Of a stretch of 64,000 nucleotides of DNA, positions 1-64,000 are shown piece after piece (the stretch's first letter is position 1; every line of letters starts with the position of its first letter). Source of the DNA: Gammaproteobacteria bacterium (GTDB taxonomy: Bacteria > Pseudomonadota > Gammaproteobacteria > Thiohalomonadales > Thiohalomonadaceae). A program made the translations under genes and the position numbers. The stretch covers positions 1-64,000 of the forward strand of contig JANJXC010000111.1 of assembly GCA_024709225.1 (NCBI GenBank), written 5' to 3'. A model generated the notes under the pieces. It did no database searches. It was not told where the DNA came from and saw nothing but the letters and a program-made list of their open reading frames with translations.

Positions 1-168
1 GGCTTCACCCCGCGCGGCGCCAAGGTTGCCAACGTCCCCGAGAAGGGCCGTCCCGCCGCCGCCGCCAAGACCGCCGCCGTGGCCACCGATTTCGGCGGCG
101 ACGACTACGACGAAGAGGCCTTCGTCGACGATGCCGGCGATGACGAGGATGAGGGCAGCGACGAATAA
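1..168 (+). CDS. C-terminal fragment of a protein with an acidic tail, function unknown
   Basis: The first reading frame is open from the window edge to a TAA at 166-168, giving 55 residues with no start in view. It begins with a basic, Ala/Pro-rich stretch and ends in a strongly acidic tail dominated by Asp and Glu. Such tails occur on nucleic-acid-binding proteins and chaperones, but nothing here identifies a family. The gene converges on the minus-strand methyltransferase, leaving about 50 bases between stops. High-GC codon use and a clean stop support real coding. Confidence 0.5.
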   Translation, partial: GFTPRGAKVANVPEKGRPAAAAKTAAVATDFGGDDYDEEAFVDDAGDDEDEGSDE

Positions 169-219
169 GCCGCGCCTCGCGCCCCGTCACCGGCATGGTG
201 CGGGGCGCACGTCATCCCG

Positions 220-1338
220 TTAAGCCGGTTGCACGACGATAAAGCGCGCAAACGTCCTTACCTCCACGACCTCCTGCAGCACAAATCCCGCACTGTCGAA
301 CAATGTGCTCCACTCGGACAGGGTACGTTCGCGTCCCGCCGTTCCGATCAGCATCTGCATGTCGAAGCCGGCCAATGTCGCATCGCTGCCGACGCGCTGC
401 AGCACGGCCTCCACCAGCACCACGCCCGGCCGCAGATCACCGACGGACCGCCGCAGGTTCTGCAATACCCGACGCGCCATGTCGTCACTCATGCCATGGA
501 ACACGGCCATGAACAGATAAACATCATGCTCCGACTGCGGCGGCGGGATCTGCTCCAGCATGTCGCCACTCGCAAATTCCATACGCGCCAGCACGGCAGC
601 ATCGACCTTGCCCCGCCAGGCCTCACGTGCCGTGGCAATGACCTGGGGCCGATCGAACACCAGGGCACGCATGTGCGGATGTGCCTGCAGAATCGCCAGC
701 GCCTTGGCCCCCATTGAGCCGCCCACATCGATGACGCGATCAAAACGACTCCAGTCAAAGTCCTGCAGATAATCGTCGCCTGTCAGCGCCTCCACCGCAT
801 CCATGGCGTGGGCGAATAGTTCTTCGAAGGCGGCATCGCGTGTCATGTAATCGAACAGTTCCGCACCATGCACACGCACGAAGGGCGTTTCTCCCGAGCG
901 CACACACAACTCCAGCGAGTCCAGCCACGGCGCGGTCATCTGCGGCGAGTTGTGCATCAGGATCATCGCGCGCAGGCTGTGCGGATGCGCCTCGCTCAGG
1001 TAGTGCGAAATGGCTGAATTCCTGAAGGTGCGCGGCGCCGTCTCGCGGAACACACCGTTGGCGGCGAGCATGCGCAGCAGGCGATAAAGATGGCCTTCGT
1101 GCAGACCAAGTTCCGCCGCCAATGTACCGGCTGATTTTTCCGCATCACCCAAGGCATCGGCGAGCTGCAGGCGCGCCGCCACGTATAACGCACGCGACAA
1201 CCAGAAGGCCGAGCCCATCTGCAGCAGCCGAAAGGGCGGCGGAGCCACGCGGTTGGGCAGAGCGGCGATACCATTGGCCAGCCGCAGCAGCCATTGATAC
1301 AGCCATACCCGGACGCGGTTCCTTTGCAGCGTTGTCAT
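220..1338 (-). CDS. SAM-dependent O-methyltransferase, caffeate OMT/CrtF-like family (Methyltransf_2)
   Basis: This 372-residue protein has the two-part build of the family. An N-terminal winged-helix dimerisation domain lies at about 50-115, and a Rossmann methyltransferase domain carries the SAM motif VIDVGGSMGAKAL near residues 202-214. A conserved His/Asp stretch (AVFHGMSDD) follows. Family members methylate hydroxyl groups on small molecules such as phenolics, polyketides or carotenoid precursors. The substrate cannot be read from sequence. I chose the ATG at 1338 because GGAGG lies five bases upstream; an in-frame GTG two codons earlier overlaps that site. It lies 20 bases downstream of the TetR gene on the same strand and is probably co-transcribed with it. 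Confidence 0.85.
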   Translation of the reverse strand: MTTLQRNRVRVWLYQWLLRLANGIAALPNRVAPPPFRLLQMGSAFWLSRALYVAARLQLADALGDAEKSAGTLAAELGLHEGHLYRLLRMLAANGVFRETAPRTFRNSAISHYLSEAHPHSLRAMILMHNSPQMTAPWLDSLELCVRSGETPFVRVHGAELFDYMTRDAAFEELFAHAMDAVEALTGDDYLQDFDWSRFDRVIDVGGSMGAKALAILQAHPHMRALVFDRPQVIATAREAWRGKVDAAVLARMEFASGDMLEQIPPPQSEHDVYLFMAVFHGMSDDMARRVLQNLRRSVGDLRPGVVLVEAVLQRVGSDATLAGFDMQMLIGTAGRERTLSEWSTLFDSAGFVLQEVVEVRTFARFIVVQPA

Positions 1339-1358
1339 GTCCACCTCCCTTGCATGTA

Positions 1359-1964
1359 CTAGGTTGCCGCCAGACCGGCAGTAAACAGCCGGCCGTTGAA
1401 GTCGGCCAGGGCATCGAGAAACGCATCATCCATGGCACGATCCATCTGCTCCTCGAACACCTCCTTCAGCAGCATCGGCATCATCGCCAGGCTGACAAAG
1501 GCGATGCGCACGATATCCGGATCGAGTACCGCCGCCACCTGCCCCGTCTGGTGCAAGGCAGCGACCTTCTGCCGCCCCTTGCTGCGCCCGCGCTCCAGCA
1601 GTTGCAGGATGAAGCGGCGCCCCGGTCCCTGGTTGAGCGCCAGCACCTTGAGGATCAGTACGGGAAAGCGCGGGTTGTCGCGCATGGTGCGGTAATAGAT
1701 CTGAAAGTACTCGGCGAAACCACCGGTAGACGAAAGCAGCTCACCATCCAGCACCTCCAGCAGGGGCTGCAGGGTGTGGCGAATCATCTCCTCGTACAGC
1801 CCCGCCTTGCTGCCGAAGTAGTAGCGGATCATCGAGACGTTAGTCGCCGCCGCGGCGGCGATCTGCCGCGTCGTGACCTTGTGGTAGTCATCACGCAGGA
1901 AACAGTCCAGGGCCGCGGCCATCAGCCGCTCCGGTACGGATACAACGGTTACGCTCTCGCTCAT
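1359..1964 (-). CDS. TetR-family transcriptional regulator
   Basis: The 201-residue protein has a typical N-terminal TetR helix-turn-helix: TTRQIAAAAATNVSMIRYYF, followed by GSKAGLYEEMI. An all-helical ligand-binding and dimerisation domain follows. The open frame extends 22 codons further upstream, but the ATG at 1964 has a strong GGAGG at the right distance, so I start there. It precedes the O-methyltransferase gene, so the likely role is repression of this two-gene unit, relieved by an unknown small ligand. No clear operator palindrome was found in the 100 bases upstream. Confidence 0.88.
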   Translation of the reverse strand: MSESVTVVSVPERLMAAALDCFLRDDYHKVTTRQIAAAAATNVSMIRYYFGSKAGLYEEMIRHTLQPLLEVLDGELLSSTGGFAEYFQIYYRTMRDNPRFPVLILKVLALNQGPGRRFILQLLERGRSKGRQKVAALHQTGQVAAVLDPDIVRIAFVSLAMMPMLLKEVFEEQMDRAMDDAFLDALADFNGRLFTAGLAAT

Positions 1965-2068
1965 GGCAACCTCCGGTGCATGCCCACAGGTTAGCAGGGA
2001 GGTGGTGGTAGGCGCAGGATGCGCCGTCAATCAAAACAACGTGAGTGATTGAATGACCTGATGGCCAT

Positions 2069-2101
2069 AAAAAACGCCCGCCCCGCATGACGGGGAGGGC
2101 G
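2069..2101 (-). terminator. Rho-independent terminator of thiC
   Basis: Read on the minus strand, a GC-rich hairpin (CGCCCTCCCCG, loop TCAT, CGGGGCGGGCG) is followed by six T. It starts 28 bases past the thiC stop and separates thiC from the TetR unit. Confidence 0.9.
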
Positions 2102-2128
2102 TCGATTGCTATCCCGGCTGAGGTGCGC

Positions 2129-4115
<1,987 letters not shown>

Positions 4116-4129
4116 AGCAGTAGCGTGCA

Positions 4130-4158
4130 AACATATCGGATTGGTGTCCGAGTTGCAA
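4130..4158 (-). promoter_or_regulatory. Candidate sigma-70 promoter of thiC
   Basis: The minus strand shows TTGCAA (4158-4153), a 17-base spacer, then TATGTT (4135-4130). Transcription would begin just upstream of the TPP aptamer. Judged by eye only. Confidence 0.5.
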
Positions 4159-4167
4159 GGTAAGTCT

Positions 4168-4195
4168 TTGCCTTGCTTGAAATATTCGCTATAAA
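4168..4195 (+). promoter_or_regulatory. Candidate sigma-70 promoter for the PCMT-like/TolC operon
   Basis: TTGCCT at 4168-4173, a 16-base spacer and TATAAA at 4190-4195 point towards the gene at 4308. It lies back to back with the thiC promoter. Confidence 0.45.
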
Positions 4196-4307
4196 ACGTA
4201 GTGTTACTGGTCCGCCTGTGGCTTGTTCGCCGCAGAGGAAAGGCGTAACCTTCGGCTGACCAATCGGTCAGTCGCTTCTCCCACAAGAAAAACCCCGAGG
4301 AATCAGC

Positions 4308-4970
4308 ATGGTCGACATGAATCTGGAACAGGCCCGCCACAATATGATCGAGCAGCAGATCCGCCCGTGGGAGGTGATGGACGACCAGGTGCTCGATCTC
4401 ATGCGGCGTACGCCGCGCGAGGACTTCGTGCCGCCGCAGTACCGCAACCTGGCCTTCACCGACATGATGGTCCCGCTCGGCCACGGCCAGGCGATGATGC
4501 CGCCGCGGCTGGAGGCGCGCATGCTGCAGGCGCTGGCCGTGCAGCCGGATGAGAGCGTGCTGGAGATCGGTACCGGCAGCGGCTACGTCACCGCCCTGCT
4601 GGCGCAGCTGGCACGTCATGTCTACAGCGTGGAGATCGTGCCGGAACTGAAGCAGGCGGCGGAACAACGCCTGGCGGCACGCGGTCTCACCAACGTCACC
4701 CTGGATGAGGGCGATGCCGCCGCGGGCTGGCCGCGGCGCGGCAGCTACGATGCCATCGCCGTTACCGGTTCACTGCCGATGCTCGTGCCGGAGCTGGCGC
4801 AGGAACTCAATGTCGGCGGGCGTCTGTTCGTGGTTGTGGGCGAGGCGCCGGCCATGACAGCGCTGCTGATTACCCGCCTGGGTAAGGATGAATGGGCGCA
4901 GGAAGACCTGTTCGAAACGGTACTGCCACCGCTGCAAAACGCCGCGCAGCCGCAACGTTTCATGTTCTGA
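4308..4970 (+). CDS. PCMT-family methyltransferase lacking the usual catalytic Thr-Ile-Ser
   Basis: The 220-residue protein has the protein-L-isoaspartate O-methyltransferase fold, with SAM motif VLEIGTGSGYVTALLA around residues 84-99. Canonical enzymes carry GQTIS just before it, where Thr/Ser take part in catalysis. Here that stretch reads LGHGQAMMPP, so the Thr and Ser are Ala and Met. This is probably a paralogue with another or no methyl acceptor, rather than the Pcm repair enzyme. ATG 4308 follows GAGGA. It lies 66 bases upstream of a TolC-family gene, suggesting a link to envelope or secretion function. Automatic annotation would probably call it pcm. Confidence 0.85.
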   Translation: MVDMNLEQARHNMIEQQIRPWEVMDDQVLDLMRRTPREDFVPPQYRNLAFTDMMVPLGHGQAMMPPRLEARMLQALAVQPDESVLEIGTGSGYVTALLAQLARHVYSVEIVPELKQAAEQRLAARGLTNVTLDEGDAAAGWPRRGSYDAIAVTGSLPMLVPELAQELNVGGRLFVVVGEAPAMTALLITRLGKDEWAQEDLFETVLPPLQNAAQPQRFMF

Positions 4971-5036
4971 CTTGATCCGGCGATGCCGGAGCCTCATCAT
5001 CAGCAATTACTAATATACCCCGTTGTGAGGGATACC

Positions 5037-6347
5037 ATGTCCAATTCTGTCGCAAGAATAGTCGCCCTGGCCCTGCTGATAGGCACCGCCGCCGCCCAGG
5101 GCGAAGACCTGCGCGATGTCTATCGCCTGGCCCAGGAGAGCGACCCACAGCTGCGCGCCGCCGAGGCCGGCCACCGCGCCGCCCTGGAGGCCCGCCCGCA
5201 GAGCCGTGCCGCCCTGTTGCCCAACATCAATTTCACCGCGCAGACCCAGCGCAACCAGTTCGAATACGACACCCCGGTCCTGCCGGACAACGAGTACAAC
5301 TCGTCGAGCTACTCCCTGAGCCTGCGCCAGGCGCTGTACCACCATGACTACTATGTACAGCTGCGCCAGGCCGACGCCGGCATTGCCCAGGCCGACGCCC
5401 AGTATGGCAGCGCCCGCCAGGCCCTCATCGTGCGCGTGGCCGAGACCTACTTCAACGTGCTCGCCGCCGAGGACAACCTGCGCTTTGCCCAGGCGGAAAA
5501 GACCGCCATCGCGCAGCAGCTGCGCCAGACCCAGCAGCGCTTCGAGGTGGGCCTGTCCGCCATTACCGACGTGCACGAGGCACAGGCCGGCTACGATGCC
5601 GCCGTGGCCCAGGAGATCGTGGCGCAAAACCTGCTGGAGAATACCCGCGAGGTGCTGCGCGAGATCACCGGTCGCGAGCACACCACGCTGGCGCCGCTGG
5701 CCGGCGAAATTCCGCTGCAGAGCCCCGACCCGGCCAGCATCGACAAGTGGGAAGAGACCGCCCTGCAGCAGAACCTGCAGCTGCTCGCCGCCGAGGCCGC
5801 CACCCATGTGGCACGTGAGGAGATGAAGCGCCGCGAGGCCGGCCACTACCCGACGCTGGACCTGTTCGCCAGCCACAACTGGTCCGATACCAGCAAGTCC
5901 AACCTGTCCGGCAGCGAATACAACAGCAACATCATCGGCGTGCAGCTCAACGTGCCGCTGTATGCCGGCGGCGGCGTGAGCGCCACCGCGCGCCAGGCCA
6001 CCCATCTCTACACCCAGGCGCAGGAAGGGCTGGAGCAGACCCGCCGCGCCACCGTGCGCCAGACCCGCGACGCCTATCTGGGCGTCACCGCCGGCATGAG
6101 CACGGTGCAGGCCCGCCGCCAGGCGCAGTCCTCCGCCCGCACCGCCCTGCAGGCAACCCAGGCCGGTTTCGACGTCGGTACCCGCACCGCCGTGGAAGTG
6201 CTCAACTCGCAGCGTGAGCTGTTCCGGGCCCAGCGCGACTACGCCCGCGCCCGTTATGACTACGCCATCTCCACCCTGCGCCTGAAGCAGGCCGCCGGTA
6301 TCCTCACCGAGGCCGATCTCGACCACCTCAACAGCTGGCTGCAGTGA
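5037..6347 (+). CDS. TolC-family outer membrane efflux/secretion protein
   Basis: The open frame starts at 4983, but the ATG at 5037 follows GTGAGGG and begins a signal peptide (SVARIVALALLIGTAAAQ), so it is the likely start (436 residues). The mature part shows the two OEP repeats: long Gln/Ala-rich helices, the LYHHDYYVQLRQADAGIAQA region, VAETYFNVLAAEDNL, a second LNVPLYAGGGV strand and TRDAYLGV. Trimers form an outer-membrane barrel and periplasmic tunnel serving type I secretion or RND pumps. No partner pump or membrane-fusion gene is adjacent, so the system served is unknown; TolC itself is plausible. Confidence 0.92.
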   Translation: MSNSVARIVALALLIGTAAAQGEDLRDVYRLAQESDPQLRAAEAGHRAALEARPQSRAALLPNINFTAQTQRNQFEYDTPVLPDNEYNSSSYSLSLRQALYHHDYYVQLRQADAGIAQADAQYGSARQALIVRVAETYFNVLAAEDNLRFAQAEKTAIAQQLRQTQQRFEVGLSAITDVHEAQAGYDAAVAQEIVAQNLLENTREVLREITGREHTTLAPLAGEIPLQSPDPASIDKWEETALQQNLQLLAAEAATHVAREEMKRREAGHYPTLDLFASHNWSDTSKSNLSGSEYNSNIIGVQLNVPLYAGGGVSATARQATHLYTQAQEGLEQTRRATVRQTRDAYLGVTAGMSTVQARRQAQSSARTALQATQAGFDVGTRTAVEVLNSQRELFRAQRDYARARYDYAISTLRLKQAAGILTEADLDHLNSWLQ

Positions 6348-6919
6348 TGGGCACGTCCAACGCGCTGCTCTGCGCCGCAGAATCCAGCCAGCTGGTCGTC
6401 ATCGACGTGCAGGTGCGCCTCACCGCGGCAATGCCGCCCGAGGCGCGCGAGCAGGTGATCCGCAACACCGGCATCCTGTTGCAGGCCGCACGCCTGCTTG
6501 AGCTGCCGGTGATCGCCACCGAACAATATCCCAAGGGTCTCGGCGTCACCGAGGCGGCGCTGACCCAGCACTTCCCCGACAATCTCGACGTGGTGTGCAA
6601 GACCTGCTTCGCCTCCAGCGGCGCCGCCGGTTTCAACGCCGCCCTCGATGCCCACCAGGGCCGCCATCAGGCGATCCTCACCGGCATGGAGGCCCACGTC
6701 TGCGTGCTGCAATCGGCCATGGAGTTGCTCGGCCGCGGCTACCAGGTCTTCGTGGTGGAAGACGCCGTCAGCTCGCGCAACGAGGCCCACCGGCAGAACG
6801 CCATGGCGCGCCTGCGCCAGGCCGGCGCCATCGTCACCAACACCGAGTCGGTGCTGTTCGAGTGGCTGCGCGATGCCAGTCATCCGCATTTCAAGGCTGT
6901 GACGGCGCTGATAAAATAA
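6347..6919 (+). CDS. Isochorismatase-family cysteine hydrolase
   Basis: This 190-residue protein has the family's catalytic triad: Asp in VVIDVQVRL, Lys in VCKTCFASS and the nucleophile Cys in GMEAHVCVLQ. The ATEQYPKGLG loop is also typical. Relatives hydrolyse isochorismate, nicotinamide, carbamoyl groups or other small amides; the substrate cannot be inferred. ATG 6347 overlaps the TolC-family stop by one base (TGATG), so the two are translationally coupled. A GTG one codon earlier is an alternative start. Confidence 0.88.
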   Translation: MGTSNALLCAAESSQLVVIDVQVRLTAAMPPEAREQVIRNTGILLQAARLLELPVIATEQYPKGLGVTEAALTQHFPDNLDVVCKTCFASSGAAGFNAALDAHQGRHQAILTGMEAHVCVLQSAMELLGRGYQVFVVEDAVSSRNEAHRQNAMARLRQAGAIVTNTESVLFEWLRDASHPHFKAVTALIK

Positions 6920-6935
6920 GCCAGATTCCAGAGGA

Positions 6936-7030
6936 AGTGTGCGCGGTGCGCACCGTTTTTGAACTCAAAATCAGCACGAGCGCAGCGCGTACATTCCCTT
7001 GTATCTTGTCACTTGTATCTCGTATCTCTG
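6936..7030. repeat. Interspersed repeat, family D (copy 1)
   Basis: Positions 6971-7030 match 62051-62110 at about 57 of 60 bases. The shared core runs from CAGCACGAGCGCAGCGCG through TTCCCTTGTATCTTGTCAC to a terminal TATCTCTG. The outer part is built of GTATCTTG-like units. The preceding GTGCGCGGTGCGCAC resembles family G. Both copies lie beside an HHE hemerythrin gene. Confidence 0.8.
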
Positions 7031-7063
7031 ATAGACATCCCTGCGCTAATATTCACGGCAATC

Positions 7064-7594
7064 ATGACCCACTCCCCGTTCCCCGAAGCCGCCCCTGATT
7101 TCACTGACCCGCTGGGCCTGCTACGCGCCTGCCATGAGCGCATCGTGCAGCATTGCGCCACCCTGGAGCGCCTGGTCGAGCATTTGCGCGCCCACGGCGT
7201 CGATGCCGAGGCACGCAGCGCCGCCGGCAAGATCCACCACTATTTCAGCACTGCCGGCCAGCACCATCACCAGGACGAGGAGGAGGACCTGTTTCCCCGC
7301 CTGGCGCGCCAGTCGCTGAAGCTGGCCGACCTGGTGCACCGCCTGCGCCAGGACCACGCCCGCATGGATGCCCTGTGGCAACAGTTGGCACCGCTGCTCG
7401 CCGCGCCCGGCCGCATCGATGACCTCGACGCCTTCGCCGCACAGGTCACAGAATTTGCCTCCCTCCAGCGCAGCCACGTCGCCCGCGAGAATGAAGACCT
7501 GCTGGAAATGGCGCGCCACATCCTGAGCAGCGACGAGATGAAGAAGCTGGGCAAGCGGATGGCCGAGCGCCGCGGGCGCAGCGCCCCGTTCTGA
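7064..7594 (+). CDS. Hemerythrin HHE domain protein
   Basis: The 176-residue protein is a helical bundle with the His/Glu ligand pattern of HHE cation-binding domains: ACHERIVQHC, then HHYFSTAGQHHHQDEEEDLF, then LRQDHARMD and RSHVARENEDLLEMA. These residues would hold a non-haem di-iron site. HHE proteins bind O2 or sense or buffer NO, and some repair iron-sulfur clusters. ATG 7064 is chosen because upstream codons fall inside the family D repeat. The gene stands alone, 39 bases before the lipid A acyltransferase gene. A second HHE gene (62138) has the same repeat next to it. Confidence 0.88.
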   Translation: MTHSPFPEAAPDFTDPLGLLRACHERIVQHCATLERLVEHLRAHGVDAEARSAAGKIHHYFSTAGQHHHQDEEEDLFPRLARQSLKLADLVHRLRQDHARMDALWQQLAPLLAAPGRIDDLDAFAAQVTEFASLQRSHVARENEDLLEMARHILSSDEMKKLGKRMAERRGRSAPF

Positions 7595-7633
7595 CGGCGG
7601 CCTGTCGTGGCATAATGCCGCCAGGCCATCCGC

Positions 7634-8560
7634 ATGAACGACTCCCCGCCCCCCCTGTACAGATTCCTTGCCCCACGCCACTGGCCGATGTGGACCGGGC
7701 TGGCCTTTCTACGCCTGTGTGCCCTGCTGCCCTATCCGCTGCTGCTGCTGCTCGGCAACAGCCTCGGCCTGTTGATGTACGCACTGGTACCCTCGCGCCG
7801 GCGTATTGCCGCCACCAATCTGCGTCTGTGCTTCCCGGAACAGGACGACGCGGCGCGCGCCGCCCTGGTGCGCGCCACCTTCCGCTCGGCCGGCATGGCG
7901 GTGATGGAAAACGCGCTGTCCTGGTGGGGCAGCGAGCGCCGCCTGCGGCGGCTGCATCGCATCGAGGGGCTGGAATACCTGCAGGCGGCCAGGGCGCAGG
8001 GGCGCGGCGTGATCCTGCTCGGCAGCCACTACACCACCCTGGAGATCAGCGGCCGCTTCCTCGCCCTGCACACCGATGGACTGCAACCCATCTACAAGCG
8101 CGCCCACAATCCGCTGTACGAGGCGATGATGGTGCGCATGCGCAAGAGGCTGTTCGACGACCTGCTGCAAAGCACCGACATGCGCACCATCGTGCGCAAC
8201 GTGAAGGCGGGCAAGACCGTGTGGTACGCGCCGGATCAGGACTTCGGCCGCGAGCGTTCGGTATTCGCACCGTTCTTCGGCGTACCCACCGCCACACTCA
8301 CCACCACCGCCCGCCTGGCCCGACTCACGGGAGCACCGGTGCTCCCCTTCGTCTCGCAGCGGCTGCCGGGCCTGCAGGGCTATCGCATCGCCCTGCTGCC
8401 GGCGCTGGAGGATTTCCCCAGCTGCGATGACCTGCGCGATGCCACCCGCACCAACGCCCTGCTCGAACAGCAGGTGCGCACCATGCCGGAGCAGTATCTG
8501 TGGATCCATCGCCGCTTCAAGACGCGACCGGAAGGCGCACCGGACCTGTATCGACGCTGA
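7634..8560 (+). CDS. Lipid A late acyltransferase, LpxL/HtrB family
   Basis: These inner-membrane enzymes transfer a fatty acyl chain to Kdo-lipid A. The 308-residue protein has an N-terminal hydrophobic anchor (about 30-50) and the catalytic HX4E motif in GSHYTTLEISGRFL. It also has the YKRAHNPLYEAMM and APDQDFGRERSVFAPFFG blocks typical of LpxL/LpxM, and the C-terminal PEQYLWIHRRFK. Lauroyl versus myristoyl specificity cannot be read. It is followed after two bases by waaA, forming a lipid A/Kdo operon. Confidence 0.93.
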   Translation: MNDSPPPLYRFLAPRHWPMWTGLAFLRLCALLPYPLLLLLGNSLGLLMYALVPSRRRIAATNLRLCFPEQDDAARAALVRATFRSAGMAVMENALSWWGSERRLRRLHRIEGLEYLQAARAQGRGVILLGSHYTTLEISGRFLALHTDGLQPIYKRAHNPLYEAMMVRMRKRLFDDLLQSTDMRTIVRNVKAGKTVWYAPDQDFGRERSVFAPFFGVPTATLTTTARLARLTGAPVLPFVSQRLPGLQGYRIALLPALEDFPSCDDLRDATRTNALLEQQVRTMPEQYLWIHRRFKTRPEGAPDLYRR

Positions 8561-8562
8561 CC

Positions 8563-9807
8563 ATGGCCGCCACCCCGCTCACCCGCTATCGCCTGCTGTT
8601 CGCGCTGCTCACGCCGCTGCTACTCGGCTACACGCTGTGGCAGGCGCTGCGGGAAAAGTCATGGCGCTATCTGCGCGAGCGGTGCGGCATCTATCGCGGC
8701 GCGGCAGCGGCAGCGCCGCTATGGCTGCATGCCGCCTCGGTGGGCGAGGTCAACGCCGCCCTGCCGCTCATCGCTGCACTGCGCGCACGTCAGCCGCAGC
8801 AGCCGCTGCTGCTCACCACCACCACCATCAGCAGCGCCCGTCTGGCGGCACGCGCACTGCCCGCCGACGTGCCGCACGTTTTTCTGCCGCTGGACTGGCG
8901 CAGTGCAGTACAGCGCTTTCTTGCGCACTACCGGCCGCGCTGCGCCCTGATCATGGAAACCGAGTTGTGGCCCAATCTGTTCGCCGCCTGCGCCGCACAC
9001 GGCATCCCGCTCATCATCGTCAACGGCCGCCTGTCCCTGCGCACCCGCAATGCACCCGCCTGGCTGCGCCGCCAGTATCGCGAGGCACTGCAACAAGTGA
9101 CGGCCGTGCTGGCGCGCTCCGACGCGGACAAGGCCGGCTTCATCGCGCTGGGGGCGCCGGCCGAGCGTGTACGGACGGTGGGCAACATCAAGTTCAGTGC
9201 CGACACACAGAAGGCGGCGGTGAGCGTATCGCTGCCACGCCCCTACGTGCTGGCCGCCTCCACCCGCGACGGCGAAGAGGCGCTGCTGCTGCGCGCCTGG
9301 CAACAGGCAGAACACGGCCGGCGCCTGCTGATCATCGTGCCGCGCCACCCCCGGCGTCTGCCGGAGATCCTGCGCGACCTGGCGCTGCCCGACGCACACG
9401 TCGCCGTGCGCAGCCGCCAGCAGGACATCACCCCGGATACCCGTATCTACATCGCCGACACCTTCGGTGAGCTGACCGGCTTCATGGCAGGGGCGGAGCT
9501 GGTATTCATGGGCGGCTCACTGGTGCCCAAGGGCGGACAGAATGTGCTGGAGGCGGCCCATCTCGGCAAGGCGCTGGTGTTCGGCCCGCATATGGAAAAT
9601 TTTGCCGATGAAGCCAGACTGCTGCTGGAGCATGACGGTGCCGTGCAGGTGCCGGATGCAGACGCGCTGGGACAGGCATTCAGCGCCCTGCTGGCACAGC
9701 CGGAACGCCGTGCCGCACTGGGCGCCGCCGCGCAACAACTGGTGGAACGGCGCCGCGATATGGCGCAGCGCTATGCAGTGGCGCTGGAGGAGTGGTGCGA
9801 GGCCTGA
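8563..9807 (+). CDS. waaA: 3-deoxy-D-manno-octulosonic acid transferase WaaA (KdtA)
   Basis: WaaA adds Kdo from CMP-Kdo to lipid IVA at the inner membrane. The 414-residue protein has an N-terminal membrane anchor. The catalytic Glu lies in LHAASVGEVNA, and the C-terminal GT30 blocks ADTFGELTGFMAGAELVFMG and GGQNVLEAAHLGK are present. ATG 8563 lies two bases after the acyltransferase stop; the longer in-frame extension lies inside that gene. Because a Kdo kinase follows (convergent, 9954-10664), WaaA here may add a single Kdo, as in Haemophilus. That is inference. Confidence 0.96.
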   Translation: MAATPLTRYRLLFALLTPLLLGYTLWQALREKSWRYLRERCGIYRGAAAAAPLWLHAASVGEVNAALPLIAALRARQPQQPLLLTTTTISSARLAARALPADVPHVFLPLDWRSAVQRFLAHYRPRCALIMETELWPNLFAACAAHGIPLIIVNGRLSLRTRNAPAWLRRQYREALQQVTAVLARSDADKAGFIALGAPAERVRTVGNIKFSADTQKAAVSVSLPRPYVLAASTRDGEEALLLRAWQQAEHGRRLLIIVPRHPRRLPEILRDLALPDAHVAVRSRQQDITPDTRIYIADTFGELTGFMAGAELVFMGGSLVPKGGQNVLEAAHLGKALVFGPHMENFADEARLLLEHDGAVQVPDADALGQAFSALLAQPERRAALGAAAQQLVERRRDMAQRYAVALEEWCEA

Positions 9808-9842
9808 GCCGGCGTTAACCACGTATTCCGGCCATGGCTACC

Positions 9843-9912
9843 GTAGGAGCGAATCGTATTCGCGACAGGTGAGCCTCGCCACGCCGGAATCGCGAATACG
9901 ATGCGCTCCTAC
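9843..9912. repeat. Inverted repeat, family A (copy 1)
   Basis: Two 23-base arms, 9843-9865 and 9890-9912, are inverted copies with one mismatch around a 24-base loop. The arm begins GTAGGAGCGAATCG and ends TATTCGCGA, and its inner half is itself palindromic. It sits between the convergent ends of waaA and kdkA. Confidence 0.9.
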
Positions 9913-9953
9913 ATTTGCGCGTCTCTGCGTTGAAGGCCTTTGGCGTTTGACGT

Positions 9954-10664
9954 TCAGCTTGCGCCATACCCCGCCAGCAGGGCCTGCCAGTCGGCGTCGC
10001 TGAAGGCGACATCCAGGCTTTCGTTGTACAGCTTGCGCAGTGAACGCAGCAGCCGTGCCAGATTGCCCTGCTGCCAGGCACCCGGCGCGCGCAGGCGGCC
10101 ACGGTCGAAGTCAATCAGGTAGATATCGTCGCCGGACAGCAGAATGTTGTGGGCGTTGAGATCGGCGTGGTGCACGCCGGCATCGTGAAAGCGGCGGATG
10201 CAGGCCCCCACCGCCTGCCAGCGCCCTGCCGGCAACGGCGCATCCCCCAGGACCTGGGCCAGGGAGCGGGCCGCCGGGATGCGCAGCGTAATGAGATCGG
10301 CACGGTAAAACAGACCGTGCCGCTCCACCCGCGCCGCCACCGGATGCGGCACCGGCAGGCCACGGCGCTGCAATTCCGCAGTGAGCTGCCACTCGCGCCA
10401 GGCGCGCGTCCGCTCCAGTCCGGTCCACAGATAACTGTCATGCACCAACCGGCCGGGCAGCCCACCACGGCGGTAGTGGCGCAACACGTATTCATGGGTG
10501 CCGTCGCTGACAAATGCCGTTTCGCCACGGCCGCGCGCACTGCCCAACAGCTGGCCGCGCCGGCGCCAGGCAGCCGGATCGAACAGGGCCGGCTCCGCGT
10601 GGATCGGCAGTTCCGCATCATATAGGATGTGGCTTCTTCCGTTTTGGGTCTGAATGGGTCGCAT
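9954..10664 (-). CDS. kdkA: 3-deoxy-D-manno-octulosonic acid kinase KdkA
   Basis: KdkA phosphorylates O-4 of the Kdo on lipid A in bacteria whose inner core has one Kdo. The 236-residue protein has the atypical small-kinase signature: RHYRRGG near the N-terminal lobe, catalytic HHADLNAHNILL and metal-binding LIDFDRGR. Length matches Haemophilus KdkA at about 240. The open frame continues upstream but only the ATG at 10664 fits the family. That ATG is the reverse complement of the same GCATGC (10661-10666) that provides a start for the divergent heptosyltransferase gene. It converges on waaA, its functional partner. Confidence 0.9.
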   Translation of the reverse strand: MRPIQTQNGRSHILYDAELPIHAEPALFDPAAWRRRGQLLGSARGRGETAFVSDGTHEYVLRHYRRGGLPGRLVHDSYLWTGLERTRAWREWQLTAELQRRGLPVPHPVAARVERHGLFYRADLITLRIPAARSLAQVLGDAPLPAGRWQAVGACIRRFHDAGVHHADLNAHNILLSGDDIYLIDFDRGRLRAPGAWQQGNLARLLRSLRKLYNESLDVAFSDADWQALLAGYGAS

Positions 10665-11724
10665 GCCTTCTCTACCGCTCACATCACCGCCGGAAAGTCT
10701 CTGTATCCTGCGGCTGTCCGCCATCGGCGACATCAGCCACACCCTGCCGACGGTGCGCACCCTGCAGGCCCGCTGGCCCGACACGCACCTCACCTGGATC
10801 ATCGGCAAGACGGAGCACGCCCTGGTGGGCGACATTCCGGGCATCGACTTTATCATCTTTGACAAAAAGCGGGGGTGGCGCGCCTATCAGGATATGCACC
10901 GTCAGTTGCGCGGCCGCCGCTTCGACGTGCTGCTGCACATGCAGATGGCCCTGCGCGCCAGCCTGATCAGCCTGCTGGTGGACGCCCCCATCAAGCTCGG
11001 CTTCGACCGCGCCCGGGCCAAGGACGGCCAGTGGCTGTTCACCAATGCCCAAATCGCCCCGCGTGAGCGCGAGCACGTGCTGGACAGCCTGTACGGCTTC
11101 AGCGATGCCCTCGGTGCAACCGACCGGGTGCTGCGCTGGGATATCCCGATCCCGGAGGCGGCTCGGGACTACGCCGAACGACTGCTGCCCGGCGACCAGC
11201 CCACGCTGCTCATCAGTCCCTGCTCCAGCATGGCGTACCGCAACTGGACGGTCGAGGGCTACGCCGCCGTGGCGGACTACGCCATCGAACAGCACGGCAT
11301 GTGCGTGGTGCTCAGCGGCGGCCCCAGCGCCCTGGAGCGTGAATACGGCGCGGCCATCGCACAGCGCATGCGCCACCACCCGATCAACGTCATCGGCCAA
11401 ACCGGCCTGAAACAGCTGCTGGCCGTGCTCCAGCGCAGCACGGTCCTGCTCTCCCCCGACGCCGGCCCCGCCCACCTGGCCACCGCGGCAGGCACTCCCG
11501 TGATCGGCCTGTACGCCTGCACCAACCCGTCACGCGCCCGCCCCTACCTGAGCGATGCCTTGGTGGTGAACAAATATCCGCAAGCGGTGCAGGCCCGCTA
11601 TGGTAAACTGCCCGATCAATTGCCGTGGGGTACGCGGGTGCGCGACAGCGACGCGATGACCCTGATAACGGTGGCCGATGTAACCGCAAAGCTGGATCGA
11701 TTGTTGGCAGAACACGCGAGATGA
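10663..11724 (+). CDS. Glycosyltransferase family 9 (LPS heptosyltransferase-like)
   Basis: The protein has the GT9 opening LCILRLSAIGDISHTLPTV, the middle ADP-heptose-binding region beginning LLISPCSSMAYRNW, and the C-terminal LLSPDAGPAHLATAAGTPVIGLYA. It probably transfers a heptose or related sugar to the inner core. Starts are ATG 10663 (353 residues) or 10654 (356 residues); neither has a good ribosome-binding site. With 10663 the start codon overlaps the divergent kdkA start inside GCATGC. It overlaps the next GT9 gene by ATGA, so the pair is coupled. Confidence 0.9.
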   Translation: MPSLPLTSPPESLCILRLSAIGDISHTLPTVRTLQARWPDTHLTWIIGKTEHALVGDIPGIDFIIFDKKRGWRAYQDMHRQLRGRRFDVLLHMQMALRASLISLLVDAPIKLGFDRARAKDGQWLFTNAQIAPREREHVLDSLYGFSDALGATDRVLRWDIPIPEAARDYAERLLPGDQPTLLISPCSSMAYRNWTVEGYAAVADYAIEQHGMCVVLSGGPSALEREYGAAIAQRMRHHPINVIGQTGLKQLLAVLQRSTVLLSPDAGPAHLATAAGTPVIGLYACTNPSRARPYLSDALVVNKYPQAVQARYGKLPDQLPWGTRVRDSDAMTLITVADVTAKLDRLLAEHAR

Positions 11725-12767
11725 AGCTCTGGATAGGCAAGAACACCTGGGTGTCGCGCCGCGCCCTGCGGCAGGCCGCCAACCTCGAGCTCGACCAGAT
11801 CCGCAGTGTCGCGGTCATCAAGCACGGCGCCCTGGGCGACATGGTGCTCACCCGCCCCATGCTGCTGGCGCTGCGCGAGGCATTGCCCCAGGCCAGACTG
11901 ACCCTGAGCGTGGTCAGCCATTACCAGGCCGGTATCCCCGCGGATCTGGTCGACAACATCCATGTCGCCCAGGGCAATGACCGCGCGGCCAGCCAGGGAG
12001 AAATCTTTCGCAGTTTTCGCGCGCTCGGGCCGCAGGACATTCTGCTCGACATCACCGCCTCCAGCCGGTCGTTCTGGATTACCCACCTCAACCGGGCGCA
12101 ACTGAAGATCGGTTACCGCCACCGTGGCATCGAACGCCTGCTGTATGACGTCGCCATCCCGCGCGCCGAGTACCGCTTCGAGGCGGAAACCTTTCTGGAA
12201 CAGGCCCATATCCTGGGATGCAACTACGCCTGGCCGCTGCGCTATGGACAGACCATCGCCCCGCTGGCGCGGCCGCGGCCCTACATCATCTACTTCCCCA
12301 CCGCATCGGCCGACTACAAGTGCTGGCCGGGGGAGCGCTATGCGCAGCTCATCGAGATGATGAGCCAGCGTTGGCCCGCCCATGATCACATCCTGCTCGC
12401 CGGCCTGGCGCCATGGGAGCAGGAGCGCTGCCGCACCATCGCCGCACGGCTGCCGGCGCGCGACAACATCAGCCAGTTGCAGGGCGATAAAGACACGCCG
12501 CGCCTGCTCGCTGGCGCCACGCTGGTGATCACCAACGATACCGGCATCCGCAATCTCTCCATCGCCCTGGAGCGCCCCACCGTCGGCGTATTTTTTTATG
12601 CCCAGTACCGCGGCCTGCCCAATTGCGGAGCACAACCGTTCGGCTATTTCCCCCGCAACCAGGAACACGCCATCGCCTTCCGGCCGGATGGCGGCATTCC
12701 GGAGGTTGCCGAGGTGGAGTCCCACGCCGAGCGGATCCTGGCCTACCTGCAACAGCGCCAGTCATAA
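11721..12767 (+). CDS. Glycosyltransferase family 9, second of a tandem pair
   Basis: The 348-residue protein carries the GT9 N-terminal motif VAVIKHGALGDMVLTRP at about 29-45 and the C-terminal nucleotide-sugar region LVITNDTGIRNLSIALERPT. The usual GP(T/A)H near the end is replaced by GIRNLS, so it diverges from WaaC/WaaF and may use another sugar. The start is set by the 4-base ATGA overlap with the preceding GT9 gene. It lies 44 bases upstream of the UDP-glucose dehydrogenase gene and may belong to that transcript. Confidence 0.87.
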   Translation: MKLWIGKNTWVSRRALRQAANLELDQIRSVAVIKHGALGDMVLTRPMLLALREALPQARLTLSVVSHYQAGIPADLVDNIHVAQGNDRAASQGEIFRSFRALGPQDILLDITASSRSFWITHLNRAQLKIGYRHRGIERLLYDVAIPRAEYRFEAETFLEQAHILGCNYAWPLRYGQTIAPLARPRPYIIYFPTASADYKCWPGERYAQLIEMMSQRWPAHDHILLAGLAPWEQERCRTIAARLPARDNISQLQGDKDTPRLLAGATLVITNDTGIRNLSIALERPTVGVFFYAQYRGLPNCGAQPFGYFPRNQEHAIAFRPDGGIPEVAEVESHAERILAYLQQRQS

Positions 12768-12811
12768 GCAACACGCCACTCGAATTACTTTACTGCCAAG
12801 GGATACAGACC

Positions 12812-14161
12812 ATGAAGATTGCCGTAATCGGAACCGGATACGTCGGTTTGGTCACCGGAACCTGCTTCGCCGAAATGGGCCATGAAGTCATCTGCGTTGA
12901 CATCGACCAGCGCAAGATCGACAACCTGAAGCAAGGCGTGCTGCCGATCTACGAACCGGGTCTCGATGAAATGGTCGCCGAGAATTTCCGCGAGGGGCGC
13001 CTCCATTTCACCACCTCGCTGCAGGAGGCCGCCGGCAACGCCAATGTATTTTTTATCGCCGTCGGCACTCCGCCGGGCGAAGACGGTTCCGCCGACCTGC
13101 AATACGTACTGGCGGTGGCGCGTGAACTGGGCCAGCACATGACCGCCGATTACAACGTGGTGGTGGACAAGTCCACCGTGCCGGTCGGCACCGCCGACAA
13201 GGTGCGTGCCACGGTGCAACAGGCGCTGGATCAACGCGGCGCCAAGCTCGCTTTCGACGTGGTCAGCAACCCGGAGTTCCTCAAGGAAGGCGCCGCCATC
13301 GACGACTTCATGCGTCCGGATCGCGTAGTCATCGGCGCCGCCACCGACAAGGCCGCCAAGGTGATGCACGACCTCTACGCGCCGTTCATGCGCAATCACG
13401 AAGTGATCCTGACCATGGGCGTGCGCGAGGCGGAGATGACCAAGTACACCGCCAACGCCATGCTGGCCACCAAGATCTCCTTCATGAACGAAATCGCCGC
13501 CCTGTGCGAGCGGCTCGATGTGGATGTGGAACAGGTACGCCTCGGCATCGGCTCCGACCGCCGCATCGGCTATCACTTCATCTATCCGGGCTGCGGCTAC
13601 GGCGGCTCCTGCTTCCCCAAGGACGTCAAGGCACTGCTGCGCATGGCGCAGGAAAGCGGGCTCGACGCCTGGGTGCTGGATGCGGTGGAACGGCGCAATG
13701 ACCGCCAGAAATATCGCCTGGCCGACAAGGTGTTCGCCCGCTTCGGCAACGACCTCAGCGGCAAGACCTTCGCCCTGTGGGGACTGGCCTTCAAGCCAGG
13801 TACCGACGACATGCGTGAGGCGCCTTCACTGGTGCTGATCGAGCAACTCATCGCTGCCGGCGCCACCGTCCACGCCCACGACCCCGTGGCCATCGAAACT
13901 GCCGGCCGCGAGATGAAGAAGGGTTGGGTCGACGATGGCCGGGTACGCTTCTTCGAGCACCAGTACGACGTACTGCAGGGCGCCGACGCGATGGTGCTGG
14001 TGACCGAGTGGAAACCGTTCCGCAATCCGGACTTCGACCGTATCAAGGCCGCCCTCAGGCAGCCGGTGATCATCGACGGCCGCAATCAGTATGACCCGGT
14101 GCAGATGGCCGAGTTCGGTATTGAATATTTCGGCATTGGCCGCGGCAAGGTCGGGGGATGA
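12812..14161 (+). CDS. ugd: UDP-glucose 6-dehydrogenase
   Basis: The enzyme oxidises UDP-glucose to UDP-glucuronate with two NAD+. The 449-residue protein has the Rossmann motif [17 protein letters not shown] at residues 4-20, [14 protein letters not shown], and the catalytic Cys in [15 protein letters not shown]-terminal domain follows ([17 protein letters not shown]). ATG 12812 is preceded by AAGGGAT; the open frame upstream overlaps the previous gene and is not used. The stop overlaps the start of the UDP-xylose synthase gene (ATGA), so product and next enzyme are made together. Confidence 0.96.
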
Positions 14162-15120
14162 ACATGTACGCGCTGCGCAAACGCATCCTGGTGACCGGTG
14201 GCGCCGGCTTTCTTGGCTCGCACCTGTGCGAACGGCTGCTCAACGACGGGCACGACGTCATCTGCCTGGACAACTTTTTTACCGGCACACGCGACAACAT
14301 CCAACACCTGCTGGGCAACCCGCGCTTCGAGGTGCTGCGCCACGATGTCACCCAGCCGCTGTATGTCGAGGTCGACGAGATCTACAACCTGGCCTGCCCC
14401 GCCTCGCCGCCGCACTACCAGCACGACCCGATCCACACCATGAAGACCAGCGTGCTGGGCGCCATGAACATGCTGGGACTGGCCAGACGTACCGGCGCCA
14501 AGATCTTTCAGGCCTCGACCTCCGAGGTGTACGGCGATCCGGAAATCCATCCCCAGCCGGAGTCCTACTGGGGGCACGTCAATCCCAATGGCATCCGTTC
14601 CTGCTACGACGAAGGCAAGCGCTGCGCCGAAACGCTGTTCTTTGACTACCAGCGGCAACACGGGGTGAAGATCAAGGTGGCGCGTATCTTCAACACCTAC
14701 GGCCCGCGCATGCACCCCAATGACGGTCGCGTCGTTTCGAACTTCATCCTGCAGGCGCTCAAAAACGAGGACATCACCGTCTATGGTGCGGGACAGCAGA
14801 CCCGTTCCTTTTGCTATGTAGACGACCTCATCGAGGTATTCGTGCGCCTGATGAACTCACCGGACGACGTCACCGGCCCGGTGAATACCGGCAATCCGGG
14901 TGAGTTCACCATACTGGAACTGGCCGAGAAGGTGATCAAGCTGACCGGCTCCAAATCCAGACTGGTGCACAAGCCGCTGCCGCAGGATGACCCACGGCAA
15001 CGGCAGCCGGACATCACCCTCGCCAAGCAGGTGCTGGGCTGGGAACCGGAGGTGAAACTGGAGCAGGGCCTGCAGCCGACCATCGCCTACTTTGCCGGCT
15101 TCCTGCGCAACCATTCCTGA
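14158..15120 (+). CDS. UDP-glucuronate decarboxylase (UDP-xylose synthase), SDR family
   Basis: This NAD-dependent short-chain dehydrogenase converts UDP-glucuronate to UDP-xylose. Evidence includes the N-terminal [37 protein letters not shown] (strongly UXS-like), [11 protein letters not shown], and the active-site YxxxK in [31 protein letters not shown] follows. Length (320) matches bacterial UXS. Coupling to ugd by a 4-base overlap supports a UDP-glucose to UDP-glucuronate to UDP-xylose route for surface glycans. An alternative ATG at 14164 is possible. About 55 bases with a GC hairpin but no T-run separate its stop from the convergent GT2 gene. Confidence 0.93.
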
Positions 15121-15175
15121 ACGAGGCACCGGCCACGCCGCAACGGCGTGGCAACGCCCGTGATTGACCTGCGCG

Positions 15176-16015
15176 TCAGAGCGATCCGCTGACTGTCTCT
15201 GCCGGCCCCTCGCCGGGCGGGTAGATGCCGTTCTCGGCCCACACCTGGGCGGCCTCCTGCTTGCGCCGGATGTATTCCTGGTTGGTCGGGTCATTGTGCT
15301 TGCGCGTGGGATGATCCAGATGAAACACGCAACCACGTCCCAGCAGGCTCAGCCCCTGAACCCCGACGGCACGCAGGCGCCACTCCACATCGGTGTCCTC
15401 GATCAGGCCATAGGTGGTCGCAGCGGCGTCGAAACCATTAATCCGGTACAGATCTTCGCGCCACATCGCCATATTGGCCCCCAGCAACGCCCGGCTCTTG
15501 CGGCTCCACAGCCGCGCCAGCAACCACGGCAGATGCAGGCCCAGCTCCGCATAGCGCACCTGACCACGCAATCCCAGCCACAACAGGTTGGCACGTTGAA
15601 ACAGCGTCGAGATGCGGCGCGTACCAGCGATGAGCTGTGAGGTCACGGCCGGGCCGAGGTTGACCCGCCGCCCTGCAACAAAACAGCCTGGCCGGGCGAC
15701 AGCGCGGTGGTCGGCGACGAAGTCGGGCTCGGGGATACAGTCGTTGTCGATGAAAATGATGTAATCGGCGCACGATGCCCGCAGTGCCTTGTTCAGGATA
15801 AGATTCTTGCGAAACCCCTGGTCTTCGTGCCAGAGATGGCGCAGTGTGAGCCCGCGCGCGGCATAGCGCTGGACCACCGCTGCAATCTCCGGCCCGGAAC
15901 CGTCATCGGCGATGGTAATGGTGAACTGTTTATCGCTCTGCAACAAAAAGCCCTCCAGCACCAGGGCAAGAAACTCCGGTTTGTTGTAATTTGCGATAAT
16001 AACTTCGATATTCAT
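15176..16015 (-). CDS. Glycosyltransferase family 2
   Basis: A GT-A fold transferase of about 279 residues. It has NIEVIIANYNKPEFLALVLE at the N-terminus, the nucleotide-binding TIADDGSG, a metal-binding FIDNDCIPEPDF (DxD-like) and a C-terminal galactosyltransferase-like block GFDAAATTYGLIEDTDVEWR. This arrangement occurs in capsule and LPS glycosyltransferases; the sugar is unknown. ATG 16015 fits the family start best, although 11 further in-frame codons lie upstream and the ribosome-binding site is weak. It is divergent from the GT9 gene at 16055 with only 39 bases between. Confidence 0.88.
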   Translation of the reverse strand: MNIEVIIANYNKPEFLALVLEGFLLQSDKQFTITIADDGSGPEIAAVVQRYAARGLTLRHLWHEDQGFRKNLILNKALRASCADYIIFIDNDCIPEPDFVADHRAVARPGCFVAGRRVNLGPAVTSQLIAGTRRISTLFQRANLLWLGLRGQVRYAELGLHLPWLLARLWSRKSRALLGANMAMWREDLYRINGFDAAATTYGLIEDTDVEWRLRAVGVQGLSLLGRGCVFHLDHPTRKHNDPTNQEYIRRKQEAAQVWAENGIYPPGEGPAETVSGSL

Positions 16016-16054
16016 CGTCACTTGAATGCCTGGACTCATTTTTATCATCTAGCC

Positions 16055-17077
16055 ATGGCGCGACCACTGCCACAACGGATACTGCTAGTCAGAAACGACA
16101 AGCTCGGCGATTTCATGCTCGCCTGGCCCACCCTTGCCGCGGTCAAGCTCAGCCTGCCCAATGCCTATGTTGCGGCCCTGGTGCCGACGTATACCGAACC
16201 CATGGCCAGACTGTGCCCATGGATCGATGAGATCATCATCGACCCCGGACCAGCGGCCGGCCAAGGGGTATTGCACCAACGGCTTTCGGCCTTTGATGCC
16301 GATGTACTGCTGACCCTGTTCTCGACCACCCGTGTCGGCCTCGCCGGCTGGACTGCCGGCATCCGATACCGGCTGGCCCCGGCCAGCAAACTGGCGCAGT
16401 TATTCTATAACCACCGGCTGCGGCAACAACGCTCTCGCTCGGAAAAACCGGAGTGGGAATACAACCTCGACCTGGCCCGCCACTGCCTGGCCGAGCACGG
16501 TGTTGCCCCGGTCCTGGCCACGGCGCCTTATCTGAGCTTCCCCGCGACTGAAACCGCCCATCGCCGCCAGGCATTCTGCCAGGAACATCACATCGCGCCG
16601 CAGACCCGGCTGGTTCTGCTCCATCCCGGCAGCGGCGGTTCGGCCAGCACTCTGTCGGTGGAACAATATGCGGCCCTCGCCGCAGCCTTGCGCTCGACGC
16701 AACCGCTGCATTTCGTCATCGGTTGCGGTCCGGGCGAGGACTTCAAGGCAGAGACCCTGGCGGCGCTGCTCGACCCGCTGCCGCATACCATCCTGCGCGG
16801 CAACGGCATCGCCGACTATGCCCGCTTCATCGCCGGTACCGATCTGTTCATCGGCGGCTCTACCGGGCCATTGCATGTGGCCGGCGCACTCGATGTGCCG
16901 ACTGCCGGCTTCTACCCGCGCCGCCGCTCGGCCACGCCGCTGCGCTGGCAGACGCTCAATTCACCGCAACGCCGCCTAGCCTTCACGCCGCCGGAAACGG
17001 CAGCGGAATCCGACATGGCCAGCATCGATACGGCCAGCGCGGCCGACCTCATCAGCCGCCAATTCCTCGGCGGCTAG
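16055..17077 (+). CDS. Glycosyltransferase family 9
   Basis: The 340-residue protein has the GT9 opening RILLVRNDKLGDFMLAWPTL. Mid-protein it has LVLLHPGSGGSASTLSVEQY, and the C-terminal acceptor/nucleotide block is LFIGGSTGPLHVAGALDVPT, with the conserved GPLH. It is a third heptosyltransferase-like gene in the cluster. The open frame upstream of ATG 16055 lies antisense to the GT2 gene and is not used. Its stop overlaps the stop of the convergent GT4 gene within a shared CTAG (17074-17077), leaving no room for a terminator between them. Confidence 0.88.
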   Translation: MARPLPQRILLVRNDKLGDFMLAWPTLAAVKLSLPNAYVAALVPTYTEPMARLCPWIDEIIIDPGPAAGQGVLHQRLSAFDADVLLTLFSTTRVGLAGWTAGIRYRLAPASKLAQLFYNHRLRQQRSRSEKPEWEYNLDLARHCLAEHGVAPVLATAPYLSFPATETAHRRQAFCQEHHIAPQTRLVLLHPGSGGSASTLSVEQYAALAAALRSTQPLHFVIGCGPGEDFKAETLAALLDPLPHTILRGNGIADYARFIAGTDLFIGGSTGPLHVAGALDVPTAGFYPRRRSATPLRWQTLNSPQRRLAFTPPETAAESDMASIDTASAADLISRQFLGG

Positions 17078-18177
17078 GAATTACCCAGCAGAATATCCGC
17101 CAGGCGGCGGTAGTGATGCTCTTCCGCGAACAGATCGTCGGCACGGGCCTTGCCCGCCGCCGCCAGCTCACGACGCAGGCCATCGTTGCGTGCCAGATGC
17201 GCCAGCTGGTGGGCCAGATGGGTGGCATCGCCCGGCGTGAACAGGAGCCCGCTGACGCCGTCCTCGATGATCTCCGGTACACCGCCGGCATTCGTTCCGA
17301 TCACCGCCACACCGCAGCGCATCGCCTCCGCCAGCACCAGACCGAAGGTCTCCATGCGCGTGGTGAGGACGATGGCGTCGAAGGCTGGCATGATCTCCAT
17401 CGGCGCCTTGTGCGGCCCCGCCAGCAGCACCGCCTCGCGCAGATCACGCTCTTCAATCTCGCGCTGTAACCGCTGCTGATAGGCTGTATCCATGGCCGGA
17501 CCGATGAGCGTCGCGTGCGCCGGGATCCCCAGGGAGCGCAATTGCTGCACCGCCTCGATCAGCAGATGCTGCCCCTTCTGTTCCTCCATGCGCCCGATCA
17601 GACCGATGGCAAAGACACGTTCCGGGATCTGCAGCGAGTGCCGCAGCACGCGCCGCTCTGCCTCCTTCAGCGGCACCGGTGCCGGTACGCCGTAGTAGAG
17701 ACGTTGTACCCGCTCCGCTGGCAAGGGCAGATACGCCCGCGCCTGCTCCAGCAGCTTGTCGGTAATGGTGAGATAGAGATCGATCTGCCGATAGAGAAAG
17801 CGGTGATAGGCGTCGCTCTTCGCACGTGTCAACGCCATCTGCCGCGTGTAGACCAGGCGCACCGGGCGCCGCGCCCAGCGCTTGGCCAGTGCCGCCAGCA
17901 GCAGATCATGCCCCCAATGCATGTGCACTACATCCACCCGGGCGCTGTCGATCAGCCGCGCCAGGCGCCACGCCACCCGCAACGGCAAGGCTCGGCTGCG
18001 CCGCGGCAGGGTGATGTGGGCCAGCCCCTGCTCGTGCAGGCGCCGCTGCAGCATGGTGCCGGGCCGCACCACCGCCAGCACGTCATGCCCCTGACGCTGC
18101 AACGCCGCCGTGCTGCGCAGGGCGTACAGCTCCAGTCCACCCACCCCGTTCGAGGTACACAGTTCAAGTATTTTCAC
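17074..18177 (-). CDS. Glycosyltransferase family 4 (GT-B)
   Basis: The 367-residue protein shows the GT4 pattern: N-terminal ILELCTSNGVGGLELYALR, VVHMHWGHDLLLA, FAIGLIGRMEEQKGQHLLIE for the donor domain, and the EX7E motif in METFGLVLAEAMRCGVAVIG. GT4 enzymes are retaining transferases common in LPS core assembly. I take the GTG at 18177, which has GGAG upstream and overlaps the preceding gene's TGA (GTGA); the longer open frame would lie inside that gene. It is the last gene of a waaF-GT2-GT4 minus-strand operon. Confidence 0.9.
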   Translation of the reverse strand: MKILELCTSNGVGGLELYALRSTAALQRQGHDVLAVVRPGTMLQRRLHEQGLAHITLPRRSRALPLRVAWRLARLIDSARVDVVHMHWGHDLLLAALAKRWARRPVRLVYTRQMALTRAKSDAYHRFLYRQIDLYLTITDKLLEQARAYLPLPAERVQRLYYGVPAPVPLKEAERRVLRHSLQIPERVFAIGLIGRMEEQKGQHLLIEAVQQLRSLGIPAHATLIGPAMDTAYQQRLQREIEERDLREAVLLAGPHKAPMEIMPAFDAIVLTTRMETFGLVLAEAMRCGVAVIGTNAGGVPEIIEDGVSGLLFTPGDATHLAHQLAHLARNDGLRRELAAAGKARADDLFAEEHHYRRLADILLGNS

Positions 18178-18944
18178 AGTCGGCTCCGTCCCGGTTTGCG
18201 CTGATGGAACAATACCTTGGCGTATTTCACGAAGGCGTGCATGAAGGACAGCGTGGCAACCACCAGGCCGGCCAGGCCATCCAGAAAACCGCGCTTGATG
18301 AAGTACAGCCGGATAAAGGTCCACAGGCCATGACTCAACGGCGACAGCAGCGATACCTTCTTGCCCTTGGCGATGATCTCGCGCGCACCGATCTCGGTGA
18401 AGTTGTCGATGGTGCGCAGATGCTCCGAGATGCTGTTGAAGGAATAATGCTGCATGTCACCCTGGAGATCGACCACCTGCACGCCGGCATCCATCACCAC
18501 CCGGTCATGGGGGTTGGTGCCGCCCCATCGCGCAACATGCTTGTTGAACAGGCGCACCTTGCGATCCGGATACCAGCAATGGTTGAGCCAGCAATAGACA
18601 TAGAAGGTCTTGCGCGCCATGCGGTAAACACTGCACTCAGTGAGTGTTTCCTTCACCGCCAGGATGGCATCGCGCAGCTCCGGCGTCAGGCGCTCGTCGC
18701 AGTCCAGGCTCAGGATCCAGTCGTGACTGGCGTGGCTCACCGCCAGATTCTTCTGCTCCACATGGCCGAGGAATTTCTGCTGGTAGACGCGATCGGTATA
18801 GCGGCCAACGATCTCCAGGGTACGATCGGTGCTGAGTGAGTCGACCACCACGATCTCGTCGGCTACGCCGACCAGGCTTTTGAGGCAATCCTCGATCTTC
18901 TGCTCCTCGTTGAAGGAGATGATGCAGGCCGAGATCTTAGGCAT
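18174..18944 (-). CDS. Glycosyltransferase family 2, WaaE/KdtX-like LPS core transferase
   Basis: The 256-residue protein begins KISACIISFNEEQKIEDCL, has the acceptor motif VVVDSLSTDRT and the metal-binding LSLDCDERL. It then matches the WaaE-type middle WYPDRKVRLFNKHVARWGG. WaaE-like enzymes add glucose to heptose I of the inner core. A hydrophobic C-terminal segment (FLDGLAGLVVATLSFMHAF) suggests membrane contact. It overlaps waaF upstream by 8 bases and the GT4 gene downstream by 4, so the three are coupled. Confidence 0.9.
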   Translation of the reverse strand: MPKISACIISFNEEQKIEDCLKSLVGVADEIVVVDSLSTDRTLEIVGRYTDRVYQQKFLGHVEQKNLAVSHASHDWILSLDCDERLTPELRDAILAVKETLTECSVYRMARKTFYVYCWLNHCWYPDRKVRLFNKHVARWGGTNPHDRVVMDAGVQVVDLQGDMQHYSFNSISEHLRTIDNFTEIGAREIIAKGKKVSLLSPLSHGLWTFIRLYFIKRGFLDGLAGLVVATLSFMHAFVKYAKVLFHQRKPGRSRL

Positions 18945-19953
18945 GAGATTTCTGCTCCCAGAAAGAGTGCAGCGCCGCCAGCACCTGTTCCGGCCCGATG
19001 TCCGTCAGGCACGGCGTATCCCCCAGGGGACACACGCGTTTGAAGCAGGGGCTGCACGACAGGGCGCGATACAGCACGCGCGCCTGTGCCGACAGCGGCG
19101 GGGTGTAGGCCGGCGAGGACGAGCCGTACAGCGCCACCAGCGGTACGCCGGTGGCGGCCGCCACATGCATCAGCCCGGAATCGTTGCTCACGGCGGCGCT
19201 GGCCAATGACAACAGGTCCGCCGCATCCTCCAGCCGCGTCCGGCCGCACAGATTGAGCGCCCCCGGCGCGGCGGCGGCGATGGCGGCGCCGTCCGTCAGC
19301 TCCTTGGCCGAGCCGATGATCCATACCTGCCGGCCGTCGGCGAGCAGCTCGCGTGCCAGCGCAGCATAGTGCTGCAACGGCCAGCGCTTGGCCGGGCCAT
19401 ATTCGGCGCCGGGCATGAAGGCCACCGCCGGACGCTGCATGTCGAGATCCAGCTGCTGCACCAGGCGGGTACGATTTTCCGCATCGATGCGCAGCTGCGG
19501 CACGGGAATATCCTGCGGCGGCAATGACGCCGCCACAGAGAGGCCCAGGGCGACATAGCGATCGATGACGCGCGGCAGCCGGGTCTTGTCCAGGACGCGC
19601 ACATCGTTGAGCAGGCCGTAACGCATCTCGCCGCGGTAGCCGGTACGGCGCGGAATGCCGGCAAAGAAGGGGATCAGCGCGGCCTTGAACGAGCGCGGCA
19701 GAACAACAGCCTGGTCATAATGTTCGGCGCGCAGGCGGCGGCCGATGCGCCAGCGTTCCGCCAGGCCAAAACGGCCATGGCCTACCGGCAGGGCAATGGC
19801 CCGGCGCACCTGCGGCATGCGCGCCAGCAACGGCACCGACCACTGCGGCGCCACCACATCCACCTCGGCGCCCTGCGCGGCCAGCGTCATGAACAGGCTC
19901 TGCGCCATCACCATGTCGCCTACCCAGGCCGGGCCGATGACCAGTACCCGCAT
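18937..19953 (-). CDS. waaF: ADP-heptose:LPS heptosyltransferase II WaaF
   Basis: WaaF adds the second L,D-heptose to the inner core. The 338-residue protein has the signature start RVLVIGPAWVGDMVMAQSL and FMPGAEYGPAKRWP, which is close to the WaaF consensus. AVSNDSGLMHVAAATGVPLV and the Cys-rich C-terminal LSCSPCFKRVCPLGDTPC also match this family rather than WaaC. It is the best-identified of the four GT9 proteins here. It heads the waaF-GT2-GT4 operon; family B repeats occupy the gap upstream. Confidence 0.95.
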   Translation of the reverse strand: MRVLVIGPAWVGDMVMAQSLFMTLAAQGAEVDVVAPQWSVPLLARMPQVRRAIALPVGHGRFGLAERWRIGRRLRAEHYDQAVVLPRSFKAALIPFFAGIPRRTGYRGEMRYGLLNDVRVLDKTRLPRVIDRYVALGLSVAASLPPQDIPVPQLRIDAENRTRLVQQLDLDMQRPAVAFMPGAEYGPAKRWPLQHYAALARELLADGRQVWIIGSAKELTDGAAIAAAAPGALNLCGRTRLEDAADLLSLASAAVSNDSGLMHVAAATGVPLVALYGSSSPAYTPPLSAQARVLYRALSCSPCFKRVCPLGDTPCLTDIGPEQVLAALHSFWEQKSHA

Positions 19954-19988
19954 CAGCGTTTACCGAAGAATGGAGACAAAACCAATCC

Positions 19989-20112
19989 GACGCAGAGACG
20001 CGGAGACGCGGAGAACGCGGAGATGATGGGTTCAATGGCGGTCATTGCCGTTGGCTCCGGCACACAATGGATGGCAACATCATTTCTCCGCGTCCTCTGC
20101 GTCTCTGCGTCG
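19989..20112. repeat. Inverted repeat, family B (copy 1)
   Basis: The left arm (19989 onward) is a run of GACGCGGA-like units. The right arm, ending at 20112, is the reverse complement. The arms enclose about 50 bases and fill most of the gap between the waaF start and the aldo/keto reductase stop. A second copy lies at 42392-42523. Confidence 0.85.
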
Positions 20113-20119
20113 AAAGGGT

Positions 20120-20905
20120 TTACCCCGCGCCGATACGACGGACGATGTCGACATTTTCGCGCAGGTGCTTGGGGTTGATGGTGCCGACGATCATGCTGCT
20201 GACGCCGGGGTGATTGAACACGAAGCGCATGGCATCCTCCACGCCGCCGCCGCCCGCCGCCGTATCGGCATGACCGGACAACAGCCCCTTCTTCACCACC
20301 ACGCCCTTGTTGAGCTCATGGGCACGCGCGATCACCGGCAGGTCGTGGATATCGCGCGGATTGCAGGTGGCCATCACCACGTCGCAGTGTTCCACCACCC
20401 ACAGCCCGCCCTCGGCGGTCTTGGTGGACATGCCGCAGGCCAGCACCTTGCCTTCCTGCTTCATGCGCTCCAGCTCGGCCAGCGCGCCTTCGTTATGGAT
20501 GATGTGCATGTCGTTGCCGTCGGAGTGCACCAGCACCACGTCCACATGGTCGCGTCCCAGACGCTTGAGCGAACGCTCCACACTCATGCGCGTATGGGCG
20601 GCAGAGAAATCGAATGCCGAATGGCCGTTCTCAAAGATCTCGCCCACCTTGGTGACAATCTTCCAGTCCTGATCGCGGCGCAGCAACTGGCCGAGGCGCT
20701 CCTCGCTGTTGCCGTAGGCCGGCGCGGTGTCGATGAGGTTGATGCCCAACTCCCAGGCGAGGTCGAGCAGGCTGCGCACCGCGGCATCGTCGGGGATGGT
20801 GAAGCCGTGCGGATACTTCACCTGCTGATCGCGGCCGAACTTCACCGTGCCCAGACCCAGCGGACTGACCCGCAGGCCGGTTGCTCCCAGCGCCCTCAAC
20901 TCCAT
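20120..20905 (-). CDS. Aldo/keto reductase
   Basis: The 261-residue TIM-barrel protein has the catalytic tetrad: Asp and Tyr in LIDTAPAYGNSEERLG, Lys in KIVTKVGE and His in VVLVHSDGND. It begins MELRALGATGLRVSPLGLGT. It lacks part of the C-terminal region of larger members, and its substrate is unknown. ATG 20905 follows a very strong AGGAGGAG. It overlaps the end of the FAD oxidoreductase gene by 10 bases, so the two redox enzymes are coupled and may act on the same compound. It lies downstream of hldE in the same direction. Confidence 0.88.
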   Translation of the reverse strand: MELRALGATGLRVSPLGLGTVKFGRDQQVKYPHGFTIPDDAAVRSLLDLAWELGINLIDTAPAYGNSEERLGQLLRRDQDWKIVTKVGEIFENGHSAFDFSAAHTRMSVERSLKRLGRDHVDVVLVHSDGNDMHIIHNEGALAELERMKQEGKVLACGMSTKTAEGGLWVVEHCDVVMATCNPRDIHDLPVIARAHELNKGVVVKKGLLSGHADTAAGGGGVEDAMRFVFNHPGVSSMIVGTINPKHLRENVDIVRRIGAG

Positions 20906-22092
20906 CGCTCCTCCTCCTGCCACGGCAACAAGGCATAGCCCGGAAACACCCACGGCGGCAGGGCCTCCGCCGTGGCGGCAGGCAGCACGCCAGCCGTCTT
21001 CAGCAGTTCATCGATACGTGCCGCCAGGCGCGGCGCGAAGGCCAGCTTGGTGGGCCAGGCGGTGATCACGCCGTCGCGCGCCTCGGCATACACATCGTCG
21101 GGGCGGCGCCCGTCGGGCATGCGCGGCTCGGCGCGGTCGATATCCAGGGCGGCAAACTCGCAGGCAGAAAAATCGATCCACGGCAGCAGCGCCTGCAGCT
21201 CCTGACGCGCTGCGGCCAATTGCTCCGCATCGCTGCGCTGCACGCCCTGCTCCGCCAGGTCGCCGCCCAGATACCACACCGTGCGGCCCGCGGCGTCATA
21301 GTGCGTGCTGATGGTGAGGCGCGGATTGCTGCTGGCGCCGAGACAGTGGGCATACACGCCCTGCGGCAGATTGCCGCGCACCATCACCATCTTCAGGGGG
21401 CGGGTCTGCATCTGCGGCGCATCGCGTCCCAGCAGCCGCAGCAGGGCCGCATTGCCCTTGCCGGCCGAGAGCACCAGACAGCGCGCCGCAATCTGCACCT
21501 GCTGTTCACCGTCCGCCAGCGTGAGCCGCACGCCGTCCTTGTCCGCCGCGGCCTGTTGCAGCTGGCCGCGCCAGATCGCCGCCTCATGCGGCTGCGCCAG
21601 GGCGTGCACCAGCGCCGCGGTATCCAGCACCGGCTCCTCCAGGCGGTACACCTGGCCGCGGAAATCGCGATGGCGGAATACCGTGGGATAGTCGTCGCCA
21701 TGCAGCGGCGCAATGCGGCTGCGCATCATCTTGCTGGCGAAGAAGCCGGCCATGCGCGAGGTGATGCTGGCGGTAGACCACAGATACTGGTGATCGGACA
21801 TCAGGCGCACGGCGTGCAGATCGATCTCGCCGTGGCCTTCGAGGCAGGCGCGCCACAGCGGCGGCATCGCCGCGATGGCCTCGCTGGAACCGCTTACCGC
21901 GCCGGTGAGGGCATACTTGGTGCCGCCGTGGATGATGCCCTGGGCATAACGGGTCTGGCCGGCACCGAGGGCTTCGGACTCGATGAGCAGGGCGCGATAG
22001 CCCTGCTGACGCAGCCGCGCCAGCAGCCACAGGCCGGCGACGCCGCCGCCGCAGATCACCACATCAGCCTGACAATCGGCGGCAGTGGTCAT
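20896..22092 (-). CDS. FAD-dependent oxidoreductase, DAO/GlpA-like
   Basis: The 398-residue protein starts with a dinucleotide-binding fold, ADVVICGGGVAGLWLLARLR, and an Ala/Gly/Gln segment GAGQTRYAQGIIHGGTKYAL reminiscent of the FAD-binding region of glycerol-3-phosphate dehydrogenase and D-amino-acid oxidase relatives. RCLVLSAGKGNAALL is the second FAD contact. Substrate unknown. It sits four bases downstream of hldE and overlaps the aldo/keto reductase gene, so all three form one operon. A role in a sugar or lipid step of envelope synthesis is an inference from position only. Confidence 0.82.
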   Translation of the reverse strand: MTTAADCQADVVICGGGVAGLWLLARLRQQGYRALLIESEALGAGQTRYAQGIIHGGTKYALTGAVSGSSEAIAAMPPLWRACLEGHGEIDLHAVRLMSDHQYLWSTASITSRMAGFFASKMMRSRIAPLHGDDYPTVFRHRDFRGQVYRLEEPVLDTAALVHALAQPHEAAIWRGQLQQAAADKDGVRLTLADGEQQVQIAARCLVLSAGKGNAALLRLLGRDAPQMQTRPLKMVMVRGNLPQGVYAHCLGASSNPRLTISTHYDAAGRTVWYLGGDLAEQGVQRSDAEQLAAARQELQALLPWIDFSACEFAALDIDRAEPRMPDGRRPDDVYAEARDGVITAWPTKLAFAPRLAARIDELLKTAGVLPAATAEALPPWVFPGYALLPWQEEERWS

Positions 22093-22096
22093 CCCG

Positions 22097-23533
22097 TCAG
22101 CCGTTCTTGGCCGTGGAACGGATCGCCTTGATGAGACCCGTGGTGGAAAGATTGTCCACGTAGTCCATCACCAGCACCTGGCCGCCGGCCTCACGCACGC
22201 AGTCGCCACCCGGGATCTTGCTGGGATCGTTGTCGCCACCCTTGACCAGGATGTCGGGCTGTACCTTGCAGATCAGGCGCGTCGGCGTGTCCTCGTAGAA
22301 TGGCACCACCCAGTCGACACAACCGAGCGCGGCGAGCACGAACATGCGCCGCTCCATGGTGTTGACCGGGCGCTCCTCGCCCTTCAGGCGTTTCACCGAG
22401 GCATCGTCGTTGACCGCCACGATCAGGCGATCGCCGAGGCGGCGCGCCTGCTGCAGATAGGTGACGTGGCCGGCGTGCAGGATGTCGAAGCAGCCGTTGG
22501 TCATCACCACGGTCTCGCCATGGGACTGGGCCTCGCGCACCAGGGCAACCAGTGCATCCTCATCGACCATGCCGCGTTCCAGCTCATTCTGATCGCGCAG
22601 CGCCTTGCCCAGCTCCTGCACGTTGACGGTGGCAGTGCCCAGCTTGCCCACCACCACGCCAGCGGCGACGTTGGACAGCGCGGTGGCATCGGCCAGGTCC
22701 TGGCCCGCTGCCAGCGCGGCGGCCAGCGTGGACAGCACGGTGTCGCCGGCGCCGGTGACATCGAACACCTCGCGGGCGCGGGTGGGCAGGTGCAGCGGCG
22801 CATGCTGGTCACGCAGCAGGGTCATGCCGCGCTCGCTGCGGGTGATGAGCAGTGCCTCCAGGTTCAGCTGGCGGCGCAGGTTCTCGCCCTTGGCCACCAG
22901 GTCATCCTCGCCGTGGCAGCGGCCGACCACCGCCTCGAACTCGGCCAGATTGGGGGTGATCAGGGTGGCGTCGCGATACTTCTCGAAGTCGGTGCCCTTG
23001 GGGTCGATCAGTACCGGCTTGCCGGCGGCGCGCGCCGCGGTGATCAGCTCGCGCACCGCGCGCAGCGTGCCCTTGCCGTAATCGGACAGCACCACCACGC
23101 CGGCCGCGGCCAGCTGCGCCTGGAAACGCTGCAGCAGACCCAGCGGGTCGTGGCCCTGGAAACCGTCCTCGAAATCACAGCGGATCAGCTGCTGGTGGCG
23201 ACTGATCACGCGCAGCTTGGTGATGGTGGAATAATCCTCCAGCCGTTCGAAATGACATTCGACACCTTCGGATTCCAGCCTGCGCCGCAGCACGTCGGCG
23301 GCCTCATCCTGGCCGGTGAGACCGATGACGGCGGCACGGCCACCCAGCGCGGCGATGTTGAGCGCCACGTTGCCGGCGCCGCCCGGACGCTCTTCGGCCT
23401 CGCCAATATGCACCACCGGCACCGGTGCCTCGGGTGAAATACGCGAGGTATCACCATGCCAGTAGCGATCCAGCATCAGATCGCCGACGACCAGAACGCG
23501 GCTGGAGGAAAAATCAGGGATGTGCAGTTTCAT
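22097..23533 (-). CDS. hldE: Bifunctional heptose-7-phosphate kinase/heptose-1-phosphate adenylyltransferase HldE
   Basis: HldE makes ADP-heptose precursors for LPS. The 478-residue protein has both domains. The N-terminal ribokinase-like kinase (about 1-325) shows [33 protein letters not shown] and the ATP/anion-hole [14 protein letters not shown]. The C-terminal nucleotidyltransferase (about 345-478) shows [15 protein letters not shown] and [14 protein letters not shown]. Its product feeds WaaF and the other GT9 enzymes nearby. It is the first gene of the hldE, FAD oxidoreductase, aldo/keto reductase run. Confidence 0.97.
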
Positions 23534-23581
23534 CGAATACCAGGAGCCAAGGGCTTGGGGCTAGAGATGCGCTGACGGGGT

Positions 23582-23785
23582 TCAGTGGCCGCCGACCTTG
23601 CCCTTGAGGACATAACGGGCGCCACAGTACGGGCAGGTGGCCTCGCCCTTCTCGGCCAAGGGCAGATAGACGCGCGGATGCATGCTCCACAGGCTGGCAC
23701 CATCCATGGGACAGTGCACGGGCAGATCCGCCGCCGTCACTTCGTAGTAACGCTGGGTGCCGGTCTTGGCTGCTGCGGTGCTCAT
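23582..23785 (-). CDS. Zinc-finger CHCC domain protein (NDUFS6-like)
   Basis: A 67-residue protein with Cys25, His36, Cys51 and Cys54 (CPMD...HPRV...CPYC), the zf-CHCC pattern shared with mitochondrial complex I subunit NDUFS6. Bacterial homologues are short and of unknown role, often near ilvE and LPS genes. ATG 23785 follows GGAGG; 18 further in-frame codons overlap repeat sequence and are not used. It lies between ilvE and hldE on the same strand. Confidence 0.88.
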   Translation of the reverse strand: MSTAAAKTGTQRYYEVTAADLPVHCPMDGASLWSMHPRVYLPLAEKGEATCPYCGARYVLKGKVGGH

Positions 23786-23810
23786 GGGTTGCCTCCGTTC
23801 TTTGGTTCGT

Positions 23811-23864
23811 CGGTGCGCAATGCGCACCCTGCCATGCATTCGCTAGCGCGTAGGGTGCGCACCG
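23811..23864. repeat. Inverted repeat, family G
   Basis: CGGTGCGCA-AT-GCGCACCCT is answered by AGGGTGCGCACCG after about 20 bases. A single arm (GGTGCGCAGTGCGCACCCTA) recurs at 62121-62140. It fills the gap between the zf-CHCC gene and ilvE. Confidence 0.75.
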
Positions 23865-23876
23865 CCTGTCGCCTTG

Positions 23877-24800
23877 TTACTTCACGTAGGTCAGCCAGTC
23901 CGCATTCTCGGCACGACGGCCGTGCACCTGATCGAAATACATCGCCTGCAGGCGTGCGGTGATCGGGCCGCGGCTGCCGCTGCCGATGGCGCGGTTGTCC
24001 ACTTCGCGGATCGGCGTCACCTCGGCGGCGGTACCGGTGAAGAAGGCCTCGTCGGCGATGTACACCTCGTCGCGGGTGATGCGCTTTTCCTTGATGGTGA
24101 GGCCGAGTTCCGCGGCCAGGCGGAAGATGGTGTCGCGGGTGATGCCGTCCAGCGCCGAGGTGAGGTCCGGGGTGTAGATGACGCCGTTGCGCACGATGAA
24201 GATATTCTCGCCGGAGCCTTCCGCCACGTAGCCTTCGTTGTCCAGCAGCATCGCCTCGTCCACGCCGCAGGACAGCGCCTCGCGCAGGGCGAGCATGGAG
24301 TTCATGTAGTTGCCGTTGGCCTTGGCCTTGCACATGGTGATGTTGACGTGATGGCGCGTGAACGACGAGGTGCGCACGCGGATACCCTTCTCCATGCCCT
24401 CGGCACCGAGATAGGCGCCCCAGGTCCAGGCGGCCACCATCACGTGCACCTTGAGGTTGTCGGCGCGCAGGCCCATGCCTTCGGAGCCGTAGAAGCACAT
24501 CGGGCGGATGTAGGCCGATTCCAGATTGTTCTCGCGCACCACGGCGCGCTGCGCCTCGTTGATGGTCTGCTTGTCGTAGGGCATCGGCATCATCAGGATG
24601 TGCGCCGAGCGGAACAGGCGATCGGTATGTTCCTTGAGACGAAAAATGGCGGTGCCCTTGTCGGTCTTGTAGGCGCGCACGCCTTCGAACACGCCCATGC
24701 CGTAGTGCAGGGTGTGGGTCAGTACGTGGGTCTTGGCCTCGCGCCAGGGCACCATTTCGCCATCCAGCCAGATCACGCCGTCGCGGTCAGACATCGACAT
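23877..24800 (-). CDS. ilvE: Branched-chain amino acid aminotransferase IlvE
   Basis: This PLP enzyme makes Leu, Ile and Val from their keto acids. The 307-residue protein has the fold-type IV features HTLHYGMGVFEGVRAYKT and IRPMCFYGSEGMGLRA. The PLP-lysine region is CKAKANGNYMNSML, and EGSGENIFIVRNGVIYTP follows. ATG 24800 is chosen because GAGGAG lies eight bases upstream; an ATG two codons later and a TTG one codon earlier are also in frame. It lies 60 bases downstream of glnE on the same strand, linking nitrogen-related genes. Confidence 0.96.
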   Translation of the reverse strand: MSMSDRDGVIWLDGEMVPWREAKTHVLTHTLHYGMGVFEGVRAYKTDKGTAIFRLKEHTDRLFRSAHILMMPMPYDKQTINEAQRAVVRENNLESAYIRPMCFYGSEGMGLRADNLKVHVMVAAWTWGAYLGAEGMEKGIRVRTSSFTRHHVNITMCKAKANGNYMNSMLALREALSCGVDEAMLLDNEGYVAEGSGENIFIVRNGVIYTPDLTSALDGITRDTIFRLAAELGLTIKEKRITRDEVYIADEAFFTGTAAEVTPIREVDNRAIGSGSRGPITARLQAMYFDQVHGRRAENADWLTYVK

Positions 24801-24860
24801 CAAACATTCTCCTCAATACCAATTTTGTTAACCGTTACGCCGCCGTCAGCAGCGAGAATT

Positions 24861-27743
24861 TCATTCCATCAACTCGCGCCAGATGCGCGACACCTGCGCG
24901 CGCAGCGCATCGAACTCACCGCCTGCCACCAGCGCCGGCTGCTCCAGCAGGGTCAGCCGGTGCACCTGGGCACGGTAGGCACGGTAGGCATCAGCAAGCA
25001 GTTCGGCGTCGGCCGGCAGCAGCTGCCCGGCCTCGGCCAGACGTTCGAGCAGGCGGATATTGTCGGTGAAATCGAGCAGGGCGGGGTGCGCGTGCGCCCA
25101 CGCCAGAACGCCATATTGCACCATAAATTCTATGTCCGCGATACCACCGGGGTCTTGTTTCAAATCGAATTTTTCCGCGCCGCCCTTGGCCAGCTGGCTA
25201 CGCATGCGCTCGCGCATTTCGCGCACCTCCTGGCGCAGTTTGTCGCGCTCACGGGGCCGCCCTAGGATCTCGCGCCGGATCTGCTCGAAGGCCTCGATCA
25301 CCGCCGGGTCGCCGGCCACGCCGCGGGCGCGCACCAGGGCCTGATGCTCCCAGGTCCAGGCCTCGGTGCCCTGGTAGGTGGCGAAGGCGTCCAGCCCGGA
25401 TACCAGCAGGCCGGAGGCGCCACTGGGCCGCAGGCGGGTATCCACCTCGTACAGCACGCCGGCCGGGGTGCGGGTGCCGAGGATGTGGATGATGCGCTGG
25501 GCCATGCGGGCGTAGAACACGGCATTGTCCACCGGCCGCTCGCCGTCGGTCTGGCGGCCTTCACTTTCGTTGCTGTGCAGGAACACGATGTCGAGGTCGG
25601 AGCCGTAGCCCAGCTCGATGCCACCCAGCTTGCCGTAGGCGATGATGGCGAAGCCGGTGTCGCAGGCCCGGTTGTCGCCGCAGGCGGGACGGCCGTGACG
25701 GCCGATCATGTGGCGCCAGGCCAGGGTCAGGGACTCATCCAGCAGCACCTCGGCCAGTTCGGTAAGGTGATCGCTCACCACCATCAGCGGCACCGCCTCC
25801 ATCACGTCGGCGGCGGCGACGCGCAGGGTGTTGGCCTGCTTGAAGTGGCGCAGGGCATCCATCTGCGCCTCCTGATCCTCGGGCGCCACGTACATCATGC
25901 GCTGGCGCAGTTCGTTGGACAGCGCCTTGCGCCGCGGCGGCGCATACAGCGAGCGCGGGTCGAGCAGCTCATCCAGCAGCAGCGGATACAGCGCCAGCTG
26001 CGAGGCGATCCAGGGTGAGGCGGCGCACAGCCGCACCAGCTGCGACAGGGCCATGGGATTTTCCACCAGCAGGGCCAGATAGGAACTGCGCCGGGCGATG
26101 GTCTCCACCAGATGCAGCAGCCGCTGCAGGGTGATGTCCGGCTGCTCGCCCTGGCCCACTGCACCAAGCAGCAGCGGGATCAGGTGATTCATGCGCGTAC
26201 GGCCCTGGGCGCTCAGGCTCAGAAAGGCGCGCCCCTGGCGCACCTGCTGCACCAGACGATAGACCTCGGCGGTATCGCCGTAGCCAGCCTGGGCCAGGGC
26301 GTGGCAGGCCTTCTCCTGGTCCAGGTTGCCCTGCCACACGCCGGTAAGATCCAGCGTGTCGGACTCGGCGTGCTCGGTCTGCGGCGCGGCAAACACCTGC
26401 TCGAAGTGTTGGTGCACGCGGTTCATGTGATCGCGCAGCACGGTCTCGAAGGCGGACCAGTCCGCATAGCCCATGCTCCAGGCCAGGCGCAGGCGGCCGG
26501 TCGCGTCCTCCGGCAGGTCATGGGTCTGGCGGTCCTGGTATTCCTGGATGCGATGTTCGGTGTTGCGCAGGAAGGTGTAGGACTCGGTCAGCTCGTCCAC
26601 CACGAAGTCGGGCAGCCAGCCGAAGCCGCGCAGGGCCTCCAGCACGGTGAGGATGCGGCGCACCTGCAGGGTCGGTTCGCGCCCGCCGCGGATGAGCTGG
26701 AAGGCCTGGCCGATGAACTCCACCTCGCGGATGCCGCCGGCGCCCAGCTTGACGTTGTCCTCCATGCCCTTGCGCTGCACCTCCCGGCCGATCATCGCCT
26801 TCATCTCGCGCAGCGACTGGAAGGCGCCGTAATCGACGTAGCGGCGGTAGACGAAGGGCTTGAGCATGGCCATCAGTTCGGCGCCGGCCTCCTTGTCCCC
26901 CGCCACCACCCGCGCCTTGATCATGGCGTAGCGCTCCCATTCGCGGCCATGCACCTGGTAGTAGTCCTCCATGGCATCGAAGGACAGGGCCAGGGCGGAA
27001 GACTCGCCGAAGGGGCGCAGGCGGGTATCGACGCGGAACACGAAGCCCTCGGCGGTGGTGCTGTTGAGCACGTTGCCGAGACGCTGGCCGAGACGGATGA
27101 AGAACTCCTGGTTGGAGGTGCTGCGCCGGCCGTCGCGGGTCTCGCCATCCTCCGGATAGGCCAGGATCAGATCCACGTCGGAGGAGAAATTGAGTTCGTG
27201 CGCGCCGAGCTTGCCCATGCCCAGCACCACCAGCCGCTGGGTCACGCCGTCGGCATTGCAGGGCGTGCCCCACTGCTCGCACTGCCAGCGGTAGAGGTGC
27301 TCCAGCGCCAGGTCGATGCAGGCATCGGCCAGGGCCGACAGGTCGGTCACCACTTCATTCAGTTCGCAGTGCCCGGCCAGGTCGCGCCAGGCGATGCGCA
27401 CCATTTCGCGGCGGCGGTAGCGGCGCAGTTGCACGCCCAGCTGCGCCTCGTCGGCCACGCCCTCGAGCAGGCCGGTCAGCTGCTGCCGGTAGTGCCCACG
27501 CGGGTAGCTGCGCGCCAGGTCGCCGCTGTGGTGCAGTTCCTGCAACATCTCGGGGTGGCGCACGCAGGCATCGGTGACGAACTCGCTGCAGGCCCACACC
27601 CTGGCCAGCTCGGCAAGAAATTCCGCTGGGAATGTGACAGCGGGGGCGCTCTCGCGCAGATGCTGCCATTGCCGCTGTACCCGCTCCTGCAGGGGCAGGG
27701 GGATGGCGCGCAGGGCGTCGCTGAAGGAGTGTTCGGGGGTCAC
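24861..27743 (-). CDS. glnE: Bifunctional glutamine synthetase adenylyltransferase/deadenylylase GlnE
   Basis: GlnE adenylylates and deadenylylates glutamine synthetase in response to PII and glutamine. The 960-residue protein (E. coli 946) has two nucleotidyltransferase domains. The N-terminal one shows GMGKLGAHELNFSSDVDLI and the C-terminal one YGKLGGIELGYGSDLDIVFL. Helical regulatory regions lie between and after. I start at the GTG at 27743, just before TPEHSFSDALR; the 44 upstream codons look like leader rather than protein. The ribosome-binding site is weak. No PII or glnA gene is nearby. Confidence 0.96.
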   Translation of the reverse strand: MTPEHSFSDALRAIPLPLQERVQRQWQHLRESAPAVTFPAEFLAELARVWACSEFVTDACVRHPEMLQELHHSGDLARSYPRGHYRQQLTGLLEGVADEAQLGVQLRRYRRREMVRIAWRDLAGHCELNEVVTDLSALADACIDLALEHLYRWQCEQWGTPCNADGVTQRLVVLGMGKLGAHELNFSSDVDLILAYPEDGETRDGRRSTSNQEFFIRLGQRLGNVLNSTTAEGFVFRVDTRLRPFGESSALALSFDAMEDYYQVHGREWERYAMIKARVVAGDKEAGAELMAMLKPFVYRRYVDYGAFQSLREMKAMIGREVQRKGMEDNVKLGAGGIREVEFIGQAFQLIRGGREPTLQVRRILTVLEALRGFGWLPDFVVDELTESYTFLRNTEHRIQEYQDRQTHDLPEDATGRLRLAWSMGYADWSAFETVLRDHMNRVHQHFEQVFAAPQTEHAESDTLDLTGVWQGNLDQEKACHALAQAGYGDTAEVYRLVQQVRQGRAFLSLSAQGRTRMNHLIPLLLGAVGQGEQPDITLQRLLHLVETIARRSSYLALLVENPMALSQLVRLCAASPWIASQLALYPLLLDELLDPRSLYAPPRRKALSNELRQRMMYVAPEDQEAQMDALRHFKQANTLRVAAADVMEAVPLMVVSDHLTELAEVLLDESLTLAWRHMIGRHGRPACGDNRACDTGFAIIAYGKLGGIELGYGSDLDIVFLHSNESEGRQTDGERPVDNAVFYARMAQRIIHILGTRTPAGVLYEVDTRLRPSGASGLLVSGLDAFATYQGTEAWTWEHQALVRARGVAGDPAVIEAFEQIRREILGRPRERDKLRQEVREMRERMRSQLAKGGAEKFDLKQDPGGIADIEFMVQYGVLAWAHAHPALLDFTDNIRLLERLAEAGQLLPADAELLADAYRAYRAQVHRLTLLEQPALVAGGEFDALRAQVSRIWRELME

Positions 27744-28124
27744 AATCGATCCAGCCTTGGGACAAGGAGGCCCGATTGTAGCGCATGGCAGAAAAAAAAC
27801 CGGGATTCGGACCGGGGCTGATTTCGGTCGAATCCCAGCCCAAGGTGGGGGAAAGGAGGATCCCCACAACAACATGCGGCCCGCGAACTTGGGGGACGGG
27901 CCGCACGCCCAAGCGTGGACACACCAAGCCCCTACTGAAAACAGTGTTAAAAATCAGGGGGCTTGCGTGCGTCGCCTGCGGGGTTAAGATGGACTGTGCA
28001 GCTTTTTTATTCCGGGCCGCCGGGAATGGAATATTGTTGCCGGCCGGACCATCTGTAGCTAACAAGGCGCAACAGACGCCATACAACAACAAGAACGACG
28101 ACACGAGCTTAAGTGGAGGAAAAC
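27744..28124. other. 381-base intergenic region with candidate promoter for the sigma factor gene
   Basis: This gap separates the divergent glnE and ECF sigma genes. It has no convincing ORF. TTGCGT (27963-27968), 16 bases, TAAGAT (27985-27990) is a possible sigma-70-type promoter towards the sigma gene. No site matching a typical GGAAC-type ECF autoregulatory promoter was recognised. Several short GC-rich hairpins occur, including one centred near 27880 (GGCCCGC...GCGGGCC-like). Confidence 0.35.
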
Positions 28125-28676
28125 ATGGGCATATTGGGGATGTTCTGCCGCTCGCACGATTTCAACAATCGTCTCGAGCAGAATCGCAAGCGGCTGTACC
28201 GGGTGGCCTATTCCTGGTGCCACAGCACCCACCTGGCCGACGACCTGGTGCAGGAGACCATGCTGCAGGCGATGAAGAGCGCCGCCAGCCTGCGCTCCTT
28301 CGAGGCCATGGACAGCTGGCTGTTCAGCATCCTGACCAACTGCTGGCGCGGCCATCTGCGCAGCCGCCGCGACCTGCAGGAGTTCGACGAAAACGAGTTC
28401 CAGAGCGACTCCAGCCCGGAGGACGCCAACCAGCAGATGCAGACCGTGCACCGGGTGCGCGGCGCGGTGGCGCAGCTGTCGCAGGGCCAGCGCGAGGTGC
28501 TCACCCTGGTCGACCTGGAGGGATTCAGCTACGCCGAGGTGGCGGAGATCCTGAGCATCCCCATCGGCACCGTGATGAGCCGCCTGTGCCGCGCGCGCCA
28601 GGCGCTGAAGGAAAAACTGATCGATGCGGCCGCGGCCGCCCCACACACTGAAATGAAGCTGGTGAGGGTCAAATGA
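28125..28676 (+). CDS. ECF-type RNA polymerase sigma factor
   Basis: The 183-residue protein has region 2 (LYRVAYSWCHSTHLADDLVQ, then ETMLQAMKSAASLRSFEAMD and SWLFSILTNCWR) and region 4 (LSQGQREVLTLVDLEGFSYA, then EVAEILSIPIGTVMSRLCRA). This is a compact two-domain group 4 sigma. ATG 28125 follows GGAGG. It overlaps the next gene by ATGA; that gene encodes its presumed membrane anti-sigma factor with a DsrE-like periplasmic domain. The pair is closed by a terminator. The regulon is unknown, but the partner's domain suggests sulfur or redox stress. Confidence 0.93.
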   Translation: MGILGMFCRSHDFNNRLEQNRKRLYRVAYSWCHSTHLADDLVQETMLQAMKSAASLRSFEAMDSWLFSILTNCWRGHLRSRRDLQEFDENEFQSDSSPEDANQQMQTVHRVRGAVAQLSQGQREVLTLVDLEGFSYAEVAEILSIPIGTVMSRLCRARQALKEKLIDAAAAAPHTEMKLVRVK

Positions 28677-29419
28677 CTACCCAACACTTCTCTGATGAGC
28701 AGCTGCACGCCTTCGTCGACGACCAGCTCGGTCCCGAGGAACAGGAGCAGATCTTTGTAGCGCTCAAGCAGGACGAGAACCTGAGTCGCAAGGTATGCGA
28801 GATCCGCCGCATGCAGGACATGGTGCGGCACGCCTATGCCGAGCCGCCGGCCGCGCCGACGCAGCCGACGCCGCAGCGCCGCTGGCGCCTGAGCGATGCC
28901 GTTGCGGCCTCCGTGCTGCTGGCAGTAGGTGCGCTGGCGGGCTGGTTTGCCAACGGGCCGCAACCGACCGCATCGGCGGTGCCGGAACAGACGGCCTATC
29001 AGCGCCAGGATCTGGATGCCTTCCAGACCGTACAGTTGCTGTCGGCCCAGGGCATGCAGCAGAACGTGGTGCTGCACATCACCACCAGCGATGCCGGCAA
29101 GCTGCGCTACGCCCTGGATGAAGTGGAGGCCCTGCTCAGCTCCTACCGCGCGCGCGGCATCCCCATCAAGCTGGAGGTGGTCGCCAACGGCGAGGGCATG
29201 GCCCTGCTGCGCTCCGACGTGTCGCCCTATCCGCAGCGCACCCGGGAACTGATCCGCAAGTACGACAACCTGGCAGTGGTGGCCTGCGCCAACACCCTGC
29301 GCTGGCTGCAGGACCAGGGCGTCGACACCCGCCTGCTGCCCGAGGTGGGCACCACCAAGTCCGGCCTGGAACGCGTGGTGGATCGGCTGCAGGAAGGCTG
29401 GCTCTACGTGAAGGTCTAG
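28673..29419 (+). CDS. Membrane anti-sigma factor fused to a periplasmic DsrE-like domain
   Basis: The 248-residue protein has three parts. Residues 1-55 resemble an anti-sigma domain (FSDEQLHAFVDDQLGPEEQE) but lack the zinc HxxxCxxC motif. Residues about 76-93 form one transmembrane helix (AVAASVLLAVGALAGWFA). Residues about 130-248 match the DsrE/DsrF-like pattern: NVVLHITTSDAGKLRYALDE, LEVVANGEGMALLRSD, a conserved Cys205 in VVACANTLRW, and GWLYVKV at the end. DsrE-family proteins carry or sense sulfur on a Cys. The orientation would place the DsrE domain in the periplasm. It is coupled to the sigma gene by a 4-base overlap. Calling the first part anti-sigma rests on both sequence and position. 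Confidence 0.85.
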   Translation: MTTQHFSDEQLHAFVDDQLGPEEQEQIFVALKQDENLSRKVCEIRRMQDMVRHAYAEPPAAPTQPTPQRRWRLSDAVAASVLLAVGALAGWFANGPQPTASAVPEQTAYQRQDLDAFQTVQLLSAQGMQQNVVLHITTSDAGKLRYALDEVEALLSSYRARGIPIKLEVVANGEGMALLRSDVSPYPQRTRELIRKYDNLAVVACANTLRWLQDQGVDTRLLPEVGTTKSGLERVVDRLQEGWLYVKV

Positions 29420-29465
29420 AAGGTAGATACAAGTTTCAAGATACAAGTTAAAAGTTAAAAACCAG

Positions 29466-29502
29466 AAAGCCCCGCCGGTGTGTGCCGGGTGGGGCTTTTT
29501 GT
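29466..29502 (+). terminator. Rho-independent terminator of the sigma/anti-sigma operon
   Basis: AAAGCCCCGCCGG and its partner CCGGGTGGGGCTTT form a hairpin ending in TTTTTG. It begins 47 bases after the anti-sigma stop. Confidence 0.88.
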
Positions 29503-29519
29503 TTGCGGGAAGCGAGGTG

Positions 29520-29602
29520 CATTCAAAATTCAAAATTCAAAATTCAAAATTCATTTGCCTCGCCATTTCGGAAGTCAACCTTAAATTTTGAATCTTGAAT
29601 TG
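29520..29602. repeat. AT-rich inverted repeat, family F
   Basis: The left arm is about four tandem units of ATTCAAA. The right arm (29581-29602) contains TTTTGAATCTTGAATTG. AT-rich and unlike the surrounding coding DNA. It lies between two convergent terminators. Confidence 0.75.
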
Positions 29603-29632
29603 ACGACCACGCAGATCGCAGAGCCCCCCCCC

Positions 29633-29666
29633 AAAAAAAAGCCCCGCCGGTCTCCCGGCGGGGCTC
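29633..29666 (-). terminator. Rho-independent terminator of groESL
   Basis: On the minus strand, AGCCCCGCCGGGAG-ACCGGCGGGGCT is followed by eight T. It begins about 25 bases after the groEL stop. It may also act weakly in the other direction. Confidence 0.9.
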
Positions 29667-29691
29667 TTTTACGCGTGGAGCGCGGTGGTGC

Positions 29692-31371
<1,680 letters not shown>

Positions 31372-31393
31372 TTAACGGTGGGACGGAGCGGGC

Positions 31394-31684
31394 TTAGCCC
31401 TCGATCACGCCCATCAGGTCTTCTTCGCGCATGACCAGCAGGGTCTCGCCATCGACCTTGACCTCGGTGCCGGCATACTTGCCGAACAGCACCTTGTCAC
31501 CGGCCTTCACGTCCAGGGCACGCACTTCGCCGTTCTCCAGGATCTTGCCCTTGCCCACGGCAACGACCTCGCCCTGAATCGGCTTCTCGGTGGCGCTGTC
31601 CGGGATCACGATGCCACCGGCGGACATCCGCTCCTCTTCCTTGCGACGAACAATCACGCGATCATGCAGGGGACGAATTTTCAT
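31394..31684 (-). CDS. groS: Co-chaperonin GroES
   Basis: The 96-residue protein has the family start [19 protein letters not shown], the mobile loop region [20 protein letters not shown] and the roof [10 protein letters not shown]. It caps GroEL as a heptamer. A ribosome-binding site (GAGGGTAA) lies upstream. The leader carries a perfect CIRCE operator, so HrcA regulation is expected; hrcA itself is not in the window. Confidence 0.99.
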
Positions 31685-31770
31685 GCTTAGTTACCCTCTT
31701 AAGCTGATGATTTTTCTGGAAATAGACCGCAACTGAGTCTGCGGTGATGAAGCCGCGCGGCGTGGACTTG

Positions 31771-31797
31771 TTAGCACTCGCCGCAGGTGAGTGCTAA
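31771..31797 (-). promoter_or_regulatory. CIRCE operator (HrcA-binding) of groESL
   Basis: TTAGCACTC, nine bases, GAGTGCTAA: a perfect match to the CIRCE inverted repeat. It abuts the -10 element of the groESL promoter. Confidence 0.97.
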
Positions 31798-31824
31798 TAA
31801 TAATGGCGAGTTGGGGAGAGTCAA
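31797..31824 (-). promoter_or_regulatory. Sigma-70 promoter of groESL
   Basis: On the minus strand TTGACT (31824-31819), a 16-base spacer and TATTAT (31802-31797) lie directly upstream of CIRCE, so transcription starts within the operator. No separate heat-shock sigma-32 promoter was recognised. Confidence 0.8.
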
Positions 31825-31849
31825 GGGGCGGGGACAGGGGAAATCGGTT

Positions 31850-32296
31850 TCAATCGTCTTCCCGTGTGTACTGCCCTTCCAGGGTGGCCGGGCCGCTGCG
31901 ACGGCCGGAGGCCGGTCTGCCGCCCTGCGGCGGGCGCGGAAAGCCGCGCCGCAACACCGCCGCCACCAGGGCATGGCGCAGCGGCGGCACCAGACCGAGC
32001 AGACCCAGCGCATCGGTGAAGAAGCCCGGCAGCAGCAGCAGGGCGCCGGACAGCAGGATCACCAGGCCCTCCAGCATGGCGGCCGTCGGCGCCTCCCCCT
32101 GCTGCACCAGGCGCTGCACCCGCTGCAGCGCGGTGAGGCCCTGATGGCGCAGCAGCAGGGTGCCGAACACGGCGGTGAACACCACCAGGGCGACGGTGGG
32201 GATGGCGCCGATCACCCCGCCGACCTGGATCAGCAGGTAGATCTCGATCACCGGCAACAGCAGCAGGCACAGGAATAAAAGGCGCGGCAGGGACAT
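31850..32296 (-). CDS. fxsA: FxsA-family membrane protein
   Basis: The 148-residue protein begins with a hydrophobic segment (LLFLCLLLLPVIEIYLLIQV), then GGVIGAIPTVALVVFTAVFG, and a later pair including GLVILLSGALLLLPGFFTDA. The IEIYLLIQVGGVIG and LLPGFFTDALGLL motifs are diagnostic of FxsA. In E. coli FxsA eases phage T7 exclusion by F plasmids; its normal role is unclear. The C-terminal tail is charged and cytoplasmic. It neighbours groESL on the same strand but has its own start upstream. Confidence 0.93.
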   Translation of the reverse strand: MSLPRLLFLCLLLLPVIEIYLLIQVGGVIGAIPTVALVVFTAVFGTLLLRHQGLTALQRVQRLVQQGEAPTAAMLEGLVILLSGALLLLPGFFTDALGLLGLVPPLRHALVAAVLRRGFPRPPQGGRPASGRRSGPATLEGQYTREDD

Positions 32297-32378
32297 CTCT
32301 ACTCTCGACAGCGGGGGAATTGACCGCCTGATTATGCCCGATGATGCGGCGGGACGGCGAATCCGATATCTTGCAGCG

Positions 32379-32702
32379 ATGCAGCACTACCTCGTCCTCA
32401 CCACCTGCCCGGACCTCGCTGGCGCCCGTCGCCTGGCCGACCTGCTGGTACGCGAGCGGCTTGCGGCCTGCGTCAACATCGTGCCGGTGGTGCATTCGGT
32501 CTACGAATGGCAGGGCGTGGTGCAGCAGGAGACGGAATGCCAACTGCTCATCAAGACCAGGAGTGAACGCTACGCCGCGCTGGAAGAGACCTTGCGCCGC
32601 AACCACCCGTATGAACTGCCGGAGATCATTGCTGTCCCACTGACGGCAGGCCTGCCGGCCTATCTCCACTGGATAAACCAACAAACGGAAAACACCGCAT
32701 GA
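32379..32702 (+). CDS. cutA: Divalent-cation tolerance protein CutA
   Basis: The 107-residue protein matches CutA1: LVLTTCPDLAGARRLADLLV, RLAACVNIVPVVHSVYEW, and the C-terminal YELPEIIAVPL with YLHWI. CutA forms very stable trimers with a ferredoxin-like fold. ATG 32379 matches the family start; 15 in-frame codons upstream are not used. It overlaps dsbD by ATGA, an arrangement common in gammaproteobacteria. Confidence 0.95.
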   Translation: MQHYLVLTTCPDLAGARRLADLLVRERLAACVNIVPVVHSVYEWQGVVQQETECQLLIKTRSERYAALEETLRRNHPYELPEIIAVPLTAGLPAYLHWINQQTENTA

Positions 32703-34930
32703 GAACCGTGCTGAAGTCCTGGCTTGCCCTCCTCGTCCTGTCCCTGTTCCTGACCACCCCCGCCCTGGCGGAGGAGGATGAGCTGCTGGCGCCGGAACAG
32801 GCCTTCGCGCTCAAGCTGACGGCGCTCGATGCCGCCACCCTGCGCGCGGAGTGGACTATCGCCCCGGGCTACTATCTATATAAGGAGCGCTTCAGCTTCA
32901 GCACCGACGCTCCCGGCGTCACCCTCGGCACACCCAGGTTCCCTGCCGGCAAGGTCAAGCAGGACGAATTTTTCGGCAAGGTGGAAACCTATGCCGGCCG
33001 CATCGTCGTCGACATCCCGCTGACCCGCACCGCCGCGGCACCCGCCAGCTTCGACGTCACCGTCGGCTCCCAGGGCTGCGCCGAGATCGGCGTGTGTTAC
33101 CCACCGCAGCGCAATACCGTCAAGGTCAACCTGCCGGCAAAGGCGGCCGCTGCCCCGGCCAAGGCGTTGACCCCGCTGCAGCAGACGCTGGGCGCAGCCG
33201 CCCAGGACGACGACGTGCTGGATCCCGAGGTGGCCTTCCGCTTCGCTGCCGACGTCAGCGCCGATGCCGTCACCCTGCGCTGGCAGATCGCCCCCGATCA
33301 CTATCTGTATAAGGACAAGTTCACCTTCCAGCTGAAGGACGGCAGCGCCGCCAGCCTGGGCAGCTACACCCTGCCCGCCGGCGAGGAGAAGAATGACGAG
33401 TTCTTCGGCCGCATCTTCGTGTTCCACGACGCGGTGGAGCTGACCATCCCGCTGCAGCGCAGCGGCCAGGGCGCCGCCACCCTGCTGGTGAGCTATCAGG
33501 GCTGCGCCGAAGTGACCGGCATCTGCTATCCACCGATCCGCAAGGAGGTGAATCTGGACCCGGCCGCTGCCGCCGTCAGCACCGCCGTCGCGGCACCGGC
33601 CACCACGGCGGCGGCGGCGCCGCAGTCGGAACAGGATTCCCTCGCCGCCGCCCTGGCCGGCGACAACCGCCTGCTCACCGTGCTCACCTTCCTCGGCCTC
33701 GGCCTGCTGCTGGCCTTCACCCCCTGCGTGTTCCCGATGATCCCGATCCTGTCCAGCATCATCGTCGGCCAGGGCGCGGGGCTGACCACGCGCCGGGCCT
33801 TCATCATGTCGCTGGTCTACGTGCTGGCCATGGCACTGACCTACACCGTGGCCGGCGTACTGGCCGGCCTGTTCGGTGCCAACCTGCAGGCGGCATTCCA
33901 GAACGTGTGGATACTGGGAAGCTTCAGCGTGGTATTCGTGCTGCTGGCCCTGTCCATGTTCGGCTTCTATGAGCTGCAGCTGCCCTCGGCGCTGCAGACC
34001 AAGCTGAGCGAGATCTCCAACCAGCAGCAGGGCGGCAGCCTCATCGGCGTGGCCATCATGGGCCTGCTCTCTGCGCTGATCGTCGGCCCCTGCGTGGCAC
34101 CGCCGCTGATGGGTGCGCTGATCTACATCGGCCAGACCGGCGACGCGGTGCTGGGCGGCCTGGCCCTGTTCGCCCTGTCCATCGGCATGGGCGCACCGCT
34201 GCTGCTCATCGGTACCTCGGCGGGCAAGCTGCTGCCGCGCGCCGGCGGCTGGATGAACGCCATCAAGGCAGTGTTCGGCGTGATGTTGCTGGCGGTGGCG
34301 CTGTGGATGCTGGAGCGCGTGCTGCCGGCCTTCATCACCATGCTGGCCTGGGCGCTGCTCATCATCATCTCCGCCATCTACATGGGCGCGCTGGAACCGC
34401 TCAAGGACGGCGCCTCCGGCTGGAGCAAGCTGTGGAAGGGCCTCGGCCTGGCCCTGCTGATCCACGGCGCCCTGCTGCTGGTGGGCGCCGCCGCCGGCGG
34501 CAACGACCCGCTGCAGCCGCTGCGTGGCGTGGGCTTCGGCGGCGGTGCAACGGCCCAGGCCGCCAAGCTGGAGTTCCGCAAGGTGAAGACCGTGGCCGAG
34601 ATGGAACAGGCCGTGGCCGCCGCCGCCGCCCAGGGCAAGCCGGTGATGCTGGACTTCTATGCCGACTGGTGCGTGTCCTGCAAGGAATTCGACAAGTACA
34701 CCTTCTCCGATGCCGGCGTGATCCAGGCCCTGTCCGGCGCCGTGCTGCTCAAGGCCGACGTCACCGCCAACGACGACGCCGACCAGGCCATGCTGCGCCA
34801 CTTCAAGCTCATCGGCCCGCCCAGCCTGCTGTTCTTCGGCGCCGACGGCCAGGAGCGCCAACCGTTCCGCGTGGTGGGCTTCATGGGACCGGAAGAATTC
34901 CGCGCCCATGTGGAGCGCGCACTGCGTTAA
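32699..34930 (+). CDS. dsbD: Thiol:disulfide interchange protein DsbD with duplicated N-terminal domain
   Basis: DsbD moves electrons from cytoplasmic thioredoxin to periplasmic proteins. The 743-residue protein (E. coli 565) has a signal peptide (1-24) and then two tandem nDsbD-like domains. The first has Cys127/Cys133 in GCAEIGVCYPP; the second has Cys269/Cys276 in GCAEVTGICYPP. The membrane domain has the redox Cys in FTPCVFPMIP and GPCVAPP. A C-terminal thioredoxin domain has WCVSCKEF. The extra N-terminal domain explains the length and suggests more or different periplasmic acceptors. It is coupled to cutA and followed by a TlpA-like gene. Confidence 0.95.
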   Translation: MRTVLKSWLALLVLSLFLTTPALAEEDELLAPEQAFALKLTALDAATLRAEWTIAPGYYLYKERFSFSTDAPGVTLGTPRFPAGKVKQDEFFGKVETYAGRIVVDIPLTRTAAAPASFDVTVGSQGCAEIGVCYPPQRNTVKVNLPAKAAAAPAKALTPLQQTLGAAAQDDDVLDPEVAFRFAADVSADAVTLRWQIAPDHYLYKDKFTFQLKDGSAASLGSYTLPAGEEKNDEFFGRIFVFHDAVELTIPLQRSGQGAATLLVSYQGCAEVTGICYPPIRKEVNLDPAAAAVSTAVAAPATTAAAAPQSEQDSLAAALAGDNRLLTVLTFLGLGLLLAFTPCVFPMIPILSSIIVGQGAGLTTRRAFIMSLVYVLAMALTYTVAGVLAGLFGANLQAAFQNVWILGSFSVVFVLLALSMFGFYELQLPSALQTKLSEISNQQQGGSLIGVAIMGLLSALIVGPCVAPPLMGALIYIGQTGDAVLGGLALFALSIGMGAPLLLIGTSAGKLLPRAGGWMNAIKAVFGVMLLAVALWMLERVLPAFITMLAWALLIIISAIYMGALEPLKDGASGWSKLWKGLGLALLIHGALLLVGAAAGGNDPLQPLRGVGFGGGATAQAAKLEFRKVKTVAEMEQAVAAAAAQGKPVMLDFYADWCVSCKEFDKYTFSDAGVIQALSGAVLLKADVTANDDADQAMLRHFKLIGPPSLLFFGADGQERQPFRVVGFMGPEEFRAHVERALR

Positions 34931-34947
34931 ACCTGAAAACCCTTCAT

Positions 34948-35020
34948 CCGCAAATGAACGCGAATAGACGCAAATGAAATCAATGGAAATTTATTTGCGT
35001 GAATTGGCGTTCATTCGCGG
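34948..35020. repeat. Inverted repeat, family C
   Basis: The left arm (CCGCAAATGAACGCGAATAG and on) and the right arm ending GCGTTCATTCGCGG at 35020 are imperfect inverted copies. Each arm is built of GAACGC/AAT-type units. It fills the gap between dsbD and the TlpA-like gene. Confidence 0.85.
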
Positions 35021-35045
35021 ACTGTTTCTTTGCTGAGGTTTTGCG

Positions 35046-35561
35046 ATGCACCGTCTGTTGCCCGTCCTGGCCCTGGGGGCCATCCTGTTCACCGCCGGTT
35101 GCGGCACGGAAAGCAATGCCGTGCCGGTCGCGCCGGCGCCCCAGGCCGCGGCGCCCATCGCGTTCAACTTCCCCGATCTGGAAGGCAAACAGCGGGATAT
35201 GAGTGAATGGTCCGGACAGGTGGTGCTGGTCAACTTCTGGGCTCCCTGGTGTCCGCCCTGCCGCAAGGAGATGCCGGCGCTGATGGAACTGCAGGAAAAA
35301 TACGCCGGCCGCGGCCTTACCGTGGTCGGTATCACCATCGATACCCAGGAAAATGCGCAGAACTTCGCCGACAGCCTGGGCATCAACTTCCCCATCCTCA
35401 TCGGCGAGGATGGCGGCCTGGAACTGGCCCAGACCCTGGGCAACAAGGTGGGCGCCCTGCCCTATACCGTGGTGCTGGACCGCCAGGGCCGCGCCGCCTA
35501 TACCCACCGCAGCGAAATCACCCTGCAGCAGGCCGAACAGGCCGTGCTGCCCTTGTTGTAA
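35046..35561 (+). CDS. TlpA-family thioredoxin-like lipoprotein
   Basis: The 171-residue protein has a lipoprotein signal ending in the lipobox FTAGC (Cys19), then a thioredoxin fold with NFWAPWCPPCRKEMP. The family insert GLTVVGITIDTQENAQNFAD and the cis-Pro ALPYTVVLD are present. It would be a periplasm-facing, membrane-anchored disulfide reductant, probably recharged by the adjacent DsbD. Related proteins serve cytochrome c maturation or oxidative defence; the target is not evident. Confidence 0.93.
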   Translation: MHRLLPVLALGAILFTAGCGTESNAVPVAPAPQAAAPIAFNFPDLEGKQRDMSEWSGQVVLVNFWAPWCPPCRKEMPALMELQEKYAGRGLTVVGITIDTQENAQNFADSLGINFPILIGEDGGLELAQTLGNKVGALPYTVVLDRQGRAAYTHRSEITLQQAEQAVLPLL

Positions 35562-35878
35562 AGGCGGTACTGCTGTTGTAAATGAGCACCCCGTCACAGC
35601 TTTATATGGGTTAATTTTGCCCGTAACTGCTTTGAACTGGCGGGAACTCCCGATTCGTAGACAAACCCCCTCCGGCTGGTGCACAATCTCGGCCCGTATC
35701 CCATTGCGTGCCTGCGGTATGGTTACAGTCAGGCCCCATCTGCGGTAATTCGACGGGAACGCATCGCCAGGAACGGTGTGTCGCTTCAGCCCCGCAGGGG
35801 CGAGACGCAGGGATGCGCAGAGCAATGTGCGGGATAACCATTAATAAACTCACCGCCACCATCCCTCAGGGAAGCTCC
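35562..35878. other. 317-base intergenic region before aroQ
   Basis: No convincing ORF or RNA gene is seen between the TlpA-like gene and aroQ. There is a GC hairpin near 35790-35815 (CCCCGCAGGGGC). The promoter of the aroQ-accB-accC operon presumably lies here, but no strong -35/-10 pair stands out. Confidence 0.4.
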
Positions 35879-36328
35879 ATGGCAAGACTGCTGGTACTGA
35901 ACGGCCCCAATCTGAATCTGCTGGGAACACGCGAGCCCGGACACTACGGCCACGCCACCCTGGCGGAGATCGACGCCCGTCTGCAGCAGCAGGCCAGCGC
36001 CGCCGGTCATACCCTTGAGTGCTTCCAGAGCAACGCCGAACACGAACTGGTGCAGCGGGTACACCGGGCGCGTGATGAAGGCATTGCCTTCATCATCATC
36101 AACCCGGCGGCCTTCACCCACACCAGCGTGGCGTTGCGCGATGCCCTGGCCGGTGTCGCCATCCCGTTCATCGAGGTGCATTTGTCCAACGTGCATGCGC
36201 GCGAGCCGTTCCGCAAGCACTCCTATTTTTCCGACCTGGCCCGCGGCGTGATCAGCGGTCTGGGTCCCATGGTTTACGAACTGGCGCTCACTGCGGCGCT
36301 GCAACAAGTTTCTGCGCACAACAACTGA
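35879..36328 (+). CDS. aroQ: Type II 3-dehydroquinate dehydratase
   Basis: This shikimate-pathway enzyme dehydrates 3-dehydroquinate. The 149-residue protein has [20 protein letters not shown] with the catalytic Tyr, [18 protein letters not shown] and [20 protein letters not shown]. All are type II signatures. ATG 35879 follows AGGGAAG. It lies 16 bases before accB, the common aroQ-accB-accC arrangement in proteobacteria. Confidence 0.97.
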
Positions 36329-36344
36329 AACAGGACTAACCACA

Positions 36345-36788
36345 ATGGATATTCGCAAGGTCAAGAAACTCATCGAGCTGCTGGAAGAATCCGGCGTCGC
36401 CGAGATCGAGATCCACGAAGGCGAAGAGTCGGTACGCATCAGTCGCTACAGCCAGAATGCGGCCCCGGCCGTGGCCATCGCCGCCCCGGTGGCGGCACCG
36501 GTCGCCGCCGCACCTGCCGCCGCCCCGGCCGCGGAAAAGAAGGAAGAGATCAGCGGCCATGCCGTGACCTCTCCCATCGTCGGCGCCTTCTACCGTTCAC
36601 CGTCGCCCCAGGCCAAGGCCTTCGTCGAGGTGGGTTCGCGCGTCAATACCGGCGACACCCTGTGCATCATCGAAGCGATGAAGATCATGAACCAGATCGA
36701 GGCCGACAAGTCCGGCGTGATCAAGGCCATCCTGGTCGAGAACGGCCAGCCGGTGGAATTCGGCCAGCCGCTGTTCATCATCGAATAA
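36345..36788 (+). CDS. accB: Biotin carboxyl carrier protein of acetyl-CoA carboxylase
   Basis: The 147-residue protein begins [20 protein letters not shown]. It has an Ala/Pro-rich hinge at about 40-65 and ends in the biotinyl domain with the modified Lys in [16 protein letters not shown]. It carries carboxybiotin between AccC and the transferase in fatty-acid synthesis. It is 30 bases upstream of accC. Confidence 0.98.
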
Positions 36789-36818
36789 TCCCAGCCGAAC
36801 GCGAGCAACCCACCTCCT

Positions 36819-38159
36819 ATGTTCGACAAAATCGTCATTGCCAACCGCGGTGAAATTGCGCTGCGCATTTTGCGCGCCTGCCGCGAGATGGGCATCAAGA
36901 CCGTGGCGGTGCACTCCACCGCCGACCGTGATCTCAAACATGTGCGCCTGGCCGATGAATCGGTATGCATCGGCCCGCCGCCCTCCAACCAGAGCTACCT
37001 CAACGTCCCGGCGCTGATCAGCGCGGCGGAAGTGACCGACGCCCAGGCCATCCACCCCGGCTACGGCTTCCTGTCGGAGAACGCCGACTTCGCCGAGCGC
37101 GTGGAACAGAGCGGCTTCGTGTTCATCGGCCCGCGCGCCGACACCATCCGCCTGATGGGCGACAAGGTGTGCGCCAAGGATGCGATGATCAAATCCGGCG
37201 TGCCCACCGTGCCCGGTTCCGGCGGCGCCCTGCCCGACGACCCGGACGAATGCATCCGCATCGGCCGCGAAGTCGGCTACCCGGTGATCATCAAGGCCGC
37301 CGGCGGCGGCGGCGGCCGCGGTATGCGCGTGGTGCATTCCGAGGCCGCCCTGCTCAACTCCATTTCGCTGACCCGCGCCGAGGCCGGTTCCGCCTTCAAC
37401 AACGACATGGTGTACATGGAGAAGTACCTGGAGAATCCGCGTCATGTGGAGATCCAGGTGCTGGCCGACACCCACGGCAATGCCATCTACCTGGGCGAAC
37501 GCGACTGCTCCATGCAGCGCCGCCATCAGAAGGTGATCGAGGAGGCCCCGGCCCCCGGCATCACCGAAGAGCAGCGCAAGCGCATCGGCGAGCGTTGCGC
37601 CCGCGCCTGCCAGGAGATCAGTTATCGCGGCGCCGGCACCTTCGAGTTCCTGTATGAAAACGGCGAGTTCTACTTCATCGAGATGAACACCCGCGTGCAG
37701 GTGGAGCATCCGGTGACCGAGCTGATCACCGGCGTGGACATCGTCAAGGAACAGATCCGCATCGCCGCCGGACTGCCGCTGTCGTATAAGCAGAGCGACA
37801 TCACCCTGCGCGGGCACGCCATCGAATGCCGCATCAACGCCGAAGACCCGAGCACCTTCATGCCCTGCCCCGGCACCATCAACCAGGTGCATTTCGCCGG
37901 TGGCCCGGGCATCCGCGTCGACAGCCACATCTACAACGGCTACAAGGTACCGCCCTTCTATGATTCGATGATCGGCAAGCTCATCGCCTGGGGCGAGGAC
38001 CGCGACTCGGCGCTGGCGCGCATGCGCACGGCACTGAACGAAATGTTCATCGACGGCATCAAGACCAACATCCCGCTGCACCAGGACCTGTTGCGTGACT
38101 CGGCCTTCCAGGCCGGCGGCACCAACATCCACTACCTGGAAAAGAAGCTCAAACTGTAG
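36819..38159 (+). CDS. accC: Biotin carboxylase subunit of acetyl-CoA carboxylase
   Basis: The 446-residue ATP-grasp enzyme carboxylates biotin on AccB. Motifs are [20 protein letters not shown], the glycine-rich ATP loop [34 protein letters not shown], the catalytic [14 protein letters not shown], and the C-terminal [12 protein letters not shown]. Length matches E. coli AccC at 449. It ends the aroQ-accB-accC operon and is followed by a terminator. Confidence 0.98.
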
Positions 38160-38191
38160 ACACCGACACCGCTGTCGGCAGTGTGCCAGGG

Positions 38192-38223
38192 AAGGCCATC
38201 ATCGCGAGATGATGGCCTTTTTC
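38192..38223 (+). terminator. Rho-independent terminator of the acc operon
   Basis: AAGGCCATCATC-GCG-AGATGATGGCCTT followed by TTTC, 32 bases after the accC stop. Confidence 0.88.
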
Positions 38224-38323
38224 ATTTCGTAGTCCCATGCGCCAGGACGGCGCGCAGCACCACCCATACCAATAAAAATAAATCGAACAGCCATGCACAA
38301 CTTTTCGGGAGTTCAGAGAGACC

Positions 38324-38815
38324 ATGACCGTAACCCATCTGGCCACTGCCAGCGACACCCTTATCGAGTGGAGTGACACGCTCAGCGTCGGCATTCAGGA
38401 GATCGACGACCAGCACCGTTTTCTGGTGGACCTGCTCAACAAGCTGCATCGTGCGATCCACCAGCGCCAGGGCACCGCAGCCACCGAGACGATCCTGATG
38501 GAACTGGTGGACTACACCAAGATCCACTTCGCCGTGGAAGAGAGCCTGATGCGCATCCTCGGCTACCCGGCCTACGACGAGCACAAGCAGCAGCACGATC
38601 ACCTCATCGACGAGATTCACGAACTGCAGGACAAGCTGGCCAGCGGCAAGGCCTCGGTCACCTTCGAGCTGCTGCACTTCCTGCGTACCTGGCTGACCAA
38701 GCACATCATGGAAGAGGATCAGCACTACAGCCCGTTCTTCCTGTCCCGCGGCGCGGTGGCCACCGGCGCAAACCAGTCCGTCGCCGGCCGCCTGTGGAAA
38801 TCGCTGTTCGGCTGA
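38324..38815 (+). CDS. Bacteriohemerythrin
   Basis: The 163-residue protein has the full bacteriohemerythrin ligand set: IQEIDDQHRFLVDLLNKLH, IHFAVEESLMR, EHKQQHDHLI and LTKHIMEEDQHY. The seven His/Glu/Asp ligands would bind an oxo-bridged di-iron site that reversibly binds O2. It may deliver or buffer O2 or protect against it. It has its own short upstream region without a clear regulator site. A second, more distant bacteriohemerythrin is at 44322. Confidence 0.94.
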   Translation: MTVTHLATASDTLIEWSDTLSVGIQEIDDQHRFLVDLLNKLHRAIHQRQGTAATETILMELVDYTKIHFAVEESLMRILGYPAYDEHKQQHDHLIDEIHELQDKLASGKASVTFELLHFLRTWLTKHIMEEDQHYSPFFLSRGAVATGANQSVAGRLWKSLFG

Positions 38816-38896
38816 TACCGCCACCTGCTGCGGCGCTGGGGTCGGCGGCTGCGGATAGGGTATGATGCGGCCTTTGCCACCGCCGCTACCGATCCC

Positions 38897-39775
38897 ATGC
38901 CCTGGCTCCAGCTGATATTCGAAACCGACGAAGAACACGCCCCCGCCCTCGCCGAGCTGCTGAGCGATGAGGGCGCCGTCGCCGTCACCCTGGAGGACGA
39001 CGCCGATCAGCCGCTGTACGAGCCGCCGCCCGGCGCCACGCCGCTGTGGCAGGCCACCCGCGTGGTGGCCCTGTTCGAGGCCGACCACGACATGCCCGCC
39101 GCCATCGCCGCCGTCGGCGCGGCCTGGGCACCGCGCGAACTGCCCGCCTGGCGCCTGGAGCAGCTGGAGGATCGCGACTGGAGCCGGGAATGGATGGACA
39201 CCTACAAGCCCATGCGCTTCGGTGCCAACCTGTGGATCGTGCCGAGCTGGACCGAGGCACCGGACCCCGCCGCCGTCAACATCCTGCTCGACCCGGGCCT
39301 GGCCTTCGGCACCGGCACCCACCCCACCACCCGCCTGTGCCTGGAGTGGCTGGACGCCCACCCCACCACCGCCCGGCAGGTGATCGACTACGGCTGCGGC
39401 TCCGGCATCCTCGCCATTGCCGCCGCCCTGCTCGGCGCCGGGCACGTCTGGGCCATCGACAACGACCCGCAGGCCCTTACCGCCACCCGCGACAACGCCG
39501 GCCGCAACGAGGTCACCGCGCGCATCGATACCGCCCTGCCCGAAGGCCTGCCCGCCAGCCAGGCCGACGTGCTCATCGCCAACATCCTCGCCGGCCCGCT
39601 CATCGACCTGGCACCGCACTTCGCCACCCTGGTGCGTCCCGCCGGCGCCATCGTGCTGTCGGGCATACTGCCGGAGCAGGCCGAACAGGTCCTGGCGGCC
39701 TACCGCCCCTGGTTCGACATGGCGCCACCCGCCGAGCACGACGGCTGGGTGCGCTTGGAAGGCTGCCGGAAATAG
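38897..39775 (+). CDS. prmA: Ribosomal protein L11 methyltransferase
   Basis: PrmA trimethylates ribosomal protein L11. The 292-residue protein has the N-terminal substrate-recognition domain starting MPWLQLIFETDEEHAPALAE, the linker DPGLAFGTGTHPTTRLCLEW, and the SAM domain VIDYGCGSGILAIAAALLGA with NILAGPLIDLAP. A -10-like TATGAT lies at about 38860. It is followed by a DUF3426 gene after 15 bases, as in many gammaproteobacteria. Confidence 0.97.
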   Translation: MPWLQLIFETDEEHAPALAELLSDEGAVAVTLEDDADQPLYEPPPGATPLWQATRVVALFEADHDMPAAIAAVGAAWAPRELPAWRLEQLEDRDWSREWMDTYKPMRFGANLWIVPSWTEAPDPAAVNILLDPGLAFGTGTHPTTRLCLEWLDAHPTTARQVIDYGCGSGILAIAAALLGAGHVWAIDNDPQALTATRDNAGRNEVTARIDTALPEGLPASQADVLIANILAGPLIDLAPHFATLVRPAGAIVLSGILPEQAEQVLAAYRPWFDMAPPAEHDGWVRLEGCRK

Positions 39776-39790
39776 ATTACTTTCGCCCGC

Positions 39791-40945
39791 ATGTACACCC
39801 AATGTCCGGCATGCAGCACCTATTTCCGCATCACCCCTGAGCAATTGCAGGCCGCGGGCGGCAAGGTGCGCTGCGGCGAGTGCCGCAACGTCTTCCTCGC
39901 CCCCGACTTTCTCACCGACACCCTGCCCGGCACGCCCGCCGATGCGTCGTTCCCCGACGAGCCGGATTACGAGCAGCTGCTGCGCGAACCGCAGGCAGAG
40001 TCCTCCGCGGCGGCGGAGCCGCCGGCAACGCCGGCGCCTACCCCCCGGACAGAACCTGAGGCAGCGGAACCCGCCGTCACCCAGTCCCGTGCGCCGGCGG
40101 CGCCGGAAGACAACCTGGCCATCGATCTCGAAGAACTGTTCGGCCCCGGCGCCACGGCAGAGCCGGAATCTGCGCCCCTCGCGGAGCCGGAGGCCACCAC
40201 CGCCGCATCGCCGGCACCGGTCAGCGAGAGCTACGGCGAGGAAGACATCGAGGCCCTGCTCACGCACGCGCCGGACGATGGCGTGGACCACGACACCCTG
40301 CCCTGGGACGAACCTCCGGCAGCGCCTGCCAGCGCCGCCAGCACCACTGTACCGGACCGTTCGACCGAGGCCGCGCCGCCCGAGCCGGCAGCGGCCGCAA
40401 CCCCCGGCGTCAGTGCCCCGCCGGTACTGTCGTCCCTGTCGGCGCTGCTGGCCGAGGAAGAGGCCGCCCCGCGCCTCAGCGTGGTCGCCACCCTGGCCTG
40501 GAGCCTGGCCATCCTGCTGCTGCTCGCCACGCTGGGCGTGCAATACCTCTATATCAACCGCGCAACGCTGATACATCAGGCGGAGCTGCGCCCGCTGCTG
40601 GAGCTGCTGTGCGAGCACGCCGCCTGCAACCTGCCGCCACAGCGCGACCTCGCCGCCCTCACCCTGCTGGAGCGCGACATCCGCTCCCATGACCAGTACC
40701 AGGGGGCGCTGACCATCAGCGCCACCCTGCAAAACCGCGCCCCCTTCGCCCAGCCCTTTCCGGCGGTGGAGGTGGTGATGCGCGATCTGGGCGGCAAGGT
40801 GGTGGCGGCGCGGCGCTTCCTGCCCAAGGAATACCTTGCCGGCCCGGTACCGGCGCTGCTGGAACCCCAGGCCACCGCCCAGCTGACGCTGGATGTGGTC
40901 GACCCGGGCGCCGAGGCCGTCGGCTTCGAGTTCACCTTCCACTAG
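39791..40945 (+). CDS. Zinc-ribbon membrane protein with DUF3426
   Basis: The 384-residue protein opens with an MJ0042-type zinc ribbon: Cys5/Cys8 in CPAC and Cys28/Cys31 in CGEC. A long acidic, Ala/Pro-rich linker follows (about 40-230), then one transmembrane helix (VVATLAWSLAILLLLATLGV). The C-terminal DUF3426 domain is probably periplasmic. Function unknown; the family is regularly found between prmA and dusB-fis, as here. Confidence 0.9.
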   Translation: MYTQCPACSTYFRITPEQLQAAGGKVRCGECRNVFLAPDFLTDTLPGTPADASFPDEPDYEQLLREPQAESSAAAEPPATPAPTPRTEPEAAEPAVTQSRAPAAPEDNLAIDLEELFGPGATAEPESAPLAEPEATTAASPAPVSESYGEEDIEALLTHAPDDGVDHDTLPWDEPPAAPASAASTTVPDRSTEAAPPEPAAAATPGVSAPPVLSSLSALLAEEEAAPRLSVVATLAWSLAILLLLATLGVQYLYINRATLIHQAELRPLLELLCEHAACNLPPQRDLAALTLLERDIRSHDQYQGALTISATLQNRAPFAQPFPAVEVVMRDLGGKVVAARRFLPKEYLAGPVPALLEPQATAQLTLDVVDPGAEAVGFEFTFH

Positions 40946-40959
40946 GCGCGCGCAGCGCG

Positions 40960-41084
40960 CCAGGTACGAGGGTCGAGGCAAAAGATACGGAGAGGTGTCG
41001 CTGCGCGACATATCAATTAGTTGCGTGCGCAGCACGCTGCCCCTTCGTCCCTCGTACCTCGCCCCCTTGTACCTTCTTGGCCTC
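40960..41084. repeat. Inverted repeat, family D-like (copy 3)
   Basis: GGTACGAGGGTCGAGGCAAA on the left is answered by CCTCGTACCTCGCCCCCTTG on the right, around a loop with CGCTGCGCG and GCGTGCGCAGC. Same design as family D but diverged in sequence. It lies between the DUF3426 gene and dusB. Confidence 0.7.
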
Positions 41085-41132
41085 CCGTAAGGTATGATTC
41101 GCGGTTCCCGCATTTTCAGCCCCACGCCGCGT

Positions 41133-42122
41133 ATGCAGATCGGACCCTACAAACTGGCCAACAACCTGGTGCTCGCACCCATGGCGGGTGTCACCGATCG
41201 GCCGTTCCGCCAGCTGTGCAAGCAGTTGGGGGCCGGCATGGCCGTGTCCGAGATGGTGTCGTCCAACTCCCTGCTGTGGGGCAGCGAAAAGACCAAACGC
41301 CGCGCCGATCACGACGGCGAGGTCGAGCCGCGCAATGTGCAGATCATGGGTGCCGACCCGAGGCTGATGGCCGATGCCGCGCGCTACAACGCGGACAACG
41401 GCGCCCAGATCATCGACATCAACATGGGCTGCCCGGCCAAGAAGGTGTGCAACGTCTCCGCGGGCTCCGCCCTGCTGCGCGACGAGGACCTGGTGCGGCG
41501 CATCCTGGAGGCGGTGGTCGGCGCGGTACCCGAGGTGCCGGTCACCCTAAAGTTCCGCACCGGCTGGGACCGCGAGCACAAGAACGGCGTCACCATCGCC
41601 CGCATCGCCGCCGACGTCGGCATCCAGTCCCTCGCCGTGCACGGCCGCACCCGCGCCGACGGCTATTCCGGCGAGGCCGAATACGACACCATCGCCGCCA
41701 TCAAGGCCAGCGTGAACATCCCGGTGATCGCCAACGGCGACATCACCACGCCGCAGAAGGCCCGCCAGGTGCTGGACCACACCGGCGCCGACGGCCTGAT
41801 GATCGGTCGCGCCGCCCAGGGCCGGCCGTGGATCTTCCGCGACATCCACCACTACCTCGCCACCGGCGAACTGCTGCCGGAGCCTGCGGCGCAGGAGGTG
41901 CGCGACATCCTGCTCGGCCATCTGAACAACCTGTACGCCTTCTACGGCGAGTACACTGGCGTGCGCATGGCACGCAAGCACATCTCCTGGTACAGCAAGG
42001 GCCAGCGCCACGGCGCTGCCTTCCGCCAGGAGGTCAACCGCGTCGAGGGCGCGGTGCAGCAACTGCAAATGGTCAGGGACTTTTTCGACCGCATAATCAA
42101 CGGGGAGGAATTGGCGGCATGA
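41133..42122 (+). CDS. dusB: tRNA-dihydrouridine synthase B
   Basis: DusB reduces specific uridines in tRNA using FMN and NADPH. The 329-residue protein has [20 protein letters not shown] and [14 protein letters not shown]. The catalytic Cys is in [18 protein letters not shown], and [27 protein letters not shown] and [15 protein letters not shown] follow. ATG 41133 matches the E. coli DusB start; 13 upstream codons in frame are not used. It overlaps fis by ATGA, the classic dusB-fis operon. Confidence 0.97.
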
Positions 42123-42376
42123 ACACCACCAACGCCGCAGCCCGCGCCATCCCGCTCAACGGCATGGTGCGTCACGCACTGCAACAATATTTCCAGGATC
42201 TGAACGGCCACGAACCCAACGACCTCTACCAGCTGCTGCTGGCCGAGGTGGAGCGCCCGCTGTTCGAGGCCGTGATGCATTACGCCCAGGGCAACCAGAC
42301 CCGCGCCGCCCAGGCGCTGGGCATCAATCGCGGCACCCTGCGCAAGAAACTCAAGCAGTACGGTTTGGATAACTGA
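42119..42376 (+). CDS. fis: Nucleoid-associated regulator Fis
   Basis: Fis bends DNA and activates rRNA and other growth promoters. The 85-residue protein has the dimer core [20 protein letters not shown] and the C-terminal [23 protein letters not shown], ending KQYGLDN. It is slightly shorter than E. coli Fis (98) at the N-terminus. It is coupled to dusB. Confidence 0.97.
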
Positions 42377-42391
42377 TAAGACAACACCTGC

Positions 42392-42523
42392 CGCGGAGAC
42401 ACCGAGGCGCAGAGAATGCAAATTCTTGATGCCCGGTGACAGCGGCAGAAAGCAACCGACCATCGCACACGCTCGCAATGATCGCATTCGCTCGAATGTA
42501 CTCTGCGCCTCCGCGTCTCTGCG
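42392..42523. repeat. Inverted repeat, family B (copy 2)
   Basis: CGCGGAGACACCGAGGCGCA on the left is answered by CTCTGCGCCTCCGCGTCTCT on the right, around about 80 bases. Same family as 19989-20112. It lies between fis and purH. Confidence 0.85.
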
Positions 42524-42546
42524 ACAGATCTTTTGAGGAATAAAAA

Positions 42547-44106
42547 ATGAACAAGATTCAGCGGGCGCTGCTCAGCGTCTCCGACAAGACCGGCATCGTG
42601 GAGTTCGCCAAGAGCCTCTCAGCCATGGGTGTGGAGCTGCTTTCCACCGGCGGCACCTGCAAGCTGCTGGCGCAGAACGGCGTGAAGGTAGTCGAGGTAT
42701 CCGACCACACCGGCTTTCCGGAGATGATGGACGGCCGCGTCAAGACCCTGCACCCGAAGATCCACGGCGGCATCCTCGGTCGCCGCGGCACCGACGACGC
42801 GGTGATGGCCCAGCACGGCATCAAGCCCATCGACCTCATCGTGGTGAACCTGTATCCCTTCGAGCAGACCGTGGCCAAGCCCGACTGCTCGCTGGAAGAC
42901 GCGGTGGAGAACATCGACATCGGTGGCCCCACCATGCTGCGTGCCGCGGCGAAGAACCACAAGGACGTCACCGTGGTGGTGGATGCCGCCGACTACGCCA
43001 CCGTGCTGGACGAGATGAAGCAGAACGGCGGTGCCACCTCGCACGCCACCCGCTTCTCCCTGGCCATCAAGGTGTACGAGCACACCGCGCGCTACGACGG
43101 CGCCATCGCCAATTGGTTCGGCCGGCTCACCAGCGGCGAGAAGACCGAATTTCCGCGCACCATCAACCTGCAGTACAAGAAGGTGCAGGAGATGCGCTAC
43201 GGCGAGAATCCGCACCAGAAGGCCGCCTTCTACGTCGAGCACAACCCCGAGGCCGGCAACGTCGCCAGTGCGCGCCAGTTGCAGGGCAAGGAGCTGTCCT
43301 ACAACAACATCGCCGATACCGACGCCGCCCTGGAATGCGTCAAGCAGTTCCCGGAAGGCCCGGCCTGCGTCATCGTCAAGCACGCCAACCCCTGCGGCGT
43401 GGCCATCGGCAGCAACCTGCTCGACGCCTACGAGCGCGCCTACAAGACCGACCCGGAATCAGCCTTCGGCGGCATCATCGCCTTCAACGGCGAGCTGGAC
43501 GGCGACACTGCCAAAGTCATCGTCGAGCGCCAGTTCGTGGAGGTGATCATCGCGCCCAAGGTCTCTGCCGCTGCCGTCGAGGCCGTCGCCGCCAAGAAGA
43601 ACGTGCGCCTGCTGGAGTGCGGCCAGTGGCCGGCGGATGCCGCCCAGCGCCTGGACTTCAAGCGCGTCACCGGCGGCCTGCTGCTGCAGGATGCCGACCT
43701 GCTGCTGTCCGGCGAGATCAGGGTGGTGAGCAAGCGCCAACCCACGGCCAAGGAGATGGAAGACCTGCTGTTCGCCTGGCGCATCGCCAAGTACGTCAAG
43801 TCCAACGCCATCGTCTACGGCAAGGACCAGATGACCATCGGCGTCGGCGCCGGCCAGATGAGCCGCGTCAACTCCGCGCGCATCGCCGCCATCAAGGCCG
43901 AGCATGCCGGGCTGGAGGTCAAGGGCTCGGTGATGGCCTCGGACGCCTTCTTCCCGTTCCGCGACGGCATCGACTCCGCCGCCAAGGCGGGTATCGCCGC
44001 GGTGATCCAGCCGGGCGGCTCGATGCGCGACGAGGAGGTGATCGCCGCCGCCGACGAGCACGGCATGGCCATGGTGTTCACCGGCATGCGCCACTTCCGC
44101 CACTGA
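42547..44106 (+). CDS. purH: Bifunctional AICAR transformylase/IMP cyclohydrolase PurH
   Basis: PurH performs the last two steps to IMP. The 519-residue protein has the N-terminal IMP cyclohydrolase domain ([58 protein letters not shown]). The C-terminal transformylase has [11 protein letters not shown], the catalytic Lys-His in [13 protein letters not shown], and [21 protein letters not shown] terminator follows. purD lies 4.4 kb away on the same strand. Confidence 0.98.
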
Positions 44107-44128
44107 CGGAACGGCCCGCTGACTGCCG

Positions 44129-44156
44129 AAAAAGGCCGGTTTATCCGGCCTTTTTC
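44129..44156 (+). terminator. Rho-independent terminator of purH
   Basis: AAAAGGCCGG-TTTAT-CCGGCCTTTTT, 23 bases after the stop. Confidence 0.92.
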
Positions 44157-44183
44157 GTGGGCGGCCTCTCCCAACCTCTGGTA

Positions 44184-44205
44184 AAATGTGATAAAAATCA
44201 CATTT
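44184..44205 (+). promoter_or_regulatory. CRP/FNR-family binding site upstream of bacteriohemerythrin
   Basis: AAATGTGAT, four A, ATCACATTT is a perfect 22-base palindrome equal to the CRP consensus outside the centre; other CRP/FNR-superfamily proteins such as HcpR recognise close variants. A TTATCT at 44223-44228 could be the -10. That would put the operator centre near -41, the class II activator position. The following leader holds two small hairpins before the ATG at 44322. Confidence 0.8.
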
Positions 44206-44321
44206 GAATGTAAGAATTTTTGTTATCTGCTGGAGCGGTGCTGTCTGCGACAGCCCCCACCACAGATATCGCCTGCCTGTGCAGGGAATCACAATTATAA
44301 GCAGCTAATGGAGAACCACCC

Positions 44322-44774
44322 ATGTACTACTTTGTCTGGGACTCAAGTCTGGAAACCGGCATCGACATCATCGACACGCAGCACAAGCGCATCGTCGACT
44401 ACATCAACCAGTTGCACGACGCCATCACCGCCAAGAGCAAGGACGACATCGATCAGGTGCTGAACCAGCTCATCGATTACACCGTCACCCACTTCACCTT
44501 CGAGGAAAGCCTGCAGGAAAAGGCCGGCTACGGCCATGTGGAGGCACACCGCAAGGTGCATGAGGCCTTCACCGCCCGCATCAAGGACTACAAGACCCGC
44601 TTCGAGAAGGGTGAGGACATCTCCAAGAAACTGCTGTCCGACCTGCGCATCTGGCTCACCAACCACATCAAGCAGGAAGACCGCGACTACACCGCCACCG
44701 TCAAGGCCCACCTCAACGGCGATCACGACAAGGGCTGGCTGTCCAAGACCCTGAGCCGCATGTTCGGCGGTTGA
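44322..44774 (+). CDS. Bacteriohemerythrin
   Basis: The 150-residue protein has the di-iron ligand pattern DIIDTQHKRIVDYINQLH, VTHFTFEESLQ, EAHRKVHEAF and LTNHIKQEDRDY. It differs from the 38324 copy in length and linker. ATG 44322 follows GGAGAA. A perfect CRP/FNR-type site 117 bases upstream of the start codon suggests it is induced by a global regulator, perhaps under low O2 or reactive nitrogen. It is followed by a family A hairpin instead of a classical terminator. Confidence 0.94.
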   Translation: MYYFVWDSSLETGIDIIDTQHKRIVDYINQLHDAITAKSKDDIDQVLNQLIDYTVTHFTFEESLQEKAGYGHVEAHRKVHEAFTARIKDYKTRFEKGEDISKKLLSDLRIWLTNHIKQEDRDYTATVKAHLNGDHDKGWLSKTLSRMFGG

Positions 44775-44783
44775 GTCTCACGC

Positions 44784-44850
44784 GTAGGAGCGAATCGTAT
44801 TCGCGAGGGGACCCGCCCCGCACCGTATCGCGGATACGATCCGCTCCTGC
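44784..44850. repeat. Inverted repeat, family A (copy 2)
   Basis: Two 23-base inverted arms, 44784-44806 and 44828-44850, with a few mismatches. It lies between the convergent bacteriohemerythrin and phosphatase genes. Confidence 0.9.
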
Positions 44851-44865
44851 AACTATCCGGGCGGG

Positions 44866-46242
44866 TCACTCCCCGCAGCGCCGCTCCACCACCGCCGTCG
44901 CCGCCGACTTCTCGATGCCGAAGTGATCGCTCACCTCGCCGTGGGCATTGATGAAATAGCCATCGAGGCGCTCCCCCGCCACATCGAGCACCAGCGCACC
45001 CAGTTCACGCCGGTTCACCGCATGGGCCGGATGATCCAGCGGCCCGCCATCCAGCTTGGCCGTGGAGCCCACCACCGCATACACCGTCCCCGCCAGGGGC
45101 ACGCGTCCGGCCGGCTTGCGGTAGGGCGCCGCCGCCCCGCCGCCGCCACCATCCAGGATCATCTTCGGCCGCAGCGTGGCGCCGGCGCCGTAGTGGCAAT
45201 GCAGCAGATGGCTGCGCTCGTACACATGGCTGTGGCCGCTCAGCACCAGGTCGACACCACCGGCCTCCAGCGCCGGCAGGAACCGCTCGCGCATGTCCAC
45301 CATGCGCCCCCAGCTGTCGCGCCAGCGATCGGAATTGTGCCCGCCGCGGCTGTAGGGCGGATGGTGGAACAGGGCGATGGTCCACGGCTGCCGGTGGGCC
45401 GCCAGATCGGCGCGCAGCCAGCGCAGCATCGGGCTGGCGGCGGACAGGTCACCCGACTCGGAGTCGAGCACCACGAAGTGGATATTGGCGTAGTCGAAGG
45501 AAAAATAGCGCGCCGAGCCGGAGGCCAGGCCGCCGGCCTCCCCGGCGGCGGGAAAGCTGAAGGCGCGGTAGAAGGTCCAGCGCCGGGCATCGTGGTTGCC
45601 GTATATCGGCAGATACGGAATGTTGCGCAGCAGGTCCGCATAGGGCTCGAACAGGGCCTCCTGGAACTCCCGCGCACGCCCCGATGAGTAGGCGTTGTCG
45701 CCGGTGGTCAGCCACAGGTCCAGCGGCGGCCCCGCCGGGCGCCCGTGCTGCGCCGACCACTGCAGCATGGCATCGCGCACCGCACGGGTACCCTCATGCC
45801 AATAGCCCGGGTCGCCCTGCACCCAGATGCGCGTCGGCCGCGCAGTGCCGGGCGGCGGCGCGGTGTGGAACCAGTAGTCGGCACCGCCGCGGTAGACCGC
45901 GTCCTCGCTGCCCACCGTGTAGTAATAGCGGGTGGCGGGCTGCAGACCGCCCAGGCGCACCTCATGGGCCACCTGCGCCGAGGCTTCGCGCGCCACCTGT
46001 TCCAGCCGCGCCGGGTCGGTGCCATAGCGCACCACGCCGACCTCCTCGCCGCCGCTCTGCCAGCGCAGGGTGATGCCGTCGTGGCTCACGACCTGGAGAT
46101 AGGGCTCGCGCGGCCCGGTGTAATGACTGTCCCAGACCACCTGCGCCAGCCGCCCCACGCCCCAGATGGCCACCAGCACCACCAGCCCCAGCGACAGGCG
46201 CCGCAGCCAGCGCAGAATGAAACGAAGCGGGACAGAGGACAT
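44866..46242 (-). CDS. Membrane-anchored purple acid phosphatase-like metallophosphoesterase
   Basis: The 458-residue protein has an N-terminal transmembrane anchor (LSLGLVVLVAIWGVGRL). A fibronectin-like domain follows, ending RYYYTVGSEDAVYRGG. The phosphoesterase core carries the metal motifs GDPGYW, TTGDNAYSSG, YGNHDARRW, LFHHPPYSRGG and SGHSHVYERS. These match purple acid phosphatases (Fe-Zn or Fe-Mn centre) facing the periplasm; the substrate is unknown. ATG 46242 follows AGGAGT. It is divergent from the sulfatase-like gene, with 132 bases between starts. Confidence 0.9.
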   Translation of the reverse strand: MSSVPLRFILRWLRRLSLGLVVLVAIWGVGRLAQVVWDSHYTGPREPYLQVVSHDGITLRWQSGGEEVGVVRYGTDPARLEQVAREASAQVAHEVRLGGLQPATRYYYTVGSEDAVYRGGADYWFHTAPPPGTARPTRIWVQGDPGYWHEGTRAVRDAMLQWSAQHGRPAGPPLDLWLTTGDNAYSSGRAREFQEALFEPYADLLRNIPYLPIYGNHDARRWTFYRAFSFPAAGEAGGLASGSARYFSFDYANIHFVVLDSESGDLSAASPMLRWLRADLAAHRQPWTIALFHHPPYSRGGHNSDRWRDSWGRMVDMRERFLPALEAGGVDLVLSGHSHVYERSHLLHCHYGAGATLRPKMILDGGGGGAAAPYRKPAGRVPLAGTVYAVVGSTAKLDGGPLDHPAHAVNRRELGALVLDVAGERLDGYFINAHGEVSDHFGIEKSAATAVVERRCGE

Positions 46243-46374
46243 GGGAACTCCTGCAGCAGGGCAATGGACCAAGGGGCACGACCGGAACGGAGGCAGGCGC
46301 AACATCCCTGGCCACCGCTCGCCCTATGGTACAATGCCGACCCCTTTTTATCCGCCCCATCCGCTCACGCATCC

Positions 46375-48378
46375 ATGCACATGCTCCCCCGCCTGCCGCG
46401 CTTTCTGGCCCTTGCCACGCTGTTGTACCTCGTTGCCTTCAGCGCGCTGCGGCTCGGCTTCTGGCTGTATTTCGACAGCAGCAACGACCCGCTGCCCGGC
46501 AGCGAACTGCTGACCGCGCTGTACCTCGGCCTCAAATTCGATCTGCGCCTCGCCCTGCTGCTGCTGCTGCCGCTGTTCCTGCTCGCCTGGCTGCCCTGGC
46601 TCAGCCCGTTCCACTCGGCGGCAGCGCGCCGGTTCTGGGTCGGCTATCTGCTGCTGACCGGCATGGCCGCGCTGCTGTTCTACATGATCGACTTCGGCCA
46701 CTACGCCTACCTGCAGACCCGCGTCGACGCCGGCGCGCTGCGCTTTCTGAAGAACCTCGACATCTCGCTGCAAATGGTCTGGGAGACCTACCCGGTGCTG
46801 ACCCTCGGCGCCGCGCTGCTGGCCGGCGGCGCCCTGCTGGCCTGGACGATGAACCGCCTGCTGCTGCGCTGCGCCGTGACGCCCGCGCCGCGACTGAACT
46901 GGAAGAGCCGCACCGCCGCCGCCTCGCTCACCACCCTGCTGCTGCTGGGCGGCCTGTACGGCAAGATCTCCGCCTACCCGCTGCGCTGGAGCGATGCCTT
47001 CTTCGGCACCCACACCTTCTCCGCCCAGGTCACCTTCAATCCGGTGCTGTATTTCGCCGATACCTTCTACAACGGCGGCGGCGTGACCTTCGATGCCGCC
47101 AAGGTGCGCGCCCACTACGACGAGATGGCGCGCTGGCTCGGCGTGGATGCCCCCAACCGCGACACCCTCGACTTCCGCCGCAGCCACGTCCCGGCCCAGG
47201 CGCCGGCCACCCCGCCCAATGTGGTGATCGTGATCCTGGAGTCCTTCGCCAGCTACAAGGCCGGCCTGTCCGGCAACCCGCTCAATCCGACGCCGCACGT
47301 CGACGCGCTGGCCCGCGACGGCTATTTCTTCGACAACTTCTACACCCCGCAGACCGGCACCGCGCGCTCGATCTTCTGCGCCATCACCGGCATCCCCGAC
47401 GTGGAAACCAACGGCACCTCGACGCGCAACCCGCGCATCGTCGATCAGCACACCCTGCTCAACGCCTTCACCGGCTACGACAAGTTCTACTTCCTCGGCG
47501 GCAGCGTCAGCTGGGGCAACATCCGCGGCCTGCTCACCAACAACATCCCCGACCTGCGCCTGTACGAGGAAGGCAGCTACAGCGCCCCGGCCATCGACGT
47601 CTGGGGTATCTCCGACCTGGACCTGTTCCGCGAGGCGAATCAGGTATTCCGCCAGCAGCAGAAGCCGTTTGTCGCCGTGGTGCAGACCTCGGGCAATCAT
47701 CGCCCCTACACCATCCCGGACGACAACGCCGGCTTCAAGCTGCTGCAACCGGACGAACAGGAACTGCTGCGCTACGGCTTTCACTCCGCCGAGGAGTTCA
47801 ACGCCTATCGCTTCATGGACCACAGCATCGGCGAATTCATGCGCCTGGCGCACGAGGCCGGCTACGCCGACAACACGCTGTTCGCCTTCTTCGGCGACCA
47901 CGGTCTGCCCGGCGATGCCGTGCATGCGCGCAAGGCCGACATGCAGCTGGACCTCGCCAGCAACCGCGTGCCGTTCATCATCTACAACAAAAAGCTGATC
48001 CCGCAGGGCCGGCGCATCGGCACCGTCGCCAGCGAAACCGATGTGCTCGCCACCATGGCCGCCCTCGCCGGCCGCAGCTACGTCAACACCACGCTGGGAC
48101 GCAACCTGTTCGATCCGCGCTTCGAAAATGAGCCGTACGCCTTCAAGATCATCCAGACCACACCGGTACGCGTCGGCCTGATCGGCGAGCAGTTCTATTT
48201 CGAAACCAACGAGGACGGCAGCTACCGCCATCTGCACCGGCTGGACAGCGAGACACCGCGTGACAACGTCCTCGCGCAGCATCCCGAGGTGGCGGCGCAC
48301 ATGGAACGCCTGACCCGCGGCTACCACGAGACGGCGAAATACATGCTGTACCACAATAAGCCGGTTACAACGGACTAG
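46375..48378 (+). CDS. LTA synthase-like sulfatase-family membrane protein
   Basis: The 667-residue protein has about five N-terminal transmembrane helices (residues 8-190) and an extracytoplasmic sulfatase/alkaline-phosphatase-fold domain. The Thr nucleophile is in TGTARSIFCAITG, with metal sites in NVVIVILESFASYK and FFGDHGLPGDAVHARK. Gram-negative members transfer phosphoglycerol or phosphoethanolamine to surface glycans, as OpgB/OpgE-like enzymes do. This suggests modification of periplasmic glucans or LPS here. Starts at 46375 or 46381 are both possible. The frame is open another 630 bases upstream but that part is antisense to the phosphatase. A TACAAT -10-like element is at 46330. Confidence 0.9.
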   Translation: MHMLPRLPRFLALATLLYLVAFSALRLGFWLYFDSSNDPLPGSELLTALYLGLKFDLRLALLLLLPLFLLAWLPWLSPFHSAAARRFWVGYLLLTGMAALLFYMIDFGHYAYLQTRVDAGALRFLKNLDISLQMVWETYPVLTLGAALLAGGALLAWTMNRLLLRCAVTPAPRLNWKSRTAAASLTTLLLLGGLYGKISAYPLRWSDAFFGTHTFSAQVTFNPVLYFADTFYNGGGVTFDAAKVRAHYDEMARWLGVDAPNRDTLDFRRSHVPAQAPATPPNVVIVILESFASYKAGLSGNPLNPTPHVDALARDGYFFDNFYTPQTGTARSIFCAITGIPDVETNGTSTRNPRIVDQHTLLNAFTGYDKFYFLGGSVSWGNIRGLLTNNIPDLRLYEEGSYSAPAIDVWGISDLDLFREANQVFRQQQKPFVAVVQTSGNHRPYTIPDDNAGFKLLQPDEQELLRYGFHSAEEFNAYRFMDHSIGEFMRLAHEAGYADNTLFAFFGDHGLPGDAVHARKADMQLDLASNRVPFIIYNKKLIPQGRRIGTVASETDVLATMAALAGRSYVNTTLGRNLFDPRFENEPYAFKIIQTTPVRVGLIGEQFYFETNEDGSYRHLHRLDSETPRDNVLAQHPEVAAHMERLTRGYHETAKYMLYHNKPVTTD

Positions 48379-48456
48379 GGACTAGGGACTAGGGAAAAAC
48401 AATATTGGCGTGCGCGCAGTGCACTCGCTCCCTAACCCCTAGCTCCTAGCCCCTGA
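48373..48456. repeat. Inverted repeat, family E
   Basis: Three tandem ACTAGGG units are answered by CCCTAACCCCTAGCTCCTAG. The loop contains GTGCGCGCAGTGCAC, similar to loops of families D and G. It starts over the sulfatase stop codon and ends about 30 bases before purD. Confidence 0.8.
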
Positions 48457-48487
48457 CTTTCGATAAACGAACAACAAGGGCACACAA

Positions 48488-49774
48488 ATGAACGTACTCG
48501 TGATCGGCAGCGGCGGGCGTGAACACGCCCTGGCCTGGAAGGCGGCGCAGTCGCCGCGCGTGAGCAAGGTGTTCGTGGCGCCGGGCAACGCCGGCACCGC
48601 GCGCGAAGCGAAGATCGAGAACGTCACCATCAAGGTGGAGGACATCCAGGGCCTGGTGGCCTTCGCGCGCGACCATGCCGTCGCCCTCACCATCGTCGGC
48701 CCGGAAGTGCCGCTGGTGCTCGGCGTGGTGGATGCCTTTCAGGCCGCCGGGCTGCGCTGCTTCGGCCCAAGCCAGGCGGCGGCACAGCTGGAGGGCTCCA
48801 AGGCCTTCACCAAGGACTTTCTCGCCCGCCACAACATCCCCACCGCCGCCTACGGCAACTTCACCAACATGGAAGCCGCCCTCGCCTACGTGCGCGAACA
48901 GGGTGCGCCCATCGTCATCAAGGCCGACGGCCTCGCCGCCGGCAAGGGCGTCATCGTCGCCATGACCCTGGCGGAGGCGGAAGAAGCGGTGCGCGACATG
49001 CTGTCCGGCAATGCCTTCGGCGAGGCGGGGCATCGCGTGGTGATCGAGGAGTTCCTCGAGGGCGAGGAGGCCAGCTTCATCGTCATGGTGGACGGCGAGC
49101 ACATCCTGCCCATGGCCACCAGCCAGGACCACAAGCGCGTCGGCGACGGCGACACCGGCCCCAACACCGGCGGCATGGGCGCCTACTCCCCCGCCCCGGT
49201 GGTCACCCCCGAGGTGCATGCACGGGTGATGCGCGAGGTGATCGAACCCACCGTGCGCGGCATGGCCGCCGAGGGCCATCCCTACGCCGGCTTCCTCTAT
49301 GCCGGCCTGATGATCAGCCCCGCGGGCGCCCCCAAGGTGATCGAATACAACTGCCGCTTCGGCGACCCGGAGACCCAGCCGATCATGCTGCGCCTTCAGT
49401 CCGACCTGGTGGGCCTGTGCGAGGCGGCCCTCGACCGCCGCCTGCATCAGGTGAGCGCGGAATGGGACCCGCGCGCCGCCGTGGGCGTGGTGCTGGCCGC
49501 CGGCGGCTATCCCGGCGACTACCGCAAGGGCGACGTGATCAGCGGCCTCGACGAGGCGGTGGCCCACGACGCCAAGGTGTTCCACGCCGGCACCGCCGTG
49601 AAGGATGGCCGGGTGGTCACCGCCGGTGGCCGCGTGCTGTGCGCCACCGCGCTGGGCGACAGCGTGGGCGAGGCCCAGGCGCGCGCCTACGCCCTGGCCG
49701 GCAAGATCAGCTGGGACGGCCTGTTCTACCGCCAGGACATCGCCTGGCGCGCCATCCAGCGCGAAGAGGGCTGA
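48488..49774 (+). CDS. purD: Phosphoribosylamine-glycine ligase PurD
   Basis: This purine-pathway enzyme ligates glycine to phosphoribosylamine. The 428-residue ATP-grasp protein has [57 protein letters not shown] and [13 protein letters not shown]. The C-terminal [13 protein letters not shown] is also present. The FmdE-like gene follows after five bases, so the two are probably co-transcribed. Confidence 0.98.
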
Positions 49775-49779
49775 GCCCC

Positions 49780-50376
49780 GTGGCCGCCATGTTCCCCGCC
49801 AGCCCGACGCTGACCTTCCACGACCCCCTGGGCGAGATGCTGGGCGCGGGGGACGGCTGCTATCGCTACAACTTCGACGACGCGGTGAAGCTGGCCGGCC
49901 ATGCCTGCCCCACGGTGGCCGGCGGCTTCCTGCTGGTGCTGGGCGCGGTGGAGCGCCTGTATGGCGACGAGATGCCGCAGCGCGGCGGCCTGCGCGTCAC
50001 CGTCCACGCCGCCGTCGACCAGGGCGCCACCGGGCCGCTGAGCCAGGTGCTGACCCTGCTCACCGGCGCCGCCGCGGAGAACGGCTTCCATGGCCTCGCC
50101 GGCCAGCAGGTGCGGCACCAGCTGCTGCAGTTCGCCCCGGACGGCGCCAGCGGCCCCCTGCGCTGCACCTTCGAGCGCCGGGACAGCGGCCGGCAGATCA
50201 CCCTGACCTATGACCCCTCCAGCATCCCGCCGGCGCCGGGCATGATGGCCGACATGCAGGCGGTACTCGGCGGCCAGGCCGACGCCACCACCACCCAGCG
50301 CTTCCGCACCGCCTGGCGCGAGCGGGTGGAGCGGCTGTTGGCAGACCGCGGCCGGCACACCGTATTCCAGCCCTGA
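49780..50376 (+). CDS. FmdE-like protein, function unknown
   Basis: The roughly 198-residue protein has a core LAGHACPTVAGGFLLVLGAV resembling the GHxCPG motif of FmdE (subunit E of formylmethanofuran dehydrogenase) and related metal-binding proteins. VHAAVDQGATGPLSQVLTLL follows where FmdE has its second block, but the second Cys is not evident. No other methanogenesis-type genes are present. GTG 49780 lies nine bases after AGAGGG; ATG 49789 is the alternative. It sits between purD and phosphoribulokinase. A molybdenum- or formate-related role is only a guess from family. Confidence 0.75.
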   Translation: MAAMFPASPTLTFHDPLGEMLGAGDGCYRYNFDDAVKLAGHACPTVAGGFLLVLGAVERLYGDEMPQRGGLRVTVHAAVDQGATGPLSQVLTLLTGAAAENGFHGLAGQQVRHQLLQFAPDGASGPLRCTFERRDSGRQITLTYDPSSIPPAPGMMADMQAVLGGQADATTTQRFRTAWRERVERLLADRGRHTVFQP

Positions 50377-50519
50377 GCGGCCGGGTGTCTGGCCTTTACC
50401 CCCTGGATTTGCGTATCATGCCCAGACCTCTGCGCGCGCATTCGCCCAAACAGCGGCAACGAATTCAACGAATACAAAACCAATAGATTTATTTTTATTT
50501 CTTTTAAGGAGCACATGAA

Positions 50520-51440
50520 ATGTCCGAGAAGCATCCAGTGATCGCGGTCACCGGTTCCTCCGGTGCCGGCACGACCACGGTCAAGAACGCCTTCGAACAC
50601 ATCTTCCACCGCGAAAGCATCAAGCCGCTGGTGGTGGAAGGCGATTCGTTCCACCGCTACGACCGCGCCTCCATGAAGAAGGCCCTGGAAGAGTTCGCCA
50701 AGAAGGGCAAGAACCTGTCCCACTTCGGCCCCGACGCCAACCACTTCGACCTGCTGGCCGAGACCTTCGCCACCTACAGCCGCACCGGCAAGTGCAAGCG
50801 CCGCTACTACATCCACAGCGATGCCGAGGCCGTCGAGCACAACGCCCGCCTGAACGCCAGCTACAAGGCCGGTGAGTTCACGCCGTGGGAAACCATCAGC
50901 GACAAGACCGACCTGCTGTTCTACGAAGGGCTGCACGGCGGCGTGGTGGACGGCAAGGTGGACGTGGCCGCACAGACCGACCTGCTGATCGGCGTGGTGC
51001 CCATCGTCAACCTGGAATGGATCCAGAAGATCTTCCGCGACAACGCCCAGCGCGGCTACTCCGCCGAGGCCATCGTCGACACCATCCTGCGCCGCATGCC
51101 GGACTACGTGAACTACATCACCCCGCAGTTCTCCCGTACCGACATCAACTTCCAGCGCGTGCCGACCGTCGACACCTCCAACCCGTTCATCGCCCGCGAC
51201 ATCCCGACCCCGGACGAGAGCTTTGTGGTGATCCGTTTCCGCGACCCGGCGAAGTTCAACACCGACTTCCCCTACCTGCTGAACATGATCCCCAACTCGT
51301 TCATGTCGCGCCGCAATTCCATCGTGGTGCCCGGCGGCAAGATGGGCTTCGCCATGGAGCTGATCCTCGCCCCGATCATCCACAGCATGATCGAGAAGAG
51401 CCGCAAGGCGAAGGCCAGCAAGCCCAAGGCCGCGAAGTAA
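50520..51440 (+). CDS. prk: Phosphoribulokinase
   Basis: PRK makes ribulose-1,5-bisphosphate for RuBisCO in the Calvin cycle. The 306-residue protein is of the proteobacterial type: P-loop VTGSSGAGTTTVKNAFEHIF, VVEGDSFHRYDR, HFGPDANHFDLLAETF, and the catalytic region FYEGLHGGVVDGKVDVAAQT. It lacks the plant-type paired redox cysteines. ATG 50520 follows AAGGAG. It stands alone with a T-rich leader and its own terminator; no RuBisCO gene is in the window. Its presence implies autotrophic CO2 fixation. Confidence 0.97.
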   Translation: MSEKHPVIAVTGSSGAGTTTVKNAFEHIFHRESIKPLVVEGDSFHRYDRASMKKALEEFAKKGKNLSHFGPDANHFDLLAETFATYSRTGKCKRRYYIHSDAEAVEHNARLNASYKAGEFTPWETISDKTDLLFYEGLHGGVVDGKVDVAAQTDLLIGVVPIVNLEWIQKIFRDNAQRGYSAEAIVDTILRRMPDYVNYITPQFSRTDINFQRVPTVDTSNPFIARDIPTPDESFVVIRFRDPAKFNTDFPYLLNMIPNSFMSRRNSIVVPGGKMGFAMELILAPIIHSMIEKSRKAKASKPKAAK

Positions 51441-51460
51441 GGCCCTGGTGTGTTGCAGTG

Positions 51461-51488
51461 AAAAGGCCCGCGCAAGCGGGCCTTTTTC
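51461..51488 (+). terminator. Rho-independent terminator of prk
   Basis: AAAAGGCCCGC-GCAA-GCGGGCCTTTTTC, 20 bases after the stop. Confidence 0.92.
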
Positions 51489-51606
51489 TTTCCCCGCACG
51501 CCGCCGTTCCTGCGGCACCGCTACAGGCCGCTGATTTCTCCGCACTTTCCACACCGCTGCAGCGAAGTTTGGGTAAAATGCCCGCCATGCACGCGGAGCG
51601 CACAGC

Positions 51607-52889
<1,283 letters not shown>

Positions 52890-52893
<4 letters not shown>

Positions 52894-53504
52894 GCATTGC
52901 CGGCTACCAACCGCTGTGCGCCCAACTGGGCCTCACCCAGGGCATCCCCTACACGCCGCAGTGGTCCGCCGCCCCCGACTTCCTGCAACTCATCGTCGAC
53001 CACGTCCTCACGCACCAGCCGCACACCATCGTCGAATGCGGCAGCGGCCTCACCACCCTGATGCTCGCCCGCGCCTGCGTCCTGAACGGTCACGGCCATG
53101 TCTACAGCCTGGAGAACGGCGCCGACTACGCCGCCAACACCCGCGCCGAGATCGCCCGCTACGGACTGGATGCATACTCCACCGTGCTGCACGCGCCGCT
53201 GCTACCCCACACCATCAACGGCCGTGACTATCAGTGGTACGACACCACCGCACTGACCGCCCACGACATCGGCCTGCTGATCATCGACGGCCCGCCCGGC
53301 TTCCTCCAGCACCACTCCCGCTATCCCGCCCTGCCCCTGCTGCGCGAACGCCTGGCGCCACGCTGCACCCTCTTCATGGACGATGCCGCCCGCCCGGACG
53401 AACGGGAACTGGTGGAGATGTGGCTCGTGGAAATGCCGGCTGCGCGGCACGAATACATCGCCAATGAACGCGGCTGCGCGATCCTGCATCTGGCAAAGAC
53501 TTGA
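52890..53504 (+). CDS. SAM-dependent methyltransferase (Methyltransf_24-like)
   Basis: The 204-residue protein has a Rossmann SAM fold: IVECGSGLTTLMLARAC, HVYSLENGADYAANTRAEIA, and LLIIDGPPGFLQHHSRYP, where Asp commonly binds metal or substrate. ERLAPRCTLFMDDAARPDER follows. Such enzymes methylate sugars or glycolipids in polysaccharide clusters. The 4-base overlap with the nucleotide-sugar dehydrogenase gene argues for a shared glycan pathway. Confidence 0.85.
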
Positions 53505-53513
53505 ATCTGACGG

Positions 53514-53582
53514 CAGGTTGGGCTGACGCAGGAAGCCCAACAGCAGGGGCAAACTGTTGGGCTTCGTACCTTAGCCCAACCC
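53514..53582. repeat. Repeat H, copy 1 (full; attC-like cores)
   Basis: Contains GTTGGGC, GCCCAAC, GTTGGGC, GCCCAAC in order, making nested hairpins. The cores fit the integron attC consensus (GTTRRRY/RYYYAAC). It begins about 10 bases past the methyltransferase stop and ends 2 bases before the acetyltransferase stop. Confidence 0.7.
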
Positions 53583-53583
53583 G

Positions 53584-53964
53584 CTAAACCACCTCAAAAA
53601 CGGAGCCGACCTTCCGGTAGCCAAGCTTTTCGTAATACACATCCTCATCGGACAATACGTACACAGGCAGACGCCCATGATCCACTTTCACCTGCGCCGT
53701 CAATGACCGGCCGACACCCCGGTTGCGCCACCCCGGCACTACATAAAGCTCGCTGATATACACCGCGAAGCCATTGTCCAGAATGGCCCGCATATAGCCG
53801 CAGAACGCCTTGTCGTCGTAACAAACGTACGTGAGGCTCTCGTTCAGCCGGCTGCGGTAACGATCAATGGTGGCCTCGCTGGTAAATATCTCCCAGTCGG
53901 GCTCCTTCTTGATGGCTGCCAGAATGTCTTCCACGTGCTCGGGTGTGCATCTGAGTATTTTCAT
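53584..53964 (-). CDS. GNAT-family N-acetyltransferase
   Basis: The 126-residue protein has the GNAT core: LYVVPGWRNRGVGRSLTAQV, containing the acetyl-CoA-binding RNRGVG, and a C-terminal DVYYEKLGYRKVG. The substrate is unknown. The gene is flanked on both sides by repeat H: its stop is 2 bases from one copy and its start about 45 bases from another. It lacks an obvious promoter. This setting resembles an integron cassette, where GNAT genes are common. Confidence 0.88.
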   Translation of the reverse strand: MKILRCTPEHVEDILAAIKKEPDWEIFTSEATIDRYRSRLNESLTYVCYDDKAFCGYMRAILDNGFAVYISELYVVPGWRNRGVGRSLTAQVKVDHGRLPVYVLSDEDVYYEKLGYRKVGSVFEVV

Positions 53965-54007
53965 GCGGGGCGCCGCAGGTTAGGGTGATGAAATGAGGTC
54001 AGTCTCG

Positions 54008-54022
54008 CAGGTTGGGCTGACC
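54008..54022. repeat. Repeat H, copy 2 (partial)
   Basis: CAGGTTGGGCTGACC, a single arm of the repeat, between the acetyltransferase gene and the small membrane-protein gene. Same orientation as copies 1 and 3. Confidence 0.6.
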
Positions 54023-54031
54023 GCAAAGGTT

Positions 54032-54343
54032 CTAATGGCTGAATCTATAGCTGGTCAGTCCGGTAAATTTCCTCTTGTACACATGTAGTGTGACACGATC
54101 CCCCGTGCGCGGCCTGGACCACAAAGGAGCGGAATACACGTGCGCTGATCCACTACTCAATCGCACGGTCACACGAATATACGAACTGCCATATCGAGGA
54201 AACATCTGCACCGAATGGATTACTGTCCCGGAAATGGATTCCCCCGTCGGATACAGCGGGTCAAGAATATTTACAGCAAACACAGCTATAACCGCCAGTG
54301 CGACTACTGCGATTACAATCTTTGCCTTTCCCCACCTCGTCAT
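54032..54343 (-). CDS. Small membrane-anchored protein of unknown function
   Basis: About 103 residues from ATG 54343, with an N-terminal transmembrane helix (AKIVIAVVALAVIAVFAVNI). A beta-rich outer domain follows, including YIRVTVRLSSGSAHVYSAPL and TGDRVTLHVYKR. I recognise no family. Base composition is lower in GC than the neighbours. An ATG 13 codons upstream is also possible. Like the acetyltransferase gene, it is bracketed by repeat H and has no clear promoter. Confidence 0.6.
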   Translation of the reverse strand: MTRWGKAKIVIAVVALAVIAVFAVNILDPLYPTGESISGTVIHSVQMFPRYGSSYIRVTVRLSSGSAHVYSAPLWSRPRTGDRVTLHVYKRKFTGLTSYRFSH

Positions 54344-54390
54344 ACGACAGCCAATTCCTGAAATTGCCAACGATGTAAACATCAAGTCCC

Positions 54391-54420
54391 GTAGGTTGGG
54401 CTGACGCAGGAAGCCCAACA
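54391..54420. repeat. Repeat H, copy 3
   Basis: GTAGGTTGGGCTGACGCAGG followed by AAGCCCAACA: one complete hairpin unit. It is identical to the first half of copy 1 over TTGGGCTGACGCAGGAAGCC. Confidence 0.7.
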
Positions 54421-54790
54421 CGCCAAGGTTCATCACAGAGTTTTTACTCTGACACCGAACTCCCTCGAGCTCCCGAATTGGTAACCAGGCATAGGGCGCC
54501 CCATGGGCGCCGTGTGGTGGCGGGCACGGCCCGCCCTATGACTATTTAGGGCCTCGACAGCGGAAGAAATAAATCTAGTGATAATCAGTCAACCATATTA
54601 CTGATATCACAGCCGATGAATTATTCCATTTTATAGAAATGCGTTTACTGCCCGTTGGTGCGTCCTGCACCGGCGTGAGTCTTGGGACGAATATACCGCA
54701 GCTCGACGGTCCAGCAATCTTGCGGATCGTTGGACCGCCATACCCCGTCATTGGCCCCATCGGGCACCATGCATCCGACAAGACCTGCTC
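54421..54790. other. Low-GC intergenic region without a convincing gene
   Basis: About 370 bases, noticeably richer in A/T than the rest. CATAGGGCG (54490-54498) and CGCCCTATG (54532-54540) form another inverted repeat. Short minus-strand frames (54575-54781 and 54645-54830) overlap each other. The phrase DPQDCWTVELRYIRPKTHAG in one of them looks protein-like, so a decayed gene is possible, but I do not call one. Confidence 0.4.
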
Positions 54791-55336
54791 CTACCCCTGA
54801 TCGGCAGAGGCGTTGTGCCGCCGGTCCCACTCCAGCAGTGCCAGCTCCAGATCACCCTCGGCGCCAATCCAGTGCCAGAAGTGGCGGAAATCGTCCTTGG
54901 CGTTTTCCAGGCGGAAGTCCATCTTGTGGCGCTTGTCCTTGAGGAAGTGGGCGATGTTGGCTTCGACGGTGGCGATGTAGTCGTCGGCGATGGCCTCGTT
55001 CGTGGCGCGCCGATCGTCGTCGTGCAGCAGGATGCCTTCGCGGTAGGCCTTCATGATGCCGAAGTCGGCGCGGCGCACGAAGCTGGCGGCGACCTTGGTG
55101 CGGTCGCGGGTGAGGTGGACGTAGTAGGCAGTGTCGCCATAGGCGGCATCGAGGCGCCCGAGCAGCCAGGACAGGCGGTTGTCGGCCTCGATGTGGTGCG
55201 GCGGATAGGCGAGGCGTGCGGCGCCGAGCAGTTGCACGCGGGACTCGTGCCCGGCGCTGAAGTTGCCGATGTGGCGGCAGGCCTCGACGAAGGTCGTCGA
55301 GCCGCAGCGGCCGGTATTGAGGATGAATACGTTCAT
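54791..55336 (-). CDS. Sulfotransferase-family protein
   Basis: The 181-residue protein begins MNVFILNTGRCGSTTFVEAC, the 5'-phosphosulfate loop that binds PAPS. A later YYVHLTRDRTKVAASFVRRA resembles the 3'-phosphate-binding block. It is short for the family, so a reduced domain or a related nucleotide-binding role is possible. It is the last of three minus-strand genes (ThDP enzyme, glycosyltransferase-like, sulfotransferase), with a 145-base gap before it. Sulfation of a surface glycan is plausible and unproven. Confidence 0.82.
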   Translation of the reverse strand: MNVFILNTGRCGSTTFVEACRHIGNFSAGHESRVQLLGAARLAYPPHHIEADNRLSWLLGRLDAAYGDTAYYVHLTRDRTKVAASFVRRADFGIMKAYREGILLHDDDRRATNEAIADDYIATVEANIAHFLKDKRHKMDFRLENAKDDFRHFWHWIGAEGDLELALLEWDRRHNASADQG

Positions 55337-55481
55337 GTCGTGTCCGGATGTCTCCGCAGTAGCGAATCTGGTTTACATCCCCGCTCCCTGGCCCTGGGCC
55401 ATCTGTTCCCGACATGGCCAACCGACTACATCCATATAGTTGCCTCCCTACGTGAGAGGCGAGGGCTGCGGGGATGGGGCA

Positions 55482-57044
55482 TCATCGTGCGTAATTTAGG
55501 CCGAGGGCATCACGCCACGCGCTCCGGTCGGCAGGATAGTGTCTGATCGCTTCAATGATGGCGGCGATGCGTGCCTGCCGATGGGATGCGTCATTGACCT
55601 GCTGCCAGGCGCGGGCCTCATCGCCAAAATTGTTTTCCATGTTGGCGATGAACTGTTCGAACAGCTGCCTTGCTGCGGCCAGCTCCGCGCCCTGCTGCCA
55701 CCAGCCAGCGGCACTCTCGTACAGACTGCGCAGCTGCGCGATCTTGGCGACAATCTGCCGATGCTTGAGGCCATACCTGGCGTGCATCTCCGCCGCCACT
55801 TCAGCGACCGTGCGCGCCATTGCATCTTCGGTCAGAGACGCCGCCGGATAGCCCAGGGCGGTCAGCCGCTCCATGCTGAACAGCATGACGTCACCGAAAT
55901 ATTGCCGCTCGAATTCACCGGACAGGTCGACCCGCGCCTGCGCGCGTTCGATGCCGGGCCGGAATTCGGACTGGCCCAGGGCCTCGACGGTGCGGCGGTG
56001 CAGCATGGGCAGGTTGGCGGACACGAAGCCCGCGCCCAGTTCGGCCTTGATGATGCGGCCCAGCGTCGGGCCGGCCATGCGCAGCTTGAGGGCGGCGAAG
56101 GGAATGAAGTAGTCCAGCCCCTGCGGGGTGAAGACATAGTTGCCGGTGTAGATGGTGCGCGCCGGGGTAATGGTCCCGCGCAGTTCGGCCGGTTGATACA
56201 CGCTGCGGCGCGTCGGGTGTTCGCCGTCGAAAAAGCGGCCCAGCCGGGCGGCGAAATCCTGGAAGCAGGCGGCGTGGTCGTGCCTGCCGCACAGGCCGCA
56301 GTGGTAACGGAAGGCCTCTGCCGCCTTGAAGCCGAACATGTCCGCCATATCGTGATAGGCGGCATCATCGGCGGGGCGCCGCGCCGCGTGGAAGCTACAC
56401 GCGGCGTGCGGCGCGCAGCGCGCCATGTCGACGAGAAACGCCATCACGTCATCGAGGAAGTTGCCCGCCATCACCGCCGGCGACACCGGCGGGTCGCCCA
56501 CCACCTTGCCGGTGAGGATGCGCGCCGAGGTGGTGGAGAATATCTGGTCGAGGCCGTTCAGGTAATCGACGGCGTACTGTTCCTCCTCGCCACCGGCCGT
56601 CGCCAGGTTGACACGAAATTCCTGATCGCTGTCGAGAAACCAGATCAGCTGCCGGTGGCCGTCCTGCATCCGTTGGCGCAGCCACAGATAGGCGATGTTG
56701 CGGGTGATCGAGGCGCCCTTGTGTGCATAGCTGTGGCCGTCGCCGATGATGCCGGCCAGGTGTGCGCGCGTTTCCTCCGGCAGCGCAGCGACCAGCGCGC
56801 GCTGCTCGTCCGGACCGAGGTGGTGCACCGCGATGCCCTGCGCGGTGACCGCGGCGGCGATGGCGCGATGCTGGTCGATACTGCCGGCGTCGAGACTGTC
56901 CTCCGCCACCAGGACCGCCACCTTGCCGGCATAGGGGTAGCGGCGCCGCAGTTCCAGCAGGGTGTGCAGGCAGTCGGACAGGTGGCGCGGGCGATCGGCG
57001 ACGGGGATGACGAGAGTGATGTCGTGGGGAGCGGGCGCAGTCAT
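55482..57044 (-). CDS. Large glycosyltransferase-like protein (GT-A fold), substrate unknown
   Basis: The 520-residue protein begins DITLVIPVADRPRHLSDCLH, a GT2-like start, with QLIWFLDSDQEFRVNL as the likely DxD metal site. A Cys/His-rich stretch (HCGLCGRHDHAACF) may bind metal. The C-terminal third is helical. ATG 57044 overlaps the stop of the ThDP-enzyme gene (ATGA), so the two are coupled; the longer open frame upstream is a shadow of that gene. I do not recognise a characterised relative. Confidence 0.72.
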   Translation of the reverse strand: MTAPAPHDITLVIPVADRPRHLSDCLHTLLELRRRYPYAGKVAVLVAEDSLDAGSIDQHRAIAAAVTAQGIAVHHLGPDEQRALVAALPEETRAHLAGIIGDGHSYAHKGASITRNIAYLWLRQRMQDGHRQLIWFLDSDQEFRVNLATAGGEEEQYAVDYLNGLDQIFSTTSARILTGKVVGDPPVSPAVMAGNFLDDVMAFLVDMARCAPHAACSFHAARRPADDAAYHDMADMFGFKAAEAFRYHCGLCGRHDHAACFQDFAARLGRFFDGEHPTRRSVYQPAELRGTITPARTIYTGNYVFTPQGLDYFIPFAALKLRMAGPTLGRIIKAELGAGFVSANLPMLHRRTVEALGQSEFRPGIERAQARVDLSGEFERQYFGDVMLFSMERLTALGYPAASLTEDAMARTVAEVAAEMHARYGLKHRQIVAKIAQLRSLYESAAGWWQQGAELAAARQLFEQFIANMENNFGDEARAWQQVNDASHRQARIAAIIEAIRHYPADRSAWRDALGLNYAR

Positions 57045-58708
57045 CGCCGCGACGAGTAATTGGGGAACAGATTCTTGTCGATGACGATCTCGATCAGATT
57101 GATCGCATCGCGCAGGTCGCAGTGGGCGAACAGCGTGTCGACATCGGCCGTCCTCTCCACCCGCTGGTAATGGATGCCGAAGGAGCGGGCCAGCAATTCG
57201 AAGTCGGGATTCACGAAGTCGCAGCTGATGAAGCGCTGCTGGTAGTGCTGGTACTGGTTCTTGCGGATCAGGCCCATGGTGGCGTTGTTGAACACCACGA
57301 CGTTGAGCGGAATGCCGTAGTTCACCGCGGTCATGATCTCCATGGCGCACATCTGGAAGCCGCCGTCGCCGATGATGGCGAAGGTCGGCCGCTGCTCGAT
57401 GAAGCGCGCGCCGATGGCGGCGGGGATGGCATGGCCCAGGGAGGAGATGCCGGAGTTGGGATAGTAGCGGTTGCCGCTCGCCACGTTGTAGAAGTTCTGC
57501 GCGAAGATGATGTTGTCGTCGAACACCTGCACGCCGCGCGGGAAGTTCTGCTCCAGCGCACGGAAGAAATGCTCCATCAGGGCGAAGCCGGACTGGAACA
57601 TGGCGTAGTCGCTGGTGACCGCCGCCTTGGAGCGTTCGATCTCGCTGCGCAGGCGCGCGAAGCTGGCCGCCTGCGCCTCGCGGCCGTCGAGATAGGTGAG
57701 CACACCGCCCAGCACCACCTTGATGTCGCCGTGGATGGCGAGGTCGGCGGGAAACACCTTCTCCAGCTGCGCCGGGTCGATATCCACCTGCACCACCTTC
57801 TTGCCGCCGAGCAGGGTCGGGTCCCACAGATAGCTGGTGCGCTCATTGAAGCTGGCGCCGAGAAACACCACCAGATCGGCGCGGTCCACCAGATAGCGGT
57901 AGGCATGGCCGCTGGAGGTGACGCCCAGGCTGCCGAGGGCCAGCGGCGACTGCTCGCTGATCACGCCCTTGGCCTTGAGGCTGGTGGTCACCGGAACGTT
58001 GAGCAGGGCCGACAGCTGTTCCAGCTCCCCCTGCGCGCCGGCGCGCAGGCAGCCGTAGCCGGCGACGATCACCGGATGCTCGGCGGCCAGCAGCATCTCG
58101 GCGAGTTGTTGCGCCGGCTGGGCGCACTCGCGCTGCGAGCGGGTGTGGCGGCAGCTGTGGATGCGGTCGAGCAGGTTGGCGTCGACCAGTTCCTGCTGCA
58201 CGTTGTAGGGGAAACTGAGCAGCACCGGGCCGGGCTGATCGGACAGCAGGATCTTCGCTGCCTGATTGAGCACGTTCTCCAGGTAGTCGGTGCGCTCGAC
58301 GATCTTGTTGTAGCGCGTGATGCCCTTGAACAGCGACACCTGATCGATGCTGCCGCCCTCGCCCGAGCTTTCCTGCAGACCGCCCTTGCCGAAGATGTGG
58401 GTGGAGGTCTCGCCGGTCAGCACCAGCACCGGCAGCTTGTCGGCATAGGCGTTGGCGATGCCGGTGACCAGATTGGTGGCGCCGGGTCCGGCAGTGGTGA
58501 TGCAGGCGCCGATCTTGCCCGAGGCGCGCGCATAGCCACCGGCCATGAAGGCCGCGCCCTGCTCGTGCTTGACCAGCACGGTCGCGATGGACGAGTCGTA
58601 CAGGCTGTCATACACGGGCAGGATGTGCGCCCCCGGCATGCCGAAGATGGTTTGCACCCCCAGGCGTTCCAGGTAGCGGACAATCAGTTCGCTGACGGGT
58701 ATTTTCAT
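57041..58708 (-). CDS. Thiamine-diphosphate enzyme of the acetolactate synthase superfamily
   Basis: The 555-residue protein has the three ThDP domains: PYR (VQTIFGMPGAHILPVYDSLY and the catalytic Glu in VKHEQGAAFMAGGYARASG), the central domain, and PP with GDGGFQMCAMEIMTAVNYGI ending in VVFNN. It is not obviously IlvB: no small subunit lies beside it and it is coupled to a glycosyltransferase-like gene. Candidates include a YerE-type enzyme adding a two-carbon branch to a nucleotide sugar, or a 2-oxoacid decarboxylase. ATG 58708 fits the family start but has a weak ribosome-binding site. Confidence 0.85.
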   Translation of the reverse strand: MKIPVSELIVRYLERLGVQTIFGMPGAHILPVYDSLYDSSIATVLVKHEQGAAFMAGGYARASGKIGACITTAGPGATNLVTGIANAYADKLPVLVLTGETSTHIFGKGGLQESSGEGGSIDQVSLFKGITRYNKIVERTDYLENVLNQAAKILLSDQPGPVLLSFPYNVQQELVDANLLDRIHSCRHTRSQRECAQPAQQLAEMLLAAEHPVIVAGYGCLRAGAQGELEQLSALLNVPVTTSLKAKGVISEQSPLALGSLGVTSSGHAYRYLVDRADLVVFLGASFNERTSYLWDPTLLGGKKVVQVDIDPAQLEKVFPADLAIHGDIKVVLGGVLTYLDGREAQAASFARLRSEIERSKAAVTSDYAMFQSGFALMEHFFRALEQNFPRGVQVFDDNIIFAQNFYNVASGNRYYPNSGISSLGHAIPAAIGARFIEQRPTFAIIGDGGFQMCAMEIMTAVNYGIPLNVVVFNNATMGLIRKNQYQHYQQRFISCDFVNPDFELLARSFGIHYQRVERTADVDTLFAHCDLRDAINLIEIVIDKNLFPNYSSRR

Positions 58709-58810
58709 CGGGTCATGAGGTCGCGGTAAGACCCGCAGTGTAACCGAAACAGCCCCGCACAATCACATCGATCCGAAAGCCGGTTATCCCGCAAAAACGG
58801 GGGGCACGCC

Positions 58811-58883
58811 GTAGGAGCGGATCGTATCCGCGACAGCGTCAACAAGACGGACACCAGCGGTCGCGACTACGATTCGCTCCTAC
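58811..58883. repeat. Inverted repeat, family A (copy 3)
   Basis: Arms 58811-58833 and 58861-58883, inverted with three mismatches around 27 bases. It lies between the NnrS stop and the ThDP-enzyme start, both minus strand. Confidence 0.9.
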
Positions 58884-58890
58884 CGGAACA

Positions 58891-60081
58891 TCAGCCCGGC
58901 ATGCCATCGACGCGCGGCTTGAGCAGCATCATGCCGTAACTCCAGACGAACAGCGCGAAGGCCGCGGCCCAGAACACGGCAGAGAGCGCGACGGTAAGCG
59001 CGTAGGACGGCAGCAGCAACGGCAGAAAGACGCGCAGCAGGGCCGCCACGTAGAGCAGGGCGAAGGCCCACGGCATCGCCCGCGGGGCTTGCAGCACGCG
59101 CCCGGTGTGGCCCAGCGTGACGCGCGCCATCATGCCCAGGGTGATGCCGCCGATGGTGCCGATGGTGAGCGCATGCAGTGCCAGCAGCGAACCGAACCCG
59201 CCGAAGCCGGCCACGGCCTTGAGGGCAAAACCGAGCACCAGCCAGGCGTAGCCCAGCTGCAACACCCACACCAGCGGCGCGCGCCAGATGGCAAGGGTAT
59301 ACCAGCCCGACAGACGGATGCCGTTGACCAGTGCGGCAAGCGCCGCCACCAGGGCCACCAGCAGCGGCTGCGGCACGAAGCCCTCCACCAGGGCGAGGGC
59401 CAGCACGCTGAGCGGGGCGGCGACTTCGACCCAGGGCCATTCGCGGCGGACGAAGCCGGTATCGACGCCCTTTTCGGTGAAGAACGGAATCACGCGGCCG
59501 CCCATGATCACGATGATGAGCAGGATCATGCCGGTAGCGAGGTAGGTGCCCGCGGCCGCCGTGGCGCCGGTCACGCCGAGCAGTTGCAGATGCACGAGGA
59601 GATTGCCCACGGCAAGACCGAGCAGGATGCCGACGAACATCAGGCTTTTGTAGTGACGCGCCTTGAGCAGCGGCAAGAGCAGTGCCAGCGCGGCCAGGGG
59701 CAGGAAGGTGAGGTCCACCAGCGCAGCTACCGAAGGCGGCACCGGCAGCAAGGCCGACACACGCCCCAGCAGCCAGAGCAGTGCCAGCAGTGCCAGCGGC
59801 AGGCCGCGCAGCGTCTGTACGCCGGTCCAGTTGCGCGCCGCGGTCAGCAAAAAACCGACGATCACGGCGGCGGCATAGCCGAACAGCATTTCATGACTGT
59901 GCCAGCCGATAAATCCGTAATAGCCGCCGCCCTGCTCGCCGCGGGCAAAGCTGTGGCCCCACAGAGCAACCAGGATTACCGCACCCAGGCCGGCCAGTAA
60001 AAAAAACGGACGAAAGGCAAGGTCAAACGGTGCCCAGTTGCGCGGTGTGCGCTGTGGTTCGGTGATGCCCACGATAGCCAT
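58891..60081 (-). CDS. nnrS: NnrS family membrane protein
   Basis: The 396-residue protein has about 12 hydrophobic helices and NnrS hallmarks: FDLAFRPFFLLAGLGAVILV, GWHSHEMLFGYAAAVIVGFL, MILLIIVIMGGRVIPFFTEK and HALTIGTIGGITLGMMARVT. NnrS is a haem- and copper-containing protein that eases nitrosative stress. ATG 60081 follows GGGAGA. The upstream gap holds TTGCG-GCGA-TCCAA (60122-60135), only a weak resemblance to an NnrR/DNR site. No nitrite or NO reductase genes are adjacent. Confidence 0.94.
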   Translation of the reverse strand: MAIVGITEPQRTPRNWAPFDLAFRPFFLLAGLGAVILVALWGHSFARGEQGGGYYGFIGWHSHEMLFGYAAAVIVGFLLTAARNWTGVQTLRGLPLALLALLWLLGRVSALLPVPPSVAALVDLTFLPLAALALLLPLLKARHYKSLMFVGILLGLAVGNLLVHLQLLGVTGATAAAGTYLATGMILLIIVIMGGRVIPFFTEKGVDTGFVRREWPWVEVAAPLSVLALALVEGFVPQPLLVALVAALAALVNGIRLSGWYTLAIWRAPLVWVLQLGYAWLVLGFALKAVAGFGGFGSLLALHALTIGTIGGITLGMMARVTLGHTGRVLQAPRAMPWAFALLYVAALLRVFLPLLLPSYALTVALSAVFWAAAFALFVWSYGMMLLKPRVDGMPG

Positions 60082-60193
60082 GAATTGTGTCTCCCGTTGA
60101 ATGGGTACGACATGTGGGCAGCTTGCGGCGATCCAATCTGCCTTTGGTGGTAACTGCGGAGCAATTGCACCGCGTCTGACGGGCCGGCATGAA

Positions 60194-60889
60194 CTACGCA
60201 GGGTCGATGGCGATCACCTGCGCGGCATCGCCATCGACGCGCCAGCGCACATTGCAGTCAAACACGCGCACGCCGTAGATGCGTCCCGGCTCCTCGTCGC
60301 CGCGATAGGCCGGCCGCGGGTCGTATTGCAGCATCTGCACGATGAACTCGCGCAAGTCGGGCCGCGGCGCGCACACGGCCTCTGCCTCTGGCGCAAAGGC
60401 CACCTGCAGGCGCGGCTGCGGTGCGCCGTCGGCAAAGCCCGCTCGTGCCGTAGGCACATGGTCCACGTAGGGCACATACGGCTTGATGTCGAGCACCGGC
60501 GTGCCGTCCAGCAGATCGGCGCCACGCAGTTGTAGCAGCAAACGCCCCTGTTCGCGTTTGATGCCGGTCAATTCCACCACCGAAAGCCCGATGGGGTTGG
60601 GACGGTGGGTCGCGCGCGTGGCGAACACGCCGAGGCGCTGATTGCCGCCCAGGCGCGGCGGCCGCACCGTCGGCGACCAGTCGCCCTGGCGCACGCCGTG
60701 AAACACGAAGGTGATCCAGAGATGGGAGAAACCGTCGAGGCCGCGCACCGCCTCGTCGCGGTCATAGGGCGGCAGCAGCTCCAGCTGCGCCTGCGCCGCG
60801 CTCATCAGCCCGCTCTGACGCGGGATGCCGAACTTTTCCTTGAAGGGGGAATGGATGACGCCGATAGTTTCGAATGCATGGCGTGACAC
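60194..60889 (-). CDS. trmO: tRNA (N6-threonylcarbamoyladenosine37-N6)-methyltransferase TrmO
   Basis: TrmO methylates t6A37 in certain tRNAs. The 231-residue protein matches E. coli TsaA/TrmO: FETIGVIHSPFKEKFGIPRQ, GLDGFSHLWITFVFH, GVFATRATHRPNPIGLSVVE and LDIKPYVPYVDHV. I prefer the GTG at 60889 because it aligns with the E. coli start; a TTG at 60910 is the alternative. It lies in a minus-strand run upstream of nnrS, 112 bases away. Confidence 0.92.
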   Translation of the reverse strand: MSRHAFETIGVIHSPFKEKFGIPRQSGLMSAAQAQLELLPPYDRDEAVRGLDGFSHLWITFVFHGVRQGDWSPTVRPPRLGGNQRLGVFATRATHRPNPIGLSVVELTGIKREQGRLLLQLRGADLLDGTPVLDIKPYVPYVDHVPTARAGFADGAPQPRLQVAFAPEAEAVCAPRPDLREFIVQMLQYDPRPAYRGDEEPGRIYGVRVFDCNVRWRVDGDAAQVIAIDPA

Positions 60890-60921
60890 CGACTCTCTGT
60901 GGTCTAGCAAAACGGCAATCC

Positions 60922-61638
60922 CTACTTCTGCCAGACAGAGAAGTATTCAAAACGCGATCTGCGGCCGCCAACCTCGTACAGGCAGCGCGGACGCATGCCG
61001 AACAAATCGAATGAACTATCCAGAAACTCACGAAAGGTGACCGAGTCCCATACGTGCGCATGCTCGCGCCTGTTTCGCAGGTTGTTTACTTCCTGCTGCA
61101 ACAACGCCTCACTGCCGCCCAGCAGCCGGGGCTCCACCGCACGGATAAAATCGAGATAGTGCTCGTCCGTGACGTCCACCACCCCTTGCTGATATTCGGC
61201 AAGCAGATGCGCAAACGGCGTCAGCGGCCGCTTTTTGTCGTAGGTGTAATTCTTGTCCGGGGCAGAAATGACAACCATGCCCCCGGGCCGGACTACGCGA
61301 AACAATTCTTTTACTGCATGAACCGGATTCGCCACATGCTCGATCACATGATTGAACACGATGAAATCCAGCGACTCATCCGCGAAATCGGATAGACCGC
61401 GCTGATCAATGTCAACGATGTAATCCACGTCGACGATCTTGTGGGGCGGAATTTCCGGGAACCGCACCATTGCCTCGGACTTCGACATGACGTCGGCATA
61501 AGAAATCCGGCAAGTGCGGGGAACCGGGGCTGGCTGATGAAGCGCGCCTACCTCAACGCCATGCCCGGCGAGCAGGCGGTATCCCTTCCCGCGATAGTGA
61601 AACCTGAGTTTCTTGACATAGTCCTTCAGCCAACGCAT
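60922..61638 (-). CDS. SAM-dependent methyltransferase (Methyltransf_11/23-like)
   Basis: The 238-residue protein has a class I methyltransferase core. The usual first motif is degenerate (VEVGALHQP), followed by VDYIVDIDQRGLSDFADESL and the strong FIVFNHVIEHVANPVHAVKE with LFRVVRPGGMVVISAPDKNY. Such proteins often methylate sugars or glycolipids, and an N-terminal KKLRFHYRGKGYRLL is seen in polysaccharide-cluster members. It is 33 bases upstream of trmO in the same direction, but the functional link is unclear. Confidence 0.85.
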   Translation of the reverse strand: MRWLKDYVKKLRFHYRGKGYRLLAGHGVEVGALHQPAPVPRTCRISYADVMSKSEAMVRFPEIPPHKIVDVDYIVDIDQRGLSDFADESLDFIVFNHVIEHVANPVHAVKELFRVVRPGGMVVISAPDKNYTYDKKRPLTPFAHLLAEYQQGVVDVTDEHYLDFIRAVEPRLLGGSEALLQQEVNNLRNRREHAHVWDSVTFREFLDSSFDLFGMRPRCLYEVGGRRSRFEYFSVWQK

Positions 61639-61663
61639 AGCGAAAAATGGCGCACTAAATCGT

Positions 61664-61945
61664 TTAACGGAACTGGCACAGATAGGCGCTTTCCACCAGC
61701 GCCTTGATGCCGAACTTGCTGTTGGCCGGCACGTTGAACACCTCGCCCGCCTTCACCTCGCGCCAGCCGTTCTCGCCCGGCAGCGACACCGATACCTTGC
61801 CGGAAACGATACTCATGATCTCCGCCTTGCCGGTATTGAACTCGTAGTCACCCTGCGCCAGCACGCCGACGGTGGCGGCACCTTCCGCCTCGGTGAAGGA
61901 GATGGATTTGACCTTGCCGTCGAAATACTCGTTTACCTTGAACAC
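61664..61945 (-). CDS. ppnP: Pyrimidine/purine nucleoside phosphorylase PpnP (DUF1255)
   Basis: PpnP splits several nucleosides by phosphorolysis. The 93-residue cupin-like protein has NEYFDGKVKSISFTEAEGAA, YEFNTGKAEIMSIVSGKVSV and the C-terminal ESAYLCQF, all family signatures; E. coli PpnP is 94 residues. I choose the GTG at 61945 because GAGGAG lies six bases upstream, although an in-frame TTG at 61963 exists. Confidence 0.93.
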   Translation of the reverse strand: MFKVNEYFDGKVKSISFTEAEGAATVGVLAQGDYEFNTGKAEIMSIVSGKVSVSLPGENGWREVKAGEVFNVPANSKFGIKALVESAYLCQFR

Positions 61946-61979
61946 TCTTGGCTCCTCAAACAAACGTGATTGGATAAGT

Positions 61980-62110
61980 CAGATACAAGATTAAAGAGGA
62001 AAGATGCAAGGGAAGGTGTGCGCTGCACACACGGCTGTTTGAATTCTAAAGCAGCACGAGCGCAGCGCGTTCATTCCCTTGTATCTTGTCACTTGTATCT
62101 TGTATCTCTG
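61980..62110. repeat. Inverted repeat, family D (copy 2)
   Basis: AGATACAAG-type units at 61981 onward are answered by CTTGTATCTTGTCACTTGTA and TCTTGTATCTCTG at the right. The loop contains GTGCGCTGCACAC. The right 60 bases match copy 1 at about 57 of 60. It lies between ppnP and the HHE gene, with a family G arm beyond it. Confidence 0.85.
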
Positions 62111-62137
62111 TTTTCTTGCCGGTGCGCAGTGCGCACC

Positions 62138-62572
62138 CTACAACCGCACAAAATGCATCAGCAAACGCTGCAACTGCGCCTCCGGCAGCGCCGCCTCGAT
62201 GGCCGGGAACAGGTCGTTTTCCTCGAAGCGGATGTGCTCGCGCAGGGCAGCGGCCAGGGCATGCAGCACGGGCAGCGGCGGTGCGGCGAGGGTTTCCTCG
62301 ATCTCATCGACCAGGGCGCGCATCAGTACGTGCTGGCGCAGGGTCTCCACGATCAGCGGGTGGTCCGGCGCGCTGTAGCGGGCAAACACCGGCAGCAGCC
62401 ACTCCTCCTCCGCCACGAAGTGCGGACCGATTTCTGCCCGCCAGACGTGCAACAGGTTTTGCGCCGCCGCCTGCAGATCACTGTCCGCCTCCAGCCGGCT
62501 CACCCGCCGCGCCAGCACCAGGCCGCTGTGGTGGTCGCTGGAGAGCTGGCGCAGGGCGGCGTGGCGCTTCAT
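62138..62572 (-). CDS. Hemerythrin HHE domain protein
   Basis: The 144-residue protein has the HHE ligand pattern: SSDHHSGLVLARRV, IGPHFVAEEEWLLPVF, LRQHVLMRALVDEI and REHIRFEENDLFPAIE. It would hold a di-iron centre. ATG 62572 lies seven bases after the YkgJ-family stop, so the two are in one operon downstream of aprA. The fold resembles the 7064 protein but they are not close copies. Confidence 0.88.
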   Translation of the reverse strand: MKRHAALRQLSSDHHSGLVLARRVSRLEADSDLQAAAQNLLHVWRAEIGPHFVAEEEWLLPVFARYSAPDHPLIVETLRQHVLMRALVDEIEETLAAPPLPVLHALAAALREHIRFEENDLFPAIEAALPEAQLQRLLMHFVRL

Positions 62573-62579
62573 GGCCGGA

Positions 62580-63467
62580 TCAGATGAACTCCAGCACTTC
62601 GTCGGCCGGGTCGTAGGGGCGGCGCTTGATCTGCATCTCCTGCAGTTCGCGCAGGCGCTGCTCGCGGGCGCGCACCGCATCCTCGCGTGCCGCAATGCTG
62701 ACCTCGCCGAACAGCACCTGCTTGAGGAAACGGAAGCCGAACTGCATCAGCTCGAGATCGTCCTCCATCAGCCGCTGGTTGGTAGCGTCGTCCAGGTCGA
62801 AGGAGTTCTGGAACCCCTCCGAGCGCACGAATTCACGGAACAGGTCGACGTCGTAGCAGGCCATGAAATACAGCTGGCGGCTGCGCAGCGAGGGCTTGCC
62901 GATGGTGGGGCCGGACGACATCTTCTTCAGGATCAGCTGGCGCCAGCCGCGCGACTGTTCGTCGTACTCGGCGACGCCCTGCTCCTTGCGGTATGCGTCG
63001 ATGGTCAACGGGCGATCGACCTCGTGGCCCTTGCAGTGCGGCTCCTTCACCAGCGCATAGGAGCTTCTGTCGGTGTATTCATCCTGCTTGCGCATGGCAA
63101 TGAGCGCCACCGGATAGTAGCGGCAGGCAGTGGGGCGGTCCTCGTACACCGAGCAACCCTCGGGACGCATGAACTGGCAGGCGGTGCCGTCTTCCACCGG
63201 CTTGAACTTGACGCCGGCGATACCGTCCTTCTCCAGCTCGAACGGCACGGTGTACTGGCGCAGGAAGTCGCTGGAGCTGATGCCGAGGCGCGTCTTCAGG
63301 CGCAGCACATCATAGGGCGTCAGCGTGATATCGATATTGGCGCAACAGGCATTCCAGCAGCCGATGCCCTTGTGGCAGCTGAACTGGATGGTCTTGTCGC
63401 CATCGTACAGCGTGGGCATCACCGGACTGGAGGGAAACGGGGATTGGGTATGAGCAGAATCAGCCAT
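62580..63467 (-). CDS. YkgJ-family cysteine-cluster protein
   Basis: The 295-residue protein has the CxxxxCC-type cluster in CHKGIGCWNACCANIDIT and the second Cys set CSVYEDRPTACRYYP, typical of YkgJ proteins thought to bind zinc or iron. The C-terminal half is charged and helical. ATG 63467 follows GAGGTGA; 14 upstream codons in frame are not used. It is coupled to an HHE di-iron gene and lies downstream of aprA, but a terminator and a family A repeat separate it from aprA. A metal-handling or redox role is an inference. Confidence 0.85.
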   Translation of the reverse strand: MADSAHTQSPFPSSPVMPTLYDGDKTIQFSCHKGIGCWNACCANIDITLTPYDVLRLKTRLGISSSDFLRQYTVPFELEKDGIAGVKFKPVEDGTACQFMRPEGCSVYEDRPTACRYYPVALIAMRKQDEYTDRSSYALVKEPHCKGHEVDRPLTIDAYRKEQGVAEYDEQSRGWRQLILKKMSSGPTIGKPSLRSRQLYFMACYDVDLFREFVRSEGFQNSFDLDDATNQRLMEDDLELMQFGFRFLKQVLFGEVSIAAREDAVRAREQRLRELQEMQIKRRPYDPADEVLEFI

Positions 63468-63559
63468 GGGTACATCACCTCTATGAAACAGCCGGGAAAG
63501 GATACTCATGCCGCGGCCCCGGCGCCACCCTACCGATTGGATAGGCCATCGAAACGGGG

Positions 63560-63631
63560 GTAGGAGCGAATCGTATTCGCGAAATGGCGGCCAACGAAGC
63601 CTCGCAGGTCGCGAATACGATTCGCCCCTAC
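63560..63631. repeat. Inverted repeat, family A (copy 4)
   Basis: Arms 63560-63582 and 63609-63631, inverted with one mismatch. It lies just downstream of the aprA terminator. Confidence 0.9.
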
Positions 63632-63654
63632 AAAGGCCGGCACATACACCCCTG

Positions 63655-63686
63655 AAAACAAACCGGGCGCCTTGCGGCGCCCGGTT
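63655..63686 (-). terminator. Rho-independent terminator of the apr operon
   Basis: On the minus strand AACCGGGCGCC-GCAA-GGCGCCCGGTT is followed by TGTTTT. It begins about 29 bases after the aprA stop. Confidence 0.9.
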
Positions 63687-63714
63687 CGATTACCACCTAC
63701 TGCAAAGTCGGCTC

Positions 63715-64000
63715 TTAGTGAGCGGCCGGCTTGAACAGCTTGGACTTGTCCACCAGGTCCACGTGGGCGCGCTTGAACACGGTCCACTGCTTGGTGTTCT
63801 TGTCATAGATGGAGTTCACGAAGCAGTGCCAGTTCTCCTCATCGACAAAGTTCTTGTCCATGCGGTAGTAGAAGCCCGGGTAACGGGATTCTTCGCGGAA
63901 CTGGATGTGCTTCATGTGAGCTTCGGCGGTCAGGATGCGGTGATAGTTCTCCCACGCGCGCAGCAGCTCGTGGAGGTCCTTGGCACGCATCTTCAGCGCG
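63715..64000 (-). CDS. aprA: Adenylylsulfate reductase subunit alpha, C-terminal part
   Basis: The 94 visible codons match the C-terminus of AprA: LHELLRAWENYHRILTAEAH, IQFREESRYPGFYYRMD, ENWHCFVNSIYDKNTKQWTV and FKRAHVDLVDKSKLF. AprA is the FAD subunit that, in sulfur oxidisers, joins sulfite and AMP to form adenylylsulfate in the cytoplasm. The rest of the gene, and presumably aprB, lies beyond the right edge of the window. This is the clearest sign of dissimilatory sulfur metabolism here. Confidence 0.95.
   Translation of the reverse strand, partial: ALKMRAKDLHELLRAWENYHRILTAEAHMKHIQFREESRYPGFYYRMDKNFVDEENWHCFVNSIYDKNTKQWTVFKRAHVDLVDKSKLFKPAAH

Follow-up and report, generated by a model that had tools for sequence, protein, structure and literature searches.

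Results and discussion

An ECF sigma factor and a membrane-spanning anti-sigma factor

This locus raises the question of whether a sulfur-oxidizing bacterium might report sulfur outside its inner membrane to its transcription machinery through two genes alone, one encoding an ECF sigma factor and the other an anti-sigma factor with a DsrE-like domain in the periplasm. The window (the whole stretch of DNA that was analysed, 64,000 nucleotides) holds both genes; their coordinates and ATGA overlap, as given in the initial annotation, proved right when checked on the sequence (the sigma stop codon TGA lies at 28674-28676 and the anti-sigma start codon ATG begins at 28673). All features discussed here are collected in Table 1. 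The sigma protein matches Sigma70_r2 (2.4e-14) and Sigma70_r4_2 (2e-17) in Pfam, and TIGR02937 above the cut-off in NCBIfam. Sigma70 regions 2 and 4 are thus present and regions 1 and 3 absent, which marks the protein as an ECF sigma factor; the adjoining anti-sigma gene and a predicted autoregulated promoter (from gene order and promoter motif, respectively) support this assignment.

Table 1. Positions and supporting evidence for the features of the sigma/anti-sigma locus and its predicted targets in the window
Feature	Position	Strand	Description	Evidence
Candidate sigma-dependent small RNA	27791..27980	-	About 190 nt, ends in hairpin and T-run before glnE	Folding, conserved structure
Divergent promoter with the same motif (predicted)	27987..28013	-	GGAATAAAAAAGCTGCACAGTCCATCT, faces glnE	Conserved throughout the genus (five genomes)
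Autoregulatory promoter (predicted)	28028..28054	+	GGAATATTGTTGCCGGCCGGACCATCT (GGAATA-N16-CATCT), before sigma gene	Motif statistics, own-genome scan
ECF sigma factor gene	28125..28676	+	183 aa; regions 2 and 4 only	Pfam
Anti-sigma factor gene	28673..29419	+	248 aa; predicted to have an anti-sigma domain in the cytoplasm, a single transmembrane helix and a DsrE-like domain in the periplasm	ATGA overlap, family alignment, topology
Transmembrane helix	28898..28951	+	Residues 76-93	Hydropathy maximum; positive-inside bias of homologues
DsrE-like domain	29063..29413	+	Residues 131-247	Profile matches to MTH1491 and ST0148; phmmer 8.9e-7
Invariant Cys205 codon	29285..29287	+	Cys in 85/85 homologues	Aligns with Cys of MTH1491 and ST0148
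Further promoter with this motif, before cutA-dsbD (predicted)	32272..32298	+	GGAATAAAAGGCGCGGCAGGGACATCT	Own-genome scan; also in genomes G002, G003 and G004
cutA	32376..32702	+	First gene of predicted target operon	CutA1 7.8e-38
dsbD	32699..34930	+	Periplasmic thiol-reductant supply, predicted target	NF001419 2.1e-228; motif upstream of cutA
TlpA/ResA-like secreted thioredoxin	35046..35561	+	Possibly in cutA-dsbD target operon	Gene directly after dsbD in G003

The N-terminus of the anti-sigma protein lacks the zinc motif HxxxCxxC on inspection of its sequence, as had been noted, and its likeness to known anti-sigma domains is weak (zf-HC2 is matched in 15 and RseA_N in three of 23 homologues, none strongly, and the window protein's own match falls below the Pfam cut-off). 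By analogy with its anti-sigma class, this domain probably sequesters the sigma factor. A Pfam match to DUF6264 at residues 56-134 was rejected, being below the cut-off and spanning the linker and the helix. Hydropathy has one peak at residues 76-94, close to the single helix (about 76-93) proposed at the outset, and lysine and arginine are more numerous before the helix than after it in 72 of the 75 homologues with a clear helix, which points to an N-in/C-out orientation with the DsrE-like domain in the periplasm, where the initial annotation had placed it. The predicted single-pass N-in topology is common in class I anti-sigma factors and is not required of them.

The C-terminal domain is DsrE-like by homology. 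The initial annotation had left room for a profile search to place it outside the DsrE superfamily; instead, a profile of 23 full-length homologues matched MTH1491 (1l1s, 1.6e-22) and ST0148 (2pd2, 1.4e-13) across the domain among PDB sequences, a phmmer search with the window protein found MTH1491 at 8.9e-7, and Pfam DsrE matches eight of the 23 family members (best 1e-6). For the window protein alone, Pfam and NCBIfam name no C-terminal domain. Cys205, singled out earlier as the one conserved cysteine, is invariant in all 85 full-length homologues, as is W243, while most other residues vary; from the alignment, it would occupy the sulfur-accepting position. AlphaFold models were unusable (mean pLDDT 40 for the full-length protein from a single sequence, and 44 for the domain with three close sequences), and the DsrE fold therefore rests on sequence profiles. 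We know of no tested function for MTH1491 or ST0148.

Distribution and gene order

The search for the same fusion in other genomes, suggested at the outset, found it at full length in 67 of 369 sampled genomes of the class, belonging to 39 families. A sample of 199 genomes from the phylum gave full-length matches in two, both of the same class, and partial matches on the DsrE side in other classes; a plasmid search gave no full fusion, only partial DsrE-like matches, two of them annotated 'DsrE family protein'. The resulting set comprises 82 loci with 85 fusion copies. By script, the sigma gene lies directly upstream of the anti-sigma gene in 83 copies, and the remaining two reflect the edge of a contig and a wrongly placed ORF start; the two genes adjoin in every homologous locus uncut by a contig end.

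Among the 72 loci longer than 8 kb, 48 contain a secreted stand-alone DsrE gene and 38 a porin gene (Porin_4/Porin_O_P type), often divergent from the sigma gene. The secreted DsrE proteins have the equivalent cysteine in 68 of 68 cases and a hydrophobic start in 66 of 68. Some homologous loci have no secreted DsrE partner of any kind, and the window genome lacks the porin and carries no DsrE gene linked to the pair; its unlinked DsrE genes lack the promoter motif described below. Two arrangements stand out individually: locus L035 (G003:C140) has two diverged sigma/anti-sigma pairs about 3 kb apart, one of them of the window type, with DsrE and porin genes between them, and in L190 (G207:C18:73800-86500) the two types of secreted DsrE gene form a tandem next to the pair. 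In the window the pair is followed by groEL-groES (29692-31684, minus strand) and then by cutA-dsbD (32272-34930), an order that recurs after the pair in L150, L153 and L156, from other families.

A shared promoter motif and its predicted targets

The pattern GGAATA-N15/16-C[G/A]TC[T/C] occurs upstream of 55 of the 85 sigma genes, against 0.15 expected from shuffled sequences, and of 26 of 44 dsrE1 genes, against 0 in shuffles; the motif-bearing sequences are related, so these counts are not independent. A looser pattern applied to the 85 sigma genes gave 13 sites with a spacer of 15 and 55 with a spacer of 16, compared with 0-3 for each other spacer from 8 to 25. This strict spacing, together with the divergent dsrE1 promoters, argues that the motif is functional.

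Scanning the window genome with GGAATA-N15-17-CRTCT returned 15 sites, none with a spacer of 17, and the pattern read backwards occurred 0 times. Eight of the 15 sites are in promoter position; those at L192, L193, L195, L197 and L203-L205 lie inside coding sequence and were taken as chance. Within the window the predicted targets are the sigma gene, a divergent site and cutA-dsbD(-tlpA). Elsewhere in the genome they are a YeeE/YedE (YeeE/SoxT-type) sulfur transporter (PF04143, 1.3e-55), a secreted SoxH-related metallohydrolase (TIGR04558, 7.5e-47, below its cut-off), a secreted periplasmic thioredoxin-like protein, an HbpS-like secreted protein and a chemotaxis receptor. Two or three more genomes of the genus also have the sites for the transporter, the hydrolase, the thioredoxin and cutA-dsbD, and the one before cutA-dsbD is found in another family as well (L153). 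A shared promoter motif near sulfur-related genes, which the initial annotation had proposed looking for, is present. The sites before the chemotaxis receptor and the HbpS-like protein lie at G000:C82:29856 and G000:C86:1235 (L201, L202), and a link between chemotaxis and sulfur sensing through the receptor site is possible.

The divergent site in the window precedes a stretch (27791-27980, minus strand) with a minimum free energy of -95.1 kcal/mol (z = -5.9) and a structure in which eight pairs show two-sided changes across sequences from five species. Both the promoter motif and the strong structure are common to the five genomes of the genus, and a conserved TACAAT lies between the stretch of about 190 nt and glnE; Rfam gave no match above cut-off over 27500-29900. 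The stretch may encode a sigma-dependent small RNA, for which these features make it a candidate.

Association with sulfur oxidation

In two loci (L176 and L164), soxX, soxY, soxZ, soxA and soxB come directly after the anti-sigma gene and on its strand, and the Sox proteins of L176 score above NCBIfam cut-offs. A third locus, L182 (G182:C3:90700-103400), brings together soxYZAB, two secreted DsrE genes, an HbpS-like gene, the sigma pair, a porin, a secreted thioredoxin and a YeeE gene, with SoxA and SoxB above NCBIfam cut-offs; these gene classes are the ones picked by the motif in the window genome, and synteny found them independently. SoxB is present in 66 of 67 fusion genomes and in 87 of 302 others (p = 8e-29, inflated by shared ancestry), and dsrA in 52 of 67 and 64 of 302 (p = 4e-18, inflated likewise); the control gene nosZ is found in 13 of 67 and 22 of 302 (p = 0.004, inflated by kinship too). 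The single fusion genome without SoxB (G074) has dsrA, and the window genome has both. The switch thus occurs almost only in sulfur oxidizers, and it adjoins, and apparently controls, sulfur-oxidation genes, as judged from motif targets, sox synteny and SoxB co-occurrence, all of which point to a sulfur-oxidation regulator. The sulfur-oxidizer context assumed initially is borne out by these data. Promoter, targets, synteny and SoxB distribution together give good support to the central proposal, in which an ECF pair with a DsrE-like sensor in the periplasm acts as a switch for sulfur oxidation.

Proposed mechanism and alternatives

We propose that the ECF sigma factor and its anti-sigma factor form a switch that specifically serves sulfur oxidation in the periplasm, with a DsrE-like sensor triggered at Cys205, and consider this moderately likely. 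The anti-sigma factor would hold the sigma factor at the inner membrane while its DsrE-like sulfur-carrier domain exposes Cys205 to the periplasm. Reduced or sulfane sulfur would reach Cys205 as thiosulfate, tetrathionate or polysulfide, or from a persulfidated carrier (candidates are a secreted DsrE protein and SoxY), and a conformational change in the anti-sigma factor, or its regulated proteolysis, would then release the sigma factor. Once freed, the sigma factor would transcribe its own operon from GGAATA-N15/16-C[G/A]TCT promoters, along with genes for sulfur uptake and handling (in the window genome the YeeE/SoxT-type transporter, the SoxH-like hydrolase, the periplasmic thioredoxin and cutA-dsbD; in relatives secreted DsrE, porin and soxXYZAB). 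The proposal builds on features that were computed (the pair, domain homology, topology bias, invariant cysteine, motif, targets, synteny and SoxB co-occurrence); sequestration and release of the sigma factor are probable from knowledge of the family, and we infer that the trigger is sulfur bound at Cys205.

A sulfur adduct on Cys205 would be the simplest signal, given a periplasmic DsrE domain, an invariant cysteine and the periplasmic Sox system of the hosts. DsrE3A, a relative from another branch of the DsrE proteins, binds thiosulfate groups on cysteine, taken from tetrathionate, and is unreactive with polysulfide, thiosulfate and glutathione persulfide (PMC4175335); the ligand may therefore not be a persulfide donor, and a thiosulfonate is as good a guess as a persulfide. 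A secreted DsrE partner and the usual anti-sigma cleavage may intervene between signal and sigma release, which the initial annotation had pictured as a single step, and the secreted protein may be donor, competitor or merely target. In its most specific form the proposal describes a one-protein sensor, in which Cys205 takes up sulfane sulfur or a thiosulfate group and frees the sigma factor, turning on periplasmic oxidation (soxXYZAB in some species) and the divergent small RNA; we would put this at slightly below an even chance.

The direct signal might instead be the secreted DsrE protein and not free sulfur. Loaded or empty, it would dock on the anti-sigma DsrE domain or swap sulfur with it and so set sigma release, the subunits associating as in DsrEFH and the common promoter type creating feedback. 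The frequency of its gene beside the pair, the shared invariant cysteine and the motif at dsrE1 genes all favor such a scheme. Against it, some loci lack the partner entirely, and in the window genome no DsrE gene is linked to the pair and the unlinked ones are without the motif; we think it unlikely. The DsrE-like domain could also serve as a docking or dimerisation module without sulfur chemistry, the signal being another, such as proteolysis at the linker. Many anti-sigma factors have periplasmic domains without ligand chemistry, and neither the AlphaFold models nor the PDB matches offer a functional hint; the invariance of Cys205 amid otherwise variable residues makes this very improbable.

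A broader reading is a general envelope or thiol-stress response of the RpoE/RseA type, which sulfur oxidizers would merely need more than other bacteria, the DsrE domain sensing redox state or outer-membrane protein folding. The targets do include dsbD, thioredoxins and a porin, and the candidate divergent small RNA resembles the small RNA arm that the RpoE response has. The distribution tracks SoxB, however, in L164 and L176 the sigma pair stands in front of soxXYZAB, and the YeeE transporter and the SoxH-like hydrolase are not envelope-folding genes, so we regard a general stress response as quite improbable.

Relation to known systems and significance

The proposed sulfur-oxidation switch resembles ECF sigma factors that have a membrane-bound class I anti-sigma factor (RpoE-RseA, SigW-RsiW). 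It shares with them an operon of two genes, a sigma factor with regions 2 and 4, an anti-sigma factor that crosses the membrane once and an autoregulated promoter, and differs from them in its periplasmic DsrE-like sensor domain and sulfur-oxidation regulon. DsrE is unmentioned in a review of ECF sigma factors (PMC8103513) and a survey of anti-sigma factors (PMC7406223). In Hyphomicrobium denitrificans, SoxR/SoxT1B and sHdrR control sox genes by sulfur availability, with a YeeE-like protein in the circuit (PMC11582611, PMC10451225); sulfur-dependent sox control and the involvement of a YeeE-like protein are shared with the system proposed here, whereas the sensor of sulfane sulfur there is a cytoplasmic ArsR-type repressor and here would be a periplasmic domain acting on a sigma factor. 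RpoE1 and RpoE4 of Sinorhizobium meliloti, ECF sigma factors reported to be activated in response to sulfite (PMC3511301), offer a parallel in answering a sulfur compound. Arcobacter ECF pairs were dropped as a precedent, with no stated link to sox or DsrE. The domain itself resembles MTH1491, ST0148, DsrE3A and DsrEFH in whole-domain sequence homology and the conserved cysteine; the DsrE proteins studied are cytoplasmic sulfur carriers, in contrast to the fusion to an anti-sigma factor and predicted periplasmic location found here. Our search of mainly open-access literature found no account of DsrE or sulfane sulfur with an anti-sigma factor, nor of an ECF sigma factor with sox; a prior mention elsewhere is possible.

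A sigma switch with a periplasmic DsrE sensor thus appears to be a route, so far undescribed, by which these bacteria could detect sulfur beyond the cytoplasm. The way regulators perceive external sulfur has been called poorly understood (PMC11582611). Present in 39 bacterial families and almost restricted to genomes with SoxB, the fusion is a concrete sensor candidate, in which one candidate cysteine, a well-defined promoter sequence and a list of predicted targets are open to testing. If the proposal is true, a one-protein sensor would detect sulfur outside the cytoplasm without importing it, and the DsrE family would have a signaling role.
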